Source: Thermoplasmata archaeon (GTDB taxonomy: Archaea; Thermoplasmatota; Thermoplasmata; Lutacidiplasmatales; SKW197). Taken from it: DNA of 64,000 bases. A program made the translations under genes and the position numbers. The stretch's first letter is position 1. Every line of letters starts with the position of its first letter. The stretch is from positions 10,886-74,885 of the forward strand of contig JAOAJK010000001.1 of the NCBI GenBank assembly GCA_026414225.1, written 5' to 3'. The notes below the pieces were generated by a model. It saw only the letters and a program-made list of their open reading frames with translations. It searched no databases and was not told where the DNA came from. Below, in pieces: positions 1 to 64,000 of this stretch.

Positions 1-1
1 C

Positions 2-3000
2 TGGTATGTGCATGCGTATGGAGTGCCTGACACGAGGGACCTGATTCTCGGTGAGTCAGGTGCACCCAATCTGGATGCCCAGCCCTACAAAGTTGAGACC
101 TGGGATGACTTCAGCAGTATCGGGAACATGCTCTACCAGTACTATCTAGTGAAAGAATCGTTGATCAAGAAGCACGCAAGGAGCGGGACCCCCTACTACG
201 ACACACTCTATGACATCCTGGAGGCACTGAACAGAACGATGAAAAAACTTTCCTCCAGCGTCGATGACAGGAACAACAAGGGATTCATGGACTACATGGC
301 GTACGACATTTCGAAGCGGCACAATCTGGAAGCCACCAACCTGCAGGTCGACCCGAGCGACAGAACCACAATCCTGCTCAACCAATCCGACTATCTGATT
401 AACACGGGGGCAATCAAGCAGGGAATAAATGACATGGCATCGTATGCAAGTTCCTTCAGTGTGAGGGACAACTGGTGGAGATACGGTGCCTACCACAGGG
501 AACAGACCAATCCCCAAACTGGCTATCTGTACGCTGTCACCCAGGAAACGGTTGACCTCTGGTACGAAATGGTCGTGAACCTTGTGATGAGCGCTTTGAA
601 GGACTTTGACCCGTATCCCTCAAGGGGCTTCCCCCCAACAGTTCAGAGAAGTGACTGGTACAACCCTGAAGGGGCTTTCAAGTTCAAGAACGACCTGCTT
701 AAAGATGCGTTCATGAGGGTGTGCATCAGCTATGCGGACCCGAGACGGATGGCATGGGTGGATGAGGCATGGGAAGGCGTGACCCCGTGCTGCGACATCC
801 CGAAGATGATAATTCTTGCCCAGGTGAATGCAGAATGGACAGATCAGGCAATCTGGAACAGCATCATGAACGATATCCGCCAGGCAGTTGTGAACACTGT
901 CGGAGAAAACGGACTGCTTACAGATATAACAATAGACATGAAAAAATACCTCGACGAGGTGACAGACACACATGCCTACCAGGAAAATTACTATGTGTTT
1001 ATCAGGGAGAGAATCGGAAAGCTTTTCATCGGACTGCCTGGAGAGGATGAATGCAGGGTGATGGACCTGCTTGACGAGGGCGGCTGGGTAGAGAACATAA
1101 TGCAGACCACGCTGAACCACATCCGGGACAATGCCGACCTGAGCAACATCGTGCTATTCGAGCAGACCAACTACAGGATGGTCTACGATTTCTGGGAAAA
1201 CAATCTGACCACAGCAGCCCAGAACGGGAGCATCCTCCACGAGGAGCTGCGGGTGAAGCAGACCCCGACCGTGCTCTCACCAGGTTCAGGCATAAATGTC
1301 CAGATTACAATTCCAACCAAGGGAGTGCACTATGTGGATGCGCAGGATACGGAACACAACATGGGCGATGCCCCCTTCACCACCCAGTGGGATGTCACCA
1401 TAACTGGCAGCGTCAGGGTTACCGTAAATGCGTTGCGTTACTCGTTGCTGAAGGGCTCGAGCCACATCCAGACAATTTACAACAACACGGTGACAATCGA
1501 CATGAGTTTTCCAGTCGTGGTTTACTCCGGCTGGAATCTCGAGTCGAGATGGCGTGCCTACGACATTGACTATCCGATGACCCGGGGCTATTTTGGAATT
1601 CCACCGAAGGACGATTCATTTGACCCCTGGTTCATCAGCAAGCCGTTTGTGGAACTGGTAGAGGGGATGAAGGATGCGGCTGACTGGGTGATGGACAGGG
1701 ACATGCGGATGAACCTCCTGCTGATGAACTATCTGGATGAGGGCGTGGAACAGGAAGTCCATCTCTCAAAGATAATTTCAGATGTGCTCAAGACGAACTC
1801 AATTCTGCTGAGGGATGCCGCCAATTCCGGCTACCTGTCCCAGCTTGACCAGCGGTTCAATGCGGTCTATTCAGCAGGCAGGGTGAGCACCTACAACATC
1901 AAGTTCTACGGGTTCGATGCCACATTCAGGAGCGGGTCAAAGGTCCTGGACTACAAGAGCAAGTACTTTACAACGAAGATTGACTACGCAAATCTGAAGA
2001 ATGAACTGAAGTACACTACCTCTGACTTTGATTTCAACGACACGAGCGAGCCGAAGTCAGGCACATTTGGGAAATACAGTTTAACGGCCCGCAACACCTA
2101 CTTCGGCAAAAAATTCACGAGCCAGATTGAGGTGCCGAGTGGAAAGCCAACGATTGCGGAGTGGACCACGACCGCAAACGGCATCTATGTGCCCTATCTG
2201 CACCAGACAATCCAGCTGAAGGTCGGTGCGATTGTGATCGGCACTTCCTCGATGCCATCCAGCGTTGCCAGTGCCTTCTCAAACAACATGCAGTATTTCA
2301 AGCCCAACATGGAAGACCTGTGCGTGTTCCTGAAATACTCGCTCGGGGATGTATATTCCAAGTGCGTCAATGACCTGGCAAGCAGGCAGGGCTTCGGAAT
2401 CTTCTTCGAGTACTCCCTCGGAGGTAAAACCTACAGGCAGGAGTATGCAGTCAGTTACTTCCCGGGACAGGGCTGGACAACAGATTACATAAAGACCTAC
2501 CTGGTGAGTACAATCAACCACATACGCCAGATAGTGTATAACCTCGGAAATCCCGAGATTCCCACAGCCCTCTACTCCTCCTATCCAACGAATGTCGGGA
2601 ATGCGATGAAGGTGATTAACCACTGGAAGAACTATGACTATCTAGGTGACGCAAGAACTGAGAGTACGCTCAATGCCCATGCCTCGCTACTCGGTGCTGT
2701 CGGTGCAGGAATAGACAACGGGATTGTAAGGATTGAGTTCGAGGTGATTGGTACAGACAACTGGATTGTAGCAGGGATTACCGAGAATACAAGTTCAGTC
2801 CCCCCACCACCACCGCCACCTCCTCCTCCACCTCCCCCTCCCCCGCCGCCACCTGGTGGTCGCCTAAATGGAATTGATGTTTCCCACTGGCAGGGGGCGA
2901 TAAACTGGGGTTCTGTCCGGGCTGCGGGCTACTATTTTGCATTCGCAAAGGCCACGGAAGGGACTGGCTACACGGATCCGACATTCAGCACCAACATGCG

Positions 3001-3478
3001 GAATGCAAAGGCAGCAGGAATTTACATTGGGGCTTACCACTACGCGCATCCGGATAGGAATTCTGCAATCGCAGAGGCGGACCATTTTGTGAGTGTAATC
3101 CTGCCGTACATCACTGCTGGCTACATGGTACCTGCCCTTGACCTCGAGGAGGGCTATTCCATAGGAAAGACAGCACTTTCCCAGTGGGTCAACACATTCA
3201 TGAACCGCGTGAAGGCGAGGACTGGTGTAACCCCCGTAATTTATACAAGTGCAAATTACGCAAGGAACTACCTTGACTCCTCTGTGACGGTCTGGCCACT
3301 CTGGATCGCCCACTGGACCTACAATCCGAATACCTCTCCGAGCACAGGTGTCTGGAGTACCTGGTACTTCTGGCAGTACAGTGATAGGGGCAGCGTTCCA
3401 GGCATCTCCGGGAATGTTGACCTTGATGTTTTTAACGGGGATCTGGCGGCACTTGAAGCCAGTTTTGTGATCCGCTGA
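2..3478 (+). CDS. Giant secreted protein with C-terminal GH25 lysozyme domain (5' partial)
   Basis: The frame is open at the left edge, so the true start and any signal peptide lie outside; the first possible internal start is GTG at 8 (residues numbered from there). Residues 1 to about 930 form a large region I do not recognise, with helical and beta-rich stretches. A run of 18 prolines (932-949) links it to a complete GH25 domain (about 950-1156). That domain shows the N-terminal motif GIDVSHWQG (D957) and the acidic pair D1045-L-E1047 expected at the active site. GH25 enzymes cut the MurNAc-GlcNAc bond of bacterial peptidoglycan. An archaeon has no murein of its own, so the target is probably bacterial. 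Transfer of a bacterial GH25 gene into the archaeon Aciduliprofundum has been reported. The next gene on the same strand is also predicted to be cell-wall-lytic. The GH25 call is strong; the N-terminal function is unknown. Confidence 0.93.
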   Translation, partial: WYVHAYGVPDTRDLILGESGAPNLDAQPYKVETWDDFSSIGNMLYQYYLVKESLIKKHARSGTPYYDTLYDILEALNRTMKKLSSSVDDRNNKGFMDYMAYDISKRHNLEATNLQVDPSDRTTILLNQSDYLINTGAIKQGINDMASYASSFSVRDNWWRYGAYHREQTNPQTGYLYAVTQETVDLWYEMVVNLVMSALKDFDPYPSRGFPPTVQRSDWYNPEGAFKFKNDLLKDAFMRVCISYADPRRMAWVDEAWEGVTPCCDIPKMIILAQVNAEWTDQAIWNSIMNDIRQAVVNTVGENGLLTDITIDMKKYLDEVTDTHAYQENYYVFIRERIGKLFIGLPGEDECRVMDLLDEGGWVENIMQTTLNHIRDNADLSNIVLFEQTNYRMVYDFWENNLTTAAQNGSILHEELRVKQTPTVLSPGSGINVQITIPTKGVHYVDAQDTEHNMGDAPFTTQWDVTITGSVRVTVNALRYSLLKGSSHIQTIYNNTVTIDMSFPVVVYSGWNLESRWRAYDIDYPMTRGYFGIPPKDDSFDPWFISKPFVELVEGMKDAADWVMDRDMRMNLLLMNYLDEGVEQEVHLSKIISDVLKTNSILLRDAANSGYLSQLDQRFNAVYSAGRVSTYNIKFYGFDATFRSGSKVLDYKSKYFTTKIDYANLKNELKYTTSDFDFNDTSEPKSGTFGKYSLTARNTYFGKKFTSQIEVPSGKPTIAEWTTTANGIYVPYLHQTIQLKVGAIVIGTSSMPSSVASAFSNNMQYFKPNMEDLCVFLKYSLGDVYSKCVNDLASRQGFGIFFEYSLGGKTYRQEYAVSYFPGQGWTTDYIKTYLVSTINHIRQIVYNLGNPEIPTALYSSYPTNVGNAMKVINHWKNYDYLGDARTESTLNAHASLLGAVGAGIDNGIVRIEFEVIGTDNWIVAGITENTSSVPPPPPPPPPPPPPPPPPPGGRLNGIDVSHWQGAINWGSVRAAGYYFAFAKATEGTGYTDPTFSTNMRNAKAAGIYIGAYHYAHPDRNSAIAEADHFVSVILPYITAGYMVPALDLEEGYSIGKTALSQWVNTFMNRVKARTGVTPVIYTSANYARNYLDSSVTVWPLWIAHWTYNPNTSPSTGVWSTWYFWQYSDRGSVPGISGNVDLDVFNGDLAALEASFVIR
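2801..2854 (+). repeat. Poly-proline linker (18 Pro codons)
   Basis: Eighteen consecutive proline codons using all four CCN forms separate the unknown N-terminal region from the GH25 domain. The mixed codons argue against a simple trinucleotide slippage artefact. It is likely an extended rigid linker. Confidence 0.9.
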
Positions 3479-3548
3479 TTCTCTTTTATTTTTTTCAAGA
3501 AAACGGTACACCATGATGCACCCCGATTTACCGAGGTAAGCACCTGAG

Positions 3549-3594
3549 AAGTTTTATATGTGCCTAAACCAATTATGTAAGCAGAAAGGAGGTG
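3549..3594 (+). promoter_or_regulatory. TATA box and strong Shine-Dalgarno for the pseudomurein-lysin-like gene
   Basis: AGTTTTATATG at 3550-3560 is a TATA-like element. It is followed by AAAGGAGGTG at 3585-3594, an excellent Shine-Dalgarno placed 5 nt before the ATG at 3600. This decides the start against an in-frame ATG at 3558. Confidence 0.7.
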
Positions 3595-3599
3595 CAACC

Positions 3600-6389
3600 A
3601 TGAAAAGAATGAACATAAATGGAATAAAAATAAGAAAAATTCGAAAGTTGACTGCAATCGTAGCAATAACAAGCTGTGCCATGCTAATAGGGCTCGTTTT
3701 CCTCCATTCTTTCGGCGGGGGAACGAACGGCAGTGGGTTTGAAGACCGTCAGACCGCAGTCCCAGAAGGGACAGTTAACGAAGAATTGAGGGGAACCAAG
3801 GTTGGATCAAAGGGAGTTTGGGTCTGGGGCACCGATGTGGCCAATGTTGGTGCATCGGCCCTTGCTTCGGAATTCGCCAAACATGGAATCAGTGATGTAT
3901 TTGTGTTGATAAAAGGTACTTCCGGAGATTATAGATTTGACAAATTAGATGCAATGTTTGATAAATGTCATGGATATGGAATCAGAGTGCATGCGTGGGT
4001 GATATGCTTCTGCGATGACTCCTGGGGCGGGTGGGTCAACCCGAGTTCCGACACCTACAGGGCCTACCTCAAAAACAACATCTTTATTCCCCTCGCAAAG
4101 TACCACAGATTTGACGGTGTGGTCCTTGATTGCATAAGGTATCCAGGTACCGCCTACGGAAACACATATCCAATAACTTCCTTCTGCAAAGAGGTTACTG
4201 ATATTATCAAGTCCTATAGATCTAATGCCCTAATGGGCGCCGCAGTAATGCCTGAGATGGCCGCAAATGCCTACTATTATGGCCAGGACTATACCCAGAT
4301 GGCCCAGCATCTGGATGTGCTTATGCCGATGGCATACACCCACAACTATCACACGCAGCCCTCATGGGTCGGGACTGTGACCCAATATGTACGGCAGAAA
4401 GCCCTGCAGGGCAATTCAAACTGCAAGGTATGGACCGCAATTCAATCGCTTGATGATAACGGGCAATTCATGAGCACCACTGAACTCCAGGCGTGCATAA
4501 ACTATGCCATTTCCGGGGGTGCGGCAGGTATTAACTTCTTCAAATACCCGATAACCTCCAAGCAGTATCAGATACTTGATATGTACCCGGTAGATACCAC
4601 ACCTCCTCCACCCGATAATACCAAGGTTGGGTCAAAGGGAGTTTGGGTCTGGGGCACCGATGTGGCCAATGTGGGAGCACCAACCCTCGCTTCCGAGTTT
4701 GCCAAGCATGGAATCAGCGATGTATTTGTGCTGATAAAGGGGGTTTCGGGGGCTTATAGATTTGACCGTCTGGATGCAATGTATGAAAAGTGCCACGCAA
4801 ATGGAATCCGGGTGCATGCATGGGTGGTGTGCTTCCTGGATGAGTCAGCTGGGGGCTGGGTTAATCCGTATTCTGAGACCTACAGGGCCTATCTTAAAAA
4901 TGAGGTGATTACTCCCCTTGCGAAGGACCATAAATTTGATGGGGTTGTGCTGGATTATATCAGGTACTCAGGAACTGCCTATGGGAGCCCCTACCCGATC
5001 ACATCTTTCTGCAGGGAAGTTTCTACTATCGTCAAATCTTACAAGCCCAGCGCACTTGTAGGTGCTACGGTAGAGCCGGGAATGGATACGAATGCATATG
5101 TGTATGGTCAGGATTATGCACAGATGTCCCAGTATCTGGATGTGCTGATACCCCTGACTTACACCCATAAATATTCTCAGCAACCATCATGGGTGGCTAC
5201 GGTAGTCCGGTATGTGTGCCAGAATGCCCACACGGTAAATCCAAACTGCAGGGTATGGGCCGCCGTCCAGTCCCTTGACGATAACGGGAACTACATGAGC
5301 AACACCGAACTCCAGGCATGCATAAGCTATGCCCTCTCTGGAGGTGCCGCAGGCATCAACTTCTTCAGATACCCGATAACCTCGGCGCAGTATCAGATTA
5401 TAGATAGGTATTCCGTAGATAACTCCCCGCCGAGTCCCTCCTCATTGACAAAGCAAGAGGCATTCGAGGCCTGCATTGAACTCGCAAATTACATTGACGA
5501 ACACTATAGGACCCCGAAGTATGTAACCACGACCAAGGGAAACATTCCGATGCCCCAGATGCTCTACATCTCCTCGAAACTTGTGTATGACCTCTCCACG
5601 GGTTCCCCGAATTCGAGCTACCATCTCATCACCTGCGACTACGCACCGAACCCCTTCGGGGAGGCATATTCTGGCTCCCTTGGACGGAACGAGTATGTTG
5701 ACATGGCATACAGGGTGTATGGATTCATTGAGAAGAACGGTGCAGCCCCCAATTACGCAAATACTCCTGTAGGAAAAATAAGAATGTGGGAAATCCTCTA
5801 CATAAATGCAAGGGTTGTGAGATGGTATTACTACAATGGGCTGCTGCCCTCCCTTGCCTATGTGAAACCAGTGCCAGGTTTCAGGGCGGATGCAAACTCC
5901 CAGTACACTGGGGCTACTGCGAACTGTCAAGCAACGAATGGGCAGGTCATCAACTTCGCAATGAGTATCATATGCACTTACTCCAATAAAGCCAACAACG
6001 GAACGCTCAGTGCCAATGACGCTATGTATCTTGCGGGAGAGGCAATCTATTCATGGGTGAGGGACAACAAGGGATATGCGTTCTATTACAACACCAGATA
6101 TGGGGCTTACAGGGCGATTTTTGAGGCGAGTGCGATTAACTGCTGCGACCACGCCAACGCCGAAAATGCGCTCGCGAGAGCTGTCGGAATTCCTGCCCTC
6201 TACCGTCATGCCTACTGCCAGTTCTCGAGTGGTGCCTACGGACATGTCTGGGGGTATTTCTACATCAATGGCAAGGGGTGGATAAACGCAGACCCGGTCA
6301 AGAAGAGCGGAGGATACTTTGGGTATCGCTACCCAATCATAAACGACTGGGGAACATACTATACCCTTCCGTTCGTGATAGAAAATTAA
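3600..6389 (+). CDS. Secreted two-barrel glycosidase-like protein with pseudomurein-binding repeats and endoisopeptidase-like domain
   Basis: 929 residues. An N-terminal signal or anchor segment (about 17-36) follows a basic start. Two near-identical 275-residue units (67-341 and 342-616) resemble TIM-barrel putative glycosyl hydrolases of the DUF4015/GHL10 kind, with the FDGVVLD-x-IRY strand motif in both. Two pseudomurein-binding-repeat-like segments follow (about 616-665 and 698-755), each with a YI/FI-x-P-x-Y core and an M-x-x-x-LYI motif. The C-terminal domain (about 775-929) matches the transglutaminase-like peptidase C71 (PeiW/PeiP) pattern: NCCDHA with C848 or C849, YGHVW with H882, and INADP with D898. 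By family this would bind pseudomurein and cut its epsilon-Ala-Lys cross-links; the barrels could attack the glycan, which is inference. Domain order is unusual and no close known protein comes to mind. It sits 121 nt downstream of the GH25 gene. Confidence 0.85.
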   Translation: MKRMNINGIKIRKIRKLTAIVAITSCAMLIGLVFLHSFGGGTNGSGFEDRQTAVPEGTVNEELRGTKVGSKGVWVWGTDVANVGASALASEFAKHGISDVFVLIKGTSGDYRFDKLDAMFDKCHGYGIRVHAWVICFCDDSWGGWVNPSSDTYRAYLKNNIFIPLAKYHRFDGVVLDCIRYPGTAYGNTYPITSFCKEVTDIIKSYRSNALMGAAVMPEMAANAYYYGQDYTQMAQHLDVLMPMAYTHNYHTQPSWVGTVTQYVRQKALQGNSNCKVWTAIQSLDDNGQFMSTTELQACINYAISGGAAGINFFKYPITSKQYQILDMYPVDTTPPPPDNTKVGSKGVWVWGTDVANVGAPTLASEFAKHGISDVFVLIKGVSGAYRFDRLDAMYEKCHANGIRVHAWVVCFLDESAGGWVNPYSETYRAYLKNEVITPLAKDHKFDGVVLDYIRYSGTAYGSPYPITSFCREVSTIVKSYKPSALVGATVEPGMDTNAYVYGQDYAQMSQYLDVLIPLTYTHKYSQQPSWVATVVRYVCQNAHTVNPNCRVWAAVQSLDDNGNYMSNTELQACISYALSGGAAGINFFRYPITSAQYQIIDRYSVDNSPPSPSSLTKQEAFEACIELANYIDEHYRTPKYVTTTKGNIPMPQMLYISSKLVYDLSTGSPNSSYHLITCDYAPNPFGEAYSGSLGRNEYVDMAYRVYGFIEKNGAAPNYANTPVGKIRMWEILYINARVVRWYYYNGLLPSLAYVKPVPGFRADANSQYTGATANCQATNGQVINFAMSIICTYSNKANNGTLSANDAMYLAGEAIYSWVRDNKGYAFYYNTRYGAYRAIFEASAINCCDHANAENALARAVGIPALYRHAYCQFSSGAYGHVWGYFYINGKGWINADPVKKSGGYFGYRYPIINDWGTYYTLPFVIEN
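3798..5447 (+). repeat. Two tandem 825-bp units encoding the TIM-barrel repeats
   Basis: Units 3798-4622 and 4623-5447 are in register and begin with nearly identical sequence (AAGGTTGG, then GGAGTTTGGGTCTGGGGCAC). They point to an in-frame tandem duplication that is either recent or kept uniform. Confidence 0.9.
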
Positions 6390-6393
6390 AATA

Positions 6394-6402
6394 TTTTTTT
6401 TT
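6394..6402 (+). terminator. T9 terminator between convergent genes
   Basis: An uninterrupted run of nine T residues lies just after the plus-strand stop. Archaeal RNA polymerase terminates at such U-tracts without needing a hairpin. It overlaps the stop of the convergent gene. Confidence 0.55.
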
Positions 6403-9191
6403 CAAACTATTTGTTTTGTGCTTATTTTTTCCATTTCAATTCTTGTCTTCTCGGCCCATACCCTATTGTCAATTCGTTCAAAAAACTGGAGGGCTTGTGC
6501 GAGCAAATCTCTATCACCGGTAAACCTGCCAAGCTCGAACAGGGTTCGGTAATAATAATAATCGCGTCTCCCGATTCCCTCACATATCACAAGAACCTGC
6601 TTCAGAGCTTCAATAGCACTCTTTCCTTCCCCTTTCGCAGCATAAAATTTCCACTCTGCATATCTCGCGGACGCAACAGTTTCCTTTTCCCCGAATATGA
6701 GAGCAACTCCTGAGGCCTCCTCCAGCAACGGAAAAGCTTTTTCCAGGTCCCCCATCTCCGTGTACACTTCTGCAATTCCCAGCATTGCGGTGCATTCGTC
6801 GGTTCGTGCACCGACCTGCTTGGCAAGTTCAAGAGATCTCTTAAAGGATTCAAGGGCCTTCTCGTAATCTCCCATTTCGAGGTAGAGACGGCCCAAAAGA
6901 GTGCAGGATTTACAGATGCCAGTCACATCACCAATCCTTTCCTTTATGGCCAAGCTCTTTTGATAAAATTCCAGGGCCTTTTCATACTCTCCCTTTTGAT
7001 AGTAGGTTTCCCCGAGGCTGTTGTAAGATATTGCAATACCCCAGAGGTCTCCAATCCGTTCTTCCAGTGCAAGGCTCTTGTGATGAAACTCCAGGGCCTT
7101 TTCATAATCCCCTTTCAGCCGGTGGATTGTCCCGATGTTGTCAGAGGTGGACGCAATACCCCAGAGGTCTCCAATTCTTTCCTTGATTGCCAAGCTCTTT
7201 TGATAAAACTCGAGGGCCCTCTCATACTCTCCCCTGTAATCGTAAACTACCCCTATGTTATTGTAGATTTTTGCCATCCCAAACACATCCCCTATCTTCT
7301 CATAACCCGCCAACCCTTTGTGATAGAACTCCAGGGCCTTCTCGTACTCTCCCTTGTGGTCGTAAATTATCCCGATATTGTTGTAAACCCCGGCAACCCC
7401 CCTCAAATCGTTGATTTTTTCCCGGATTTGTAAGGCCCTCTTGAGATATCCGAGGGCTCTTTCGTATTCTCCGAGGTAGGCATAACAGGTTCCAATTCTA
7501 TGGAGGGCGTTTGCAGTATCTTTTTCTCCATCCGATTCCCCAAACACAGTGAGCGCCCTCTCCTGCCATTCTATTGCATTCCTGTATTCTCCCTTCCGTT
7601 CATACACGTAGGCCTTCGCGCTCCAGACCCTTGCGAGCTCGAATTTGTCTTCGGATTTGCCAAGAAGGCACTCCTCCGCCTTTTCCACATGGACCAATGC
7701 ATTCTCATAATCTCCTTTGGTGGTGTATATCTCTGCCATCTTCCTGTGGGTCTTTCCTGCTTCAACTGGCTGCTCAGAAACCGTGTAATTAACCCTCGTA
7801 TTCAGCAATTCCAGCGCATCCTCATATTTTCCTTCTAACTCCAATACCTCGGCAAGTTCCCACAGAATCTCAATTTTTTGCTGTCTCTCCTCAGGACTTT
7901 CGCCCAAAGCTTTCAAGGCGTCTCCCAAGAACTCCGATGCTTCTGCATTTGCGAATTTTTTCGCCGCGCTCCTGCCTGCTTTTATAGCGTACTCTGAAAA
8001 CTTGTTTTTGTTAGCCCCTTCCCTGTAATGACGGGCTAGCGAGGGCCAGAATCTTTCTTCGGTCCCGTGATATTTCTCAATACACTCCCCGGCCTTCAGG
8101 TGCATGAGTCTCTTCCGCACGCCCGTCAACTCCTCGTATATTACCTCCTGTATGGTATTGTTCACAAATTTGCACCCCTCCTCAACCTCCTCTGTTTCGA
8201 CCAAAAAATTTTGGGCTAGGAGCCCCTCGATCGAACTCAATAACTCCTCTTCAGTCAACCCTACAAGTTCCGCCAGCACTTTATATTCGAACACCCTTCC
8301 GAGAACCGCACAGATTGACAAAATTCTCCTTGCCTTCTCATCCAGCTTTGATACAAGGAACCTCACAATCTCTTTCACGCTATTCGGGAGTGCCATCTTT
8401 TTAATTGCCTCTATCTCCACCGCTCCCGCACTTCTCATCGCAGCCAGAAATTCAACTACAAAGAAAGGATTGCCGGAGGTTCTATCATAAATGTAGTTTG
8501 CGGTCTCCTTCGGATGGGCAAACCCAAACTGCTCAACGATCTCCTGTATCTCCTTTTCACCGAAGTTCTCCAGCTTTACCTGGGTGTAAAGCCTCTCAAT
8601 GTTGATATTCCTCAGCGTTTTTGCAAAAAGAGAGTCGGAGGTTGCATACTCCTCAACATAGGTTGCCACGGCAACCATTCTTTCATTCTGTATATTCCTT
8701 ACGAGATAATGGAAAAACGCAAGGGTTCCAGAATCGGCAAGATGCAGGTCATCGATTATAAAGAGTAATGGCTGTTTTTTTGCAATCTCAATAAACTGGC
8801 GGAGCAAATACTCCAGTATTCTTGTCCTCTCCTTTGTTACCCCATTCGGACTTCGCTCCTCAACTTCCAGGTTCTGAAAGCCGGCAAGTCCGAGTGGGAG
8901 GTATCTCTCCTCTTCCTCTCTGACTTTTCTTGCATAACTCTCAAGTGCAGTGAGAACTGGTAGGTAAGCTGGCTCGCTCGTGCCGAGGCACATGGAGGCA
9001 AGGACCACAAAGTGCTCCCTTTCACACATTTCTGCAAACTCCTCCGCGAGCCTTGTTTTTCCTGTGCCGATGTCTCCAGCAATCAAAACGGCGCTTCCCC
9101 TTCCCTCCTTGCAATCTTCCATTGCCTTCCTTAATACCGCAATCTCTTTTTCTCTATCCACCAGCACGGGTGGAAACTTCCCGGCATCCAC
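6402..9191 (-). CDS. AAA/STAND ATPase with about ten TPR repeats
   Basis: 929 residues from a GTG at 9191. I chose it because a TATA box at 9211-9218 lies about 24 nt upstream (leaderless) and because it removes a 128-nt overlap with the upstream gene; the open frame extends to 9362. Walker A GDIGTGKT is at residues 39-46 and Walker B follows as LLFIIDD. An AAA_16-like NTPase module and a winged-helix-like region come next, then about ten tetratricopeptide repeats with the consensus YEKALEFYQKSL. The architecture is that of signal-transducing NTPases in which the TPR array senses a partner and the NTPase acts as a switch; no effector domain is visible. A paralogue lies at 54161-56845 and starts the same way (LV-D/N-REKE). 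It is convergent with the pseudomurein-lysin-like gene. The family call is firm; the signal and partner are unknown. Confidence 0.88.
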   Translation of the reverse strand: MDAGKFPPVLVDREKEIAVLRKAMEDCKEGRGSAVLIAGDIGTGKTRLAEEFAEMCEREHFVVLASMCLGTSEPAYLPVLTALESYARKVREEEERYLPLGLAGFQNLEVEERSPNGVTKERTRILEYLLRQFIEIAKKQPLLFIIDDLHLADSGTLAFFHYLVRNIQNERMVAVATYVEEYATSDSLFAKTLRNINIERLYTQVKLENFGEKEIQEIVEQFGFAHPKETANYIYDRTSGNPFFVVEFLAAMRSAGAVEIEAIKKMALPNSVKEIVRFLVSKLDEKARRILSICAVLGRVFEYKVLAELVGLTEEELLSSIEGLLAQNFLVETEEVEEGCKFVNNTIQEVIYEELTGVRKRLMHLKAGECIEKYHGTEERFWPSLARHYREGANKNKFSEYAIKAGRSAAKKFANAEASEFLGDALKALGESPEERQQKIEILWELAEVLELEGKYEDALELLNTRVNYTVSEQPVEAGKTHRKMAEIYTTKGDYENALVHVEKAEECLLGKSEDKFELARVWSAKAYVYERKGEYRNAIEWQERALTVFGESDGEKDTANALHRIGTCYAYLGEYERALGYLKRALQIREKINDLRGVAGVYNNIGIIYDHKGEYEKALEFYHKGLAGYEKIGDVFGMAKIYNNIGVVYDYRGEYERALEFYQKSLAIKERIGDLWGIASTSDNIGTIHRLKGDYEKALEFHHKSLALEERIGDLWGIAISYNSLGETYYQKGEYEKALEFYQKSLAIKERIGDVTGICKSCTLLGRLYLEMGDYEKALESFKRSLELAKQVGARTDECTAMLGIAEVYTEMGDLEKAFPLLEEASGVALIFGEKETVASARYAEWKFYAAKGEGKSAIEALKQVLVICEGIGRRDYYYYRTLFELGRFTGDRDLLAQALQFFERIDNRVWAEKTRIEMEKISTKQIV
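6961..7440 (-). repeat. Four 120-bp tandem repeats within the TPR region
   Basis: Highly similar segments recur at exactly 120-bp spacing (6961, 7081, 7201, 7321), each encoding a 40-residue TPR unit. The DNA-level similarity suggests recent expansion or gene conversion of the array. Confidence 0.85.
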
Positions 9192-9210
9192 GAAGAGAGA
9201 ATGCTCTCGG

Positions 9211-9218
9211 GATATATA
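9211..9218 (-). promoter_or_regulatory. TATA box for the AAA/TPR gene
   Basis: On the minus strand the sequence reads GTTATATATCCC. Its centre is about 24 nt upstream of the GTG at 9191, the spacing of an archaeal leaderless transcript. Confidence 0.6.
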
Positions 9219-9234
9219 ACGGTTTTTTGGAGTT

Positions 9235-10302
9235 TCATACCATGATAAATCTACACAGTTTCTCAATGTGCTCTCTATCCAGGTGTTCATCTGGTCTCCA
9301 AAATTTTTTACTCCTATGCGCCTCCCTGTGGAGAACGATACATTCCGTGGCCTCTTTGACAAACATTTTCCAGTTTATGCTCCTGCTCGCAGAGATGTAA
9401 TGGTCAAACAGTTTCAGGGCAATCTCTTCCGGGAGAGAGTTGAGTACAATCCAGAAGTCGTATTTTTCCCTGAAGATTCCCTTCGGGATTTGCTCTGGTC
9501 TTTTCAGAGAGATTGCACACCATTCTGCGAATCCCTCATCCAGGTAATCGCATAAAATCTGCTCTGCTACTCTCCTGCACTGGTGGAGATACCCGTGCAC
9601 ATGTTCGTGTAGGATTTCACGCTCGCCCGCCCTCTCATGCACATACACGCCCTGGGCAATTGTTTTACCGTTAGGGAGTAAAAAATCGTCCGGTGTGAAA
9701 AACCCGCTCAAAAACAGAAAATTTGGGGTCGGATTCAAAATTTTCCTGTCACCGAGGGTGCACATTGCACAAGTGAGGTCATCGTCCCAGAGACACCTTT
9801 CCTGCTTGAGGAAGTTCGGGAAAGCGATGAGGTTCGCGTAGTAAGTAACCATCATCGTGTGCTGGATTTCGTTCCAGGCGTTCACGAATTCAACTGCCAT
9901 GTCAAAATCATCCAGGGACGCGATGATTCCCGGAATTTTTGCGGTCAAGCACTCCTCGATTTCACTGATTCCTGAATAAAGCATCGCCCTGAAGCCAGGG
10001 TTGAAGCAGGTAGTGCCTTCCCTGTGTTCGTGATGCTTTATACACTGTTTCCATGCATCCAGGTATGCGGATAGTTCCGCTATTAGCATTCTGACCAGTG
10101 CCTGATTCCGATACACAAATTTGTAGGAGGTCACTTCGGTGAGGAGCGATGCACCTGCATGGACTGTCCGGTAACCCGAATAGTTTCCTGCCTTGAAGAA
10201 ATCGGAGATGGCAACGCTGAATGGATAGTCAACCGGCTTTCTTGGGAGAATTTTCCTGAACGGAATCCACAACTCGCAGTCGTCATGTATCCGATTCATC
10301 AA
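9235..10302 (-). CDS. Putative gluzincin-type zinc metallopeptidase
   Basis: 355 residues with no signal peptide or membrane segment. The motif L-HEHVH (H232, E233, H236) is followed 19 residues later by DEGFAEW (E256). This is the HExxH plus downstream Glu arrangement of gluzincins, in which the second Glu is the third zinc ligand. The rest, with several cysteines such as CAMC near residue 178, is not familiar. It may cleave an intracellular substrate or be an inactive scaffold. The gene lies 43 nt upstream of the AAA/TPR gene on the same strand, but that gene appears to have its own promoter. The motif is clearly visible; peptidase activity is inference. Confidence 0.6.
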   Translation of the reverse strand: MMNRIHDDCELWIPFRKILPRKPVDYPFSVAISDFFKAGNYSGYRTVHAGASLLTEVTSYKFVYRNQALVRMLIAELSAYLDAWKQCIKHHEHREGTTCFNPGFRAMLYSGISEIEECLTAKIPGIIASLDDFDMAVEFVNAWNEIQHTMMVTYYANLIAFPNFLKQERCLWDDDLTCAMCTLGDRKILNPTPNFLFLSGFFTPDDFLLPNGKTIAQGVYVHERAGEREILHEHVHGYLHQCRRVAEQILCDYLDEGFAEWCAISLKRPEQIPKGIFREKYDFWIVLNSLPEEIALKLFDHYISASRSINWKMFVKEATECIVLHREAHRSKKFWRPDEHLDREHIEKLCRFIMV

Positions 10303-10313
10303 ATCAAAAACCC

Positions 10314-10320
10314 TATATAT
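10314..10320 (+). promoter_or_regulatory. TATA box for purN operon
   Basis: CCCTATATATCC lies with its centre 24 nt before the ATG at 10341 and no Shine-Dalgarno follows, so the purN message is probably leaderless. Confidence 0.65.
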
Positions 10321-10340
10321 CCTGCTTCTATTTTTCCCTT

Positions 10341-10964
10341 ATGCTCAAACTGGGAGTGCTTGCGTCAGGCAGAGGCACGGATTTTCAGAGCCTGATTGAT
10401 GCACAGAAGCGGAAATTCTTCGCCGCAGAAATAGCGGTCCTGATTTCGAACAATCCGGATGCCTATGCGCTGGAGCGGGCGAGGCAGAACGGGATTCCCG
10501 CGTATGTGATTCCGCACAGGGGCAGGAAAAGAGAGGAACACGAGCGGGAAATCACGGAAGTACTTGAAAAGCACGGTGTGGAGCTTGTTGTGCTTGCTGG
10601 CTACATGCGGACCCTTACAAATTACTTCATCGATCGCTGGCGAAACAGGATAATCAACATCCATCCTGCCCTCCTGCCTCTGTTCGGTGGACGGGGCTAT
10701 TACGGAATGAAGGTGCACGAAGCGGTGCTTGCCAGCGGAATGAAGGTTTCTGGCTGCACCGTGCATTTTGTGACAGAGGAGATTGACGGCGGACCCATAA
10801 TTCTCCAGAAATGCGTCGAGGTGCGGGAGAACGATACTCCCGAAACCCTGGCTGAGCGGGTCCTGGAGAAGGAGCACGAGATTCTGCCACTTGCGGTGAA
10901 ACTGATTGCAGAAGGAAGGGTAAAGATCCTGGATGGAAAGCGCGTCAGGATAGAGGGGTGGTAA
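10341..10964 (+). CDS. purN: Phosphoribosylglycinamide formyltransferase PurN
   Basis: 207 residues, the usual length. It transfers a formyl group from 10-formyl-tetrahydrofolate (or an archaeal pterin analogue) to GAR in de novo purine synthesis. The N-terminal phosphate-binding SGRGTDF loop and the catalytic triad N106, H108 and D149 (INIHPALLP and EIDGGPI contexts) are all present. The loop after the active-site motif carries the longer GGRGYYGMKVHEAVL form. It is first in a plus-strand operon with the YjbQ-like and sirtuin genes. Confidence 0.95.
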   Translation: MLKLGVLASGRGTDFQSLIDAQKRKFFAAEIAVLISNNPDAYALERARQNGIPAYVIPHRGRKREEHEREITEVLEKHGVELVVLAGYMRTLTNYFIDRWRNRIINIHPALLPLFGGRGYYGMKVHEAVLASGMKVSGCTVHFVTEEIDGGPIILQKCVEVRENDTPETLAERVLEKEHEILPLAVKLIAEGRVKILDGKRVRIEGW

Positions 10965-10966
10965 GG

Positions 10967-11440
10967 ATGAGGAAAACAGTGGACCCAACGCCATTTATCG
11001 TAAAGGGGATGTTGAGCGAGCGGAAGATCCATTGCTGGATAGGAGAGATTCTGGTGCGGACGAAGGGCGAGATGGATGTGATAGACATAACCGATGAGGT
11101 GCGGCGGCGGATTGAAGAGTTTGAATACGGGCTTGTGAATGTGTTTGTGGAAGGTTCAACTGCGGCGATAACCACGATGGAGTATGAAGAGGGACTTGTT
11201 AAAGACCTCGGAGACGCCCTCGAGCGGCTTGCACCCTCAGATGCAGATTACAAACACCATCTTCGCTGGAATGATGATAACGGACGTTCCCATGTCCGTG
11301 CAGCGATGCTAGGACCTAGCATTACCGTGCCTATCCGGAGATACCAGCTGGTGCTGGGCAGATGGCAGCAGATTGTCCTGGTTGAACTGGATACGCGTCC
11401 CCGTGACAGGCGTGTGATAGTGACGGTGATGGGGAAATGA
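10967..11440 (+). CDS. YjbQ/UPF0047 family protein
   Basis: 157 residues. The ATG at 10967 follows a GAGGGGTGG Shine-Dalgarno embedded in the end of purN, 2 nt after the purN stop, and is preferred to an in-frame GTG at 10958. It carries the family hallmarks: VFVEGSTAAI near the N-terminal third, the DADYKHH segment with paired histidines, a RSHVRAAMLGPS loop, and a C-terminal WQQIVLVELDTRPRDR motif. Members have weak thiamine-phosphate synthase activity in vitro; the physiological role is unsettled. Confidence 0.92.
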   Translation: MRKTVDPTPFIVKGMLSERKIHCWIGEILVRTKGEMDVIDITDEVRRRIEEFEYGLVNVFVEGSTAAITTMEYEEGLVKDLGDALERLAPSDADYKHHLRWNDDNGRSHVRAAMLGPSITVPIRRYQLVLGRWQQIVLVELDTRPRDRRVIVTVMGK

Positions 11441-12165
11441 GTGTGCTGGGAGATGTGGCTGAGAAATTGCAAAACGCAAAGAGGGTCGCGGTTCTCACCG
11501 GGGCTGGAATCTCCGCAGAGAGCGGAATTGCCACATTCAGGGGGAAGGGAGGACTGTGGGAGCGGTATGATGTCGAAAAACTGGCGACCCCGAGAGGTTT
11601 GAAATCGGACCCTGCATACTTCTGGGAATGGTTTGAGGGCAGGAGGCGGGAGATGCTGGGGGCAGAGCCAAACCCAGGCCACAGGGCCCTTGCGGAACTT
11701 GAGAAACTTGTTGAGAGTTTCACACTTATTACCCAGAATATTGACAGATTGCATCAGAGGGCCGGGAGCAAAAATGTCCTTGAGCTCCATGGAAACGCAT
11801 TCACGATTTACTGCCCGAGGGATGGCTGGCGGATGGAAACCTATGAACCACTTCCCTCAATCCCTCCATTCTGCCAGTGCGGTGCCGTGATGCGTCCAGA
11901 TGTTGTGCTCTTTGAAGAGCCACTGGATGAGGGGACCCTGAGAAGCGCATTTCTTGCGGCTGAGAATGCAGAAGTTTTTATGAGCATCGGCACCTCTGCG
12001 GTGGTTTACCCTGCAGCATACCTGCCAGTTGAGGCACAGCGGAATGGCGCGTTCCTCATAGAAATAAATCCCGAAGAAACACCCCTCACAGCCATTGCAG
12101 ATGCAGTGTTCCAGCAGAAGGCAGGGGAGATTCTGCCGAAAATTGTGGAGAAATTAAGGGGATGA
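11437..12165 (+). CDS. Sir2-family NAD-dependent protein deacylase
   Basis: 242 residues. The start overlaps the previous stop by 4 nt (ATGA). The Rossmann NAD-binding motif GAGISAESGIATFRG, TQNIDRLHQRAG and the catalytic histidine in LELHGN are clear. It removes acyl groups from lysines using NAD; in archaea a substrate such as the chromatin protein Alba is known. The structural zinc site looks degraded: the first pair reads C-P-R-D instead of CxxC, and the second is C-Q-C with shifted spacing. FEGR stands where class III desuccinylases have YxxR, so acyl specificity is uncertain. Confidence 0.92.
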   Translation: MSVLGDVAEKLQNAKRVAVLTGAGISAESGIATFRGKGGLWERYDVEKLATPRGLKSDPAYFWEWFEGRRREMLGAEPNPGHRALAELEKLVESFTLITQNIDRLHQRAGSKNVLELHGNAFTIYCPRDGWRMETYEPLPSIPPFCQCGAVMRPDVVLFEEPLDEGTLRSAFLAAENAEVFMSIGTSAVVYPAAYLPVEAQRNGAFLIEINPEETPLTAIADAVFQQKAGEILPKIVEKLRG

Positions 12166-12720
12166 CGAGCGGAGTTCTTCCCTCAAAGTCCTTCTTGCCA
12201 TTTCCAGATCTTCCCTTGTATTCACATTGAAGAACTCGTGCTCCGGGAAAAGCTCGGCTGGTACTGATTCTGCACCCGATGCCAGGATTGCCTCTCCTAG
12301 CTTGACACCATCCTCCAGAAACTTCTCCAGATTTTTTCCGACGACGCTGTGGAGTGGCTCGAGAAACCCGTTTTTCCAAACCGGGATTGTAGATGGGGCT
12401 AGGGATATCTGCCAGCGAATCGTGTGGGGGTTGAGAAATGGCATGTCCCCTGCAGCCAAAAAAATTCTCCGATGGGCAGCCATCCTCAGACCTGTCAAGA
12501 TCGCAGCCCTAATGCTGTGTTCCTCCTCGACAACAACCCTCGCACTGCCTGGAACAATCTTCTCCGTTTCGACAACAACCAGAATTTCAGAGAGACCTGC
12601 AGAAGCAAGAGAATTCACTACCCTCTCGAGAATTGTTTTTTCCCCGACCAACTGGCTTAGCTTATCTCCCCCGAATCTTTTCCCGTCCCCACCAGCAACC
12701 ACAACCGCCGAGGCAATCAA
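12154..12720 (-). CDS. mobA: MobA-like nucleotidyltransferase
   Basis: 188 residues from a TTG at 12720 that overlaps the upstream stop (ATTGA); an in-frame ATG at 12762 would add an unconserved 14-residue tail. The protein begins right at the NTP-binding motif VVAGGDGKRFGGDK, followed by AAGDMPFL, which holds the metal-binding Asp. Relatives attach GMP (MobA) or CMP (MocA) to molybdopterin. The exact nucleotide is not decidable here. It is translationally linked to the nucleoside phosphorylase and convergent with the sirtuin gene, sharing 12 nt at the ends. Confidence 0.8.
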   Translation of the reverse strand: MIASAVVVAGGDGKRFGGDKLSQLVGEKTILERVVNSLASAGLSEILVVVETEKIVPGSARVVVEEEHSIRAAILTGLRMAAHRRIFLAAGDMPFLNPHTIRWQISLAPSTIPVWKNGFLEPLHSVVGKNLEKFLEDGVKLGEAILASGAESVPAELFPEHEFFNVNTREDLEMARRTLREELRSSSP

Positions 12721-13502
12721 TTTCTGAGAACTGCCAGAGCGTTGAGCCCTGTGAGGTAGCATGCTCTCTCAGCCCTCTCCTTCAAATCCGCGGGTATTCC
12801 CTGCTTTGCCTTTCTCTGGGCATACACGGCACAGACCGCACCGGCCATGAGGCCTTTGATGCTAGCAAGTGTGAACAGGGTGCTTGCTTCCATCTCCATG
12901 TTGTAAACATTGAGGTTTGCAAGCGATTCAACCATGTCCGGCTTTCTCAGTGGCCAGTTCACTGCCCTGCCCTGGGCCCCGTAGAATCCAGGGGCGGTTG
13001 CGGTGAGACCCACATGGTACCGGTAGCCCAGCTTCCTCGCACTTTCTTCCAGGGCCTGAACCACCTTGTAGTGGGCAACCGCCGGATAACCATCCGGCAC
13101 GAAATAGAGCGAGGTGTTTTCAAGGCGGACTGCCGCGGTAGAAATCACAAGGTCTCCGAGGTTTATAAACGGCTGGAGGGCCCCGCAGCTCCCGATCCTG
13201 ATAAGAATGGGGTTTTCCACAATGTTCAGGAGTTCGACCACCGCAATTTCGGTGTTGTCACAGCCAATGCCTGTGGACATCACGGTAACCTCAATTCCGT
13301 TCCAGATGCCAGTGTAGGTCACATACTCCCTGTTTGTTGCCTTTACCCTAATTTTCTCAAATTCCTTCGCAACCTTCCCTGCTCTGGCAGGGTCACCGCA
13401 AAGCAGAATATTCTCAGCAACCTCCCCTTTTCTCAGTCCGATGTGATACTGCTTTCCTTCCTCGGTTTCCATCGTTTCAGAACTTCGGAGTTTCTTGGCC
13501 AT
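12717..13502 (-). CDS. Uridine/purine nucleoside phosphorylase family
   Basis: 261 residues of the PNP/UDP family: phosphate-binding CGDPARAGKVA, the STGIGCDNTEIAVVEL signature, LIRIGSCGAL, and the nucleoside-binding NMEMEASTLF loop. The last is closest to uridine phosphorylases. It cleaves nucleosides with phosphate to give base plus ribose-1-phosphate, for salvage. An AT-rich TATA-like stretch (TTAAAATATCC, minus strand) lies about 25 nt upstream. Confidence 0.9.
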   Translation of the reverse strand: MAKKLRSSETMETEEGKQYHIGLRKGEVAENILLCGDPARAGKVAKEFEKIRVKATNREYVTYTGIWNGIEVTVMSTGIGCDNTEIAVVELLNIVENPILIRIGSCGALQPFINLGDLVISTAAVRLENTSLYFVPDGYPAVAHYKVVQALEESARKLGYRYHVGLTATAPGFYGAQGRAVNWPLRKPDMVESLANLNVYNMEMEASTLFTLASIKGLMAGAVCAVYAQRKAKQGIPADLKERAERACYLTGLNALAVLRN

Positions 13503-13547
13503 AGTTCCACGGATGTGGAATGCTGATGGGATATTTTAAGATTGTTT

Positions 13548-14522
13548 TTACTCTTTGCAGCCCTGATGGTTTTCCCGCACTCCCCTCACCAGTGCCCTGA
13601 TTTTTTCCTGGGTTTCGAGGGGTGGCAATACGGTGTTCACAAGGTAAACCTCGGAACTCGAAAACAGTTTCCTGAAGAAGTTCGCCCTCAACCTTGTCTT
13701 TCTCTCGTCATTCACGAGTAAATGAGGGTTGCAGAATGAGTGCTGCTGCAGGTAGCCGACACCTTCATCTGGAGTTAGCTTTCTGATGATTTCCTTGTCC
13801 TCTGGATCTCTCTTGAGCAGGATGACCATCTTTATTACAGTACTCTCCCGCACATGTTCCTTTCCGAGTAGCCAGCGGATGTCCGCAACCCCCCGGCCCT
13901 CCCTGTCCAGGTCCACCTTCTCGACCAGGTAATGATACTCGGGCCATATCTTGCTCAAATCATCCCGTATGTAGCAGTTCTTTTCCGATGTGTAGGCCAC
14001 GAACTCGTCGCCAAAGTTCCTCACGAAGTGCCAGTCATCGGAGATGAGCTTAACATCCCTCATCTGCAGCAGTCCGAACGCATGGGTCGTCTTCCCGGTG
14101 CCAGATGGAGCAATGACGGATACTCCCTTTCCGCTTACATCCAGACAGGCACCGTGGATTGAGTAGATCCCGTGCTCGTCCTCCAGCACATCTCCCGCCA
14201 CACCGAGAGCGATGCTCTTCACATACCCGTAGTAGCCGACATTGAAAAGAAATGCGGTGTTCGTGTAGGGGTCATACAGCACTCTCTCTGGCTCACCTTC
14301 TTTGAATGTATAGTACGCGATCACCCTTCCATGCGACTTTATGAATTCGCTCATGAAATAAAAATTATCCTCCCACATGTCCTTAATCCGTTTTGAGTTT
14401 GTGTAGAGTTTGATGCAGATTCCATGCAGATGCGCTTTGCGTTCATAAAGCAGCTTATCCTTCAATTCTTCAAAAATTCTGTCCTTCTCATCTGGAGAAA
14501 TCAACTCCACCTTGTAGCCCAT
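13548..14522 (-). CDS. HPr-kinase-like P-loop protein
   Basis: 324 residues. The central part (about 118-165) carries IHGACLDVSGKGVSVIAPSGTGKT with the P-loop APSGTGKT at 138-145, then LISDDW (D162, D163). This is the HprK/PEPCK-like nucleotide site in which the acidic pair takes part in phosphotransfer. The N-terminal 115 residues are unfamiliar. Bacterial HprK phosphorylates HPr of the sugar PTS; no PTS gene is seen here, so the substrate is probably something else. A carbonic-anhydrase-like gene lies 8 nt upstream on the same strand. Confidence 0.75.
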   Translation of the reverse strand: MGYKVELISPDEKDRIFEELKDKLLYERKAHLHGICIKLYTNSKRIKDMWEDNFYFMSEFIKSHGRVIAYYTFKEGEPERVLYDPYTNTAFLFNVGYYGYVKSIALGVAGDVLEDEHGIYSIHGACLDVSGKGVSVIAPSGTGKTTHAFGLLQMRDVKLISDDWHFVRNFGDEFVAYTSEKNCYIRDDLSKIWPEYHYLVEKVDLDREGRGVADIRWLLGKEHVRESTVIKMVILLKRDPEDKEIIRKLTPDEGVGYLQQHSFCNPHLLVNDERKTRLRANFFRKLFSSSEVYLVNTVLPPLETQEKIRALVRGVRENHQGCKE

Positions 14523-14530
14523 GGTTTCAC

Positions 14531-15055
14531 CTACTCCATTTTTACAAGCCCTTCTTTATATCTCTGGCAGAGCCCCGCATAAATTTCTTTGAATTGAAGC
14601 CAGGTTTTTTTGTATTCGTCGTCAATTTTTCCTATCACCTTTGCAGGCACACCGACTGCAATGCTCTCATCCGGAATTTCCTGGTTATTTTTCACCACCG
14701 CCCCTTCGCCGATCACAGCCCACACACCCACCTTTGCAAAATCGCTCACGATGCTGCCCATCCCGATCACTGCGTAATCCCTTACCTCGGCGGTGTGCAC
14801 AATCGCCCCGTGCCCGACAGTAACATAATTTCCAATTACTGTCTCCATCCCGGGCCTGGCATGAACCACGCAGTTCTCCTGGATTGAGGTGCAACTCCCA
14901 ATCACAATTCTCCCGTAGTCCCCCTTGATCTTTGCACCGGGAGCAATGAAGCACTTTTCACCCACCTCAACATCTCCGATAATAGTAGCATCACTGGCTA
15001 TGTAGCTCGAGCCCTTAATTTTTGGCTGCCTTCCCTCAAAAGAATAGAGTGCCAT
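14531..15055 (-). CDS. Gamma-carbonic-anhydrase-like hexapeptide-repeat protein
   Basis: 174 residues from the ATG at 15055; the open frame extends 27 codons further upstream, but homology begins at MALYSFEG. Left-handed beta-helix hexapeptide repeats fill the protein (IIGDVEVGEKCFI, VIGNYVTVGHGAIV). The three zinc histidines of the gamma class are in place: one in CVVHARP and two in GHGAIVH. It may be a trimeric carbonic anhydrase or a PaaY/YrdA-type relative. It is probably cotranscribed with the HprK-like gene. Confidence 0.88.
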   Translation of the reverse strand: MALYSFEGRQPKIKGSSYIASDATIIGDVEVGEKCFIAPGAKIKGDYGRIVIGSCTSIQENCVVHARPGMETVIGNYVTVGHGAIVHTAEVRDYAVIGMGSIVSDFAKVGVWAVIGEGAVVKNNQEIPDESIAVGVPAKVIGKIDDEYKKTWLQFKEIYAGLCQRYKEGLVKME

Positions 15056-15145
15056 GGTGAAAGGAATTTCATTATGGTAATTAAGTTTTCCCTGCGAATG
15101 CCGTAAAATAGATATGTAACGAGGATATACCCCCACAGGAGGACT

Positions 15146-15691
15146 ATGCAGAACTTAAAGATCGGGATTACAGGGCTCCCAGGCGCCGGTAAAACCTCCA
15201 CCCTGCTCAAGCTGATTGAAAGCCTTGAAAATGAGGGACTGATGGTGGGGGGAATGATTACGGAGCCAATCCTTGAGAAAAATAAGCGAATTGGATTTTA
15301 CATTGTGAACTGGCTTACCAAAGAGCGTCAGATTTTTGCCCACATCAAAAAAGAATCCAAGATAAAGGTGGGGAGGTACGGGGTCGACATAACGGTTCTT
15401 CAGACACTCGGGGTGGAGGCCCTCAGGATGGCACTTGAGAAGGCAGATGTGATTGTAATCGATGAGATTGGAAAAATGGAGGTGGAGAGCAGCAAGGAGT
15501 TCATTGACATTGTTAAGGAAATTCTAGATTCCGATAAGCCAGTAATAATCACGCTCCATAAAAAATCAAGGAATCCCCTCCTTCAGGATATAAGGAGGAG
15601 GGACGACATAAGAATCCTGGAGGTTACGCCAATCAACAAGAATTTTCTGCCTTTCAGAATAATGAAGCTGTTGAAGGGAGAGACACTGTGA
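15146..15691 (+). CDS. THEP1-family nucleoside-triphosphatase
   Basis: 181 residues. ATG at 15146 follows a clear AGGAGGAC Shine-Dalgarno. Walker A GLPGAGKT is at 10-17, GGMITEP follows, and Walker B VIVIDEIGKME is followed by ITLHKKSRNP. The family hydrolyses NTPs broadly in vitro; the cellular role is not established. It is the first gene of a pair with trm1, which it overlaps by 4 nt. Confidence 0.9.
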   Translation: MQNLKIGITGLPGAGKTSTLLKLIESLENEGLMVGGMITEPILEKNKRIGFYIVNWLTKERQIFAHIKKESKIKVGRYGVDITVLQTLGVEALRMALEKADVIVIDEIGKMEVESSKEFIDIVKEILDSDKPVIITLHKKSRNPLLQDIRRRDDIRILEVTPINKNFLPFRIMKLLKGETL

Positions 15692-16803
15692 GAGGGCTCT
15701 ATCTGGAAGAGATCACAGAGGGAAGTACGGTATGCCTTGTTCCGGCCTTCCAGAGAATTAAGGGTCCGGGCAGTTCAAAGATGCCAGTGTTTTACAACCC
15801 CAACATGGAATTTGCCCGCGATGTGACGGTGAGCTTGCTTTCTGCAGTACTGGACAAGCGAAGAAAGTTAAAAGTTCTTGATGGAATGGCTGCCACGGGA
15901 ATAAGGGGCATCAGAGTAAAGAATGAGGTCTCGAAGAGGTTTGAGGTTACCCTCAACGACATAAATCCCCTTGCAGTCAGGTTGATAAAAAAGAATCTAG
16001 AATTGAATAATCTTGAAGCGGAGGTAGAATGCAGAAATTTGAACGAAATTCTGGCGTCTTCTGCCTACGATTACATCGATGTTGACCCTTTTGGCAGCCC
16101 CGTAGAATACCTTGACCTCGCGGTCCAGAGTATAAAGAGGCATGGGATTATAGGCGTCTCCACCACCGATACCTCCGTGCTATGTGGAACGGTACCGAAA
16201 GCGTGCGTGAGAAGATATCTGGCAAGGAGCAGGAACAACTACATGTGCCACGAGGCCGGTCTCAGAATCTTTCTGGGTTATGTGGCAAGAACTGCTGCTA
16301 AATTCGACAGGGCGATTAAACCACTCGTGTGCTTCTATGCAGACCATTACTTCCGCATCTTCGTCAGGGTGGAAAATGGTGCGGGAAGGGCCGATGAGTG
16401 TCTTGCAAATCTGGGCTACCTTCTGGTGAACGAGAGAAACGGTGAAGTGAGGACGTTGCTCTCTCCGGAGAGAGAAGCAATAGGTCCCCTCTGGCTTGGA
16501 AGATTATTTGATGCCGATATCCTGGCTAAAATGGTCGTGAGGGAAAACTTCAACACGGGACGGAGGTTTACCAGGATACTGGAGATATGGCGCGAGGAAT
16601 GTGACGCGGAGCCGTTCTTTTACGACACCAACGAACTCGGAAAAATTTTTCATCTCTCTCCGCCGCCACTTGAAAAACTCACTTCAGCACTCAGGATGCT
16701 TGGCTACAGGACTGTCCGGACCCATATTTCACCTAACGGATTCAGAACCAATGCCACCATTAGCCATATCAAAACAATATACGAAATGCTGAATATGAAA
16801 TGA
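15688..16803 (+). CDS. trm1: tRNA (guanine(26)-N(2))-dimethyltransferase Trm1
   Basis: 371 residues. GTG start overlaps the THEP1 stop (GTGA). The N-terminal EG-x-T and FYNP-x-M-x-FARD motifs, the SAM-binding LDGMAATGIRGIR, and the catalytic motif DVDPFGSP are all characteristic, and a C-terminal winged-helix-like region ends the protein. It dimethylates G26 of tRNA in archaea and eukaryotes. Confidence 0.96.
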   Translation: MRGLYLEEITEGSTVCLVPAFQRIKGPGSSKMPVFYNPNMEFARDVTVSLLSAVLDKRRKLKVLDGMAATGIRGIRVKNEVSKRFEVTLNDINPLAVRLIKKNLELNNLEAEVECRNLNEILASSAYDYIDVDPFGSPVEYLDLAVQSIKRHGIIGVSTTDTSVLCGTVPKACVRRYLARSRNNYMCHEAGLRIFLGYVARTAAKFDRAIKPLVCFYADHYFRIFVRVENGAGRADECLANLGYLLVNERNGEVRTLLSPEREAIGPLWLGRLFDADILAKMVVRENFNTGRRFTRILEIWREECDAEPFFYDTNELGKIFHLSPPPLEKLTSALRMLGYRTVRTHISPNGFRTNATISHIKTIYEMLNMK

Positions 16804-16805
16804 GG

Positions 16806-16813
16806 AAAAAAAA
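16806..16813 (-). terminator. T8 tract downstream of the minus-strand surface-protein gene
   Basis: Eight consecutive A residues on the plus strand give a minus-strand T8 tract right after the stop of the surface-protein gene, a likely archaeal terminator between convergent genes. Confidence 0.45.
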
Positions 16814-16816
16814 GGT

Positions 16817-17875
16817 TTAGAATTTTCTGGTTTTCCTTTTTGTGGAGTAGAAAACAACCGGTATTAGTCCAGCGAAAATTGCGAGTGCCGTGATGCCTTC
16901 AAATGTGGCATCCGCGGTGATATCCACATGGGTCCCCTGTGTCCCGGTGACTGAAACCCCACTTATGGAGCCACGCAATTCCATATCGTACCAGACCTCA
17001 ACATCGTAATTGCTTCCTTCCTTCACCGCAACCCTGTAATATCCACTTCCAAATGCATCGTAACCTTCGTCCACACCGTTGATTTCCGTGAATGTGGTGC
17101 CGAGCACAGTGCCAGCACTGTTCTTCACCACTACGACCCTGTTATCCAGCGGTACATTCGTGGTCGAGTTCACATATCCCCATATCCAGCCACCCGTTTC
17201 TATATTGCCGCTGCCTGGTTGTGTGACATTCACGAGCTTGAAGGCGCCTGTTGAGTTCTTGTATTCAACGGTGTTAAGGGTATTCCAGTTTGTCCCGTTC
17301 CATTCATAAAACCTCACCCTGAGCACATAGTCATAGGTGGAGAGAGGTGCTACCCCCGTGGAACGCATCACGAGCCAGTGGCTGAATTTACCCGTCTCGT
17401 TAGTGACAAAGTATGTGTAGTAACTCTGGTTACGCCAGCCCCAGGCAGCACTTGTGTTCGAAAAGTTACCGTTTGTCCACACCTGGGAGTAGTTGACGCT
17501 CGTGCTGCCACCATATATCCAGGCACCCATTCTGTAGGTGGTACTGGCATTGCCCGTGAATGTGAATCGTATTGCAAACGGAATGTTCTCGTCGAGGGTT
17601 GCGTAAACTGGATGCACATCGACGGCCCCAGATGCCAGGATGCCCTGGGATGCAGATGCAGAATTCTTTACTGGTGATTGCGACTGGTGGGTTCCAGGTG
17701 ACGACACTCCGTTAAACAGAACATATGTAAAAATCGCCACAATGAGAAGTAGAATGGCACCCAGCGTGATTAATGTGATTATATCTATCCCGTGCGGTTT
17801 TTCTGCACGCAATCTGGTTCTGTGACCATTGACGAGGCCTTTTCTGTTGTAAATGCTTCTATTTCCTGGAACCAT
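16817..17875 (-). CDS. Membrane-anchored surface protein with GLVNG motif
   Basis: 352 residues from the ATG at 17875, chosen for its GGAGTGGTGG Shine-Dalgarno; the frame extends to 17998. A short cytosolic part contains KGLVNGHRTR, then a membrane segment (about 35-56), a Ser/Thr/Asn-rich outer domain of about 250 residues with many N-x-S/T sites, and a second membrane segment ending in KRKTRKF. Part of the outer domain resembles a carboxypeptidase-regulatory-like beta sandwich (GYVNSTTNVPLDNRVVVV). Function unknown. The GLVNG motif recurs as a multi-copy array in the giant protein at 37974-41666. Confidence 0.75.
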   Translation of the reverse strand: MVPGNRSIYNRKGLVNGHRTRLRAEKPHGIDIITLITLGAILLLIVAIFTYVLFNGVSSPGTHQSQSPVKNSASASQGILASGAVDVHPVYATLDENIPFAIRFTFTGNASTTYRMGAWIYGGSTSVNYSQVWTNGNFSNTSAAWGWRNQSYYTYFVTNETGKFSHWLVMRSTGVAPLSTYDYVLRVRFYEWNGTNWNTLNTVEYKNSTGAFKLVNVTQPGSGNIETGGWIWGYVNSTTNVPLDNRVVVVKNSAGTVLGTTFTEINGVDEGYDAFGSGYYRVAVKEGSNYDVEVWYDMELRGSISGVSVTGTQGTHVDITADATFEGITALAIFAGLIPVVFYSTKRKTRKF

Positions 17876-17906
17876 TTTTCCACCACTCCTCTCTAAAGAC
17901 CTTGTG

Positions 17907-17915
17907 GGATATATT
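17907..17915 (-). promoter_or_regulatory. TATA box for the surface-protein gene
   Basis: The minus strand reads GAATATATCCC, centred about 36 nt before the ATG at 17875. This leaves a short leader that holds the Shine-Dalgarno. Confidence 0.5.
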
Positions 17916-17948
17916 CTTTGCTGTAAGAAGTATGACAGCAAGCTACCA

Positions 17949-18115
17949 TGCTGTGTTGCGTAAATTTGAATAACACATTTTACCGTAACGCAATGCAAGA
18001 GGATCGAGGCCTTCCAGCCAGGAAGAACACAGGCCGCAGTGTATCATGTTCATCCTTATTTTTCCTCCTTCCTACACTCGGCAAATAGTCCAGCAATAAC
18101 TTACGCAACACAGCA
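17949..18115. mobile_element. MITE-like element, 167 bp, 15-bp terminal inverted repeats, 8-bp target duplication
   Basis: Perfect 15-bp inverted termini TGCTGTGTTGCGTAA (17949-17963) and TTACGCAACACAGCA (18101-18115) bound a 167-bp segment without a plausible gene. It is flanked by identical 8-bp direct repeats AGCTACCA (17941-17948 and 18116-18123). This is the signature of a non-autonomous transposon insertion. The left flank also carries ACAGCA before the direct repeat, matching the element's own end, perhaps a remnant of a second copy. No transposase is in the window. It occupies most of the 300-nt space between the divergent surface-protein and eS1 genes. Confidence 0.75.
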
Positions 18116-18125
18116 AGCTACCAAG

Positions 18126-18170
18126 AAACTTTAAATATTGGCTGATTTTTGTGAGCACAGTTTCGGAGGA
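18126..18170 (+). promoter_or_regulatory. TATA box and Shine-Dalgarno of the eS1 gene
   Basis: AAACTTTAAATATTGG (18126-18140) is a TATA-like element just 3 nt right of the MITE target duplication. CGGAGGA at 18164-18170 is a strong Shine-Dalgarno 5 nt before the ATG. Confidence 0.65.
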
Positions 18171-18175
18171 ATACC

Positions 18176-18850
18176 ATGCCCAAGGAAGAAACGCAGACCA
18201 AGAAACCCGTTCCAAAAAAGGTTAAAGATAAGTGGAAGGCGAAGCAGGAATACAGGATTCTTGCTCCAGAAATGTTCGGTGGTATCGAAATAGGTAAGAG
18301 CGTGGCAGATGAACCAGGAAAAATGCTCGGCAGAACCCAGGAAGTTTCTGCCCAGGACCTTACTGGAAATATCGCAAAATCCCATATCAAACTTTTCTTC
18401 AAAGTTAGTGAGGTCAGAGGCACTGATGCCCACACGGAATTCGTGGGGCATGACATGACTTCCGACTATATCAGGAGATTGACCAGGAGACGAAGAACCA
18501 AAATCGAGGGTTCCTACCGTCTCACAACTAAGGACAACGCACTCATTGCCATTAAGCCAGTGAGTATCGCTGAAAAGCACCTCCAGTCAAGACAGGAGGC
18601 AACGATAAGGCACAAGATCGAAGAAACGCTGAAAAAAGTTGTGAGTGAGAAAACTTTGAGTGAGGTTGTGAAGGACATAATCTCTGGTGAGCTGAGTAAT
18701 GTTCTGGCAAAGTCCTGCAAGGTAGTTTACCCGCTCAAGAAAATTGAAATAAAGAAGAGTGTGGTGCTCAAAAAATCTGCAGGGGTTCCCGCGGAGCCAG
18801 AGAAAAAAGAACCGATTGAAGAGGAAATTGTTGAGGAGAAGAAGGAGTAG
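18176..18850 (+). CDS. rps3ae: 30S ribosomal protein eS1 (S3Ae)
   Basis: 224 residues, usual for archaeal eS1. Landmarks are the basic N-terminus ending in KVKDKWKAKQEY, the PEMFGG-x-EIG motif, FVGHDMTSDYIRRLTRRR and a glutamate-rich C-terminal tail. It is a component of the small subunit platform. A tRNA gene begins 1 nt after the stop codon, so both are probably on one transcript. Confidence 0.97.
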   Translation: MPKEETQTKKPVPKKVKDKWKAKQEYRILAPEMFGGIEIGKSVADEPGKMLGRTQEVSAQDLTGNIAKSHIKLFFKVSEVRGTDAHTEFVGHDMTSDYIRRLTRRRRTKIEGSYRLTTKDNALIAIKPVSIAEKHLQSRQEATIRHKIEETLKKVVSEKTLSEVVKDIISGELSNVLAKSCKVVYPLKKIEIKKSVVLKKSAGVPAEPEKKEPIEEEIVEEKKE

Positions 18851-18851
18851 C

Positions 18852-18960
18852 GTCGGGGTGGCTCAGCCTGGTGGAGCATCGGACTCATAGGGTAATTTCT
18901 TTCAGATAAAAACCTGCCGGAGAAATCCGGGGGTCACGGGTTCAAATCCCGTCCCCGACA
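18852..18960 (+). tRNA. tRNA with CAT anticodon (elongator Met, possibly Ile2), intron-containing
   Basis: Acceptor stem GTCGGGG/CCCCGAC, D stem GCTC/GAGC, anticodon stem TCGGA/TCCGG (one G-U pair), T stem ACGGG/CCCGT with loop TTCAAAT, discriminator A, and no encoded CCA. The anticodon CAT is at 18886-18888. A 35-nt intron (about 18890-18924) sits at the canonical site after position 37. G1:C72 and the anticodon stem argue against the initiator tRNA. Elongator Met is most likely; an Ile2 tRNA read through modified C34 cannot be excluded. Confidence 0.92.
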
Positions 18961-19075
18961 CTCATTTAAAGGCAAGTTTAGCAGGGGTGATTTTACATCT
19001 CCCTAAACCTGTGGAGATTCCTGCCCGAAATATGGGTGCGAAAATCAGGAAATTCGCGAAAGCAGTAGAGAGCCC

Positions 19076-19777
19076 TCATTTTCTGAATTTCATCGTGAAC
19101 AGGTATTTCAGGTTCTTTGTGCCATCCTTCCAGGAACTGAGTTTCACTTCCCCCTTCCTCACCCTGTACTCTATCGGGATTTCGACACATCTGGCACATT
19201 TTCTGAATGCCTCGACCTTGATTTCCTCAGAGAACGGCATTCCATCGCTCTCAACCCTCAACTTTTTCAGTATCTCCTTTCTGAAAATCCACATTCCCGA
19301 CTGCGAGTCCTTTATTTTCACACCGAAGAGAAGATTGCATGTCAATGTGAGAATCTTATTTCCCAGTCGATGTTTGAAAGACATAACGCCCGGCTTCAGG
19401 GTGCTCAATCTATCGCATGTGATGAAATCCAGGTCTTCCTTAAGGAGCAGGTTTACAAACTCTGGGATTTTTTCGGCTGGGTAGGTTGAGTCACCATCTA
19501 GGGTTGCTATTATATCCCCTGACGCCTTCTCAAATCCTGTTTTGTATGCTCTCCCATAACCCCTCCTGGGTTCATCAATCACCACAGCTCCCCTTTCCCT
19601 CGCAATATCACGGGTCCTGTCCTTTGAATTTGTGTCAACGATCAAAATCTCGTAATCCAGCGGGTTTTTCGTGAAAATTGAAACATTTGCAGCTGCGAAA
19701 GCATCCTTGATTGTCTGTATCACACCACCAATCGATGCCTCCTCATTCATCGTGGGAATAATTACGGAGACCTTCAT
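19076..19777 (-). CDS. Family 2 glycosyltransferase (dolichyl-phosphate sugar synthase-like)
   Basis: 233 residues. GT-A features are visible: SVIIPTMNEEASIGGVI at the start, VDTNSKDRT, the DXD-type LDGDSTYP, and a GVKIKDSQSGMWIFRK acceptor-side motif. It resembles archaeal dolichol-phosphate mannose or glucose synthases that feed protein N-glycosylation, which fits the many N-x-S/T-rich exported proteins nearby. There is no C-terminal membrane region. The donor sugar is not determined. Confidence 0.9.
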   Translation of the reverse strand: MKVSVIIPTMNEEASIGGVIQTIKDAFAAANVSIFTKNPLDYEILIVDTNSKDRTRDIARERGAVVIDEPRRGYGRAYKTGFEKASGDIIATLDGDSTYPAEKIPEFVNLLLKEDLDFITCDRLSTLKPGVMSFKHRLGNKILTLTCNLLFGVKIKDSQSGMWIFRKEILKKLRVESDGMPFSEEIKVEAFRKCARCVEIPIEYRVRKGEVKLSSWKDGTKNLKYLFTMKFRK

Positions 19778-19874
19778 GTTTCTCCCGAATTCCTACACAA
19801 TGATAAACATTTTCTTTCGAGTGCCAGACAATCCAGCCACATCCCTTAAATACCCTTTTTCGTTCTCAGATACC

Positions 19875-20198
19875 ATGCGGGATTATCCAATAAAGCCAGG
19901 CAACTACAAAAACATCGAAGGGGACAAACTTCTAACCCTCGTGAAAGAAATTTTTGGAAATGCCACACTGGAGGGAAATCTGATAAAGGCAAGTTACGGG
20001 GCATTGAAGGAATTGAGAGTGTTTGCGAAGGACAAAAAGACCCTCTGTGTGGAGACCGTGATGGAGAGAAATGTGAGTGACATCGTGGCTGAAGACACGA
20101 GAAAGAAGTACAATCTGTTCCTCGAGAAAGCTACTGGTTACACGGCAAAGGAGCGAATGAAGAAACTCCAGAAAGAAGCGAGCAAAGAAACAGATTAA
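19875..20198 (+). CDS. Small conserved archaeal protein, DUF5611-like
   Basis: 107 residues from the ATG at 19875, with a TATA-like CCCTTAAATACCC about 27 nt upstream; the longer frame from 19671 overlaps the divergent glycosyltransferase gene and is rejected. It has KASYGALKELRV in the middle and a C-terminal FLEKATGYTAKERMKKLQK, which I associate with the archaeal DUF5611 family from memory. Function unknown. Confidence 0.75.
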   Translation: MRDYPIKPGNYKNIEGDKLLTLVKEIFGNATLEGNLIKASYGALKELRVFAKDKKTLCVETVMERNVSDIVAEDTRKKYNLFLEKATGYTAKERMKKLQKEASKETD

Positions 20199-20230
20199 AA
20201 ACAAAAAAAGAGGGAAAAATTTTTGGGATG

Positions 20231-20488
20231 CTAAGCCACGGCTTTCACCGACTCTGGTTCCGAAAACTCCACGATGTCTTCCTCACCCAGCCCCAGATAC
20301 TCCCTTGCCTCGTCCTCCATTTCTTCAAGCTGGTAGATGAGGGGCTGGAGTTCTGCGGTGTCCTCACCAAGTTCGTTGAGCTCGCGCACAAGAAGCTTAG
20401 CATCGCTTATCGTGTGGCTTTTCATCCAGTCCTTTACCGGCTTCGGAATTGAATTCAGAATCCTTCCGTTTATGTGTTTTTGGGTCAT
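20231..20488 (-). CDS. Hypothetical small acidic protein
   Basis: 85 residues, acidic, predicted mostly helical, no cysteines and no membrane segment. An AT-rich stretch with TATA-like sequence lies upstream and a minus-strand T-rich tract (20204-20222) downstream, so it looks like a discrete monocistronic gene. Not recognised. Confidence 0.55.
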   Translation of the reverse strand: MTQKHINGRILNSIPKPVKDWMKSHTISDAKLLVRELNELGEDTAELQPLIYQLEEMEDEAREYLGLGEEDIVEFSEPESVKAVA

Positions 20489-20752
20489 TTTCCCACCCCT
20501 TGTCTGCTTTTTGTCTGCTATTTATTGTATAGTGTCGGACATATATAAGATTTTCGGTGAGATATTTTTATTTAATATATTTTAATAAATATGAATAAAT
20601 AAAAACTGAGATAGAGTTGTTCTGCACTGGAGAAACACATTCTTAGGGGAGAAAATTGGCTACATCTACAGCCAAATTTGTGTTAATTGTATCTGTTCAA
20701 ATAATGCACAAAATTTTATATAATATTTCTCTATCCCAATGATGGTGATGTC
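20489..20752. other. AT-rich intergenic region
   Basis: This 264-nt AT-rich spacer separates divergent genes. It holds the promoter of the hypothetical protein on the left and an AAATTTTATATAATATT TATA element (20711-20727) for the DUF350-like gene on the right. A Shine-Dalgarno GGTGAT at 20744-20749 precedes the ATG at 20753. No gene or RNA structure was seen in the rest. Confidence 0.5.
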
Positions 20753-21370
20753 ATGAAGTTGAAGCAGATAGGTATGTTCGGAATTGTGCTTGCCACAATT
20801 CTGATTGGGGCAGGGATTGCGACCGCTGACAACAACACAACTGGGACGACCACATCAGACCTCGCATGGCTGTGGGCAATACTCGGTGGCTTGCTCCAGT
20901 TGATAATAGGCATAGCGCTTGCGATCGCGTCGATATATCTCGGACTGAATGTGCTCTCAAGACTGATGCCGAAGATTAACATCTGGGAAGAAGTCAAGAA
21001 AGGGAACTACGCAGTCGGCATTGTCTGTGCAGGTGTTGTGATTGCTTACACCCAGGTAATCACGAGCGGAATAAGAGGCATGACAACCGCAATCACAACA
21101 AACCCGAGCCTGCTGGGTTTTGTGGCTGCGCTGATATCCGTGCTGATCGGCATTTTGCTGGCATCCCTGGGAATAACCCTTGCCTTCAAGGCACTGGACA
21201 AGCTCACAAAGAACATTGACGAGACCGAGGAACTCAACAAGAAGAACCTGGCAGTTGGCATTCTGATTGCCGGTATTCTCTATGGTGTCTCCTCGATGAT
21301 CTCAGCCGCCGTTTCTGGCATCGGTGGGGCAGTGGCCGCAGCAATGGGCGCCGGCAACATCCCATTGTAA
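20753..21370 (+). CDS. Exported tandem DUF350-like membrane protein
   Basis: 205 residues. A signal-like N-terminus ends near ATADN. Two similar modules follow, each with two membrane helices and a NYAVGIVCAGVVIA or NLAVGILIAGILYG motif after an EEVKKG or EELNKK segment. That arrangement is typical of DUF350, a family of small membrane proteins of unknown function. A gene with its own leaderless promoter follows. Confidence 0.8.
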   Translation: MKLKQIGMFGIVLATILIGAGIATADNNTTGTTTSDLAWLWAILGGLLQLIIGIALAIASIYLGLNVLSRLMPKINIWEEVKKGNYAVGIVCAGVVIAYTQVITSGIRGMTTAITTNPSLLGFVAALISVLIGILLASLGITLAFKALDKLTKNIDETEELNKKNLAVGILIAGILYGVSSMISAAVSGIGGAVAAAMGAGNIPL

Positions 21371-21382
21371 AATTTTATATAC
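21371..21382 (+). promoter_or_regulatory. TATA box of the 321-residue surface protein
   Basis: AATTTTATATACTCC sits about 25 nt before the ATG at 21403 with no Shine-Dalgarno between, which fits a leaderless transcript. Confidence 0.6.
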
Positions 21383-21402
21383 TCCCTTTTTATTTTTATT
21401 TT

Positions 21403-22368
21403 ATGAAACCATCAAAAGTGTTGCTGGTCCTGGCAGTAATGTTTTTTGTGGGCTCGGTATCTGCTGTAGGCGCTCCAGTGATCCCCTACAATCAGTATGG
21501 GCTGGCGTACAAGGGTGGTACCCTCCTACCCCAAAATTCCGCAATAAAGGCGTGGATTGATGGGGTAAACTATGGGAATACTAGTGTTAACGCTACGGGT
21601 TTTTATGACCTCATAGTGCCTGGTGATAATATTACGGTAATCAATGGGACCACCGTGAACCCAGTTAAGGAGGGTGGAGTTGACAACGATCTGATTTATT
21701 TCACCTATGAAGAAAATGGTAGCATTTATTTTGCAAATCAGACAGCACTCTATGTAAATGGCAGCAGTGTCGAAAAAAATCTCACATTCTATGCGACCAC
21801 CCAGAAAGCGCTAATCAATGAGGTTGTTGCTGAACCCGGAGATGGAGGCAATGACTATGTCTATCTCTATTTCCCAGACATTGCTGGTGTGAGTTTGCAG
21901 AACTGGAAACTTGAGAAATGTGGGAATGGTAGTTACTCTGCATGGAGTGCAACTCTATCCAGCTTAACTACCCAGGTCTATCCCACAGGGAGCAACTACC
22001 TTTATGTCGATCTTGGAGGAAACATTTTGTCAGGTAACGGAGGCAGCCTTAAACTTCTCTGGTATTCCTCCGCTTCCACAACCTGGCTCTGCATAGACAG
22101 GGTGGAATGGAATGCCACCGTAGGTGGTACCCACACCTATTCTCCGAGCAACACAGTCATGCCGGACGCCACAGGTGCGACCACATCAGGTATGGCTATA
22201 AAACGGATTGGAACACCACCAGTGGACACGGATGACTGTGCTGTGGACTTCATCGTAACAAGTGCTACAGGACGCCCGCCGGTAATCCAGGAACACGTCG
22301 TTCTAATGCTTCCTATCTTCCCTGCAATCCTGATCACTGTTCTCGCCACATTCAGAAGAAGGGGATAA
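21403..22368 (+). CDS. C-terminally anchored surface protein
   Basis: 321 residues. Signal peptide at about 1-23 (ending SAVGAP). The outer part starts with a small beta-sandwich that resembles exported-protein repeat domains (GGTLLPQNSAIKAW). A segment beginning ALINEVVAEPGDGG-x-DYVYLYF resembles a lamin-tail-like domain. It ends with a membrane helix and the basic tail FRRRG. Function unknown. The creatininase-family gene starts 4 nt after the stop. Confidence 0.7.
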   Translation: MKPSKVLLVLAVMFFVGSVSAVGAPVIPYNQYGLAYKGGTLLPQNSAIKAWIDGVNYGNTSVNATGFYDLIVPGDNITVINGTTVNPVKEGGVDNDLIYFTYEENGSIYFANQTALYVNGSSVEKNLTFYATTQKALINEVVAEPGDGGNDYVYLYFPDIAGVSLQNWKLEKCGNGSYSAWSATLSSLTTQVYPTGSNYLYVDLGGNILSGNGGSLKLLWYSSASTTWLCIDRVEWNATVGGTHTYSPSNTVMPDATGATTSGMAIKRIGTPPVDTDDCAVDFIVTSATGRPPVIQEHVVLMLPIFPAILITVLATFRRRG

Positions 22369-22372
22369 CATC

Positions 22373-23089
22373 ATGCGAAATTATGGGGAACTCACGAGTG
22401 ATGAGGTTGCATCCATAAACAAGGAAAAAACCGTTGTCTTTCTCCCGGTCGGGGCTGTCGAAGCGCATGGGCCCCATCTTCCCCTCCTCACAGATTTTTA
22501 CCAAGCAGAGAAGGTGTGTATTGAGCTTGCCAAGAGATATAACGGGCTTCTGGCACCTCCCGTTTACTACGGGAACTGCAGCAGCACCAGAAACTTCTCC
22601 GGCACAATTTCAATCTCTACCGATACTCTTCAATCCCTTATCTATGATATTCTGTATGAATTTGTGGGAAATGGTTTCAGAAATTTTGTGGTGATTACAG
22701 GGCACGCTGGAAGCGGTCACATGCAGGCTATCGGCGAGGCGTGCAAAAGGATTGTGTCACTGGAAGGTGAGGATGTTAGGATAATGATGCTCTCTGACTA
22801 CGATATTGCTTACGAACTTAGGGGCACCAAATTTCCACAGGATGATGGACACGGGGGACTCATAGAAACTGCCAGAATGCTCTCAACGAGACCGGAACTT
22901 GTGAAGATGGAAAAAGCTGTAACAGGATACAACAGGATTCCCAAATTCATGGTTCTAAGGAATCCTGAGGATTACTGGGATGGGTTTACCGGGGAGCCAC
23001 AGAAAGCAACACCCGAGCTTGGAAGGGAAATTGATGGCTACATAATTGAGAAGCTGAGTGAATTGATAAAGAAAAACTTCGATCTTTAA
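22373..23089 (+). CDS. Creatininase-family amidohydrolase
   Basis: 238 residues. The metal-binding motif PVGAVEAHGPHLPLLTD (Glu, His, Asp) is present near residue 30, VITGHAGSGHM in the middle, and DDGHGGLIETARML towards the C-terminus. In archaea this family includes the ArfB deformylase of riboflavin/F420 synthesis; other members act on creatinine or peptide-derived cofactors. Neighbours do not decide the substrate. It is convergent with the phosphoribosyltransferase gene, sharing 4 nt. Confidence 0.85.
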   Translation: MRNYGELTSDEVASINKEKTVVFLPVGAVEAHGPHLPLLTDFYQAEKVCIELAKRYNGLLAPPVYYGNCSSTRNFSGTISISTDTLQSLIYDILYEFVGNGFRNFVVITGHAGSGHMQAIGEACKRIVSLEGEDVRIMMLSDYDIAYELRGTKFPQDDGHGGLIETARMLSTRPELVKMEKAVTGYNRIPKFMVLRNPEDYWDGFTGEPQKATPELGREIDGYIIEKLSELIKKNFDL

Positions 23090-23643
23090 ACCACAATAAC
23101 TCTCCCATCAACGACTTCCACACGCACAAGGGTTTTTATTTTTATGCCGCACTCTTTTTCCACCTTTTTCCTTCCCTCTCCTTTGTCCACAACTACCACT
23201 GCATCTGTCACAATGCCACCCATTGCCCTTATTGCCTTGATTATTGCTGTCAGAGTGGAGCCCGTGCTTATCACATTATCAAGCAGAAATACCCTATCCC
23301 CCGCCTTTATGTCGTTCACATACATATTTGACTTGGAGTAGCCAGTTATTTGCGTAAGCGACCCCTCACCTTCAAGTCCATACTTCTTTTTTCTTATTAT
23401 CACGAAGGGTTTCCGAGTTTTCAGTGAAACCGCAGTGGCTATGTGAATTCCCATCGCTTCAGGTGTAGCAATCAGGTCAAAATCAGGTTCAGCTGTGTCA
23501 ATGACTGCATCTCTCACTTCCTCAATCAGTTCCGGATTAAGCCGCGGGACTCCGTCTGTAAACGGATTTACGAAATAGTTATACTCCCCAAACCTGGTTA
23601 TCCTTGCTTCCTGGAGGCTCCGTTTAAGCAGTTTGAGTTCCAT
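23086..23643 (-). CDS. hpt: Archaeal hypoxanthine/adenine phosphoribosyltransferase
   Basis: 185 residues from the ATG at 23643, which lies 25 nt from a TATATAT box (leaderless); another ATG is at 23649. The PRPP-binding motif VFLLDNVISTGSTL and the IATPEAMGIHIATAVS and FVIIRKKKYGL segments match the archaeal type of HGPRT related to APRTs. It salvages purine bases to nucleotides. Confidence 0.87.
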   Translation of the reverse strand: MELKLLKRSLQEARITRFGEYNYFVNPFTDGVPRLNPELIEEVRDAVIDTAEPDFDLIATPEAMGIHIATAVSLKTRKPFVIIRKKKYGLEGEGSLTQITGYSKSNMYVNDIKAGDRVFLLDNVISTGSTLTAIIKAIRAMGGIVTDAVVVVDKGEGRKKVEKECGIKIKTLVRVEVVDGRVIVV

Positions 23644-23664
23644 GCTCATAAATTAAAAGGTGGG

Positions 23665-23671
23665 ATATATA
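23665..23671 (-). promoter_or_regulatory. TATA box of the phosphoribosyltransferase gene
   Basis: The minus strand reads ATTATATATCCCACC, centred 25 nt upstream of the ATG at 23643. Confidence 0.6.
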
Positions 23672-23728
23672 ATTTACACCCCAAAGGAAATAAAGATAGG
23701 AAGGGAGATAGAACCCCGTGATGTTAGT

Positions 23729-24436
23729 TCAATCCGTTACAATCTCAAATACTCCGTTATCAAATATCAGCGGGAAGTAGCCCCTGTCATGGTTGGTCTT
23801 TCTCATTTTAACAACGCCGAGGAAGAGATTCACAGAGTTTCCAGATTTTTCTGTTGCCAGGTGGATAATTCCGTCTGACAGGAAGTCCTCAATTCCGTAC
23901 AGCCCGAACACCTGCTTATCCGTGGGCATTTCAGATATCAGGAGAGCGGTGAGGCCAAGGTCCCTGACCTTCTCAAAGAAGGAGAACAGGTCGCTTCTAG
24001 GATTTTTGAAGTCGGTGAGGGAGTACAAAGCTGCAAGGGAGTCCAGCACCATGATCTCGCATCCGAACATGTTTTTATATGCCTTCAGCGCATTTATCAG
24101 GGAGCCAAGCCAATCAATCTCCTTCTGCTCGCCCTGCTGCACACCCATATCCTTTCGCACTTTTGCCAGGTCCACGACTATCAGATTCTCCGAAACATAG
24201 TCGGTAAAGCCAAGCTTTTGCATGTGTTCTAGCAAGCTTTCCCTGCTCTGTTCCAGGGTGATATACATCCCCTTCATTCCTTTCTTTGCCGAGTGGTATA
24301 GCACACTGTAGGTGAATGAGGATTTCATCGTCCCTGCATGTCCACACACCAGCACAATGTACCTCTTTGGTATTCCGCCTTCCATTCTTTCGTCAAGTCC
24401 CTTTATGTATGTTGGTATCCTATCATCCATGTTCAT
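23729..24436 (-). CDS. KaiC/RAD55-type RecA-fold ATPase
   Basis: 235 residues, a single KaiC domain. The P-loop GHAGTMKSS (32-40) has Met where the canonical motif has Gly before the Lys. Walker B is IMVLDSLAALYSLTD. The ATG overlaps the stop of the surface-protein gene upstream (ATGA) and follows a GGAGG Shine-Dalgarno, so the two are translationally coupled. The family includes regulators and ATPases linked to motility and gas vesicles; the role here is unknown. It is very similar in layout to the protein at 59419-60120. Confidence 0.88.
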   Translation of the reverse strand: MNMDDRIPTYIKGLDERMEGGIPKRYIVLVCGHAGTMKSSFTYSVLYHSAKKGMKGMYITLEQSRESLLEHMQKLGFTDYVSENLIVVDLAKVRKDMGVQQGEQKEIDWLGSLINALKAYKNMFGCEIMVLDSLAALYSLTDFKNPRSDLFSFFEKVRDLGLTALLISEMPTDKQVFGLYGIEDFLSDGIIHLATEKSGNSVNLFLGVVKMRKTNHDRGYFPLIFDNGVFEIVTD

Positions 24437-26520
24437 TTTCTTTCCTCCTTTCTTCGGCTTAGCGTGATTGCTAGGAGAGCGATTGCGGCAATATTGGCGA
24501 TAACCAGAACAATCCCTGTTTCGACTACCGGTGGGCCAGGAATTGTATAAACCACGAAAACTGCGTTTGAGGTGCCCACGATGGCATCATCAGAGAGTCC
24601 ATTGGAATTGAGGTCGCACTGGGCTGCTGGCAGACCGTAAATCGTACCAAACATTACTGGACCCATTATCATTGCCTCCTCCCCGTAGGTGCTGTTGATT
24701 ACCGTGTACCACATTGTAGTACCAGCAGTGCCGTTAAGAGCATAGCTGTAACTCAGCGTAGCGTTTTCGGTGGTCTGTGCACTCACAAACATTCCGATAT
24801 CGTTCTTTCCATCTCCACTGATGTCGCCTTCCATCATGAGTTCTACATCAACTGAAGTATTCGTATAAGGTGTCATCTGAACTTTATGGGTTACCTGGTA
24901 AATCACCGTCCCTGTGGTTCCCGAGACTGCAGTCAGCAGGATATTTTCGTAGCCTCCACTGTTGCCAGTAGATTCAGCAAACGCAAAATCTGGCTTCCCA
25001 TCTGCATTGAGGTCTGCGAACTGGGCGAAACTTGGTACCATTATTGCCCAGAAATTGAAGCCTGGCGGGCAGGTGTAATTCCAGAGCATATTTCCGCTGG
25101 TGCTGTTATACATGGTAATTGCGGATTCATTTGTGCTAGATAGTGGATTTAGAACGGTGTATACTTCCTTGAAGGTGTCACCAGTAATATCTGCCGGATA
25201 CAGAAACGCAAGCGTCATTGTCTCGTTAATTCCCTTTTTCCATATAGTAGCATTGGACTTCACATTCACCAATGTAAGATTGGCAGCTGACTTTGGCGTG
25301 AGGTTTAAAAACGAACTGAAATCGAATGGTGCAAGAAGAAGGTCTGCTACATTATCACCAGTGAAATCGGCAAAGTTCTGAATGTTGAGGATGCCCGAGA
25401 AACCCCCTAAACCCAGCATAGACATCAGCGAGTTTACTGGCATTCCAGAAAATATGACTGAAATATCATGGTTCATTTTCGAAGCGATAGTGCCGTTATT
25501 ACCATACAAAACTTCAGTAAAGTTGCCAGCAATAACCGGGCTAAAACCACTCAGCCCTATGCTCACCTTTGAAAGGGCCACATCATTTAGGCCATCACCC
25601 GTGAAGTCATAAATCCTGAAATCAAGTACGAAACCGGAAGTAAGGTCCTTTCGTTCCCACACCAGATTTTGATTCTGGCAGTCAATCACAGAAATCTCAG
25701 AATTATTGAAGGTCAAGGTGATGATTGTCATGTTCAAACCAGAGGAAACGATAAAAATGTCGGGCTTGTTATTTCCAGAAACATCCTCACTTGCAGTTAC
25801 CAGGTAGGGATTCGTGGGGTCCATCAGAAAATTCACAGGACCTCTGTCTATCGGATTTGACCAGATTGAGTTTCCAGTAACCGGGTCAATCGCATACACT
25901 CTCAGATAATTCTCGTAGTAGGTGTAGGTAAACAGGGACTTAGCGACTGAATGATTCATAACCAGCAACAATTCCCCGATTCCATCCTGTGGCATCTTAA
26001 TATCAATTGTTTTCTGGAGATAGTAGTAGAAGTCCACATTTCTCGCATTAAACACATTCGTCCGGAGGACACTCCCCGTTTTCCCAGATATGATGTGCAG
26101 ACGGACATGGGTGGTGTTGACCGTATCATTTGTAACTGCAATATCCTTAACTCCATCGTTGTTTGTGTCGTCAATGAGCAGAATTTGGTCCCTTCCCTCT
26201 GTAAAATTCTTTATCGGCACCCAGCCCCATATCTGGGTTGAATTGTTGAACGCAATTTTCCCAGTACCTGAAAATGCACCGAAATACAGCGTCCTGCCCG
26301 TCTCATTTACCAACGCAAGGACGATATCTGCCTTGCCATCGCCACTAGCATCATTGATAAGCATTCCCTCTTTGATGGAGAGGGTAGCATTTTCATAGTA
26401 CCACAGTCCTTCCACATTCCCTACGAAGCCAGCGCTGTAGGAGGGTTTTACGGCACTGGTCCCGAGTGCACACAGCACTATGCACACAACCACAAATGAA
26501 GATACTATGGCTGCCCTCAT
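24433..26520 (-). CDS. FG-GAP repeat surface protein, C-terminal anchor
   Basis: 695 residues from the ATG at 26520, chosen for the GGGAGTGGG Shine-Dalgarno and the signal peptide that follows; the frame extends to 26592. About eight FG-GAP/integrin-like calcium-binding repeats are visible, with cores such as DASGDGKADIVLA, DTNNDGVKDIAV, DFTGDGLNDVAL and DISGDGKNDIGM, building a beta-propeller. A C-terminal membrane helix and the tail SRRKEERK anchor it. It probably acts as an adhesin or surface scaffold. It shares its operon with a KaiC-type ATPase. Confidence 0.88.
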   Translation of the reverse strand: MRAAIVSSFVVVCIVLCALGTSAVKPSYSAGFVGNVEGLWYYENATLSIKEGMLINDASGDGKADIVLALVNETGRTLYFGAFSGTGKIAFNNSTQIWGWVPIKNFTEGRDQILLIDDTNNDGVKDIAVTNDTVNTTHVRLHIISGKTGSVLRTNVFNARNVDFYYYLQKTIDIKMPQDGIGELLLVMNHSVAKSLFTYTYYENYLRVYAIDPVTGNSIWSNPIDRGPVNFLMDPTNPYLVTASEDVSGNNKPDIFIVSSGLNMTIITLTFNNSEISVIDCQNQNLVWERKDLTSGFVLDFRIYDFTGDGLNDVALSKVSIGLSGFSPVIAGNFTEVLYGNNGTIASKMNHDISVIFSGMPVNSLMSMLGLGGFSGILNIQNFADFTGDNVADLLLAPFDFSSFLNLTPKSAANLTLVNVKSNATIWKKGINETMTLAFLYPADITGDTFKEVYTVLNPLSSTNESAITMYNSTSGNMLWNYTCPPGFNFWAIMVPSFAQFADLNADGKPDFAFAESTGNSGGYENILLTAVSGTTGTVIYQVTHKVQMTPYTNTSVDVELMMEGDISGDGKNDIGMFVSAQTTENATLSYSYALNGTAGTTMWYTVINSTYGEEAMIMGPVMFGTIYGLPAAQCDLNSNGLSDDAIVGTSNAVFVVYTIPGPPVVETGIVLVIANIAAIALLAITLSRRKEERK

Positions 26521-26547
26521 ATTTATCCCACTCCCTAAATTAACAAA

Positions 26548-26560
26548 TACTATATAAACC
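26548..26560. promoter_or_regulatory. Shared palindromic TATA of divergent cdc48 and FG-GAP genes
   Basis: TACTATATAAACC reads as a TATA box on both strands. Its centre is about 38 nt from the cdc48 ATG and about 33 nt from the FG-GAP ATG, and no other TATA-like element was seen in the 70-nt space. Confidence 0.5.
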
Positions 26561-26590
26561 TTCTCAGTATTACGAAATATCGGTGAACCC

Positions 26591-28798
26591 ATGGCAGAAA
26601 AACAGAGTTTAATCCTCCAGGTTGCAGAAGCGCTTCAGCAGGATATAGGGCTGGGGAGGGCCAGAATAGACACAGAAACCCGTTTGCGACTGGGGGTCAA
26701 GCCCGGTGATATAATTGAAATTACTGGGAAAAAAACCACCGCTGCAAAGGTATTCAAGATCCTCCAGGAGGATGAGGGAAAAGGGAAGATAAGAATTGAC
26801 AGCTTGATCCGAAAAAATGCAGGTGTTTCTATAAATGACCGTGTTGTGGTTTCAAAGGCGACGCCTGGAGTTGCTAGGAAGATTACCCTCGCACCCTACA
26901 ATATCAATCTCCGGTATCCAGAAGGTATTGAATACATTGCGCTGAAAGCTCTTGTTGACAGACCACTAACAAAAGGAGATTTTATAACCATACCAGGAAT
27001 GGCACTGAAGAGTGGTTCTCTCATATTTGTGGTAACCCATACGGACCCGAAGGGACTGGTTATTGCCACCGATGAAACAACCATAAAAGTTGAAGAGGAA
27101 GCGGTACGGGAGGAGGAGGCAAGGGGCGTGGGAGTTGCTTACGAGGACATAGGAGGACTGAAGGAACAGCTTCAGAGGGTGAAGGAGACAGTGGAACTTC
27201 CGTTAAAGCATCCAGAACTGTTTGAAAGATTGGGCATCACGCCACCGAAAGGGGTTCTACTTTACGGCCCCCCGGGGACCGGCAAGACCCTGATTGCAAA
27301 GGCGGTTGCCAATGAGGCCAATGCAAACTTTTTCGCAATCCAGGGACCGGAGATAATGAGCAAGTTTTATGGGGGGAGCGAAGAGAGGTTACGGGATATC
27401 TTTGAAAAAGCAAAGGAGAAAGCCCCCTCAATTATTTTCATAGATGAAATTGATTCAATTGCTCCCCGAAGGGATGAAGTTCAGGGAGATGTAGAGCGAA
27501 GAGTTGTGGCCCAGCTGCTCACCCTGATGGACGGTCTCTCATCTAGAGGAAATGTGATTGTGATCGCTGCAACGAATAGGGAGGATGCCGTTGACCCGGC
27601 CCTCCGACGCCCTGGTAGATTTGATAGGGAGATAGAGATAGGGGTTCCCACAGCTGAAGGAAGGAAGGAAATCCTTCAGATTCATACCAGGGACATGCCG
27701 CTCGAGGGCACTGATGAGGAGAAGGATAAACTCCTAACTGAGCTCGCAGCCATAACCCATGGTTTTGTGGGTGCGGACCTTGCTGCCCTTGCTAGGGAGG
27801 CGGCGATGAATGCACTGAGGAGATATTTGCCCGAAATAAATCCTGATGAGCCAGTGCCACCACCTCTCCTTGAAAAAATGCGGGTGAAAAGAGAGGACTT
27901 CATGAATGCCCTTAAAGTTGTGGAACCCTCTGCCCTGAGGGACATATCAGTAGAGGTTCCGAATGTCAGATGGGAAATGATTGGGGGATTGGAGGATGTG
28001 AAGATTCAGGTGAAGGAGCTTGTAGAACTTCCCCTGAAGAACCCTGAGGCCTACCAACGGATGGGAATCGAGCCGTTGAGAGGCCTGCTTCTGTATGGAC
28101 CCCCAGGAACAGGCAAGACCCTGATTGCTAAGGCAGTAGCCACCGAAAGTGAGGCAAATTTTATCTCGATCAAAGGTCCAGAGTTAATTTCTAAATGGGT
28201 TGGCGAGAGCGAGAAAGCAATAAGGGAAATTTTCAAGAAGGCAAGGCAGGTAGCCCCATGCATAATTTTCTTTGATGAAATCGACGCAATAGCCCCGATG
28301 CGTGGATTTCACGGAGATTCTGGTGTGACGGAGCGGATGGTGAACCAGCTTCTTACATCGATGGATGGAATTGAGAAGATGCAGGGAGTTATTGTGATAG
28401 GCGCTACAAATAGACCCGACATACTGGACCCTGCACTTCTCAGAACGGGTAGGTTTGACAGACTGGTGTATGTGCCTCCTCCGGATGAAAAAACACGGCT
28501 CGCGATTTTGAAGATACATACCTCGAAAATGCCCTTGAGAAATGTGAATCTGGAGGAGATTGCAAAACGGCTTGATATGTACAGCGGTGCAGATATTGCT
28601 GGTGTGGTGCGGGAGGCTGCCCTAATTGCCCTACGAAAAAATATCAACGCAGATGTGGTTACGAAAGAGGACTTTGAGGAGGCAATCGCAAACTCCAAGC
28701 CCTCCCTCTCAGCTGAGCATATAAAATTTTATGAAGAATTCCATAAGAAGATAAAGGTTTCAGAAAGTAAGGACAAGGAAATTGTCTACTACAGATGA
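26591..28798 (+). CDS. cdc48: CDC48/VAT-family AAA+ ATPase
   Basis: 735 residues. The N domain (double-psi barrel plus beta-clam, about 1-180) is followed by two AAA modules with GPPGTGKT at 226-233 and 503-510. Both Walker B motifs contain FxDEID, and arginine-finger regions are present. It unfolds substrates for degradation or remodelling in the cytosol, often together with the proteasome. Divergent from the FG-GAP gene and overlapping the methyltransferase gene at its stop by 4 nt. Confidence 0.97.
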
Positions 28799-29442
28799 GT
28801 TCGATGAACGAAAAAGAAAAAGTGAGAAAAAGATACGACAGGTGGAGCAGGGTTTACGATGCCTTTGACCTCGGAGGGGTTACTTATGAGAAGCGATTTG
28901 CCGCAGATGCACTGGGGCTCAAGGGCACCGAGAAGGTTCTAGATTTTGGAACCGGAACTGGAGCAATCCTTCCATATGTTGCTGGAAAACTTAAAACCGG
29001 GAAGGTATATGCCGTGGATTTCTCGGAGAAAATGCTGGAGCGAGCAAGAACCAGGGTGAGAAAGACAGGTATTCAGGACAGGGTGGAAATTCTCAGGGAC
29101 GACTGCGAAAATCTAAGTTTTCCATCGGATTTCTTTGACTGCGCGATTGCCACCTTCGCATTTACTTCATTACCCCATCCCCAGAAGGGAGCAATGGAAC
29201 TCGCGAGGGTGCTGAAGCCAAGTGGCAGATTTGCTGTGCTTGAAACGGGAAAACCGAAGAAATGGTATCTACTTCCGTATTACTGGCTCATAAAACCTGT
29301 GGCGAGAGTTTTCGGGTATACCTATATCGATAGAAATGTGCCAGAGTACCTGGTGAATGCGGGACTGGAAATTCTTGCAATCTACAGGTTCGGACTTACA
29401 TATTGTATTAAGGGTAGAAAGAGAGAAGTAGAAAAACATTAA
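28795..29442 (+). CDS. UbiE-like class I methyltransferase
   Basis: 215 residues. SAM-binding motif I is VLDFGTGTGAILPYVAG, motif II contains YAVDFSEKMLERAR, and CENLSFPSDFFD and GRFAVLETGKPKK follow. These match UbiE/MenG-type methyltransferases of quinones and lipids, but the substrate cannot be told. The start overlaps the cdc48 stop (ATGA); a second ATG is 9 nt downstream. Confidence 0.85.
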   Translation: MSSMNEKEKVRKRYDRWSRVYDAFDLGGVTYEKRFAADALGLKGTEKVLDFGTGTGAILPYVAGKLKTGKVYAVDFSEKMLERARTRVRKTGIQDRVEILRDDCENLSFPSDFFDCAIATFAFTSLPHPQKGAMELARVLKPSGRFAVLETGKPKKWYLLPYYWLIKPVARVFGYTYIDRNVPEYLVNAGLEILAIYRFGLTYCIKGRKREVEKH

Positions 29443-29544
29443 CTTATGACAATTAACTACTCCCAGTGAGTGTGGTAGTGTGCGGGTATTGTGCAAATCA
29501 AACTTAAATACTCACACATAAATCCGCTGCCTGGTGATGAGTGC

Positions 29545-32500
29545 ATGCAAAAATTTTTTTTCACTGCAGCCCTTGCTGTAGTATTAGCAGCGATACTGCT
29601 CTCTGGACAGTGTAGTGTGTTGCGAACGAATCTGGGTGCAAGTACGGACATCCATCGAATTACCACGGTTGGCGGGACCTGGGACAAATACCACTCCTAC
29701 AATTCGACAAACAGCCTTACCCTTGAACTCTTCAATTTATCTGCCCAACATCCAGACATCATGAAAGTTGTGAGTATCGGGAAAACCTGGAAAGGGAGAG
29801 ATATATGGGCGGTCAAGATATCCAGCAATGTGAATGTGGAGGACCCTACCAAACCCGAGGTGATTTTCGACGGGAATCATCATGCCCGAGAATGGCTTAC
29901 CGTTGAGGTTTGCATGTACATAATCCACAAATTCGTGGATGAATACGGTACCAACTCTACAATAACCAATCTTGTAAATACAAGGCAGATATGGGTTGTG
30001 CCGACTCTCAATCCAGATGGTAGGGTGTACGATGGCGGCGGAAATGACGGAATTGACCCGTCGAATGTCAAAAACTGGCGCAAGAACTTGCGGGATAACA
30101 ACAACAATGGACAGATAGACAGTTATGACGGAGTTGATTTGAACCGGAACTATGAGATTGGCTTCGGTATCGGCTCGAGTTCGAGCATGAGCTCAGAAAC
30201 CTACATGGGCCCGACACCGTTCTCAGAAAAGGAAACCCAGGCATACAGGGACTTTCTCAGCAAACATCATTTTATCACGGGAATAACCTACCACTCCTAT
30301 GCCCAGCTCATTCTCTATCCCTGGGCATACACCTCGACAGATACAAGCCACCACTCCTATTTTACTGCCGCTGCAAATAAAATCAAGAGCTTGATAAAAA
30401 ACACTGCGGGCTCCTCCTACTCCTGGCAGGCGGGACAGCCCCCTGAAATTCTCTATGCTGCTGGGGGTTCCTCATTTGATTATCTCTATGCCTGTTACGA
30501 AACCTTCCAGTTTGGAATTGAACTCTACCCCTCTCAATCCGACTCAATTTCAGATGGTTTTCATCCTCCCACCTCCAAAATCCTGCCAGCATGTAACGAC
30601 CAGATTGAAGCTGCAGTTTACATGGTAGAATCCGCACAGAACCCCTACCATGTGCTCGGTTTGAGTGATGACATAGGGATTCTGAAGATAGAACCATTCA
30701 CAAACATGTCCAGTTATGAAGGTGGGACCCATTCGATACTTGCGTATGTAGTCAATTCCGGGAAAAATGCTCAGAGCGGCTTTGATGTCAGGTTAAACAT
30801 CACAAAACGAAATGGAAGCACCAGTACCCTGGTGTACACCAACACCACAACCCTAGGAAATTCTCTGAGCCAGAACCAGACAGCAATTCTATCATGGAAC
30901 TATAATTTCAATGAACAGGGAACCTACAATATAAAGGTGGAAACCCTCAAATCGGATGGTTATTCTGCAAACAACAAAAAGGAAATTACGGTTAACATTA
31001 CCTCAACTGGGGGGAGCGATACTACACCGCCAGTGATTTCAAACGTTGGAGCGAGTAGCATAACTGCAAACTCCGCAACAGTCAGCTGGACAACCGATGA
31101 AGCAAGCTCGAGCGTTGTGGAGTATGGTACCACTACCGCCTACGGACAGACCGCGACTGGTGCAAGCGGCGTCACCTCTCACTCAGTAACCCTCTCCGGA
31201 TTAACCGCCTCAACAACCTACTACTACAGGGTGAAGTCAACTGATGCTGCGGGTAACACCGCAACAAGCTCTGCCTACTCATTCACAACCCCTGCCGCAA
31301 GTGATACCACGCCACCAGTAATCTCGAATGTGGCTGTTACGGGAATAACTGCAAACTCCGCAACAATCACCTGGACGACTGATGAGGCAAGCACGAGCGT
31401 TGTGGAGTATGGCACCACTACCTCCTACGGACAGACAGCAACTGGCTCTGGCGGCGTCACCTCCCACTCCGTGACCCTCTCCGGATTAACCGCCACAACA
31501 ACCTATCATTACAGAGTAAAATCAACTGATTCTGCGGGTAATCTGGCAACTAGCTCGGACTACACCTTCACTACTGCAGCTAACTCCACGGATGTGATTG
31601 TGTTAACGGACGGTGTTGCGGTAACTGGCTCGCTCGGTGCGGCAAAGGATGCAAAGTATTACTTGCTTGATGTTGGTCTGGGAAAGACCCTGTTGAGGAT
31701 TGAGCTTACGGGACCAAGCGGCACTGACTTTGACCTCTATGCAAAACTAGGGGCGAAACCAACCACTTCGATCTACGATGCCAGAAGCATCGGGTCTACC
31801 TCCGCTGAAACAATCAATGTAACCAACCCTTCCGCAGGCAGCTGGTACTTCATGGTTTACTCCTATTCCGGCTCCGGAACCTTCACAATTAAAGCTACGA
31901 CTACAACTGGAACAACAAACACAACACCGCTGACAGATGGTGTGCCTGCCACCGACTACCTGTCAGGCACAGGTAAAGGGAAAAATTATAGTATAAATGT
32001 GCCGGCCGGTAAAAAGCAACTGAAAATTGAAATGAGTGGCCCGAGCGGGACTGATTTTGACATATATGTTAAATTCGGAACTACTGCATCAAGAACGAAC
32101 TATGACTACAAGAGCACATCCAGTTCGTCAACTGAAAGTGTCGGAATCACAGACCCCTCTAACGGAACATGGTACATCTATGTCTATTCGTACTCTGGCT
32201 CTGGAAATTTCACAATCAAGGCAACACTGTATGACACGGGCACACAGGACCTCTCAGAACTTATCAGCGGGGAGGCAAAAAGTGCCACGATCAGCACATG
32301 CGGTGAAAAACTCTATTTCCACATTGCAGTACCTTCTAGCATCTCCTCCCTCACCATAGAACTGGTGGGCCCAGCCAATGCTGACTTTGACCTCTATGTG
32401 CGGCTCAACTCAAATCCTTCCACCTCTGCCTATGACTATCGCTCTGTGAGTTCTGGCTCCACAGAAACCATTAGCATCAGGAATCCCTCTGCTGGCACAT

Positions 32501-32568
32501 GGTACATAATGATTTACGCCTACTCCGGCACAGGAACCTTTGAAATCAGAGCCACAATCAGTCCGTGA
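29545..32568 (+). CDS. Secreted M14 zinc carboxypeptidase with FN3-like and PPC domains
   Basis: 1007 residues from the ATG at 29545, chosen because GGTGATGAG precedes it and a signal peptide begins there. The M14 domain has the zinc site H113xxE116 (HHAREW), H250 (TYHSY), and catalytic E326 (GIELYPS). A CARDB-like stretch follows, then two nearly identical fibronectin-III/purple-phosphatase-N-like domains (DTTPPVISNV starts), and three C-terminal PPC-like domains with SGTDFDLY cores. There is no clear C-terminal anchor, so it may be fully released. It trims amino acids from peptides outside the cell. A TATA-like ACTTAAATACTC is at 29503-29514. Confidence 0.93.
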   Translation: MQKFFFTAALAVVLAAILLSGQCSVLRTNLGASTDIHRITTVGGTWDKYHSYNSTNSLTLELFNLSAQHPDIMKVVSIGKTWKGRDIWAVKISSNVNVEDPTKPEVIFDGNHHAREWLTVEVCMYIIHKFVDEYGTNSTITNLVNTRQIWVVPTLNPDGRVYDGGGNDGIDPSNVKNWRKNLRDNNNNGQIDSYDGVDLNRNYEIGFGIGSSSSMSSETYMGPTPFSEKETQAYRDFLSKHHFITGITYHSYAQLILYPWAYTSTDTSHHSYFTAAANKIKSLIKNTAGSSYSWQAGQPPEILYAAGGSSFDYLYACYETFQFGIELYPSQSDSISDGFHPPTSKILPACNDQIEAAVYMVESAQNPYHVLGLSDDIGILKIEPFTNMSSYEGGTHSILAYVVNSGKNAQSGFDVRLNITKRNGSTSTLVYTNTTTLGNSLSQNQTAILSWNYNFNEQGTYNIKVETLKSDGYSANNKKEITVNITSTGGSDTTPPVISNVGASSITANSATVSWTTDEASSSVVEYGTTTAYGQTATGASGVTSHSVTLSGLTASTTYYYRVKSTDAAGNTATSSAYSFTTPAASDTTPPVISNVAVTGITANSATITWTTDEASTSVVEYGTTTSYGQTATGSGGVTSHSVTLSGLTATTTYHYRVKSTDSAGNLATSSDYTFTTAANSTDVIVLTDGVAVTGSLGAAKDAKYYLLDVGLGKTLLRIELTGPSGTDFDLYAKLGAKPTTSIYDARSIGSTSAETINVTNPSAGSWYFMVYSYSGSGTFTIKATTTTGTTNTTPLTDGVPATDYLSGTGKGKNYSINVPAGKKQLKIEMSGPSGTDFDIYVKFGTTASRTNYDYKSTSSSSTESVGITDPSNGTWYIYVYSYSGSGNFTIKATLYDTGTQDLSELISGEAKSATISTCGEKLYFHIAVPSSISSLTIELVGPANADFDLYVRLNSNPSTSAYDYRSVSSGSTETISIRNPSAGTWYIMIYAYSGTGTFEIRATISP

Positions 32569-32590
32569 GTGAGAGGGTAAAGCAGCAAGC

Positions 32591-33208
32591 TCACTCTTTG
32601 CCACCCTTCTCCAGGATACGGGCTACCCCTGCTGCCCTTGCAATTTCGATGGCAGCAAGCACTCTACCCTCTAACTTTTTCAGCTCTTTGGCCATGTGCT
32701 TCTCCCTTGCAACTTCAACTTTTTTGAATCCGCCCACCTTGTTCACAAGCCCATCCCAGGCAATTTCGAAATCCTCTGGCGCCTTTACATCGAGTTTTTT
32801 CTTTCTCAACCGCTTGATCCGAAAACTCTGGAAAATCAGGTCCCGCGTGTGTACAGTATTGCAATATAGTTCTGTAAACTCAACTTCAGGGATGTCCAGC
32901 GGATAAATGGGGATTTCATTGTCCGTGCAGTAAGCTACAATGGTTTCGAAAGCAGGTGGGGGAAAACCCACATCGCCAAATGCAGCCAGCTTCTCAGCAT
33001 ATATCTCTTCAATCGTGGAGAGGGCTGGAAGTTCGAATCCTTTTTTTATGTATTCTTTCAGGCCATCCAGTTCATCGCTGGAGATTCCTATTCCTACCGT
33101 ATCCGGTTGAAATTTCTGAATGTACTTATTTACCTTTTCTGACTCCGAGACCAGCCCTTTGACAATGCCCAGCATGTGGATTTCCGGAGAGAGGTGAAAA
33201 ACCTTCAT
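32591..33208 (-). CDS. Uncharacterised archaeal protein, weakly TraB-like
   Basis: 205 residues, soluble, charged. The start GILxE-like region (KVFHLSPEIHMLG) and the C-terminal KVEVAREKHMAKELKK are loosely reminiscent of TraB/PrgY-type proteins, but I would not assign the family. The ATG follows the upstream gene's stop directly, so it is the second gene of a two-gene operon with an HTH regulator. Confidence 0.65.
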   Translation of the reverse strand: MKVFHLSPEIHMLGIVKGLVSESEKVNKYIQKFQPDTVGIGISSDELDGLKEYIKKGFELPALSTIEEIYAEKLAAFGDVGFPPPAFETIVAYCTDNEIPIYPLDIPEVEFTELYCNTVHTRDLIFQSFRIKRLRKKKLDVKAPEDFEIAWDGLVNKVGGFKKVEVAREKHMAKELKKLEGRVLAAIEIARAAGVARILEKGGKE

Positions 33209-34156
33209 CTACTCCTCATCCCTCTCCATTATCATCCGCAGAATTTCCTCTTCCTCTTTCACTCTCAACAGATCTTCGGTATCGAGCACCGGGATTCCCC
33301 GCACGCTTGCCCTTGTTCTCTTCCGTTTCACAAAAATCACGGACTTCTTTCCAGTTGCCCTGACTATGCTGTGGATAGCTTCAATGTCCTTCTCAATTCT
33401 ATCAAATCTGTCAATCCAGGTGAGGAACAGGAACTCCCTTTTCCTTGTGATTGCATCGAACGGGCAGTTTCGCAGATTCATCACCTCGCATCCCATTTTT
33501 CGCAAGTGGGAAAGCACCCTTTTCTTTAAATCATCGGTGAGTAGAACATCCTCTGCAAGCGAGAGGTTTACCTCGTAGGTTTCTGGCTTTGTGAGGTCTA
33601 TCGGCTTTATCAACTCGGTGTTGAATATTTCTTCCAGGGAGAGAGCAATTTCTATCGTAGCATTCATGTTTTCCTCATAAAGCTGGATGGCTTTTCTGGA
33701 AACCCCTAAACTATCTGCAAGAGCCCCGAGTGAGTACCCATACATTTCCCGCAGTTCCTTCAGCTTGGCTGAATCTATTTTCACATACAATCCACCAGGT
33801 GCCGAGAACACATATGGAGGGATGCCCTCCAGAAAATAATCTTTTAATGTCAAGAGGGACACTATCGGAATTTTAAACCTAGAATAAACCACACCCTGTT
33901 CTAACTTCCCTCCTCCGTAGTGGTCTCCTATTACCAACGGAGTCCCGGCTAGCTGGTTGGCGAGGAGCTTCATTGTCTCGCCATCCTTCTTATCCAGAGC
34001 ATCAATGTTCTCGAGAACCTTTATAATTAGCAAGGTCTGGTCCCTCCTTGCAATAATGTCTATGGATACACGCCTCATTTTAACTGCCTGGCTGAGATAA
34101 AAGCCTGCAGTACCCAGAATATCCCTTGCATTTTTTTCAAGTATCTCCTTCTTCAT
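33209..34156 (-). CDS. HTH regulator (archaeal COG1395-like)
   Basis: 315 residues. The N-terminal 110 residues look like a nuclease-fold-derived domain (IDIIARRD-x-x-LLIIKV). A Cro/C1-type helix-turn-helix follows at about 130-175 (LKELREMYGYSLGALAD then LGVSRKAIQLYE), and a C-terminal domain repeats the nuclease-like pattern. This layout matches a conserved archaeal putative regulator family. A TATA-like region (AATATTTAAATG, plus reading) lies just upstream. Confidence 0.85.
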   Translation of the reverse strand: MKKEILEKNARDILGTAGFYLSQAVKMRRVSIDIIARRDQTLLIIKVLENIDALDKKDGETMKLLANQLAGTPLVIGDHYGGGKLEQGVVYSRFKIPIVSLLTLKDYFLEGIPPYVFSAPGGLYVKIDSAKLKELREMYGYSLGALADSLGVSRKAIQLYEENMNATIEIALSLEEIFNTELIKPIDLTKPETYEVNLSLAEDVLLTDDLKKRVLSHLRKMGCEVMNLRNCPFDAITRKREFLFLTWIDRFDRIEKDIEAIHSIVRATGKKSVIFVKRKRTRASVRGIPVLDTEDLLRVKEEEEILRMIMERDEE

Positions 34157-34256
34157 CTATACTATATTAGTTTGTGGGAATATTTAAATGTGACTATGGC
34201 GCAGGGCCGTAAACCTCAAATATCCCCGGTTCCATATATATTATCGGTGATAACAG

Positions 34257-34361
34257 ATGATAGTAAAGTTCGTGGACATAAACGAATCCCCCATACCAAA
34301 GAAAATAGAACTAAAAGAGGACATAAAATACACGCCAAAAATAATTATTGTCTGCAAGTAA
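34257..34361 (+). CDS. Possible 34-residue small protein
   Basis: An ATG at 34257 preceded by GGTGAT at 34246-34251 and a TATATATTA at 34234-34242 opens a 34-codon frame rich in Lys, Ile and Glu, ending 2 nt before the convergent nop10 stop. The TATA-to-ATG distance is short for a leadered message. It may be chance. Confidence 0.25.
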   Translation: MIVKFVDINESPIPKKIELKEDIKYTPKIIIVCK

Positions 34362-34363
34362 AA

Positions 34364-34531
34364 CTACTCGCTGCTACTCATTTTTTTCAAAGCCCTTCGA
34401 TACCTTCCATATCTATCTTCAGGTGAGAATCTGAAGGGATGGGGAGAGACAGTCGGGGCATGACATCTAGAACAGTGGTCCTTCAGCGTATATTCGCCGC
34501 AAACTTTGCATTTTTTAATGTATGAACTCAT
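34364..34531 (-). CDS. nop10: H/ACA RNP component Nop10
   Basis: 55 residues. It starts with an ATG overlapping the aIF2alpha stop (ATGA). The zinc ribbon CKVCGEYTLKDHCSRC and the C-terminal PHPFRFSPEDRYGRYRR match archaeal Nop10, which helps position guide RNA on Cbf5 for pseudouridylation. It is the last gene of the eL44-eS27-aIF2alpha-Nop10 cluster, conserved in archaea. Confidence 0.95.
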   Translation of the reverse strand: MSSYIKKCKVCGEYTLKDHCSRCHAPTVSPHPFRFSPEDRYGRYRRALKKMSSSE

Positions 34532-35319
34532 TTCTCTTCCTCTCTCTTAAACTCCCCTGTACCTCCCGCGTCCTTTATATAAGAGAGGCAGGTTTTCACT
34601 CCCTTCTCGAGGATCTTTTCCGCAGATTTAAAATCTTTGGCTTTAACCGTGACAAGGTATCTGGGCGCTCCGAGATACTGTACATTTATGCTATCCGGTT
34701 CAGTTTCAATCATTTTCATCAATGCATTTTTTATTTGAAGAATCCCATCGGAGCCATTGTGCCTGAGTTCCACAATTCCACTTATCTCAGCTGAAGTTGG
34801 AACGATGTTCTCTCTGGCAACCTTGGTAAATACCTCCACCCATTCCCCATCAAAACCAGCGCTTTTCAGTGCCTTCCTTTTTCGCACGGCCTCTTCCATT
34901 GCAGGATAGATGCCGCCGTATTTCTCGATCAGTTTTCTTCCGAATTGTTTCATTGCATCATCTACACTCATTCCCAGCTTTTCCGCAACGATTTCAAACA
35001 GTTTCAATCCCCTCTTCTCATTTCGCCAGTGCTTTATCTTTTCCCTCTTTTCATGCTCCGTCACATACTTCAGTGAGAGGTCTATCATCTTTTTCTCTCT
35101 ATCCACTCTTATGACCTTGGCTACGACCTTCTGCTCCTCCCTTACAAAATCCCTGATGAATTTCACCCAGCCGGTAGATACCTCCTGGATCGGGATGTAG
35201 CCCTGCAAACCCCCATATTCATCCAGTGCCACATAGGCGCCGTGGTTCTCCACCTTCACAACGGTGGCAATCACAAGCTCTCCATCCTCTGGAAAAATTT
35301 CATCTTCTTCCTCAGTCAT
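34528..35319 (-). CDS. eif2a: Translation initiation factor aIF2 subunit alpha
   Basis: 263 residues from the ATG at 35319 (GGGAG Shine-Dalgarno, 10 nt after the eS27 stop); the open frame extends to 35412 inside eS27. An N-terminal S1 domain (GELVIATVVKVENHGAYV), a helical middle domain and a C-terminal alpha-beta domain are in the normal order. With the beta and gamma subunits it brings Met-tRNAi to the ribosome. Confidence 0.97.
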   Translation of the reverse strand: MTEEEDEIFPEDGELVIATVVKVENHGAYVALDEYGGLQGYIPIQEVSTGWVKFIRDFVREEQKVVAKVIRVDREKKMIDLSLKYVTEHEKREKIKHWRNEKRGLKLFEIVAEKLGMSVDDAMKQFGRKLIEKYGGIYPAMEEAVRKRKALKSAGFDGEWVEVFTKVARENIVPTSAEISGIVELRHNGSDGILQIKNALMKMIETEPDSINVQYLGAPRYLVTVKAKDFKSAEKILEKGVKTCLSYIKDAGGTGEFKREEEK

Positions 35320-35329
35320 GGTTTTCTCC

Positions 35330-35509
35330 CTAACCAACGATTTCAACAATCTCTCCACGAATTTCCGCCTTGCCACCTGCCGGCTTTGCGATCGTGGCGC
35401 CACAAATCTCACATTTCACCATTGTGGCTGCATGTAAAAATACAATCTGTTCGTTACTGCAGTCCTTACATTTGACCTTTGCAAATTTTCCTTTTTTAGC
35501 ATGGGGCAT
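35330..35509 (-). CDS. rps27e: 30S ribosomal protein eS27
   Basis: 59 residues from the ATG at 35509, preceded by GTGAGG overlapping the eL44 stop. It carries the two-CxxC zinc ribbon (CKDC and CEIC) and the GGKAEIRGEIVE end typical of archaeal eS27. Confidence 0.96.
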   Translation of the reverse strand: MPHAKKGKFAKVKCKDCSNEQIVFLHAATMVKCEICGATIAKPAGGKAEIRGEIVEIVG

Positions 35510-35514
35510 GGTCC

Positions 35515-35802
35515 TCACTTCTCCTTTTCAATCAATTCGAATTTTTTGGCCCTTTTACCTGGCTTCTGATGGGCCTTCTTGCATTTCTTGCATACATACT
35601 TCAGTGCGACCCGTTTTGTGGGTTTTTCTCTACCCTCTGGCTTGGGTCTAGGAAAGCCACCATAGCCCCTCGTTGCCCTCCTGAAACGTCTCTGTCCCCA
35701 TCGCAGTTCGCTTCTATTTCTTTTCTTTACCTTCTCTACATCGTGTTCGGTGTGGGTCTTGCAGTAGGGGCAGTAAGTCATGATACTTCTGGGAAGTTTC
35801 AT
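35515..35802 (-). CDS. rpl44e: 50S ribosomal protein eL42 (L44e)
   Basis: 95 residues from the ATG at 35802, with the Shine-Dalgarno AAGGTGA just upstream. [10 protein letters not shown] near the N-terminus and CKKCKKAH near the C-terminus form the zinc site, and [17 protein letters not shown] is the diagnostic central stretch. It is the first gene of the translation cluster. Confidence 0.97.
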
Positions 35803-35833
35803 ACAAGTCACCTTCTATTCACAAAATGCAGGG

Positions 35834-35845
35834 GATATATAAAAA
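35834..35845 (-). promoter_or_regulatory. TATA box of the eL44-eS27-aIF2alpha-Nop10 operon
   Basis: The minus strand reads TTTTTATATATCCCC, centred about 37 nt upstream of the eL44 ATG, leaving a short leader with the Shine-Dalgarno. Confidence 0.6.
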
Positions 35846-35870
35846 TATGGTAGACGTCCACCCAAATGCC

Positions 35871-35880
35871 TTTATATACA
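35871..35880 (+). promoter_or_regulatory. TATA box of the small membrane protein gene
   Basis: TTTATATACA is centred about 26 nt before the ATG at 35901 with no Shine-Dalgarno; the message is probably leaderless. This selects 35901 over an in-frame ATG at 35826. Confidence 0.6.
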
Positions 35881-35900
35881 CCTTTTCCCTCTACCGTACC

Positions 35901-36293
35901 ATGGTGAGGAACAAAGCAGCAATGGGTGTGGGAATTGCTGGAGGAGTTTGCCTGCTACTGGCAGGTGTGGGTGGTGTAGCTTATCTAGGCACCGTGAGGG
36001 ATATCATCCTTCAGGTGATTAATAACGAAGCCATTGCCCTGATTTTTTCCATCCTGATCGCGATAGCGGCACTTGGAGGTATAGCGGTGATAATCGGGGC
36101 TGTGCTGATTGGCATAGAGCACCCGAAAATAGGGAAGCTGTTTGTCTGGCTCGGCACAGGACTTGGAATTATTTCGCTTATCTTTGGCATAATCTCAATT
36201 TCGGGAGAGATGAGTGCAGTCACAATCGGTCCGACTACGCTTGCAATTGTTGGCACGGTTCTAGCAATGGTTTGCAAATACCTGGCAAAATAA
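35901..36293 (+). CDS. Small four-helix membrane protein
   Basis: 130 residues with about four hydrophobic helices (near 8-29, 43-69, 82-100 and 108-126) separated by short loops. No motif I recognise. It is convergent with the zinc-ribbon/TPR membrane protein, 1 nt apart. Confidence 0.7.
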   Translation: MVRNKAAMGVGIAGGVCLLLAGVGGVAYLGTVRDIILQVINNEAIALIFSILIAIAALGGIAVIIGAVLIGIEHPKIGKLFVWLGTGLGIISLIFGIISISGEMSAVTIGPTTLAIVGTVLAMVCKYLAK

Positions 36294-36294
36294 C

Positions 36295-38013
36295 TTACCG
36301 CCCCTTTTTCTTCTTTTTCCTCTCCTTTTTTGGTTTTATACCCATCGCAAGGTCGGCATACTTCAATGCCAGGTCATATTTCTCCTGTTTCAGATACAGG
36401 TAGGAGCGGTTTGCAAGGGCTTCCTTATAACCTGGCCTAAGAGTCGTTGCACGGATGTAACATTTCTCCGCCTCCCTGAACTTCCGGTTCAGTAAATAGA
36501 GGTTTCCAAGATTGTTCCAAAGTTCTGGCAACGAGGGATTCACCCTTACACCATTCGCATAGCATTTGATTGCATGGGCATCCTCCCCCTTTGCATGGAG
36601 GATGTTTCCGTAGAGCAGCCAGGAAATTGCATTGTTTGGGTCTACATCCACAGCATGATAGATTTCAAACTCTGCATCCTCATACCTCTCCAGCTTGTAA
36701 AATGCATACGCCTTCAGCAGTTTCAGCTCGCCAAAATTCGGGAATACATCTTTTGCAATCCGAATCATCTTTGGCTCGCCCAAGGTTTCCCCCTTTGCCT
36801 CGAGCATTTGCCTTGCATAATCCAAAGCATTTTTTTCTGCGCGGAGGCAGTATCGCATAGCCAGCATATAATTCTGATGCGCCATGCTTTCATAAGCATT
36901 TTTTAAGTCAAACTCAACCCAGGTATCCACCAGATTCCGCTTTCCCAAGATTTTCCTGTAATCCAGGAGCAAATTTACTCCCACAACTCCCAGCAGGTAG
37001 AAATCGATAAAACCGAAGTGAAGGTAACCGCTGTAGGTCATTATTGCCGGTGGGGGGGCACCTCCTCCCATGTTGATAAGCATATGCTTGAATGTGATTC
37101 CTCCGCCCACAAGGGCTGCAAAGAGGAAAAGGGTGGAAAGAAAATTCATCTTGTAATTCTCAGCGGAGGGAGATTTCTTGAGGGAATAACCCACCAGTGC
37201 GGCCCCGGCCACGCAGAATCCTATGTAAAGCCCGAGGCGAAGCATCCAGTCACGGATCACAATAATGTAAAAATTTTCGCATAGAGGAATGAAGTAGAGC
37301 AGGAAAACGCCGACCGTAGTTATGACCAGGAATTGCCTTTCATGTTTTTCCTTGACTCTTATCTCTTTCCTTCCAGCAACCACCGCAACCACGAACACTC
37401 CACCGAGGAACAGGGTGTAAATAATCGCAAAGCTGTCTATGTTGAGCAGGAAAAAGTTGTTTGGAGTATAAAAAATGTAGAGAAAGCCGAGAACATAACC
37501 CAGCAGGAAAATGAGGAAGGAGTAAGCTGTAAGGGAAACAAGAAAATTCATATCCGGTGAGATGATTTTTTTCCTGTATCTTTCCCTGAAGGGTTTCCTT
37601 GAAAGGAACCTATCTACGGCGGTGGGAGCTGTATTGATTGCGGTGTCGTCAAATTCCATCTTTCTTATGAAATTTCGCTGGTGCTCATTCAGTTCCTTCT
37701 GCTCCGCAATCACTTCTGGCAGCGGAAGGTCCTCCAGGCGAAATTCCGATTTTTTCTCCTCTTTCTGGGGCTCCTGCGGTGGCTGTTCCACCCCCGGCGT
37801 TTCAGTAACTACCCCCTTTTCACCCGGTTCTGGTGTGCCCGCAGAAACTCCCTCTGCCATCTGCACCTGGTTTTCCTCCTTTTCCAGAACCCTTGCATCC
37901 GGCTGGGAGAGTTCAGCGGCTGGCTCCTGCTCTTCAGGGATTATCACGCCGCAACCTGGGCACTCGTTCCCTTTTATTTTTGTTCCGCAGATAGGACATT
38001 CTTTCTTAGCCAT
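36295..38013 (-). CDS. Zinc-ribbon, multi-helix membrane protein with cytosolic TPRs
   Basis: 572 residues from the ATG at 38013 (GGAGG 5 nt before it); another ATG is at 38025. A zinc ribbon (C6, C9, C18, C21) opens the protein, followed by an acidic/proline-rich stretch, about six to seven membrane helices (roughly 155-345), and a TPR region (about 400-560) with LWNNLGNLYLLNRKFREAEK. The last residues are a basic KKKKKGR tail. It overlaps the end of the upstream giant gene by 40 nt, so coupled translation is likely. Function unknown; it may couple a surface complex to cytosolic partners. Confidence 0.8.
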   Translation of the reverse strand: MAKKECPICGTKIKGNECPGCGVIIPEEQEPAAELSQPDARVLEKEENQVQMAEGVSAGTPEPGEKGVVTETPGVEQPPQEPQKEEKKSEFRLEDLPLPEVIAEQKELNEHQRNFIRKMEFDDTAINTAPTAVDRFLSRKPFRERYRKKIISPDMNFLVSLTAYSFLIFLLGYVLGFLYIFYTPNNFFLLNIDSFAIIYTLFLGGVFVVAVVAGRKEIRVKEKHERQFLVITTVGVFLLYFIPLCENFYIIVIRDWMLRLGLYIGFCVAGAALVGYSLKKSPSAENYKMNFLSTLFLFAALVGGGITFKHMLINMGGGAPPPAIMTYSGYLHFGFIDFYLLGVVGVNLLLDYRKILGKRNLVDTWVEFDLKNAYESMAHQNYMLAMRYCLRAEKNALDYARQMLEAKGETLGEPKMIRIAKDVFPNFGELKLLKAYAFYKLERYEDAEFEIYHAVDVDPNNAISWLLYGNILHAKGEDAHAIKCYANGVRVNPSLPELWNNLGNLYLLNRKFREAEKCYIRATTLRPGYKEALANRSYLYLKQEKYDLALKYADLAMGIKPKKERKKKKKGR

Positions 38014-41000
38014 TTTCTCCTCCATATTAGTGCTGGCATTACAGCAACAAGAATGATGCCAAAAGTGATCAGCGAACTTTCAGATGCATTCTGCCCCCCA
38101 GGAGTACCCGTGTCAGTCCATCCGTACCATGAACCCCCATCTGGGTAACGGATGTAGGATACCCCCGATTGGGTAGAAGGGATCTGAACACTATCTACCG
38201 TAGTAGTACCAGTTTTTAATGCAACAATCGAATCAGTTGTCACATCTATGTACACCACATAATAGGTGGCAGCGGTGTGGACCGTAATTCTCACAACAGA
38301 AGAACTGTCGTCAGGATAGTAAACAACGACCCGATAGTTGTAGAGATCGGTACCTGACGGATTATAAATTTCTACCCAGTTATTGGAAACTTCGTTTATG
38401 TAAGGTGGGGCTCTCGTCCCCAAAAATTCCCCGTTCTCGTTGAGCATTGTGTCAGAAAAATCAAACTCCTTTTTCCAGTTTGTCATGTAAAACAGCACAT
38501 TCACCTCCCTCGGAAGCACGGTGGCAAGCATGATTTCCATTCTGTAGGCATCCGGAACTGCAAGTATTGTTGCATTCATCACCTGCCAGAGGCCGTCTCC
38601 TGCACCTCTCGCAATCCCCTTAAAGCCATATAACACTGCACTTTTCACTTTTCCACCACTTCCCAGAATTTCAATTTTGTATTCAGCACCGATCGGTCCT
38701 ACAATATAGCCAGAACCAGCGTATTTATCCGCATCGATGTAAATTATGCACACATCTTCAGTCCCTGGAATTGTGGTATTTATCTCGGGAATCTCAACCA
38801 CATGTCCTGGCTCCACATAACTTTCATTTCTTCTTTCAAAGTCGTGGAGGACCACAGCACCGCCCAGCATCCTTCCATAAGTGCTGAGGTAGAAAAACGC
38901 CCTGTTTTCCGCTGAATGCATTCCAAATCCAGCAATATCCACATTTCTGGAAGTTCCTTCCTTTTCATTCCCGCTTCCAGGCGTGGGCTTTCCTGCACCA
39001 GCCCGCACATCGTTATCCCTGTCACCGTACCTCGGAATTCCTTCCCAGTCAGCAAATCCTCCGTCCACAGTGAGGTTATGCTCCCGTTCAAGAATGTAGG
39101 AGAAGAAAGGTGCAACGGGATAAACCGTGACCTCGCTCTCGGCTGCCTCCACATCTAAAACTTCAAAGCAGAGAGTGGCTTTGGAGCCATTTAGCGGCTC
39201 CACAACCAGGGTAAAATTTCTCGCGGTTTCACGCTCGAGCTGGAGATCGACAGGAAAAACCACACTCCCGCACTGCACAACACCACTTACATCCTTACCA
39301 TCAAAAGAAAGCCAGTAATTGCAATCCTCAGCAGATCCTGTGCTTCCATTCACAACATTAAAAACAATTTTTTTCAGATGGGCATTGGCACCTGTCTGCC
39401 ATACTGTAAGATTCATGAAAGGAGTTTTTTCTGTGAGGACCTCAGGGGCAACGATCCTCTGATACACCTCGGTGACCCCTTTCGGATTCACGAACCTTGG
39501 TGAGGCCTCCTCCGCAATCGCGTCAGTATACACAAACTGGAGGGCAGCACCTGCGCCCAGAGATCTGGAAGCCACAAAGACCCCTTCAACTGCCTTTCCA
39601 TCCTTGCCCAGAGCACATTTGAGGTCGTAGGGACCAAATCTCTGGTTGCCCGAGATTATGTAGTAAACCGAAGAGAAAAGCATCCCACCCCAGCCAGTTA
39701 GTTCTATCTCATATCCCGTGCCTGCAGCAACCACGCTGCCGCTCTCGAATCTTCCGCCCGTTTCTGGATTTCCATCATCATCCACGAAGCCCACAACGCA
39801 CTCCGCCCTTTCGCTGAAGAAAGTGGATTTTGTAAAACCAATTGTGAAATAGAGTTTACCTTCAAATGCGTAGGAGGCCGTAGTGGTAATGTTCCTTCCA
39901 TTCCACTTTCCGTAAAGGATAACCTGGTGCGCAGTGATAAGTTTCTGCCAGTCGCTGAAATCGCCATCAATGACCACAGGGGGTTTGGGAAGGATAAAGA
40001 ACCCGAGCAGGGGGACGAGGAATAGGAGGAGAGCCAGCAGGGCAGTCATCCTTTTTCTCAATGCCCTCCCAATTTCTTTCTGTTTTTCCCGCTTCAGCTT
40101 TTCACCATAAGCCAGTGCCCTCCCGTTTATCAAGCCCCTTCCATTTATCAGGCCCTTGCCATTTATCAGGCCCGTCTTCAAAAGCAGTTTTCTGCCATTC
40201 ACGAGTCCCTGGCTGAGCAGAACTTCCCGCGGAGTTTTTCCTCTTCCATTCACCTTTCCATTCACAAGTCCCTTCCCGTTTATCAGGGGCTGAGAGAGGA
40301 ACCTTTTACCATTCACGAGCCCGTACCTCAACCCTTCTTTATCCGTAACATCAACGCCAGGTGTCTCCTTCCCCTTCTCAATTCTTTTCCCGAATCTCTC
40401 AAAAACAATTTCAGGAGCGACAAATGGACCATTGTACCGGTCAATTCTAATTATTAAATTCTCCCCTGCAATTTCAGCAGAGAGAATTCCATCCGGCAAA
40501 CTCTCAATTTCCGGCGGAATCCTCGTGCATGTGTGGAGGGCAACTGCCCTCGCATTTGAAACTTTTATGCATGTGGTTGTGAAAAATTTGGTTGCAGTGT
40601 CAGGGTCGTATTTCTGGACACTTTCATCAAGGAAATCAAAGACCGCGAGAATTTTTGGGAAAGCTGCAACTGTCTCCAGCCCTTTTGTGATGCCCATTCC
40701 AAAATTTGCAATGTCGCCATCACACACTATCCTTCCATCTTTTTCCTCAATTCCAACAACTTTACGGGTCTGCTGTGTGTGCCAGTCAACAAACACAATG
40801 GTCTTTCCTATCCGTTTTTCCACATCAGGGATGTCCAGCTTAAGAAAATCGATCCATTTCTCAACCGGAATGCGGGTGCAGGTAAGCACCAGCGCTCCCT
40901 CGGTTTTAAGGAATCTGGAGCAAAGGTCTAGATAAAGGGGAAAAAGGCACTCATGGTCAGGTGCAACCAGAAGAAAATTTGCGCCTCTATCCACTGCCCC

Positions 41001-41666
41001 AATCATCTCTCCGAATTTACCTGGGATCTCTACAGAGTCGCTGAATGCCCCGAAATAAATCTCGTTCAGCACAGGACTGTAATCAGGTCTCCCCCTGTAT
41101 TTCTCGTAAATTTCTCCGCAGATTTTCGAAGTAATTGCCCTTGCCTCGGGCTCTGCATAACTGAAAATTTTGAAAAACCTGGAAAATGCCTCTGCTAGAA
41201 TCTTTCTCGCATGTTCGGTGCTAATCTTGCTTGTGTCTATAATTACCCTTCCTACCTTGGCTTCCGCATGAAAGCCAGGATTCTTTTCGACCAGCTCACT
41301 GAAAATTTCTCCGAGTTCTTCGCAGAGTTTCCAGTCATTTGTTTCGGAAATCTTCGTAAAAACCAGAGCATAGATTTCGGAAACAGGATCGGCCGCAGAT
41401 CTCTCCTCTTTAACTAAAAGTGGTTCCGGCACATACTTCTTGAACTCATCTAGAATTGCATTGATGCTTGCAACAAATTTTTTCCTCGCAGTTACACCGT
41501 GAACCGTGGTAATTACCTCTGCAGCCATCAGAAGGACTTCACCCAATGCTTTTACTGCTTCCTCGGTGTCCTCCACAGGATACCTTATAACAAGGTCCTT
41601 TGTAATGACAAGATTGGAGAGAACCGGGTGCTTCTTTGCAGCTTTCCTCACGCCTATCCTAAGCAT
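37974..41666 (-). CDS. Giant membrane-spanning protein with degenerate RecA-like N-part and surface domains
   Basis: 1230 residues from the ATG at 41666. The cytosolic N-part (about 1-430) has RecA/KaiC-like strand patterns (IGKTIVFVDWH) but no P-loop. Eight (L/V)(I/V)NG repeats, such as GLVNGK and GLINGRG, follow at about 447-505, then a membrane helix (about 539-558). Outside are two beta-sandwich DOMON/CBM9-like modules that start IDGDFSDW and VDGGFADW, a lamin-tail-like domain (INEVSNNWVEIYNP), and a C-terminal anchor with RRKWLRK. No Shine-Dalgarno precedes the ATG; coding-like sequence continues upstream to a CTG at 41738 overlapping the KaiC stop. It sits in an operon with an HTH regulator and a KaiC ATPase. 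Confidence 0.85.
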   Translation of the reverse strand: MLRIGVRKAAKKHPVLSNLVITKDLVIRYPVEDTEEAVKALGEVLLMAAEVITTVHGVTARKKFVASINAILDEFKKYVPEPLLVKEERSAADPVSEIYALVFTKISETNDWKLCEELGEIFSELVEKNPGFHAEAKVGRVIIDTSKISTEHARKILAEAFSRFFKIFSYAEPEARAITSKICGEIYEKYRGRPDYSPVLNEIYFGAFSDSVEIPGKFGEMIGAVDRGANFLLVAPDHECLFPLYLDLCSRFLKTEGALVLTCTRIPVEKWIDFLKLDIPDVEKRIGKTIVFVDWHTQQTRKVVGIEEKDGRIVCDGDIANFGMGITKGLETVAAFPKILAVFDFLDESVQKYDPDTATKFFTTTCIKVSNARAVALHTCTRIPPEIESLPDGILSAEIAGENLIIRIDRYNGPFVAPEIVFERFGKRIEKGKETPGVDVTDKEGLRYGLVNGKRFLSQPLINGKGLVNGKVNGRGKTPREVLLSQGLVNGRKLLLKTGLINGKGLINGRGLINGRALAYGEKLKREKQKEIGRALRKRMTALLALLLFLVPLLGFFILPKPPVVIDGDFSDWQKLITAHQVILYGKWNGRNITTTASYAFEGKLYFTIGFTKSTFFSERAECVVGFVDDDGNPETGGRFESGSVVAAGTGYEIELTGWGGMLFSSVYYIISGNQRFGPYDLKCALGKDGKAVEGVFVASRSLGAGAALQFVYTDAIAEEASPRFVNPKGVTEVYQRIVAPEVLTEKTPFMNLTVWQTGANAHLKKIVFNVVNGSTGSAEDCNYWLSFDGKDVSGVVQCGSVVFPVDLQLERETARNFTLVVEPLNGSKATLCFEVLDVEAAESEVTVYPVAPFFSYILEREHNLTVDGGFADWEGIPRYGDRDNDVRAGAGKPTPGSGNEKEGTSRNVDIAGFGMHSAENRAFFYLSTYGRMLGGAVVLHDFERRNESYVEPGHVVEIPEINTTIPGTEDVCIIYIDADKYAGSGYIVGPIGAEYKIEILGSGGKVKSAVLYGFKGIARGAGDGLWQVMNATILAVPDAYRMEIMLATVLPREVNVLFYMTNWKKEFDFSDTMLNENGEFLGTRAPPYINEVSNNWVEIYNPSGTDLYNYRVVVYYPDDSSSVVRITVHTAATYYVVYIDVTTDSIVALKTGTTTVDSVQIPSTQSGVSYIRYPDGGSWYGWTDTGTPGGQNASESSLITFGIILVAVMPALIWRRKWLRKNVLSAEQK
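40117..40326 (-). repeat. (L/V)(I/V)NG repeat array
   Basis: Eight short peptide repeats (GLVNGK, PLINGK, GLVNGK, VNGRG, GLVNGR, GLINGK, GLINGR, GLINGR) lie directly before the transmembrane helix on the cytosolic side. A single copy occurs in the same position in the protein at 16817-17875. Confidence 0.85.
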
Positions 41667-41734
41667 GTCTATGTGAATGAGATTTCTGTGTTCCCGCAGA
41701 ATCTCCTGGACTGTTCTCCTAAACTCCTCCAGCG

Positions 41735-42424
41735 TCAGACCACCTTCTCACTTGCACCTATCTCCAGTCCTCTGTCCCCGATTATAAACGGGTGTTTTGC
41801 AGTATCGTGCTTCGTAAAGCGCATCTTCCTTATCAATATTGTCCTCCTCAATGTGCCCTTTATCTCCTCCAGTCCCAGCACAATAAACGAATCGCAAACA
41901 AATTGCTCGACGCCGAACCTGGTATAGGGACCATTTTCTATGCTTTCCGTGGTCAGAATTGTAGTAACCCTCTTCTTCTTCAGAAATCTGGTGAACACAA
42001 ACAGATGTTCCCTGAATTCCTCAATACTCCTATAATGGAGCCCTATGGCCGTGATGGAATCGATCACAAGGCGTTTTATCCCCTGCCTCTCAAGAAAATC
42101 CTCCAGAAATTTCTGGAGCTTGGGAAAATCAAGCTGGATTTCCTCACCGCCAATCTCGCCGAGGTCTATCAGCCAGAGTTTATCCATGTCTTGTGGGTTC
42201 ATTCCGAAACCGGAAATTGCCTGGAGATAATCCTCCTTCGGGGCTTCGACAGTGATCACAGCGGCGGGTTCGTTCAGGAATCTCGCACCGAAAAATGCAT
42301 ACTGGGCACTGAAAAGGGTTTTCCCGCTACCAGCCACTCCAGAAACAAGGCTGACCGTGCCTTCAACAAAACCCCCGTCCGTGAGCACATCAAAACCCGG
42401 AATCCCGGATTTCACTCTCTGCAT
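41735..42424 (-). CDS. KaiC/RAD55-type RecA-fold ATPase
   Basis: 229 residues. Canonical P-loop GVAGSGKT at 29-36, Walker B RLVIDSITAIGLHYRS, and the KaiC-family PxFDVLTDGG start. It begins inside the HTH regulator's end (13-nt overlap) and ends beside the giant surface-protein gene, so it is in the same operon. It probably senses or drives a nucleotide-dependent step; the target is unknown. Confidence 0.9.
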   Translation of the reverse strand: MQRVKSGIPGFDVLTDGGFVEGTVSLVSGVAGSGKTLFSAQYAFFGARFLNEPAAVITVEAPKEDYLQAISGFGMNPQDMDKLWLIDLGEIGGEEIQLDFPKLQKFLEDFLERQGIKRLVIDSITAIGLHYRSIEEFREHLFVFTRFLKKKRVTTILTTESIENGPYTRFGVEQFVCDSFIVLGLEEIKGTLRRTILIRKMRFTKHDTAKHPFIIGDRGLEIGASEKVV

Positions 42425-42948
42425 TTTATCATCTCCTCAAGCCGCTTGATGACTTCTTTCTTTGTGAGATATTCCAGCACCTCCCTGCTCAGGTTTTTCA
42501 CAGCATGGTTCAGCACGACCTCCGCGGCGGTGCTTCCCACCCTGGACTTTATCAGGAGAATCAATTCGTAGGGGTTTCTCGTGGCTGTATTAAGTTGCTG
42601 GCTGAAGAGGGATGCGTAGGATTGAAATAAAGCGTCTGCCAGGGCTTCGAGTTTCTCATTCTCCAGCGAGAGGATTTCCAGATTGAGGAGAAGCACCACC
42701 TGTTTCTTCGCAAGGGAGTAAACCTCTGTTTTCCTTATGTGCTTCCGCTTAATCTCCTCCTGAACTATGCCCTTCTCTGCAAGCTTTTTCAGATATTTTT
42801 TTGCTGTGGCTATGTGAATGTCAAGGGCACGGGCTACATCCGTGGCTGTGCTCTCACCGTTGGAGTAAAGATTTTCAAGGATTCGGACAACCAGCGGTTC
42901 GCTGAACAGCTTTGCCATCTCCACAAATTCCCTGAACTTTTCCGTCAT
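42412..42948 (-). CDS. Winged-helix (ArsR-like) transcription regulator
   Basis: 178 residues from the ATG at 42948; a GTG at 42960 is in frame. The N-terminal 75 residues form a winged helix: LVVRILENLY, STATDVARALDIHIATAKKYLKKL and IRKTEVYSLA. The C-terminal 100 residues are helical, likely for dimerisation or sensing. It is the first gene of the KaiC/giant-surface-protein operon. A perfect inverted repeat just before its start suggests that it controls its own operon. Confidence 0.88.
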   Translation of the reverse strand: MTEKFREFVEMAKLFSEPLVVRILENLYSNGESTATDVARALDIHIATAKKYLKKLAEKGIVQEEIKRKHIRKTEVYSLAKKQVVLLLNLEILSLENEKLEALADALFQSYASLFSQQLNTATRNPYELILLIKSRVGSTAAEVVLNHAVKNLSREVLEYLTKKEVIKRLEEMIKCRE

Positions 42949-42969
42949 AACTTCACACACTGTGAAATT
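42949..42969. promoter_or_regulatory. Palindromic operator-like site upstream of the HTH gene
   Basis: TTCACA-CAC-TGTGAA at 42952-42966 is a perfect 6-bp inverted repeat around a 3-nt centre, adjacent to the start codon at 42948; two further flanking pairs match. It lies downstream of a TATA box and could block transcription or translation when bound. Confidence 0.55.
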
Positions 42970-42971
42970 TG

Positions 42972-42988
42972 CGGGGTATGAGTCCCCG
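42972..42988 (-). promoter_or_regulatory. Second inverted repeat in the HTH leader
   Basis: CGGGG-TATGAGT-CCCCG forms a 5-bp stem with a 7-nt loop between the TATA region (TATCTATAAATACC on the minus strand, about 43010-43022) and the first operator-like repeat. It may be a second operator or an RNA hairpin. Confidence 0.4.
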
Positions 42989-43109
42989 AGTTAGAGGAGG
43001 GAGGAGGTATTTATAGATATATTTTTCCAATTAGATTTATTGAATGTGAAGTTAGACATCCCGCGGTATCTGAGAATCCCCAGAAAGGGCTACACAAATA
43101 ATTAAAAAC

Positions 43110-43120
43110 CCTAATATACC
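43110..43120 (+). promoter_or_regulatory. TATA box of top6B
   Basis: CCTAATATACC is centred 26 nt before the ATG at 43141 with no Shine-Dalgarno, pointing to a leaderless message and favouring 43141 over the TTG at 43138. Confidence 0.6.
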
Positions 43121-43140
43121 CAGAAACTTTTCCACGATTG

Positions 43141-45123
43141 ATGAGGAAGCCAAAACTATCGATTGCAGAAGAGCTTGCAAAAAAACAGAAGGAAATTTCG
43201 GTGGCTGAGTTCTTCGAAAAGAACCGCCAGATTCTGGGTTTTGACAATCCAAACCGCGCATTGTTAACTGCGGTAAAGGAGGCGGTTGATAATTCACTGG
43301 ATGCCTGTGAGGAAGCCGGGATTTTGCCTGAAATTACCGTGAGAATATCGAAAAAAACAGAGGAGGTTTACAATCTTATAGTTGAGGATAACGGTCCAGG
43401 CATCGTAAAGAAACAGATTCCAAATGTGTTTGCGAGGCTTCTTTATGGTTCCAGATTCCACGCGATGAGGCAGAGCAGGGGACAGCAGGGAATCGGTATC
43501 TCCGCTGCGGTGCTCTATGCCCAGCTTACCACTGGGAAACCCGCAAAGGTAATGTCAAAGGTTGCGGAGGAAGATGCCGCCCATGTTATGGAACTGAAAA
43601 TTGATACGAAGCAGAATCTTCCAGAGATCCTGACGAAGGATATGGTTATCTGGGACAGGGAGCATGGAACAAGCGTGGAACTGGAGATGAAGGGGCGATA
43701 CTTCCGGGGGAGGCAGTCAGTGATGGAGTATCTCAGAAATACAGCGATTGTGAATCCCCATGCAAAAATCACGCTCATTGAACCAGATGGGAATATGGTA
43801 GTGTTCGAGAGGGCAAGCCAGGAGATGCCGCCGCAGGCAAAGGAAATTAAAGTTCATCCGTACGGGCTCGAGGTGGGCATCCTCTCAAAGATTGTGAAGG
43901 AGACCGAGAAAAAAACCATGATGGAATTTCTAGTTTCTGAGTTTTCCTCCGTAAGCAAGCGGGTGGCGGAGGAGGTGCTTGCAAAGACCGGAATTTCTGG
44001 TGAGCGCGAGGTCAAAACCCTCACCCAAGAAGAGATGGAGGCGCTGATTGCCGCTTTTGGAAAGGTGAAATTGATGCCACCCTCTTCAGAGTGTCTCTCA
44101 CCAATAGGGGAAAAACTGATAAGGAAAGGATTGAAAAATGTGCTCGGCACCCTGAGACCCGCATTTTACGCGCCCCCAGTGACCAGACCTCCAGCCGTTT
44201 ATCAGGGCAATCCGTTCATCGTGGAGGTGGGAATGGTTTACGGCGGTGAGATTCCCGCGGACCAGCCAGTACAGATTTTGCGGTTTGCAAACAGGGTGCC
44301 CCTGCTCTTCCAGCAGGGCTCATGCGTCTGCACCCTTGCGGTTGAGAGGGTTGACTGGCGACGGTATGGTCTCGAGCAGAGAGGCGGTAAAGGGCTACCC
44401 GTGGGACCGGCAATAATTCTGATTCATGTTTGTTCCACGAAGGTGCCGTTTACATCCGAGGCAAAAGAGGCGATTGCAGACATTCCAGAAATAAGCAGGG
44501 AGATTGAACTTGCATTGATGCAGTGCGGAAGAAGGTTGAAGACCCACCTGAGCAAAAGTGCCAGGAAGCAGAAATCAATGGAAAAGTTCCGTATAATCAG
44601 GGAAATTCTGCCCAGAATTGCGGAAAAGAGTGCGAGGATGCTTGGAAAACCAGTGCCTCCGCTGGAGCCGGTTATAACGAAGATAATGGATGTAGTCCAT
44701 GTAGAAGAAAATTTTGTTTCAAAAGGCGGTGAGGCAGAGATAAAGTTAACGGTGACAAACTACATGAGCCAGCCAAAGACATTCAGTGTTTACACTGAAA
44801 TTGAAGAGGGCAAACTTATTCCTGAGAGTGCAGAACCGAAAATCAGCGAGAACATGGAGAATGTGAAGATCGGATGGCTGATAAAGGCACTTCCTCCTGC
44901 CAGGTCAACGGAAATAAGGTTCCGTGTGACAGATGTAAGCGAGGACTTCGAGGGCTTCGACTATTTTATCTCAGGGATTGATGCGGTGCATGTGCTCGGG
45001 GCTGAAGCCCTGCCCGGGGACTGGGACATAAAAATGGATTTCATGCCCGTTGATGTGGAGGTTGTCGAGGAGGAAGAGGAGGGAGAACAGGAAGAGCCAG
45101 TGGAGGACGAAGAGGAGAGCTAG
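43141..45123 (+). CDS. top6B: DNA topoisomerase VI subunit B
   Basis: 660 residues. GHKL ATPase motifs are complete: [18 protein letters not shown], and [16 protein letters not shown] transducer region with the [15 protein letters not shown] switch-Lys loop follows, and an extra C-terminal Ig-like domain (from about 520) ends in an acidic tail. With subunit A it relaxes and decatenates DNA by double-strand passage. The A subunit gene, often adjacent, is not in this window. It converges with the NosD-like gene and shares 4 nt with it. Confidence 0.97.
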
Positions 45124-46259
45124 GCGATCGAATGATGGCTTCTGCGTCCTGGTAGGAGGCGAGGGATGAAGAGCAAGGTGATTGCGGCTAGCAGATGAAT
45201 GGGGAAAGTGGAGGTCTCACTCACAGGGCCCGAAAGAGGATACCAGTCGCTTGCTCCAGCACCACCATCTATGGGGTAAGCACTTTGTGTGCCCCAGCCA
45301 TTTCCATCCCAGTTACTCCAGTAGTTACCACCCTTTATTGTGCCGAAGGAGAATGACCAGGAGTTATTACCGGCATCATCATATGCCTGGCACTTGCCGG
45401 AAACCCCTTTCCCAGCGCCGTTGTTATTAATGAAGTTATTATAAAGAACCTGGTTACCTGTAGAATTCTCCTCTATGTAAACCCCATAGCCAGTGTTGTT
45501 GATAATTGTATTATAAAGAATTGTGTTGTTGTTTGAGCCACAAAGCCAGATACCCTGAAGAACCGTGTCGGAAACGTTGTTATCCATGACCTGGGTATCG
45601 CAGGTCTGGTAAAGCAAAATGCCCCAGGCACCGTTGCCTGTAACCAGATTTTTCTCCACGGTATTGTTTGCTGAAGTGTCAAGGCGGACTCCATATACAT
45701 TGGACTTGATGGTATTACCATAGAGTGTGCAGTTTGTGGAATCTCTGATTATCACCGCGTAGCTGCTAGAGGAAATTGTGTTGGCGGTTATGGAAATTTT
45801 CTCCGAGTTTCCCACTCCCAGTGAGATGTAGCAGGCCGAAACATTGTTGGAGTCCACAGAACCATTTGTCAGGTTAGTGAGAAGAATTCCGCAGCCATAC
45901 GGTGATTCCGATGTGGCCGTGGTATTTTTCAGCGTGCAGTTTCGTACTGCGAAATACGAAGAGGTATTTTCAATCCAGATGCAATAAGTTCCGCCATTAG
46001 CATCAATCTCCCAGCCCTCAATTACATAGGGGTCACTTTGGGTGCCGGAACCCGATACCACACCGTTAACCGATGTAAATTCACCGTTTCCTTTGATGTG
46101 GATAGGAGAATGGGGTGATAGATTAGTCCCGGCGCCTACAGTTTTTTCTGGCTCCTCGAGATTGTTCGCCTGCCCCGAGCAAACCAAAGTCATGAGAATG
46201 AGTAATACGGACAAGGCGCTGAGCACACTGACGCAATGGAACTGGACTGTTTCTTTCAT
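45120..46259 (-). CDS. NosD-like parallel beta-helix surface protein
   Basis: 379 residues. A signal peptide (about 8-32) is followed by [20 protein letters not shown] and about ten right-handed beta-helix turns with N-x-T and Y-G-V patterns ([17 protein letters not shown]). The end is a hydrophobic stretch and [10 protein letters not shown] tail. NosD folds bind or cut carbohydrates in some families; here the role is likely surface structure or carbohydrate binding. A TATA-like GGTTATATATGTTT is at about 46299-46312. Confidence 0.88.
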
Positions 46260-46440
46260 TTCAACTGCCTCCAGTGTCTCTAATTAGGGAGAATTGAATA
46301 AACATATATAACCTTGCTTGTGACGAAGTGCTGGGTTAAAAATCACTGAAGATAACAAACAGCGGAAAAATTCAAGCTTAGGACTTCCGATGCCCTCCAT
46401 TTTAGAAACTTTTATCTTCATGTAAATTTATATGTAAACT

Positions 46441-48447
46441 GTGTCAGACAGTGAAGAATTGCCTCCTGTGGAAAAATGGATAGAAGCCCAGAATTTCACA
46501 ACAACGAAGGACATCCCAGTGCCTCCATTACTTTCAGACCAGGTTATCGGCCAGGACGAGGCAGTGGATGTGGTGAAGAAGGCAGCAATTCAAAAAAGAC
46601 ATGTGCTGCTTATAGGGGAACCAGGCACTGGTAAGTCGATGCTGGCTCGCTCAATGGTTGATTTTTTGCCACGGGAAGAGCTCGAGGATGTGCTGGTTTA
46701 CCACAACCAGGCAGACCCCAATGAGCCAGTTATTCGCACCGTTCCAGCAGGCAAGGGAAAAGAAATTGTGCAGCATGCGAAGAGGGAGGCGGAGGAGAAG
46801 AAAGCCCAGAAAGGACTGTTTTTCATCCTTATCATAGCTGTGGTAATCATTGTGGCGGTATTTCTTTCCTTCAAAACCACCAGTGTTTATGACAATGCCA
46901 CTGGGACTACGAAGACGGAGTGGAGCTTTGACCCCATCGTTCTATTTGCAGGAATTGTAGCCGTGGCAATGCTCATAATCGCGTTGCGGTTGATAACCCC
47001 GAGAACCGAAAATATTCACATCCCCAAGCTTCTGGTTTCTCATAGCCCCGGAGACAAACCCCCGTTCATAGACGGCACGGGCGCACATGCAGGTGCCCTG
47101 CTTGGCGATGTGAGACATGACCCATTCCAGTCGGGTGGACTTGAGACCCCTCCACACGAGAGGGTGGAAGCCGGTGCAATCCACAAAGCCCACAAAGGAG
47201 TGCTATTCATTGATGAAATCAACATGTTGAGAATGGAGAGCCAGCACTCACTACTCTCCGCAATGCAGGAAAAGAAGTTCTCAATAGTGGGACAGAGCGA
47301 ACGCTCGGCAGGTGCACTTGTGAAAACAGAGCCCGTCCCCTGCGATTTTGTGCTGGTGGCAGCGGGCAATGTGGATGCAGTTCAGGGAATGCACCCTGCC
47401 CTCCGTTCAAGGATAAGGGGCTACGGTTACGAGATTTACATGAACAATGTGATGCCGGACACTGATGAAAACAGGAAGAAACTGATAAGGTTCGTTGCCC
47501 AGGAAGTGGTGAAGGACGGTAAGATTCCCCACTTTGATAAATCCGCTGTATGCGAGATAATAAGGGAGGCCCAGAGAAGGGCAGGGAGAAAGGGACAGCT
47601 CACTCTGCGCCTCAGAGAACTCGGTGGACTTGTGAGAGTCGCAGGGGACATTGCGAAGGCAGAGAATGCAATCTCGGTCAGTGCAAAACATGTACTTCTT
47701 GCCAAATCCAAATCCAAGAGCGTTGAACAGCAGATTGCTGACAAATACATTGAAAAGAAGAAGGAATACAGAACATTCAGGGTCTCTGGCTCGGCGGTTG
47801 GTGTCGTCAACGGGCTTGCAGCCATCGGTGCCGATACTTCAATGGCAGAATACTCTGGTGTGGTTCTTCCAATTGTAGCCGAGGTCACTCCAGCCCACAC
47901 GAAGTATGGGGGAAAAATCATTGCAACAGGGAAGCTGGGGGAAATTGCAAAGGAGGCAGTCCAGAATGTTGCGGCACTGATAAAAAAGTATACTGGCGAG
48001 GACATCTCCAACCATGACATCCACATCCAGTTCATTGGTACCTACGAAGGCGTAGAAGGAGATTCAGCATCCGTTTCGGTTGCTACCGCAGTAATTTCTG
48101 CCCTTGCAGGTGTTGAAGTGCTGCAGGATGTGGCAATGACCGGCTCGCTGGATGTAAGGGGAAATGTGCTGCCTGTTGGTGGAATTACCGCAAAAATCGA
48201 GGCGGCGGCGGAGGCAGGGATAAGGAAGGTGATAATCCCGAATGAGAACCTGAGGGATGTGCTGATTGATGACAAATACAGGAATAAGATAGAAATTATC
48301 CCTGCAACCACACTCGGGGACGTGCTCAAGGCCGCTCTTGTCGGTCCGAGAAAGGAGTCCCTGCTTAAAAAATTGATGAGTTATGTGTCTGAAACACCCT
48401 TAACTTCGATTTCCCAGCCAAAAGAAAACCTCAACAGAGGTGTTTAG
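46441..48447 (+). CDS. lonB: Membrane-anchored archaeal Lon protease
   Basis: 668 residues from the GTG at 46441. AAA domain with Walker A GEPGTGKS interrupted by two membrane helices (near 118-138 and 163-182), as in archaeal LonB. Walker [12 protein letters not shown] follows. The C-terminal protease domain has the Ser-Lys dyad S542 (EGDSASVS) and K585 ([10 protein letters not shown]), 43 apart as in Lon. It degrades misfolded and membrane proteins. Two TATA-like stretches (46406-46414 and 46425-46435) lie upstream. Confidence 0.97.
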
Positions 48448-48691
48448 TTTGGTGAAATCAAAGAAAACGCATAAGAAAGGGAACGATAAACCTGGTAAAA
48501 CTTCGCGGAAGTACAAGTTAGAGGATTCCCTTATGTCGTCAGGGCAACTGGAGTGTTACCTGTTCAACGACTCGCTTGACCCGATGCTGGATGATGGAAC
48601 ATGTGAGCATTGCAGATATTTTCTGACGACCAGATGCCCGCATGTGGATGAATTTTTAGAGGAAGTTGAGGACATGGAGCCAGAACTATGA
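48440..48691 (+). CDS. Small Cys-containing hypothetical protein
   Basis: 83 residues if it starts at the GTG at 48440 overlapping the lonB stop; an ATG at 48533 after GAGG gives 52 residues, and other starts (48449, 48452) are possible. The N-part is basic. The C-part contains [15 protein letters not shown] and an acidic tail, suggesting metal binding or a structural role. The nadM start overlaps its stop (ATGA), so it belongs to the nadM transcript. Confidence 0.55.
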
Positions 48692-49218
48692 GAGGATTGT
48701 TCATCGGCAGATTTCAGCCCCTCCATCTCGGACATGTTAAGGTTGTAAATTTTGTTCTGAACAGATGTGATGAACTCATCCTGGGAATTGGCAGTGCCCA
48801 GTATAGCCACACTCCTGAAAATCCGTTCAGTGCCGGTGAACGATTTGAGATGCTCATGGCCGTATTCAGGGACAAAATGGAAGCCACGAAAATCTTCATT
48901 GTCCCGATTCCAGATGTGCACAATCATAACCTCTGGGTCCCGCATGTCGAGTCCTTGGTGCCCGGATTTGATGTGGTCTTTGCCAGTAATCCGCTCACCG
49001 AGCTGCTCTTCTCGAGGAGGGGATACAGAGTGGAACCTGTGCCAGTGTATGATAGGGCAACATTTTCTTCGAGCGAGGTCCGTAGGCGGATGGTCACTGG
49101 GGAAAACTGGGAGGAACTGGTTCCCGAAGAAGTTGTTGAGCAGATTAAAAAGATAGAGGGAGTTAGGCGCGTAAAGGCCCTGTGTGAATGGCATGCTGGT
49201 GATAGAAGAAGTAAGTGA
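48688..49218 (+). CDS. nadM: Nicotinamide-nucleotide adenylyltransferase NadM
   Basis: 176 residues. GRFQPLHLGH near the N-terminus and SSSEVRRRM near residue 130 are the ATP-binding motifs of the archaeal NadM type. It makes NAD from NMN and ATP. It overlaps the preceding small gene by 4 nt and the following pncC-like gene by 26 nt. Confidence 0.95.
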   Translation: MRGLFIGRFQPLHLGHVKVVNFVLNRCDELILGIGSAQYSHTPENPFSAGERFEMLMAVFRDKMEATKIFIVPIPDVHNHNLWVPHVESLVPGFDVVFASNPLTELLFSRRGYRVEPVPVYDRATFSSSEVRRRMVTGENWEELVPEEVVEQIKKIEGVRRVKALCEWHAGDRRSK

Positions 49219-49666
49219 ACTGTTAAAGCGAAAAAAATTGAAGATTGCAGTTGCAGAATCATGCACAGGCGGCGCTATTTCGGATGCGTTTACAAACATA
49301 TCTGGAGCATCACAATTTTTTGTTGCAGGTATCGTGGCTTACTCCAGAATCGCAAAGGAGGAATTGCTTGGAGTAGCACCAGGAACACTGGAGAAGTATG
49401 GCGCAGTGAGTGCCGAAGTGGCAACGGAAATGTGCCTGAATATAAAAAAACTTACTGGGGCAGACATAGGGGTTTCCACAACCGGTTACGCTTCTGGCGG
49501 TGGGGGGATTCCGGAAGCGAAAGTGGGGCTGGCGTATGTAGGCATTGCAACTGGGGCATTGCATGTGTTTGAGAAAAGGTTTACAGGCAAGAGGACAGAA
49601 GTAAAGGCGGCAATAACGGACTACACGCTTGAAAAATTACTGGAAATAATTAAAAAAGAGTTTTAG
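49193..49666 (+). CDS. pncC: CinA C-terminal family / nicotinamide-nucleotide amidase
   Basis: 157 residues from the ATG at 49193; a GTG at 49184 is in frame. AVAESCTGGAISDAFTNISGAS holds the nucleophile region, and SAEVATEMC and DIGVSTTGYASGGGG follow, matching PncC, which deamidates NMN to NaMN. Pairing with nadM suggests NAD recycling. No CinA N-terminal domain is present. Confidence 0.9.
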   Translation: MLVIEEVSELLKRKKLKIAVAESCTGGAISDAFTNISGASQFFVAGIVAYSRIAKEELLGVAPGTLEKYGAVSAEVATEMCLNIKKLTGADIGVSTTGYASGGGGIPEAKVGLAYVGIATGALHVFEKRFTGKRTEVKAAITDYTLEKLLEIIKKEF

Positions 49667-49676
49667 GTAAAAGGTT

Positions 49677-52600
49677 TTACCTCACGATCGCTCCGCAGTA
49701 CGGACACACCACAAACTCGGCACTTATCTCCTTTCCACACTTCGGACAGAGTTTGCCGGCAGGTTTCTCAGGTGTGGGTTCGACCGCTTCAGGTCGTTTA
49801 ATCACTTTCTTCGGCGGAACAGGAGATGTCGGCACAGGTGGCTGCTGGGTCGGTGGCGGTGACGGTGGCGTGGATTTCAGAACCACTGGCTTTGCGGGTG
49901 GTGGTGCATAGGCGGGTGCTGGCGGTCTTTCAGGTCTTGGTGCCGGTGGTTGAGTTGGCGGTGCATACACCTGCGCTTGCGGTGGCTGGTAGGCGGGGGT
50001 GTACTCTGGCTGCTGTGGTGGTCTGTATCTTTCTTCTGGCTGTGGGGGCGTGTAAACTTCCTGTTGTTGTGAAGGTAGGCCTCTCTGAACTGGAGCTGGA
50101 GCCACAATCGCAGTGCCACATCTGTAGCACACTCTAGCCCCTCTCTCGTTCACCGCTCCGCAGCTCGGGCATTTTGTGGTTTCCCTCTTTGTGGCCTCCT
50201 CCTTGTGGAGCCACTGATTGTAGGTCATGTAAGATGGCTGGGTTCTCCACCATCTCCAGAATGCTGTCTCCGAGAAGCTGCCACCCATTTCCCGCTTCGC
50301 CTGGGCCCTGTATTTGTCCACATATGCTTCGTACTGCTGGCGCATTGTCTTCTCATAACTTGAGGCCTCTACCTTCTTACCCGAGAAGACAGTACCGCAT
50401 TCTGGGCAGGTCTTCGTGCTTGCAGGTATCCAGGCACCACATTCGCTGCATCTAACGGTACTGGTCTCAAATTCAGCGCCGCACTTCGGACATTTGGTTG
50501 CATTCTCCGGAATCGGGGCACCGCATTCGCCGCATTCACCGAGTTTCCCGATACCTGCCCTGGATATCAGGATGAATGCAATTATCACCACTACCACAAT
50601 GATGACTATAATCACGATGAGCCACAGCATCATGGACGAGATTCCGGGACCTTGGGCTCCTCCCACAACGCTGACACCTGCTACGGGGTATCTCAGTTCA
50701 CTCACTTCATCTCCAGATACCACCACGGTCAGCGTGTATGTTCCTGACTTATCAAATCTGACAGGTATGGTAAACAGCCCAGAACCATCGGTTGCAAAGG
50801 TACCCGGATAATTCCCGACTAAGTTTCCGCCAGTATCTGTGACACTCAGCTGAACCTGCAATTTGGACATGTCCATCGGCACAGGGGTGCTGATTCGCCC
50901 GGTAATTACATAGTCCTGGTTCACATCGTAGCTCGTGGAAATGTATGGAGGAGCTTCCCAGTTGATAATCAACCTTTCGACAAAGATTGAGTTGGAGGCA
51001 TTCATCAGGGTGTTGTTTACCTTTGCGTAAATCGTGTGGTTCAGGTTGAGTTTCTGGACACTTACTATCCATCTATATTCGCATACTACGGTGCTAACAC
51101 CAGGAACCTTTGAAACGGTTACCTTACCGATGTAGTTTGATTTTGTAAGCCCATCGAGATAGAAATCCACATTAACCTCGGAAGAATCAATGTCGCCAGC
51201 GTTCGTGATATTTACCCTGATAATCACAGTGGTGCCCGGCTGAACAGAATTAATTAAATTGTTTTCCTCATCATAGAACCAGACCTTGGTTTCCATGGAC
51301 AATCTCGGGGCATATTTCACATAGGTGCTGGTTTTCATTTCCTCGGTAATGGCACCCTCTGTAGAGGATGTTATCTGTACGCTAACATTTCTTGTGCCAC
51401 CATATCCGACAGGCAGATACCAGTCCACGGAGGCAATTGAAGTGGACTTCGCATTGATCCTGGGGAGGGTCTTTGTGCCGATTGTATCACTGTCCGTTTT
51501 GAAGACCACAACCACATTGGAGGCGAATCCGTTTCCGTCGTTGTAAATTTCCACGGAAATCGTAGTGGAACGGTTCTCCGCTGGCTCGGGTGAAAAACTG
51601 AAGGTATTGAGGTTGATCAGGAGGTTCGGATAGGTAATTATCACAGATTTGGTAGCGCTGTTATCTCCCTTGTCGGCGTCGGATTCCGAAGGAGACGATG
51701 AAACGATGGCTGCCGTGATTGTGTAGGCAGTGCCTGTTGATGGTTTCCAGGACACACTCGCATCCCTGCTCTCCCCAATTGGAATTGTTGAAATCGTGTC
51801 CGTTCCAATTATTCCCGCTTCTGTTTTGAACTGGACTGAGACGCTGGATGCAATGCCATCACCGTTGTTCCTGATTGTTGCCCGTATCTCTGCGGTTTGA
51901 TTCACATTGACGCTTTCAGATGGAGCTCCTCCGACCAGCACGAACAGGTACTCGATTACAAGAGAGGGTCTTCCAGCAATGCTGAAAATTGCAGAATAAT
52001 TATTGTCATTTTCATCCATTTCCGAGACAAGATTATCCGGGTCAGCTATTGCGGTAATCGAAACCTGCCCGGAGTAGTCAAATGTGTAGGGATAAACAAA
52101 GTTCTGGCTTCCTCCCTGCATTACATCTGCAGGTGCAGCATCGCCTATCTCAATCCCGTTCACGAGGAATCTTACAGTCACTCCCTTTGCTGTAGCAAGC
52201 CCCGAGTTCTCCACCCTTGCTGTGAGGTTCACCATATCTCCCTTTAAGGGCTGGGAAGGCGAGGTGAATACGCTCGTTATCTTGAGATTGGGAAGGTCTA
52301 TCGAAATCCCGACGGGCGATGTAGTGTACACATTATCATTTCCTACCATATCTGGATATGCTGGAAGGGTTATTATTCCGGTGCCCCTCTTCGTGCCCAG
52401 ATAGGTGCAGTTTGCAACATAGGAGCCGATGAATAAGCTGTTTGGTAGGGTGGTTACATTTATGTAGTCCGAGGCAACTGGATAGGTGATTATCCCCTGG
52501 GCGTTGGATCTGTTGGTAATTCCGTTGGCCGTTAGATACATTTTAATCATCGGGTGGGCGTTCAAATCGTTTGCCCGGGATGCGACCGTGTACTGGATCA

Positions 52601-53966
52601 TTGAGGAGGCGGGGGTGTATTCCAGCGAGACAAGCTGTGCATTCGATATCGGCATCTTGTTCTGGTCATACACAGGGATTCTTGCCCACCGATACACAAA
52701 TACCTGGCTACTGTTGTATGTGATGATTGCAGGTGCATACTTCTGTCCATGGCCGTTTGCATCCACCGGCGGGGTCTCTTCCTCGTCGAATCTCACATTC
52801 AGCAATTCCAGTGATGCACTGTTGTAAAGCACAAGCTTGTTGGAAGTGCCCACAGACAGGGCTGTGGTGTCCCAGTCAATTGAAATGTTTGAGTTTATCA
52901 CTGTCATCTGGGTTGTCCCAGAAAGCGTCATGTTGAATTCGTAGCCAGGTCTAACAATCACATCAAATCTTGTGATCGTTATATTCCCTGTATTGCCATT
53001 GTGTGTGAACCTGAATCGCAGATTCGTGAGACCGCTTAGCGTTGTAACTGCGAGGGGTACCACTTCACTTGCCTGGCTATCATTTTGTGGAGTAAGGGGT
53101 AGGTTCTGCCAGGAACTGCCGCCATTGTAAGATACCTGGAAGCTGTTGGTGCCATTGTAGTCAGGTGTGGTCGTATATTCCACCTGGAGGGAGACCCTGC
53201 TAAGTTTATCATAGGTTATTTCAGAAACATCCAGCTGGGATATGGTCATGGTTTGAGAGGGTTGCAACTCTATGTATCCGGGAAAGTCCTTAGGCGTAAG
53301 CTGGAAATCCACAATGTTTACATTTTCATAATATTTCTCGATGATTGAGTCAGCAACATAGATTTTAGAGTTTAGAGCAGAGATTATCGGCGCGTCATCA
53401 TTATCGTCAATCTTTGCCACCTCATTCTGCCACACCGAAGGCATCTCCGAGAGCCCCGTAATCTGTGAACTGTTCATGTAAACCTCAGAGTTTACGAGAT
53501 AAAGGTAGCCTGGAAATGCAAGTTTAGAATTTTTCATCACAATCTTGCCACCATCGGAAGAGAGGTTGAATTTAAGGTAGGGGTTCACCATCTTCGTAGA
53601 TACGGATATTGTGCTATTCTCAAGATAAAGGATTCCTCCAGAGTTAATTTTGAGGAAATACTTCTTCGGCAAGGTTACAGGATAAAGTCCACCATCCTGC
53701 AGAAACTGAATCTCTATGTTTTTCACGGTCAGATTTCCGCCTGAGTTGATGGTAATGTTACCGTCCATTCCAAGAATTCCACTCGGCGCTGTAGACCTGT
53801 CCAGAATGACCGTGGTGTCAACGACCAAATCATTTGCTGCCTTGATGGTATTGTTCGTTCCGAAGAACGGTGCAGCACTGGTAACTGATATTGGGATCGA
53901 CACCAGCATTGCCATGCACACTGCCCAAACCATTTGCCCGGTTTTGTTTTTTGAAATTCTGTTCAT
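49677..53966 (-). CDS. Large CARDB-repeat surface protein with cytosolic zinc ribbons
   Basis: 1429 residues. Signal peptide, a pectin-lyase-like N-terminal region (INSGGNLTVKNI), several CARDB-type Ig domains starting with NLKITSVFTSPSQPLKGD, LVIEYLFVLVG and LLINLNTFSFSPEP, then a membrane helix (about 1111-1135). On the cytosolic side are two adjacent zinc ribbons (CGECG..CPKCG and CSECG..CPECG), a helical segment with SETAFWRWWRTQPSYMTYN, a third ribbon, a long proline-rich stretch and a fourth ribbon at the very end. Start: GAGGGATGAT before the ATG at 53966 and a TATA-like GGTATATATAC about 55 nt upstream. It may transmit a surface signal or act as a scaffold; function unknown. Confidence 0.88.
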   Translation of the reverse strand: MNRISKNKTGQMVWAVCMAMLVSIPISVTSAAPFFGTNNTIKAANDLVVDTTVILDRSTAPSGILGMDGNITINSGGNLTVKNIEIQFLQDGGLYPVTLPKKYFLKINSGGILYLENSTISVSTKMVNPYLKFNLSSDGGKIVMKNSKLAFPGYLYLVNSEVYMNSSQITGLSEMPSVWQNEVAKIDDNDDAPIISALNSKIYVADSIIEKYYENVNIVDFQLTPKDFPGYIELQPSQTMTISQLDVSEITYDKLSRVSLQVEYTTTPDYNGTNSFQVSYNGGSSWQNLPLTPQNDSQASEVVPLAVTTLSGLTNLRFRFTHNGNTGNITITRFDVIVRPGYEFNMTLSGTTQMTVINSNISIDWDTTALSVGTSNKLVLYNSASLELLNVRFDEEETPPVDANGHGQKYAPAIITYNSSQVFVYRWARIPVYDQNKMPISNAQLVSLEYTPASSMIQYTVASRANDLNAHPMIKMYLTANGITNRSNAQGIITYPVASDYINVTTLPNSLFIGSYVANCTYLGTKRGTGIITLPAYPDMVGNDNVYTTSPVGISIDLPNLKITSVFTSPSQPLKGDMVNLTARVENSGLATAKGVTVRFLVNGIEIGDAAPADVMQGGSQNFVYPYTFDYSGQVSITAIADPDNLVSEMDENDNNYSAIFSIAGRPSLVIEYLFVLVGGAPSESVNVNQTAEIRATIRNNGDGIASSVSVQFKTEAGIIGTDTISTIPIGESRDASVSWKPSTGTAYTITAAIVSSSPSESDADKGDNSATKSVIITYPNLLINLNTFSFSPEPAENRSTTISVEIYNDGNGFASNVVVVFKTDSDTIGTKTLPRINAKSTSIASVDWYLPVGYGGTRNVSVQITSSTEGAITEEMKTSTYVKYAPRLSMETKVWFYDEENNLINSVQPGTTVIIRVNITNAGDIDSSEVNVDFYLDGLTKSNYIGKVTVSKVPGVSTVVCEYRWIVSVQKLNLNHTIYAKVNNTLMNASNSIFVERLIINWEAPPYISTSYDVNQDYVITGRISTPVPMDMSKLQVQLSVTDTGGNLVGNYPGTFATDGSGLFTIPVRFDKSGTYTLTVVVSGDEVSELRYPVAGVSVVGGAQGPGISSMMLWLIVIIVIIVVVVIIAFILISRAGIGKLGECGECGAPIPENATKCPKCGAEFETSTVRCSECGAWIPASTKTCPECGTVFSGKKVEASSYEKTMRQQYEAYVDKYRAQAKREMGGSFSETAFWRWWRTQPSYMTYNQWLHKEEATKRETTKCPSCGAVNERGARVCYRCGTAIVAPAPVQRGLPSQQQEVYTPPQPEERYRPPQQPEYTPAYQPPQAQVYAPPTQPPAPRPERPPAPAYAPPPAKPVVLKSTPPSPPPTQQPPVPTSPVPPKKVIKRPEAVEPTPEKPAGKLCPKCGKEISAEFVVCPYCGAIVR

Positions 53967-54160
53967 AATTTATCATCCCTCTCGATTTCGTTTTTGTTAT
54001 TATCCTACATAGAGATTTTGTATATATACCTATTGGCATAACTTCAGTGGCGACGCCTTCGGCCCTCGGATCCGATACAAACTGACCCCCATAAACCTTC
54101 CCCTTGCTGATTTCTCGACATGCATCCGTAAAATCTATTATGTAGGAAAGATTGTAGAAG
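53967..54160. other. Divergent intergenic region
   Basis: This 194-nt spacer holds a TATA-like GGTATATATAC (minus strand, about 54015-54030) for the surface-protein gene and an AAAATCTATTATG stretch near 54128 for the AAA/TPR gene. Nothing coding is convincing in the middle. Confidence 0.4.
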
Positions 54161-56845
54161 GTGAGGGATAATTTGGGCAAAGCACTGGTCAACAGAGAGA
54201 AGGAAATGGGAATAATCCTGGAAGCCCTGAAAAATGCAAGAGAAGGCAGAGGCAGGACATTGATAATCTCAGGGGAAACTGGGATAGGTAAAACACGACT
54301 CCTAGAAGAGCTGAGAAGCAGATGTAATGCTGCAAATATGGAAGTTTACTGGGGAAGCGGCATTGATGAGAATGCAATGCCCTACCATCCATTTCTCACC
54401 CTTATCCAGAAAAACAGAGATGTGATTGAAGAATTGCGCACCAATGCACCACCGGCGATCTCTCTTCTCCTCGGGGAACAAGTGAAGCCCCCTGCTTCTG
54501 GCGAGATTGATTTCACAATGGAAAGTAGACGGCTGAGGGAATTGATTTTCAGAATGATTAAGATGAGGGCGGCGAGCAACACCATAGTCCTTCTTTTTGA
54601 CGACATCCAGTGGTTCGACCCATCCTCAATAGCACTCCTTCACTACCTGGCGAGAAACATTTCAGACATTTCCGTGCTGATATGCTGCTCCTACAATACA
54701 GAAGAAATTAAGGAGAGCAAAACCAGCAAGCTGTTATCTGAACTCCGTCAGATGAACATAGAGCGAATTATTGACACGATAGAACTCAAGCCACTTTCAC
54801 CGGAAGATGTACACAATTTCATCAAGACAATGACCGAGAAAGAGCCGAGAAAGGATGTGGCTAAAAAGGTATTTGAAAAGACAGATGGCAACCCGTTGTT
54901 TATCGAGGAAATTATAAAGGCATATGGCGAGAAAATCGTGCATCGAAGCTTTGCGATAGATGAGGAGGAAACCGAAATCCCTCAGACAGTAAAGTACATC
55001 ATTACCAGAAAAATGGAGAGAATGTCTCCGGAAAAGAAAAAGATCCTCACATTTGCAAGTGTTTTCGGCAGAGAGTTTTACTTCTCAGTCATCCAGAAGC
55101 TATGCGAGATGAGCGAAGAGAGCGTTCTGGAAAACCTCGAAGAACTGATCGACGAGGGAGTGCTTTTTGAAAAGGGATATGAGGAAATTTTCTGCTTCAG
55201 ACATAACCTGATGCGGGAAGTAATTTACTCTTCAATGAATACTGTGCGAAGAAAGCAGATCCATGCCAAGATTGCAGCGGAGCTTTCAGCCAACAAAACG
55301 ATGAAAAACACTGGAGAGATCGCGAAGCACTATTACCTGGCCGGGAATTACAGGGAAGCATTTAACTTCGCAAAGGAGGCAGGGGAAAATTTTGCAAAGC
55401 TGTATGCCTCCGAGGAATCATTATTTTATCTGGACATTGCAATGAAATCGCTCGAAAAGTTGAACGATGGAAATCTGAACAACCTCCTGGAAGTGCTGAA
55501 AAATGCCACCGAAATTTCATTCCAGGCAGGAAAGTACATGGATACCATCACCTATCTCCAGCGAATAGAAGAAATAGCCCAGGAAGAAAATGATAAGGAC
55601 CTGCTTCTTGAGACCACTATAAAAATGGGTGAGGCATACTTCAGGATCGGTGCATATGAGGAGGCCCTCTTCAGGTTCGAGGACGCCATCGGAAAAGTGG
55701 GTTCTAATGAAATTCTGAGGGGAAAGATTTTTAAAGGAATTTCGGAGGTTTACAGGGAAAAGGGAAAACTCGATTATGCAATAGAATATGCCGAGCATGC
55801 AATAGAGATTGCCAGGAAACACAATGAAATGAAGTTACTCGGTGATGGATACATGGATCTGGCTCTGGGATACTACCGAAAGGGGTCTTTCGAGGAGGCA
55901 ATTGAGAACATCGAGAAATCGGTTGTTGTTAGGAAAGAGATAAAAGACGAAAGAGGCCTGATGAGTGCGGTTAACAACCTCGGTGCAATTCACCTGGAAA
56001 GAGGGAATTATGAGGATGCTTTGAGATGCTTTGAAGAATATGGAAAATTTGCAGAAAAAACAGGCGACCTCTGGGGTGTAGCGATAGCCCAGAACAATCT
56101 CGGAGTGCTTTGGAGTGAAAAAGGAGACCTCAAGAAATCCCTGAGACATTACGAAAACTCTGTACACGCATACCAGAGAGTGGGTGATGAGAACGGAATT
56201 GCAGTCACCAAAATGAACATCGGAATTATCTACCACTATCTAGGAGAGTACGACACGGCAATAGAATATTACACGCAGTGTCTGAGATACGCTGAGAGCC
56301 AGAAAGATATGATAACCGAACAGATGGTCCAGGACAATATAGGGTGGGTCTATCTTGAGAAGGAGAGTTACGACGAGGCACTGGTGGCGTTTGAGAGGGC
56401 ATTAGACCTTGCCCAGCGCATCGGTGCAAGAAAGGAAATTTCCTCCTCAAAGATCGGAATTGCCCATACCTACTCAGCCCTCACCTTCTACGGAAAAGCA
56501 ATAGAGTATGCAGAAGATGCCCTTGAAATTGCAAAGGAGCTGAAAACCAGCGTGGATGAAGCAAGGGCATACAGGGCGCTTGGTGTAATCTACACCGAGA
56601 TGAATGATTTCCAGAAGGCGAGACAGTATCTGGAGCGGAGTTATAAGATTGCAAGGGATGTGGGCAATCTGATGCGGATAATAGAGGTGCACGAATCCCT
56701 GCTGGACTTAAGCATAAAAATGAACGACAGGGTTGAAACTCTGAGAATTTTCGAAGCATTGAAGGGAATATACAACCAGATAGGGGCCCAGAAAAAACTT
56801 GAAAGGGTAAACTGGAAGGTCCAGAGGACGGAGGCACGCGGATGA
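54161..56845 (+). CDS. AAA/STAND ATPase with TPR array (paralogue)
   Basis: 894 residues from the GTG at 54161; a TTG at 54173 preceded by GGTGAGG is an alternative. Walker A GETGIGKT is at 38-45 and Walker B LLFDDIQW near 143-150. About a dozen TPRs follow from residue 450 (YEEALFRFEDAIG, YDTAIEYYTQCLRY). It is a paralogue of the protein at 6402-9191 with the same N-terminal layout. The stop overlaps the start of the next surface-protein gene (ATGA), so translation is coupled. Signal and partner unknown. Confidence 0.88.
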   Translation: MRDNLGKALVNREKEMGIILEALKNAREGRGRTLIISGETGIGKTRLLEELRSRCNAANMEVYWGSGIDENAMPYHPFLTLIQKNRDVIEELRTNAPPAISLLLGEQVKPPASGEIDFTMESRRLRELIFRMIKMRAASNTIVLLFDDIQWFDPSSIALLHYLARNISDISVLICCSYNTEEIKESKTSKLLSELRQMNIERIIDTIELKPLSPEDVHNFIKTMTEKEPRKDVAKKVFEKTDGNPLFIEEIIKAYGEKIVHRSFAIDEEETEIPQTVKYIITRKMERMSPEKKKILTFASVFGREFYFSVIQKLCEMSEESVLENLEELIDEGVLFEKGYEEIFCFRHNLMREVIYSSMNTVRRKQIHAKIAAELSANKTMKNTGEIAKHYYLAGNYREAFNFAKEAGENFAKLYASEESLFYLDIAMKSLEKLNDGNLNNLLEVLKNATEISFQAGKYMDTITYLQRIEEIAQEENDKDLLLETTIKMGEAYFRIGAYEEALFRFEDAIGKVGSNEILRGKIFKGISEVYREKGKLDYAIEYAEHAIEIARKHNEMKLLGDGYMDLALGYYRKGSFEEAIENIEKSVVVRKEIKDERGLMSAVNNLGAIHLERGNYEDALRCFEEYGKFAEKTGDLWGVAIAQNNLGVLWSEKGDLKKSLRHYENSVHAYQRVGDENGIAVTKMNIGIIYHYLGEYDTAIEYYTQCLRYAESQKDMITEQMVQDNIGWVYLEKESYDEALVAFERALDLAQRIGARKEISSSKIGIAHTYSALTFYGKAIEYAEDALEIAKELKTSVDEARAYRALGVIYTEMNDFQKARQYLERSYKIARDVGNLMRIIEVHESLLDLSIKMNDRVETLRIFEALKGIYNQIGAQKKLERVNWKVQRTEARG

Positions 56846-59418
56846 GAATTCCGATAACACTGCTAGTTCTTCTTGTTTTACTCATAAATACTCCCACCAA
56901 TGTGTCTGATGCACAGCTTAACGATGTCACTTCCACAATTTTAACTGGTTATGTCTACGATGGTTTTGGAAATGGTATAAAGGATGCCACAGTGAGCGCG
57001 CTGGAATACACGAAAGGCACAGAAGAGACAACCACAACGGATGCAAATGGATTGTTCCAGTTCTTGGAAATGGAAGCGGATAAATTGTACTTCATAAGGA
57101 TAAGCGCAAATGGTTATTATCATCAGAGCAAACATGATTGTGAGCCCGGCAAATCCTATACATTCGTGCTTGAACGGTCCGCTGGTGTCGTTGGGAGAAT
57201 TACAAGTGAGGAGGGAGAACCAGTGAAAAATGCTACCCTTTCCCTTTTAAACCCGAAATTCGGTGTAGAACTCTATGCTCAATCCGATGAGAGCGGTGCA
57301 TTCAGATTCACATCCTCAGATTTTGAAAAACAGCTTTACCAGGGTGATGGCTATGAGATTTATGCGTCTGCCGAGGGCTATGTTTCATCGCTTCTTGATA
57401 CAAATCTCACTGTAACCAAAGGGATAGATACCTTTGTGAACTTTACCCTCAACAAATCGGGAGTTATTTCTGGGACCGTGCGGGGCAGCACAGGAGAAAG
57501 GGTAACCAGTGCAAGGGTGTATGCATTCGGACAGAATGGTTCACCTGTCTGCACGGATTTAACCGATGAAAATGGCGAGTATGTTCTCAACACCGATTTG
57601 ACACCAGAGAACTACAAAATACAGGTATCTCCACCCGAAGACCCGAACGGTTCCTGGCTTAATAGCCAGATGCTGAATGTTTCAATAGCGGTTCCTGGTG
57701 GTGTGGTCAACAATGTGAATTTCAACCTGGACCCCGCGGCAATCCTCAAAGGAAATGTTTCTGACGAGCACGGAGCATTGGAAAATGCAATGGTGACCAT
57801 CAGCAGCCAGGACGGAAAATTTGCCTACGGCGTATCTGATGCCAGTGGATCTTTCTCAATTTCTTCCCCTGCCCTTACAGCGGGCACATACACGGTTAGA
57901 GCGGAATGTCCCCATCACCTCTGGGCGGAGAAAACAGTGGTCCTCGCTGAAGGTGCCGTTTCCTGGGTTGACCTCAATCTCTCAAAATCCCGTTCTGTGT
58001 CTGGTTATCTCAGAACCGTATCAGGTCTTCCGCTCTTCGGCAGTGTTGAAATTTTTAACGCAGGTGGGGACAGCATCGAGAAGGCCTACACAAACCAGGA
58101 CGGCTACTACAAACTGGACACAAATTTGATTGGGGGCATTTACAGGATTGAGGGTTGTGCACCAGGTTATATTGGAACGAGCAGGACCATCGATTTGAGC
58201 ACCGAATTTCAAGTTGAAAACCTCAACTTTACCCTTACCGAGGCAGGAAAGGCCGTGGTGAATCTCACAGATTATGCGGGCTCACAGGTAGTCAATGCGA
58301 TGGGGTATTTAATCTGCAAATCAGGGGATTCCTACACGGTTTGTGAAACAGGGTCTTCCGGCGCCAACGGCACCATCGTTTTTGGTGATGGCTGGCAAAA
58401 TTTAGCTGAAGGCACCTACAGCTTGCTTGTGAGAAATGCACCCGGATGCGAGGAGAGATTTTTTGAGAATCTGATTTCGGTGCAACATGGGACTACAAAA
58501 TGGTATTCTGTAGTTCTGAACAGAAGTGCAGAGGTTTGCGGTCATGCCTATTACAGAAAAGTTACTGAGCCACTTGAGGACGTCCAGATTGAATTTACCC
58601 ATCCTATCATTTCCAGTCCATTCAGTACTTCGGTTGTAGCATGGACAGACACCGATGGGTATTTTCATGTTATGACTGGGCTATCCGATGGAGATTACAA
58701 CATCGCTGCCCGTCATCATTTCTACGGCTCTGCAGCCCAGAATGTAACCCTTTCTTCGGGACAAAAAACAGAAGTGAACATTTTCTTCGGAACTACCAGT
58801 GGCACGGGAGGCATTCTGGGTGTGGTGAAGGAAAAAGATGGGAATGAATTAAGTGGAGTTACGGTGAGTGTTTATAACGGAACAAGGAAAATAAAGAGCG
58901 GAACTACCAATGAAAGTGGCTACTTTTTCCTACCAGACATTCCGGAGGGAAACTACAGGGTTATATTCACAAAGACGGGCTATACCACGCTTGAACTCTC
59001 AGCCATTGCTGTCGTATCCGAGGAAAACACGGATATGGGGACAGTTGAAATGGAAAAGTACATTCCTCCCCCCGGCAACATAACTGGATATGTGGTTGAC
59101 ACCAGCGGAAATCCTGTGCCTGGGGCAAGTATCATTGTCGAGGGGACAGGAACTTCTGTAATTTCAGATTCAATGGGTGAATTTGAAGTGATAGGTCTAA
59201 AGGAAGGGGTTTACTCGCTCCTCATCTCCTGTGCGGGCTATAAGGACGCAAGAGAAACTGTGAGCGTGACCTCTGGCAACAACACCACGGTATGGATCCA
59301 GCTTGAAAAAGAAGTCCCGGTCAAGACAACCCCTGATTTCACCACAATCCAGATTACCCTCACACTCGCGGCTATACTTCTTCTCACCGCCAAAATCAGG
59401 AGGAAGAAACTGGGATAA
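56842..59418 (+). CDS. Surface protein of carboxypeptidase-regulatory-like repeats
   Basis: 858 residues. Signal peptide (about 4-22), then about eight CarboxypepD_reg-like beta-sandwich repeats with the pattern GxVxD-x-GxGIKDATVSA and ESGYFFLPDIPEGNYRVIF. It is anchored by a C-terminal helix with tail KIRRKKLG. No enzymatic domain is visible. It is coupled to an AAA/TPR ATPase upstream and converges with a KaiC ATPase gene with no space between. Confidence 0.88.
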   Translation: MRIPITLLVLLVLLINTPTNVSDAQLNDVTSTILTGYVYDGFGNGIKDATVSALEYTKGTEETTTTDANGLFQFLEMEADKLYFIRISANGYYHQSKHDCEPGKSYTFVLERSAGVVGRITSEEGEPVKNATLSLLNPKFGVELYAQSDESGAFRFTSSDFEKQLYQGDGYEIYASAEGYVSSLLDTNLTVTKGIDTFVNFTLNKSGVISGTVRGSTGERVTSARVYAFGQNGSPVCTDLTDENGEYVLNTDLTPENYKIQVSPPEDPNGSWLNSQMLNVSIAVPGGVVNNVNFNLDPAAILKGNVSDEHGALENAMVTISSQDGKFAYGVSDASGSFSISSPALTAGTYTVRAECPHHLWAEKTVVLAEGAVSWVDLNLSKSRSVSGYLRTVSGLPLFGSVEIFNAGGDSIEKAYTNQDGYYKLDTNLIGGIYRIEGCAPGYIGTSRTIDLSTEFQVENLNFTLTEAGKAVVNLTDYAGSQVVNAMGYLICKSGDSYTVCETGSSGANGTIVFGDGWQNLAEGTYSLLVRNAPGCEERFFENLISVQHGTTKWYSVVLNRSAEVCGHAYYRKVTEPLEDVQIEFTHPIISSPFSTSVVAWTDTDGYFHVMTGLSDGDYNIAARHHFYGSAAQNVTLSSGQKTEVNIFFGTTSGTGGILGVVKEKDGNELSGVTVSVYNGTRKIKSGTTNESGYFFLPDIPEGNYRVIFTKTGYTTLELSAIAVVSEENTDMGTVEMEKYIPPPGNITGYVVDTSGNPVPGASIIVEGTGTSVISDSMGEFEVIGLKEGVYSLLISCAGYKDARETVSVTSGNNTTVWIQLEKEVPVKTTPDFTTIQITLTLAAILLLTAKIRRKKLG

Positions 59419-60120
59419 TTATTCTGTGATGATTGGAGTCGTCACAAACTTTCCGTCTCGCACTATCAGTGCCTTGTATCCATGATGAACTTTCGTGTGT
59501 CTCATCTTCACAATCCTGATTCTCAGCGATACATCGCTTTCACCGAGGGAGGTAAATTTGAGCTGAATTATTCCATCTGCCAGGTAGTCCTCCCTGTAAA
59601 GTCCAAATGCACTCTCCTCGCTTACCGCCTCACAGATGAGCAGTACAGTAACACCCAATTCCCTGAGGAAACCAAAGAAATGGAAAAGTTCGTTTCTCGG
59701 ATTTGTGAAGGCAACTAGAGAGTAAAGGGCTGTGAGCGAATCAATTGCCACAACCTCGAAATGCTCGTCCCTCACCCTCCTGAAGATATATTCCTTCAAA
59801 ATTTTTAGCCAGTCCCTTGCCTCATCCGCTTCTTGGTGCTCAAGCCGTAGCTTCGCAACATCAACGATAAACAACTTCCTTTCGTCAATGGGAGCAAGAC
59901 CAAGGTTCTCCATCGTAGCGAGCAAACTCTCCTTGCTTTCTTCAACTGAGATGTAGAGGGATTTCATGTTGTGAGCAACCGCATTATGAAACATCACATT
60001 CAACACGAGCGAGGACTTCATGGTACCAGGGGTGCCTGTAATCAGGATTATATGCCCCTTCGGTAGACCTCCACTCAGATCCTCATCCAATCCTTCCACG
60101 AAGGTTTTTATTCTGTCCAA
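59419..60120 (-). CDS. KaiC/RAD55-type RecA-fold ATPase
   Basis: 233 residues from the TTG at 60120. It is preferred because the resulting N-terminus (MDRIKTFVEGLDEDLSGG) lines up with the protein at 23729-24436 (DRIPTYIKGLDERMEGG), GGTGAT lies just upstream, and a TATATAT box is about 40 nt upstream; the frame opens at 60177. The P-loop GTPGTMKSS (29-37) again has Met before the Lys. Walker B is VVAIDSLTALYSLVA. The neighbour is a surface protein of beta-sandwich repeats. Confidence 0.86.
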   Translation of the reverse strand: MDRIKTFVEGLDEDLSGGLPKGHIILITGTPGTMKSSLVLNVMFHNAVAHNMKSLYISVEESKESLLATMENLGLAPIDERKLFIVDVAKLRLEHQEADEARDWLKILKEYIFRRVRDEHFEVVAIDSLTALYSLVAFTNPRNELFHFFGFLRELGVTVLLICEAVSEESAFGLYREDYLADGIIQLKFTSLGESDVSLRIRIVKMRHTKVHHGYKALIVRDGKFVTTPIITE

Positions 60121-60246
60121 GCCATCACCTATGCAATCCGTATGCTCATCATAGATATATATCTTATGGAAACCCACTTTTCTCGTATCAAAAAAGAGAA
60201 AAGTGAAATCTGGAAAAGAGCTTACAAAAAAAATTTTGAAAGGGGT

Positions 60247-63200
60247 TCACAGTATGGCTTTCCTTCTACCTACTACAACCACGGCACACCCAACGAAAAA
60301 CAGTATGACGAAGACTGGACCACTTTCCAGAACACTGCCTACACTGATGAAGTGAGGTGCTGCCGCATTCCCGTGTGTCGCTAGATTCCCTGCAAGGTCA
60401 GAGGCTTCAATGTAGTAATCCACACCTGGTGAGACCACGACACTTGCCGGGATGGTAGCAGTATAGTTATTACCTGTTGTTTTGGTCATTGTCATCACGA
60501 GGTATGTTGCATCGGTGTGTTTTTTGTAGTATAACCTAGCATAACCTATCCCATAGGTATCTGTTATCGTTGCATTTATCTGCACGGCCTGTCCACTAGG
60601 TGCGCTTGTCACTGGAGTATGGATGATTGTAGGTGCGGTAGTATCAACTGTGAATGTAATGCTGGCATAATCCCCCCAGTATCCGTTCGCATCCTTTGCA
60701 TGCACATATACGGTGTGCACCCCACCAGAGAGTGCGCTGGTGTTTATATTGGCATAACAAGATTCGACTGGCGAGTTGTATGAGCCGTCAACAGCAGACA
60801 GTTTTGTGCCTGCACCAGAAGCACCGATGCTATCTATGAAGTATTCGCAGTCAGCAATGTTGGAGTAACCGGTCAGCGAATCATCTGCGATTCCAGTAAG
60901 GTTAATCTGAGCACTGCCAGGAATGTATGTACGGTTCAGATTGAGGGCGTAGGTGATGGGTGGTAGCGTGTCCGTTGCTGTTGTGTTCACCTTTGCCAGG
61001 AAGATGTCCATGTTTCCGTATGCGCTCATCGAATGATAGGTAATGTAAACAGTTGTACCTACTGCAACTCCATCGGTCCAGCCCTTGTTGTAAGCATCTG
61101 CGGTTATGTTTTTGTAGGTAACGCTGCCGAAGTTGTTTGAGCTGTAGAATGTACGAATGTTTGGCTTGTTGTAGGCATTGGAGCTTTCCGTGTAGACCAC
61201 CCAGACATTGGTTCCGTCGTTGGTAATCGCAGGTCTTCGGGAGTAACCAGTGCTTCCACCGAATGGTCCGAGGGTCCCGGACCATGCAGAACCGTATGCG
61301 GTGAAATAGCCAAGATAAATCTGGTAAATTCCGCTGTTTGTGGAACGATTGGTGTACCAGGCAATCCATATCTTGCCATCTGGTCCAATGCCTGCGCCTG
61401 CCACCCTATCATCCCCTGCACCCTGAGTCCCTTCAACAAGGGTATGTGCAGTCCATGTGGTTGAGCCCGAGGGTACTGTTCTGTAGTAAATGTTTCTGTA
61501 GTTAGTCCCTCCATCGTTCTGGTAATAGACAAGCCATAGCCGTCCAGTAGTGTCGACAGCCGCATCCTCTATGAACTGGTTTCCAGTCACTGTAGAACCT
61601 CCAACTGCCGCGGCGGTGCTCCATGTCCCTTGGTTTACGCTCCTACGCTGGTAGATGTCGCACTGTGAACCATCGTAATACTCAAAGAAGCACCAGGTCG
61701 CAGTGCCCTGGGCCACGACCTTTGCAGTTCTCACGAAACCACTTGAGCTAGCGGTGTACATTAAGGTCTGCACGAATTTGGTTCCATCAAATCTGGCAGT
61801 GTAAACACTCAATCCATTTACCCATCCCACTATAGGTCTTCCGTTGCTCTCTATCGCTATTGAAGGCTCCTCACAGCTGCCGTTTGTTGAGCTCACAATA
61901 TACTCAGTCCAGGTTGTACCCCCATCGGACGAGTTTCTTGCGTAAATGTTTCCACCGCCGTCAAGGGATTTGTAGGCAATCCATACTGTGCTTCCGTTAA
62001 CAGCAATTGCTGGCTGGTACTGTCCACTCAGATTTGTTGTCACCTGGATTGGGTAAGGCAGTCCACTGGCAAGCACATCAACTGTGTAATTGAGTTTTGC
62101 CTTGACGGAAGAGTTCCCTGCAGAAATGCCCGTCACAAGCACGGAATATGTACCCGCACCCGTGCTGCTGAGTACCGTCATCTGCATCGTTACCGTTCTG
62201 TTGTCTCCAGATGCCATTACAAGATTACTGGTTGAAAGAGAAACTGTTATTCCGGGAGGACTCTGCGTGCTCAGGCTCACCGTGTCTGCGTTAGTACCAT
62301 AGTTTATTACACTGAACTGGACCACGGAGGTGCTTCCAGGCACAAGTCGGTAGGCGCTCTGACCGATATAGTTCATTCCGATTCTATAGTTGTCTCTGGG
62401 TCCGAAATCAGCAGAGGCCACGAGGGCAAAGGGCTGGGGCTGCTGGGTAACGGAATAACCGATGACCTGGACGGTATATGTCCCAGCGGCAGGGTTTGGA
62501 ATATATATTTCCTCCACCACATTCCTTCTATCCCAAGAAGTCGTGGTTTCTGCAGAAACCCCATTTACAAAGTAGTTCCCGTGATATTCTTTGCCATCAG
62601 GTGTTACAATTTTCAAATCAAGGTCATTCACCAACGCATAACTTGCAGTTGTGCTACCCTGATAATCAGTCCATGTGAGCGTAAGTTTAAGCGGCACATT
62701 TGCAGAAGAAACATTCAATGTGGTATTCCAGGTCTGTCCGCTTGAGGTAAAATTATAGGGGCTATCGAAGAATATATTGGATTTTGGTGCTGTTGGATAG
62801 ATGGCTTCCTTCAGATTCACCCTCCCCCAGCCCTGCTCGTTGCTCGGGTATTTGTAACCCATGTCCACCGCACCATTTATCTGGGTTGCCCTTATCAATG
62901 CACTGCTCGGTGTAATCCCGACCACATCGGTGTAATACTGTCTTACAATTGCACTTGAGCCGGCTGTGATCGGAGTTGCCATCGAAGTGCCACCCATGTA
63001 CTCGTACTCTGGCTTTCCATCGCCGTTCGTGTCAAGCACGGCCCCCCAGCCCCAGTTCTCGTTAGAGGTTCCAGAGCCCTGGGTGGATGCCGCCGAAACA
63101 ACGGAAATTATCCATGTGCCAGGTGCCGAAATATCTGGTTTTATTCTCCCGTCGGTGCACGGCCCACGGCTTGAAAAGTCCACCATTGCATTCGGGTCCA

Positions 63201-63999
63201 TTCCATCAGAACCCATCTCTGGCCTCAGGTTCATCGAGGCCCCTACTGCAAGCAGGTTCTTTGCGGTTGCTGGACTACCAACGGTACTTGCACCGGGGCC
63301 ATCATTTCCATTCGCAAAATGAATGGTCAGATCCTTGTAGGTCCATCCAAGCTGGTCAATGTTCCGAGAATCCGTGGTGTATGCTCCACTCGCCGCAGCC
63401 CCAATACTCGTGGATGTGATTCTTGCGCCCTGGTTATAAAGGTACTGCAAATCGTTGTAGTAGTTCATGTTGCCTGAAATTCCACCAGAGGTAGTGCCAC
63501 ATGCACGGAATGCCAGCTTTGCCTCCGGTGCGATACCGGCATAGCCCAGCAAATAGTTACGGTCATTCACATTGCCCCCATAATATTCCTCTGAAAGATA
63601 GCCATTTCCCATCACTGAACCCGCTACATGGGTTCCATGACCATCCTCATCGTCTGCATCCACGCCAGAGACTGCAGTGAGACTCACAACCCTTTGTCCC
63701 AGGGGTCCTAGCCGGAAATCGCCGCGGAGAGTTCCCGTGTTTCCGGTATCGAGCCCCGTATCGAGCACACCTACAACCTGGTTCGTGCCCATTAAACCTA
63801 CGCCGAGGCTTGTGTTATTCGCATCCCAGGCAGGTCTTGCCATTATTATTTCTCCTGCAACATCGTTCATTATCTTCTGCTCGAGTTTCCTATCCACTAG
63901 ATAAACTTCAGGCCACTTCAAAAGGATGCGGAAAAGGTTGGGCGTTACTTTTGCAGAAATAAGAGCAGTAAGTTTCCCATCTCCTTCTCTGTGCACCAT
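60247..63999 (-). CDS. Subtilisin-like (S8) surface protease, 5' partial
   Basis: At least 1250 residues; the frame runs to the window edge, so the signal and propeptide start are missing. Counting from the ATG at 63999, the catalytic triad is D80 (VLDTGLDTG), H121 (DGHGTHVAG) and S339 (GGTSMATP), with oxyanion N230. Then come a P-domain-like beta sandwich, an Asp-box/sialidase-like propeller with repeated SSDGGTTWTEY-like segments, bacterial-Ig-like domains (DTTAPTIIHTP) and a C-terminal anchor with GRRKAIL tail. It degrades extracellular protein. Confidence 0.92.
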   Translation of the reverse strand: MVHREGDGKLTALISAKVTPNLFRILLKWPEVYLVDRKLEQKIMNDVAGEIIMARPAWDANNTSLGVGLMGTNQVVGVLDTGLDTGNTGTLRGDFRLGPLGQRVVSLTAVSGVDADDEDGHGTHVAGSVMGNGYLSEEYYGGNVNDRNYLLGYAGIAPEAKLAFRACGTTSGGISGNMNYYNDLQYLYNQGARITSTSIGAAASGAYTTDSRNIDQLGWTYKDLTIHFANGNDGPGASTVGSPATAKNLLAVGASMNLRPEMGSDGMDPNAMVDFSSRGPCTDGRIKPDISAPGTWIISVVSAASTQGSGTSNENWGWGAVLDTNGDGKPEYEYMGGTSMATPITAGSSAIVRQYYTDVVGITPSSALIRATQINGAVDMGYKYPSNEQGWGRVNLKEAIYPTAPKSNIFFDSPYNFTSSGQTWNTTLNVSSANVPLKLTLTWTDYQGSTTASYALVNDLDLKIVTPDGKEYHGNYFVNGVSAETTTSWDRRNVVEEIYIPNPAAGTYTVQVIGYSVTQQPQPFALVASADFGPRDNYRIGMNYIGQSAYRLVPGSTSVVQFSVINYGTNADTVSLSTQSPPGITVSLSTSNLVMASGDNRTVTMQMTVLSSTGAGTYSVLVTGISAGNSSVKAKLNYTVDVLASGLPYPIQVTTNLSGQYQPAIAVNGSTVWIAYKSLDGGGNIYARNSSDGGTTWTEYIVSSTNGSCEEPSIAIESNGRPIVGWVNGLSVYTARFDGTKFVQTLMYTASSSGFVRTAKVVAQGTATWCFFEYYDGSQCDIYQRRSVNQGTWSTAAAVGGSTVTGNQFIEDAAVDTTGRLWLVYYQNDGGTNYRNIYYRTVPSGSTTWTAHTLVEGTQGAGDDRVAGAGIGPDGKIWIAWYTNRSTNSGIYQIYLGYFTAYGSAWSGTLGPFGGSTGYSRRPAITNDGTNVWVVYTESSNAYNKPNIRTFYSSNNFGSVTYKNITADAYNKGWTDGVAVGTTVYITYHSMSAYGNMDIFLAKVNTTATDTLPPITYALNLNRTYIPGSAQINLTGIADDSLTGYSNIADCEYFIDSIGASGAGTKLSAVDGSYNSPVESCYANINTSALSGGVHTVYVHAKDANGYWGDYASITFTVDTTAPTIIHTPVTSAPSGQAVQINATITDTYGIGYARLYYKKHTDATYLVMTMTKTTGNNYTATIPASVVVSPGVDYYIEASDLAGNLATHGNAAAPHFISVGSVLESGPVFVILFFVGCAVVVVGRRKAIL

Positions 64000-64000
64000 A

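Follow-up and report, generated by a model that had tools for sequence, protein, structure and literature searches.

A pilin-like giant ending in a GH25 muramidase and a putative pseudomurein-directed lysin encoded side by side in a Thermoplasmata archaeon

Two adjacent genes of a Thermoplasmata archaeon appear to provide it with two independent extracellular tools for cutting cell walls, a possibly pilus-mounted GH25 muramidase (P1) that would act against bacteria and a protein resembling the Pei lysins (P2) that would act against pseudomurein methanogens. We hold this reading with middling confidence. The genes open the window, by which we mean the whole 64,000-nucleotide stretch of contig JAOAJK010000001.1 (assembly GCA_026414225.1) that was analysed and that also contains the archaeal genes TopoVI-B, CDC48 and LonB. 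The initial annotation had placed a muramidase and a pseudomurein-lysin-like protein in one archaeon; their coexistence is borne out, and no pseudomurein pathway is detectable in the host.

P1 ends in a GH25 muramidase domain (2858–3475, forward strand), as had been proposed. The profile search matches PF01183 over positions 1–180 of 180 (E 2.4e-51; 175.1 bits against a cut-off of 27), the closest solved structure is the muramidase cellosyl (1jfx, E 3.6e-42), and in the alignment to cellosyl the motifs GIDVSHWQ (at 2870) and LDLEEG, of which LDLEE with its DxE spans 3137–3151, are intact. The domain is 57–65% identical to the GH25 domains of family f5 and 57% identical to that of another genome of the same class (G093), where it is encoded by a 574-aa ORF. 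This ORF fits the 1725-bp Aciduliprofundum boonei gene whose product kills live Bacillaceae (PMC4241558), and it is probably the A. boonei enzyme. As family f5 includes this likely A. boonei enzyme, the antibacterial use of archaeal GH25 proteins is known, and it has already been published (eLife 2014 e04266; PLoS Biol 2025 e3003235). A tree of GH25 domains does not place P1 firmly within the phylum. The P1 domain is known in kind; the new part is its pilin-like mounting.

That mounting had been missed, the initial annotation having recognised the lysozyme and not the 1606-aa pilin-like body. The window holds only the 3' part of the P1 gene (2–3478, forward strand); its 5' end lies outside, the full gene spans L004:9543–14363, and the pilin-like body is interrupted both at the edge of the window and at an assembly gap of 367 N (L004:10519–10885). 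The N-terminus is DUF7286-like, with a match below the cut-off (E 3e-4), and the intact copy in G001, the sole other genome of the genus found, has a single hydrophobic helix, which is N-terminal. A poly-proline linker (approximately 2795–2857, forward strand) joins the scaffold to the GH25 domain, and ahead of P1 lie two small proteins whose N-termini are pilin-like. This small–small–giant set is present twice in G001, once with GH25 and once without it (L073:9936–15110, C5), the two scaffolds being 94% identical; a fragment of one such GH25-less copy is found in the host genome (G000) at L076:1–504. The set recurs in families f5 and f14, the giants of family f2 adjoin pilin-like genes, and giants of the P1 family were detected in 56 of the 390 genomes of the phylum. 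Their modules vary in kind and place. GH25 is C-terminal in P1 and mid-protein in f5; a 2047-aa giant (L102:1061–7201; G100, C81) carries a C39-like peptidase (Peptidase_C39_2, aa 707–856, E 1.5e-15) near the mid-protein site that GH25 takes in f5; the f20 giants carry PKD and Big_5 domains, and a giant of G363 carries LTD.

The minor-pilin tips of the TadEFG/KilLMN type are built on a large pilin with a variable C-terminal module (PMC12075869), and the P1 set resembles them. By this analogy, P1 would represent the large minor-pilin-like protein in a set of three genes, its C-terminal GH25 domain would be exposed extracellularly, probably on the tip or surface of a type-IV-like filament, and there it would cut bacterial peptidoglycan on contact. 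Four T2SSE-type ATPases score above the cut-off in the host genome; the TadE profile gives a weak match, below the cut-off, in two of four members (E 0.08), and no filament genes adjoin P1. A broader proposal would be that Thermoplasmata and their relatives in the Thermoplasmatota possess an analogue of the Myxococcus Kil tips, a filament-tip complex whose giant subunit bears wall-cutting domains that can be exchanged (GH25 or C39-like peptidase), and that this genus has in addition captured a lysin of the methanogen-virus type, the two serving contact attack on bacteria and on pseudomurein methanogens. We regard this fuller picture as unlikely.

The second gene encodes a multidomain protein of which the initial annotation had described the distal half. 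Its ORF spans 3558–6389 on the forward strand, and the ATG at 3558 falls inside a TATA-like box, TTTTATATG (about 3552–3560). A Shine-Dalgarno sequence, AGGAGGTG, lies at 3587–3594, and ATG 3600 is the probable real start, giving a coding region of 3600–6389 behind a leader (3499–3599) that is conserved with the G001 orthologue. The protein begins with a hydrophobic segment, the one in P2, which would act as signal or anchor (3639–3719), and continues with two GHL10/DUF4015-like barrels (3795–4616 and 4620–5438), a region of pseudomurein-binding repeats (PMBR, 5451–5837) and a transglutaminase-fold, C71-like domain (5940–6386), all on the forward strand. Neither the barrels nor the probable start had been noticed before. 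The PMBR and Cys/His/Asp domains had been, and the profile search bears them out: PF09373 matches two motifs (E 2.3e-14; 53.1 bits against a cut-off of 24.9), one in each of two modelled helix-hairpin-helix modules, and Transglut_core (PF01841) matches above its cut-off (E 5.6e-14). The catalytic residues C862 (6141), H896 (6243) and D912 (6291) are conserved in all relatives, including ORF35 of Methanobacterium virus Drs3.

The barrels score above the cut-off for DUF4015 (28.4 bits against 27) and GH18 (40 against 29.6) and below it for GHL10 (PF02638, 16 bits against 27.9). In the AlphaFold model, the best PDB fold match is the GHL10 domain of Cwp19 (E 1.5e-12), a peptidoglycan lytic transglycosylase (PMC6016235), and it is to this fold that barrel 2 is nearest. 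Family f22 supplies close sequence relatives of the barrel (50–56%), which are roughly 400 aa long and have no PMBR, and a plasmid search for relatives of P2 returned just weak barrel matches in Haladaptatus. Barrel 1 retains the conserved LDxIRYPG and MPEM motifs. In barrel 2 (5070–5108), EPGM stands where every other aligned copy has MPEM, and the second barrel, lacking a conserved Glu, is possibly inactive. We suggest that at least the first barrel would cut glycan.

The relationship of the other half of P2 to the Pei lysins was examined at the level of the whole module. Among 50,697 phage records, the best match of the 314-aa PMBR–catalytic half is Drs3 ORF35 (98% coverage, 30% identity, E 2e-35), which shares the two-module PMBR layout and itself matches the pseudomurein endoisopeptidase PHROG over almost its whole length (E 1e-6). 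Searched against the PDB, a profile built from P2, the P2 paralogues and the Drs3 protein retrieves PeiP (E 1.9e-5) and PeiW (E 4.4e-5) ahead of a generic transglutaminase (E 1.4e-4), and hhalign matches PeiP and the MSTV1 Pei to the P2 family colinearly over 229 columns (96.9%, E 1.3e-10), the Cys and His regions of the family aligning to PeiP. The AlphaFold model covers 589 aa, from the second barrel through the PMBR region to the catalytic domain, with a mean pLDDT of 75.5 and lower values in the catalytic part; it gives PeiP as the first non-barrel fold in the PDB (8z4f, E 8e-9) and as the second match among viral models. TM-scores to PeiP are low, which a different orientation of the domains would explain. 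Plain membership of family C71 was considered and rejected: PF12386 does not match P2 even at E ≤ 5, and a P2 paralogue (14.2 bits) and Drs3 ORF35 (20.7 bits) stay under its cut-off of 22. Furthermore, the catalytic domain on its own is closer to a transglutaminase of the bacterial phylum Omnitrophota, its next relative after Drs3, than to PeiP. For these two reasons we describe P2 as probably working like a Pei lysin, as opposed to being a C71 peptidase. The initial annotation had named the lack of a match to a pseudomurein endoisopeptidase profile as a ground for refutation. In the strict sense its C71-like label falls on that ground; the evidence from the whole module still indicates a Pei-type lysin.

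We suggest that P2 is a secreted, signal-anchored lysin whose PMBR region would bind pseudomurein or another GlcNAc-containing wall glycan and whose Cys-His-Asp domain would cut peptide cross-links as the Pei enzymes do. Both proteins could instead act on bacterial walls, GH25 opening murein, the PMBR region binding the exposed GlcNAc-containing fragments, and the barrel and transglutaminase-fold domain cutting murein glycan and peptide. In one study, L. lactis spheroplasts treated with lysozyme were bound by a pair of PMBR motifs that did not bind pseudomurein (PMC3124540), and the fold match to a peptidoglycan enzyme and the Omnitrophota relative point the same way. Taken as a whole, however, the PMBR–catalytic half is nearest to a protein of the same layout from a virus of a pseudomurein methanogen, PeiR with two PMBR is active on pseudomurein (PMC6189367), and P1 and P2 are unlinked in G001. 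We think it improbable that bacterial walls are the target of both proteins, and we prefer pseudomurein as the likely substrate of P2.

PMBR was found in two of the 390 genomes of the phylum, both of this genus, and the full PMBR–catalytic module has the same distribution. Scans of genome collections for relatives of this module, outside Methanobacteriales chromosomes, yielded a single Omnitrophota MAG. Its gene (L039:5039–6351) encodes, in two reading frames, a tandem transglutaminase-fold protein that has no PMBR and is 50% identical to the P2 catalytic domain. Because of the PMBR distribution and the match to Drs3, the sequences suggest that the PMBR–catalytic half was acquired horizontally, with a methanogen or a virus of methanogens as its probable donor; the GC content is ordinary, so any such transfer would not be recent. 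Contamination is unlikely, given that G001 carries the same genes, that the flanks are archaeal and that the GC content is ordinary. Each genome has two PMBR genes, which are unlinked. The paralogue lies in a same-strand run (L005:520–11003; G000, C33) with an MFS transporter, two acyltransferase-like proteins and, by eye, LuxE/LuxC-like proteins, possibly a small-molecule operon.

A pair of unlinked PMBR genes per genome would also suit an enzyme repertoire for nutrition, one that digests the walls of dead bacteria and methanogens in sediment and does not attack live cells. An M14 carboxypeptidase with PPC domains in the window (29491–32568) is in keeping with this and fits an extracellular proteolytic lifestyle. 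Against it, the A. boonei enzyme acts on living cells and a pilin-like mount with swappable modules is better suited to use on contact. A purely nutritional role for the two proteins seems to us rather doubtful.

The host was taken to have no pseudomurein wall, and its genome (93.6% complete) agrees with this. Pseudomurein has been reported only from Methanobacteriales and Methanopyrales (PMC11915815), and the host genome yielded no pseudomurein Mur ligases. The sole protein with a Mur_ligase_M domain is a FolC–endonuclease III fusion (L040:1372–3249; G000, C33), which on sequence reading joins a folylpolyglutamate synthase-like part to an endonuclease III-like domain; synthesis of pseudomurein by the host was rejected on this ground. 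It is therefore unlikely, allowing for the completeness of the genome, that the archaeon turns over a pseudomurein wall of its own. This bears on whether P2 cuts walls at all. PMBR–transglutaminase proteins of Methanobacteriales have been proposed to cross-link pseudomurein (PMC11915815) and similar proteins have been classed as adhesin-like (PMC11532034), and the transglutaminase-fold domain of P2 might likewise cross-link, or P2 might be an adhesin that holds methanogen partners through its PMBR region. But the host has no pseudomurein pathway whose product could be cross-linked, the nearest relative of P2 is a viral PMBR protein that matches a lysin PHROG, and two glycosidase-like barrels are fused to P2. 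We consider a P2 that leaves walls uncut quite unlikely and retain its interpretation as a lysin.

The initial annotation had treated the adjoining genes as one system, a claim that comparison with G001 does not sustain. G001 has both the GH25 gene and P2, but they are apart: the orthologue of the window's 9235–10302 directly follows the GH25 gene, and the P2 orthologue lies on another contig with a convergent AAA_16-TPR gene, whose counterpart here, an ATPase gene by its Pfam domains, occupies 6402–9362 on the reverse strand. Blastn alignments to G001 switch at about 3498 and at about 9230–9323. The unit that moved is a two-gene cassette of about 5.7 kb comprising P2, its leader and the TPR gene, which was either inserted after P1 here or relocated in G001. 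P2 has its own promoter, its TATA-like box and Shine-Dalgarno sequence being kept between both genomes. The synteny rejects a GH25–P2 operon, and since the cassette moves and P2 has a promoter of its own, the side-by-side position is no evidence of a joint system. AAA_16-TPR ATPase genes flank the P1 set on both sides (window 6402–9362 and L004:279–3293), one of them being the gene that moves with P2, and they may have helped recombination.

A two-target weapon is possible. On our preferred reading of two independent tools, bacteria would be lysed or scavenged by means of P1 and pseudomurein methanogens by means of P2. Descriptions of archaeal weapons against bacteria are only now appearing, and the literature searched yielded no archaeon other than methanogens whose enzyme is directed at the wall of another archaeon. 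A lysin for pseudomurein in an organism that is neither a methanogen nor a methanogen virus would, if true, be a natural anti-methanogen enzyme, and a pilin-like giant whose hydrolase modules can be exchanged allows a direct test of a link from archaeal filaments to contact killing.

The pilin-like mount of GH25 and the architecture of P2 are new variants of known systems. A. boonei likewise has a GH25 enzyme in an archaeon without peptidoglycan (eLife 2014 e04266), but that protein has 574 aa, and P1 is a pilin-like giant of 1606 aa with GH25 as its C-terminal module. Archaea, including Thermoplasmatota, with enzymes against bacterial walls are described in PLoS Biol 2025 e3003235; that survey took in only proteins with a known wall-binding domain alongside the catalytic domain, whereas none is recognised in P1, and its available text does not address pseudomurein targets of non-methanogens. 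With the TadEFG/KilLMN systems (PMC12075869), the P1 set shares two small proteins and one giant, all pilin-like, variable modules on the giant and more than one copy per genome; it differs in having no significant Tad profile match, in being archaeal and in carrying the wall hydrolase on the giant itself. Cwp19 and PgaB provide the best fold matches of the P2 barrel at about 15% identity, but the barrel of P2 falls below the GHL10 cut-off and is duplicated, and its second copy is without the conserved Glu. PeiW and PeiP (C71) and Drs3 ORF35 resemble P2 in that a PMBR region precedes a transglutaminase-fold domain of the Cys-His-Asp type, and P2 matches PeiP colinearly at the profile level and Drs3 over the full PMBR–catalytic length. 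In contrast to these lysins, P2 falls outside the C71 profile, resides in the cellular genome of a non-methanogen, is predicted to be anchored or secreted, and is fused to two glycosidase-like barrels.
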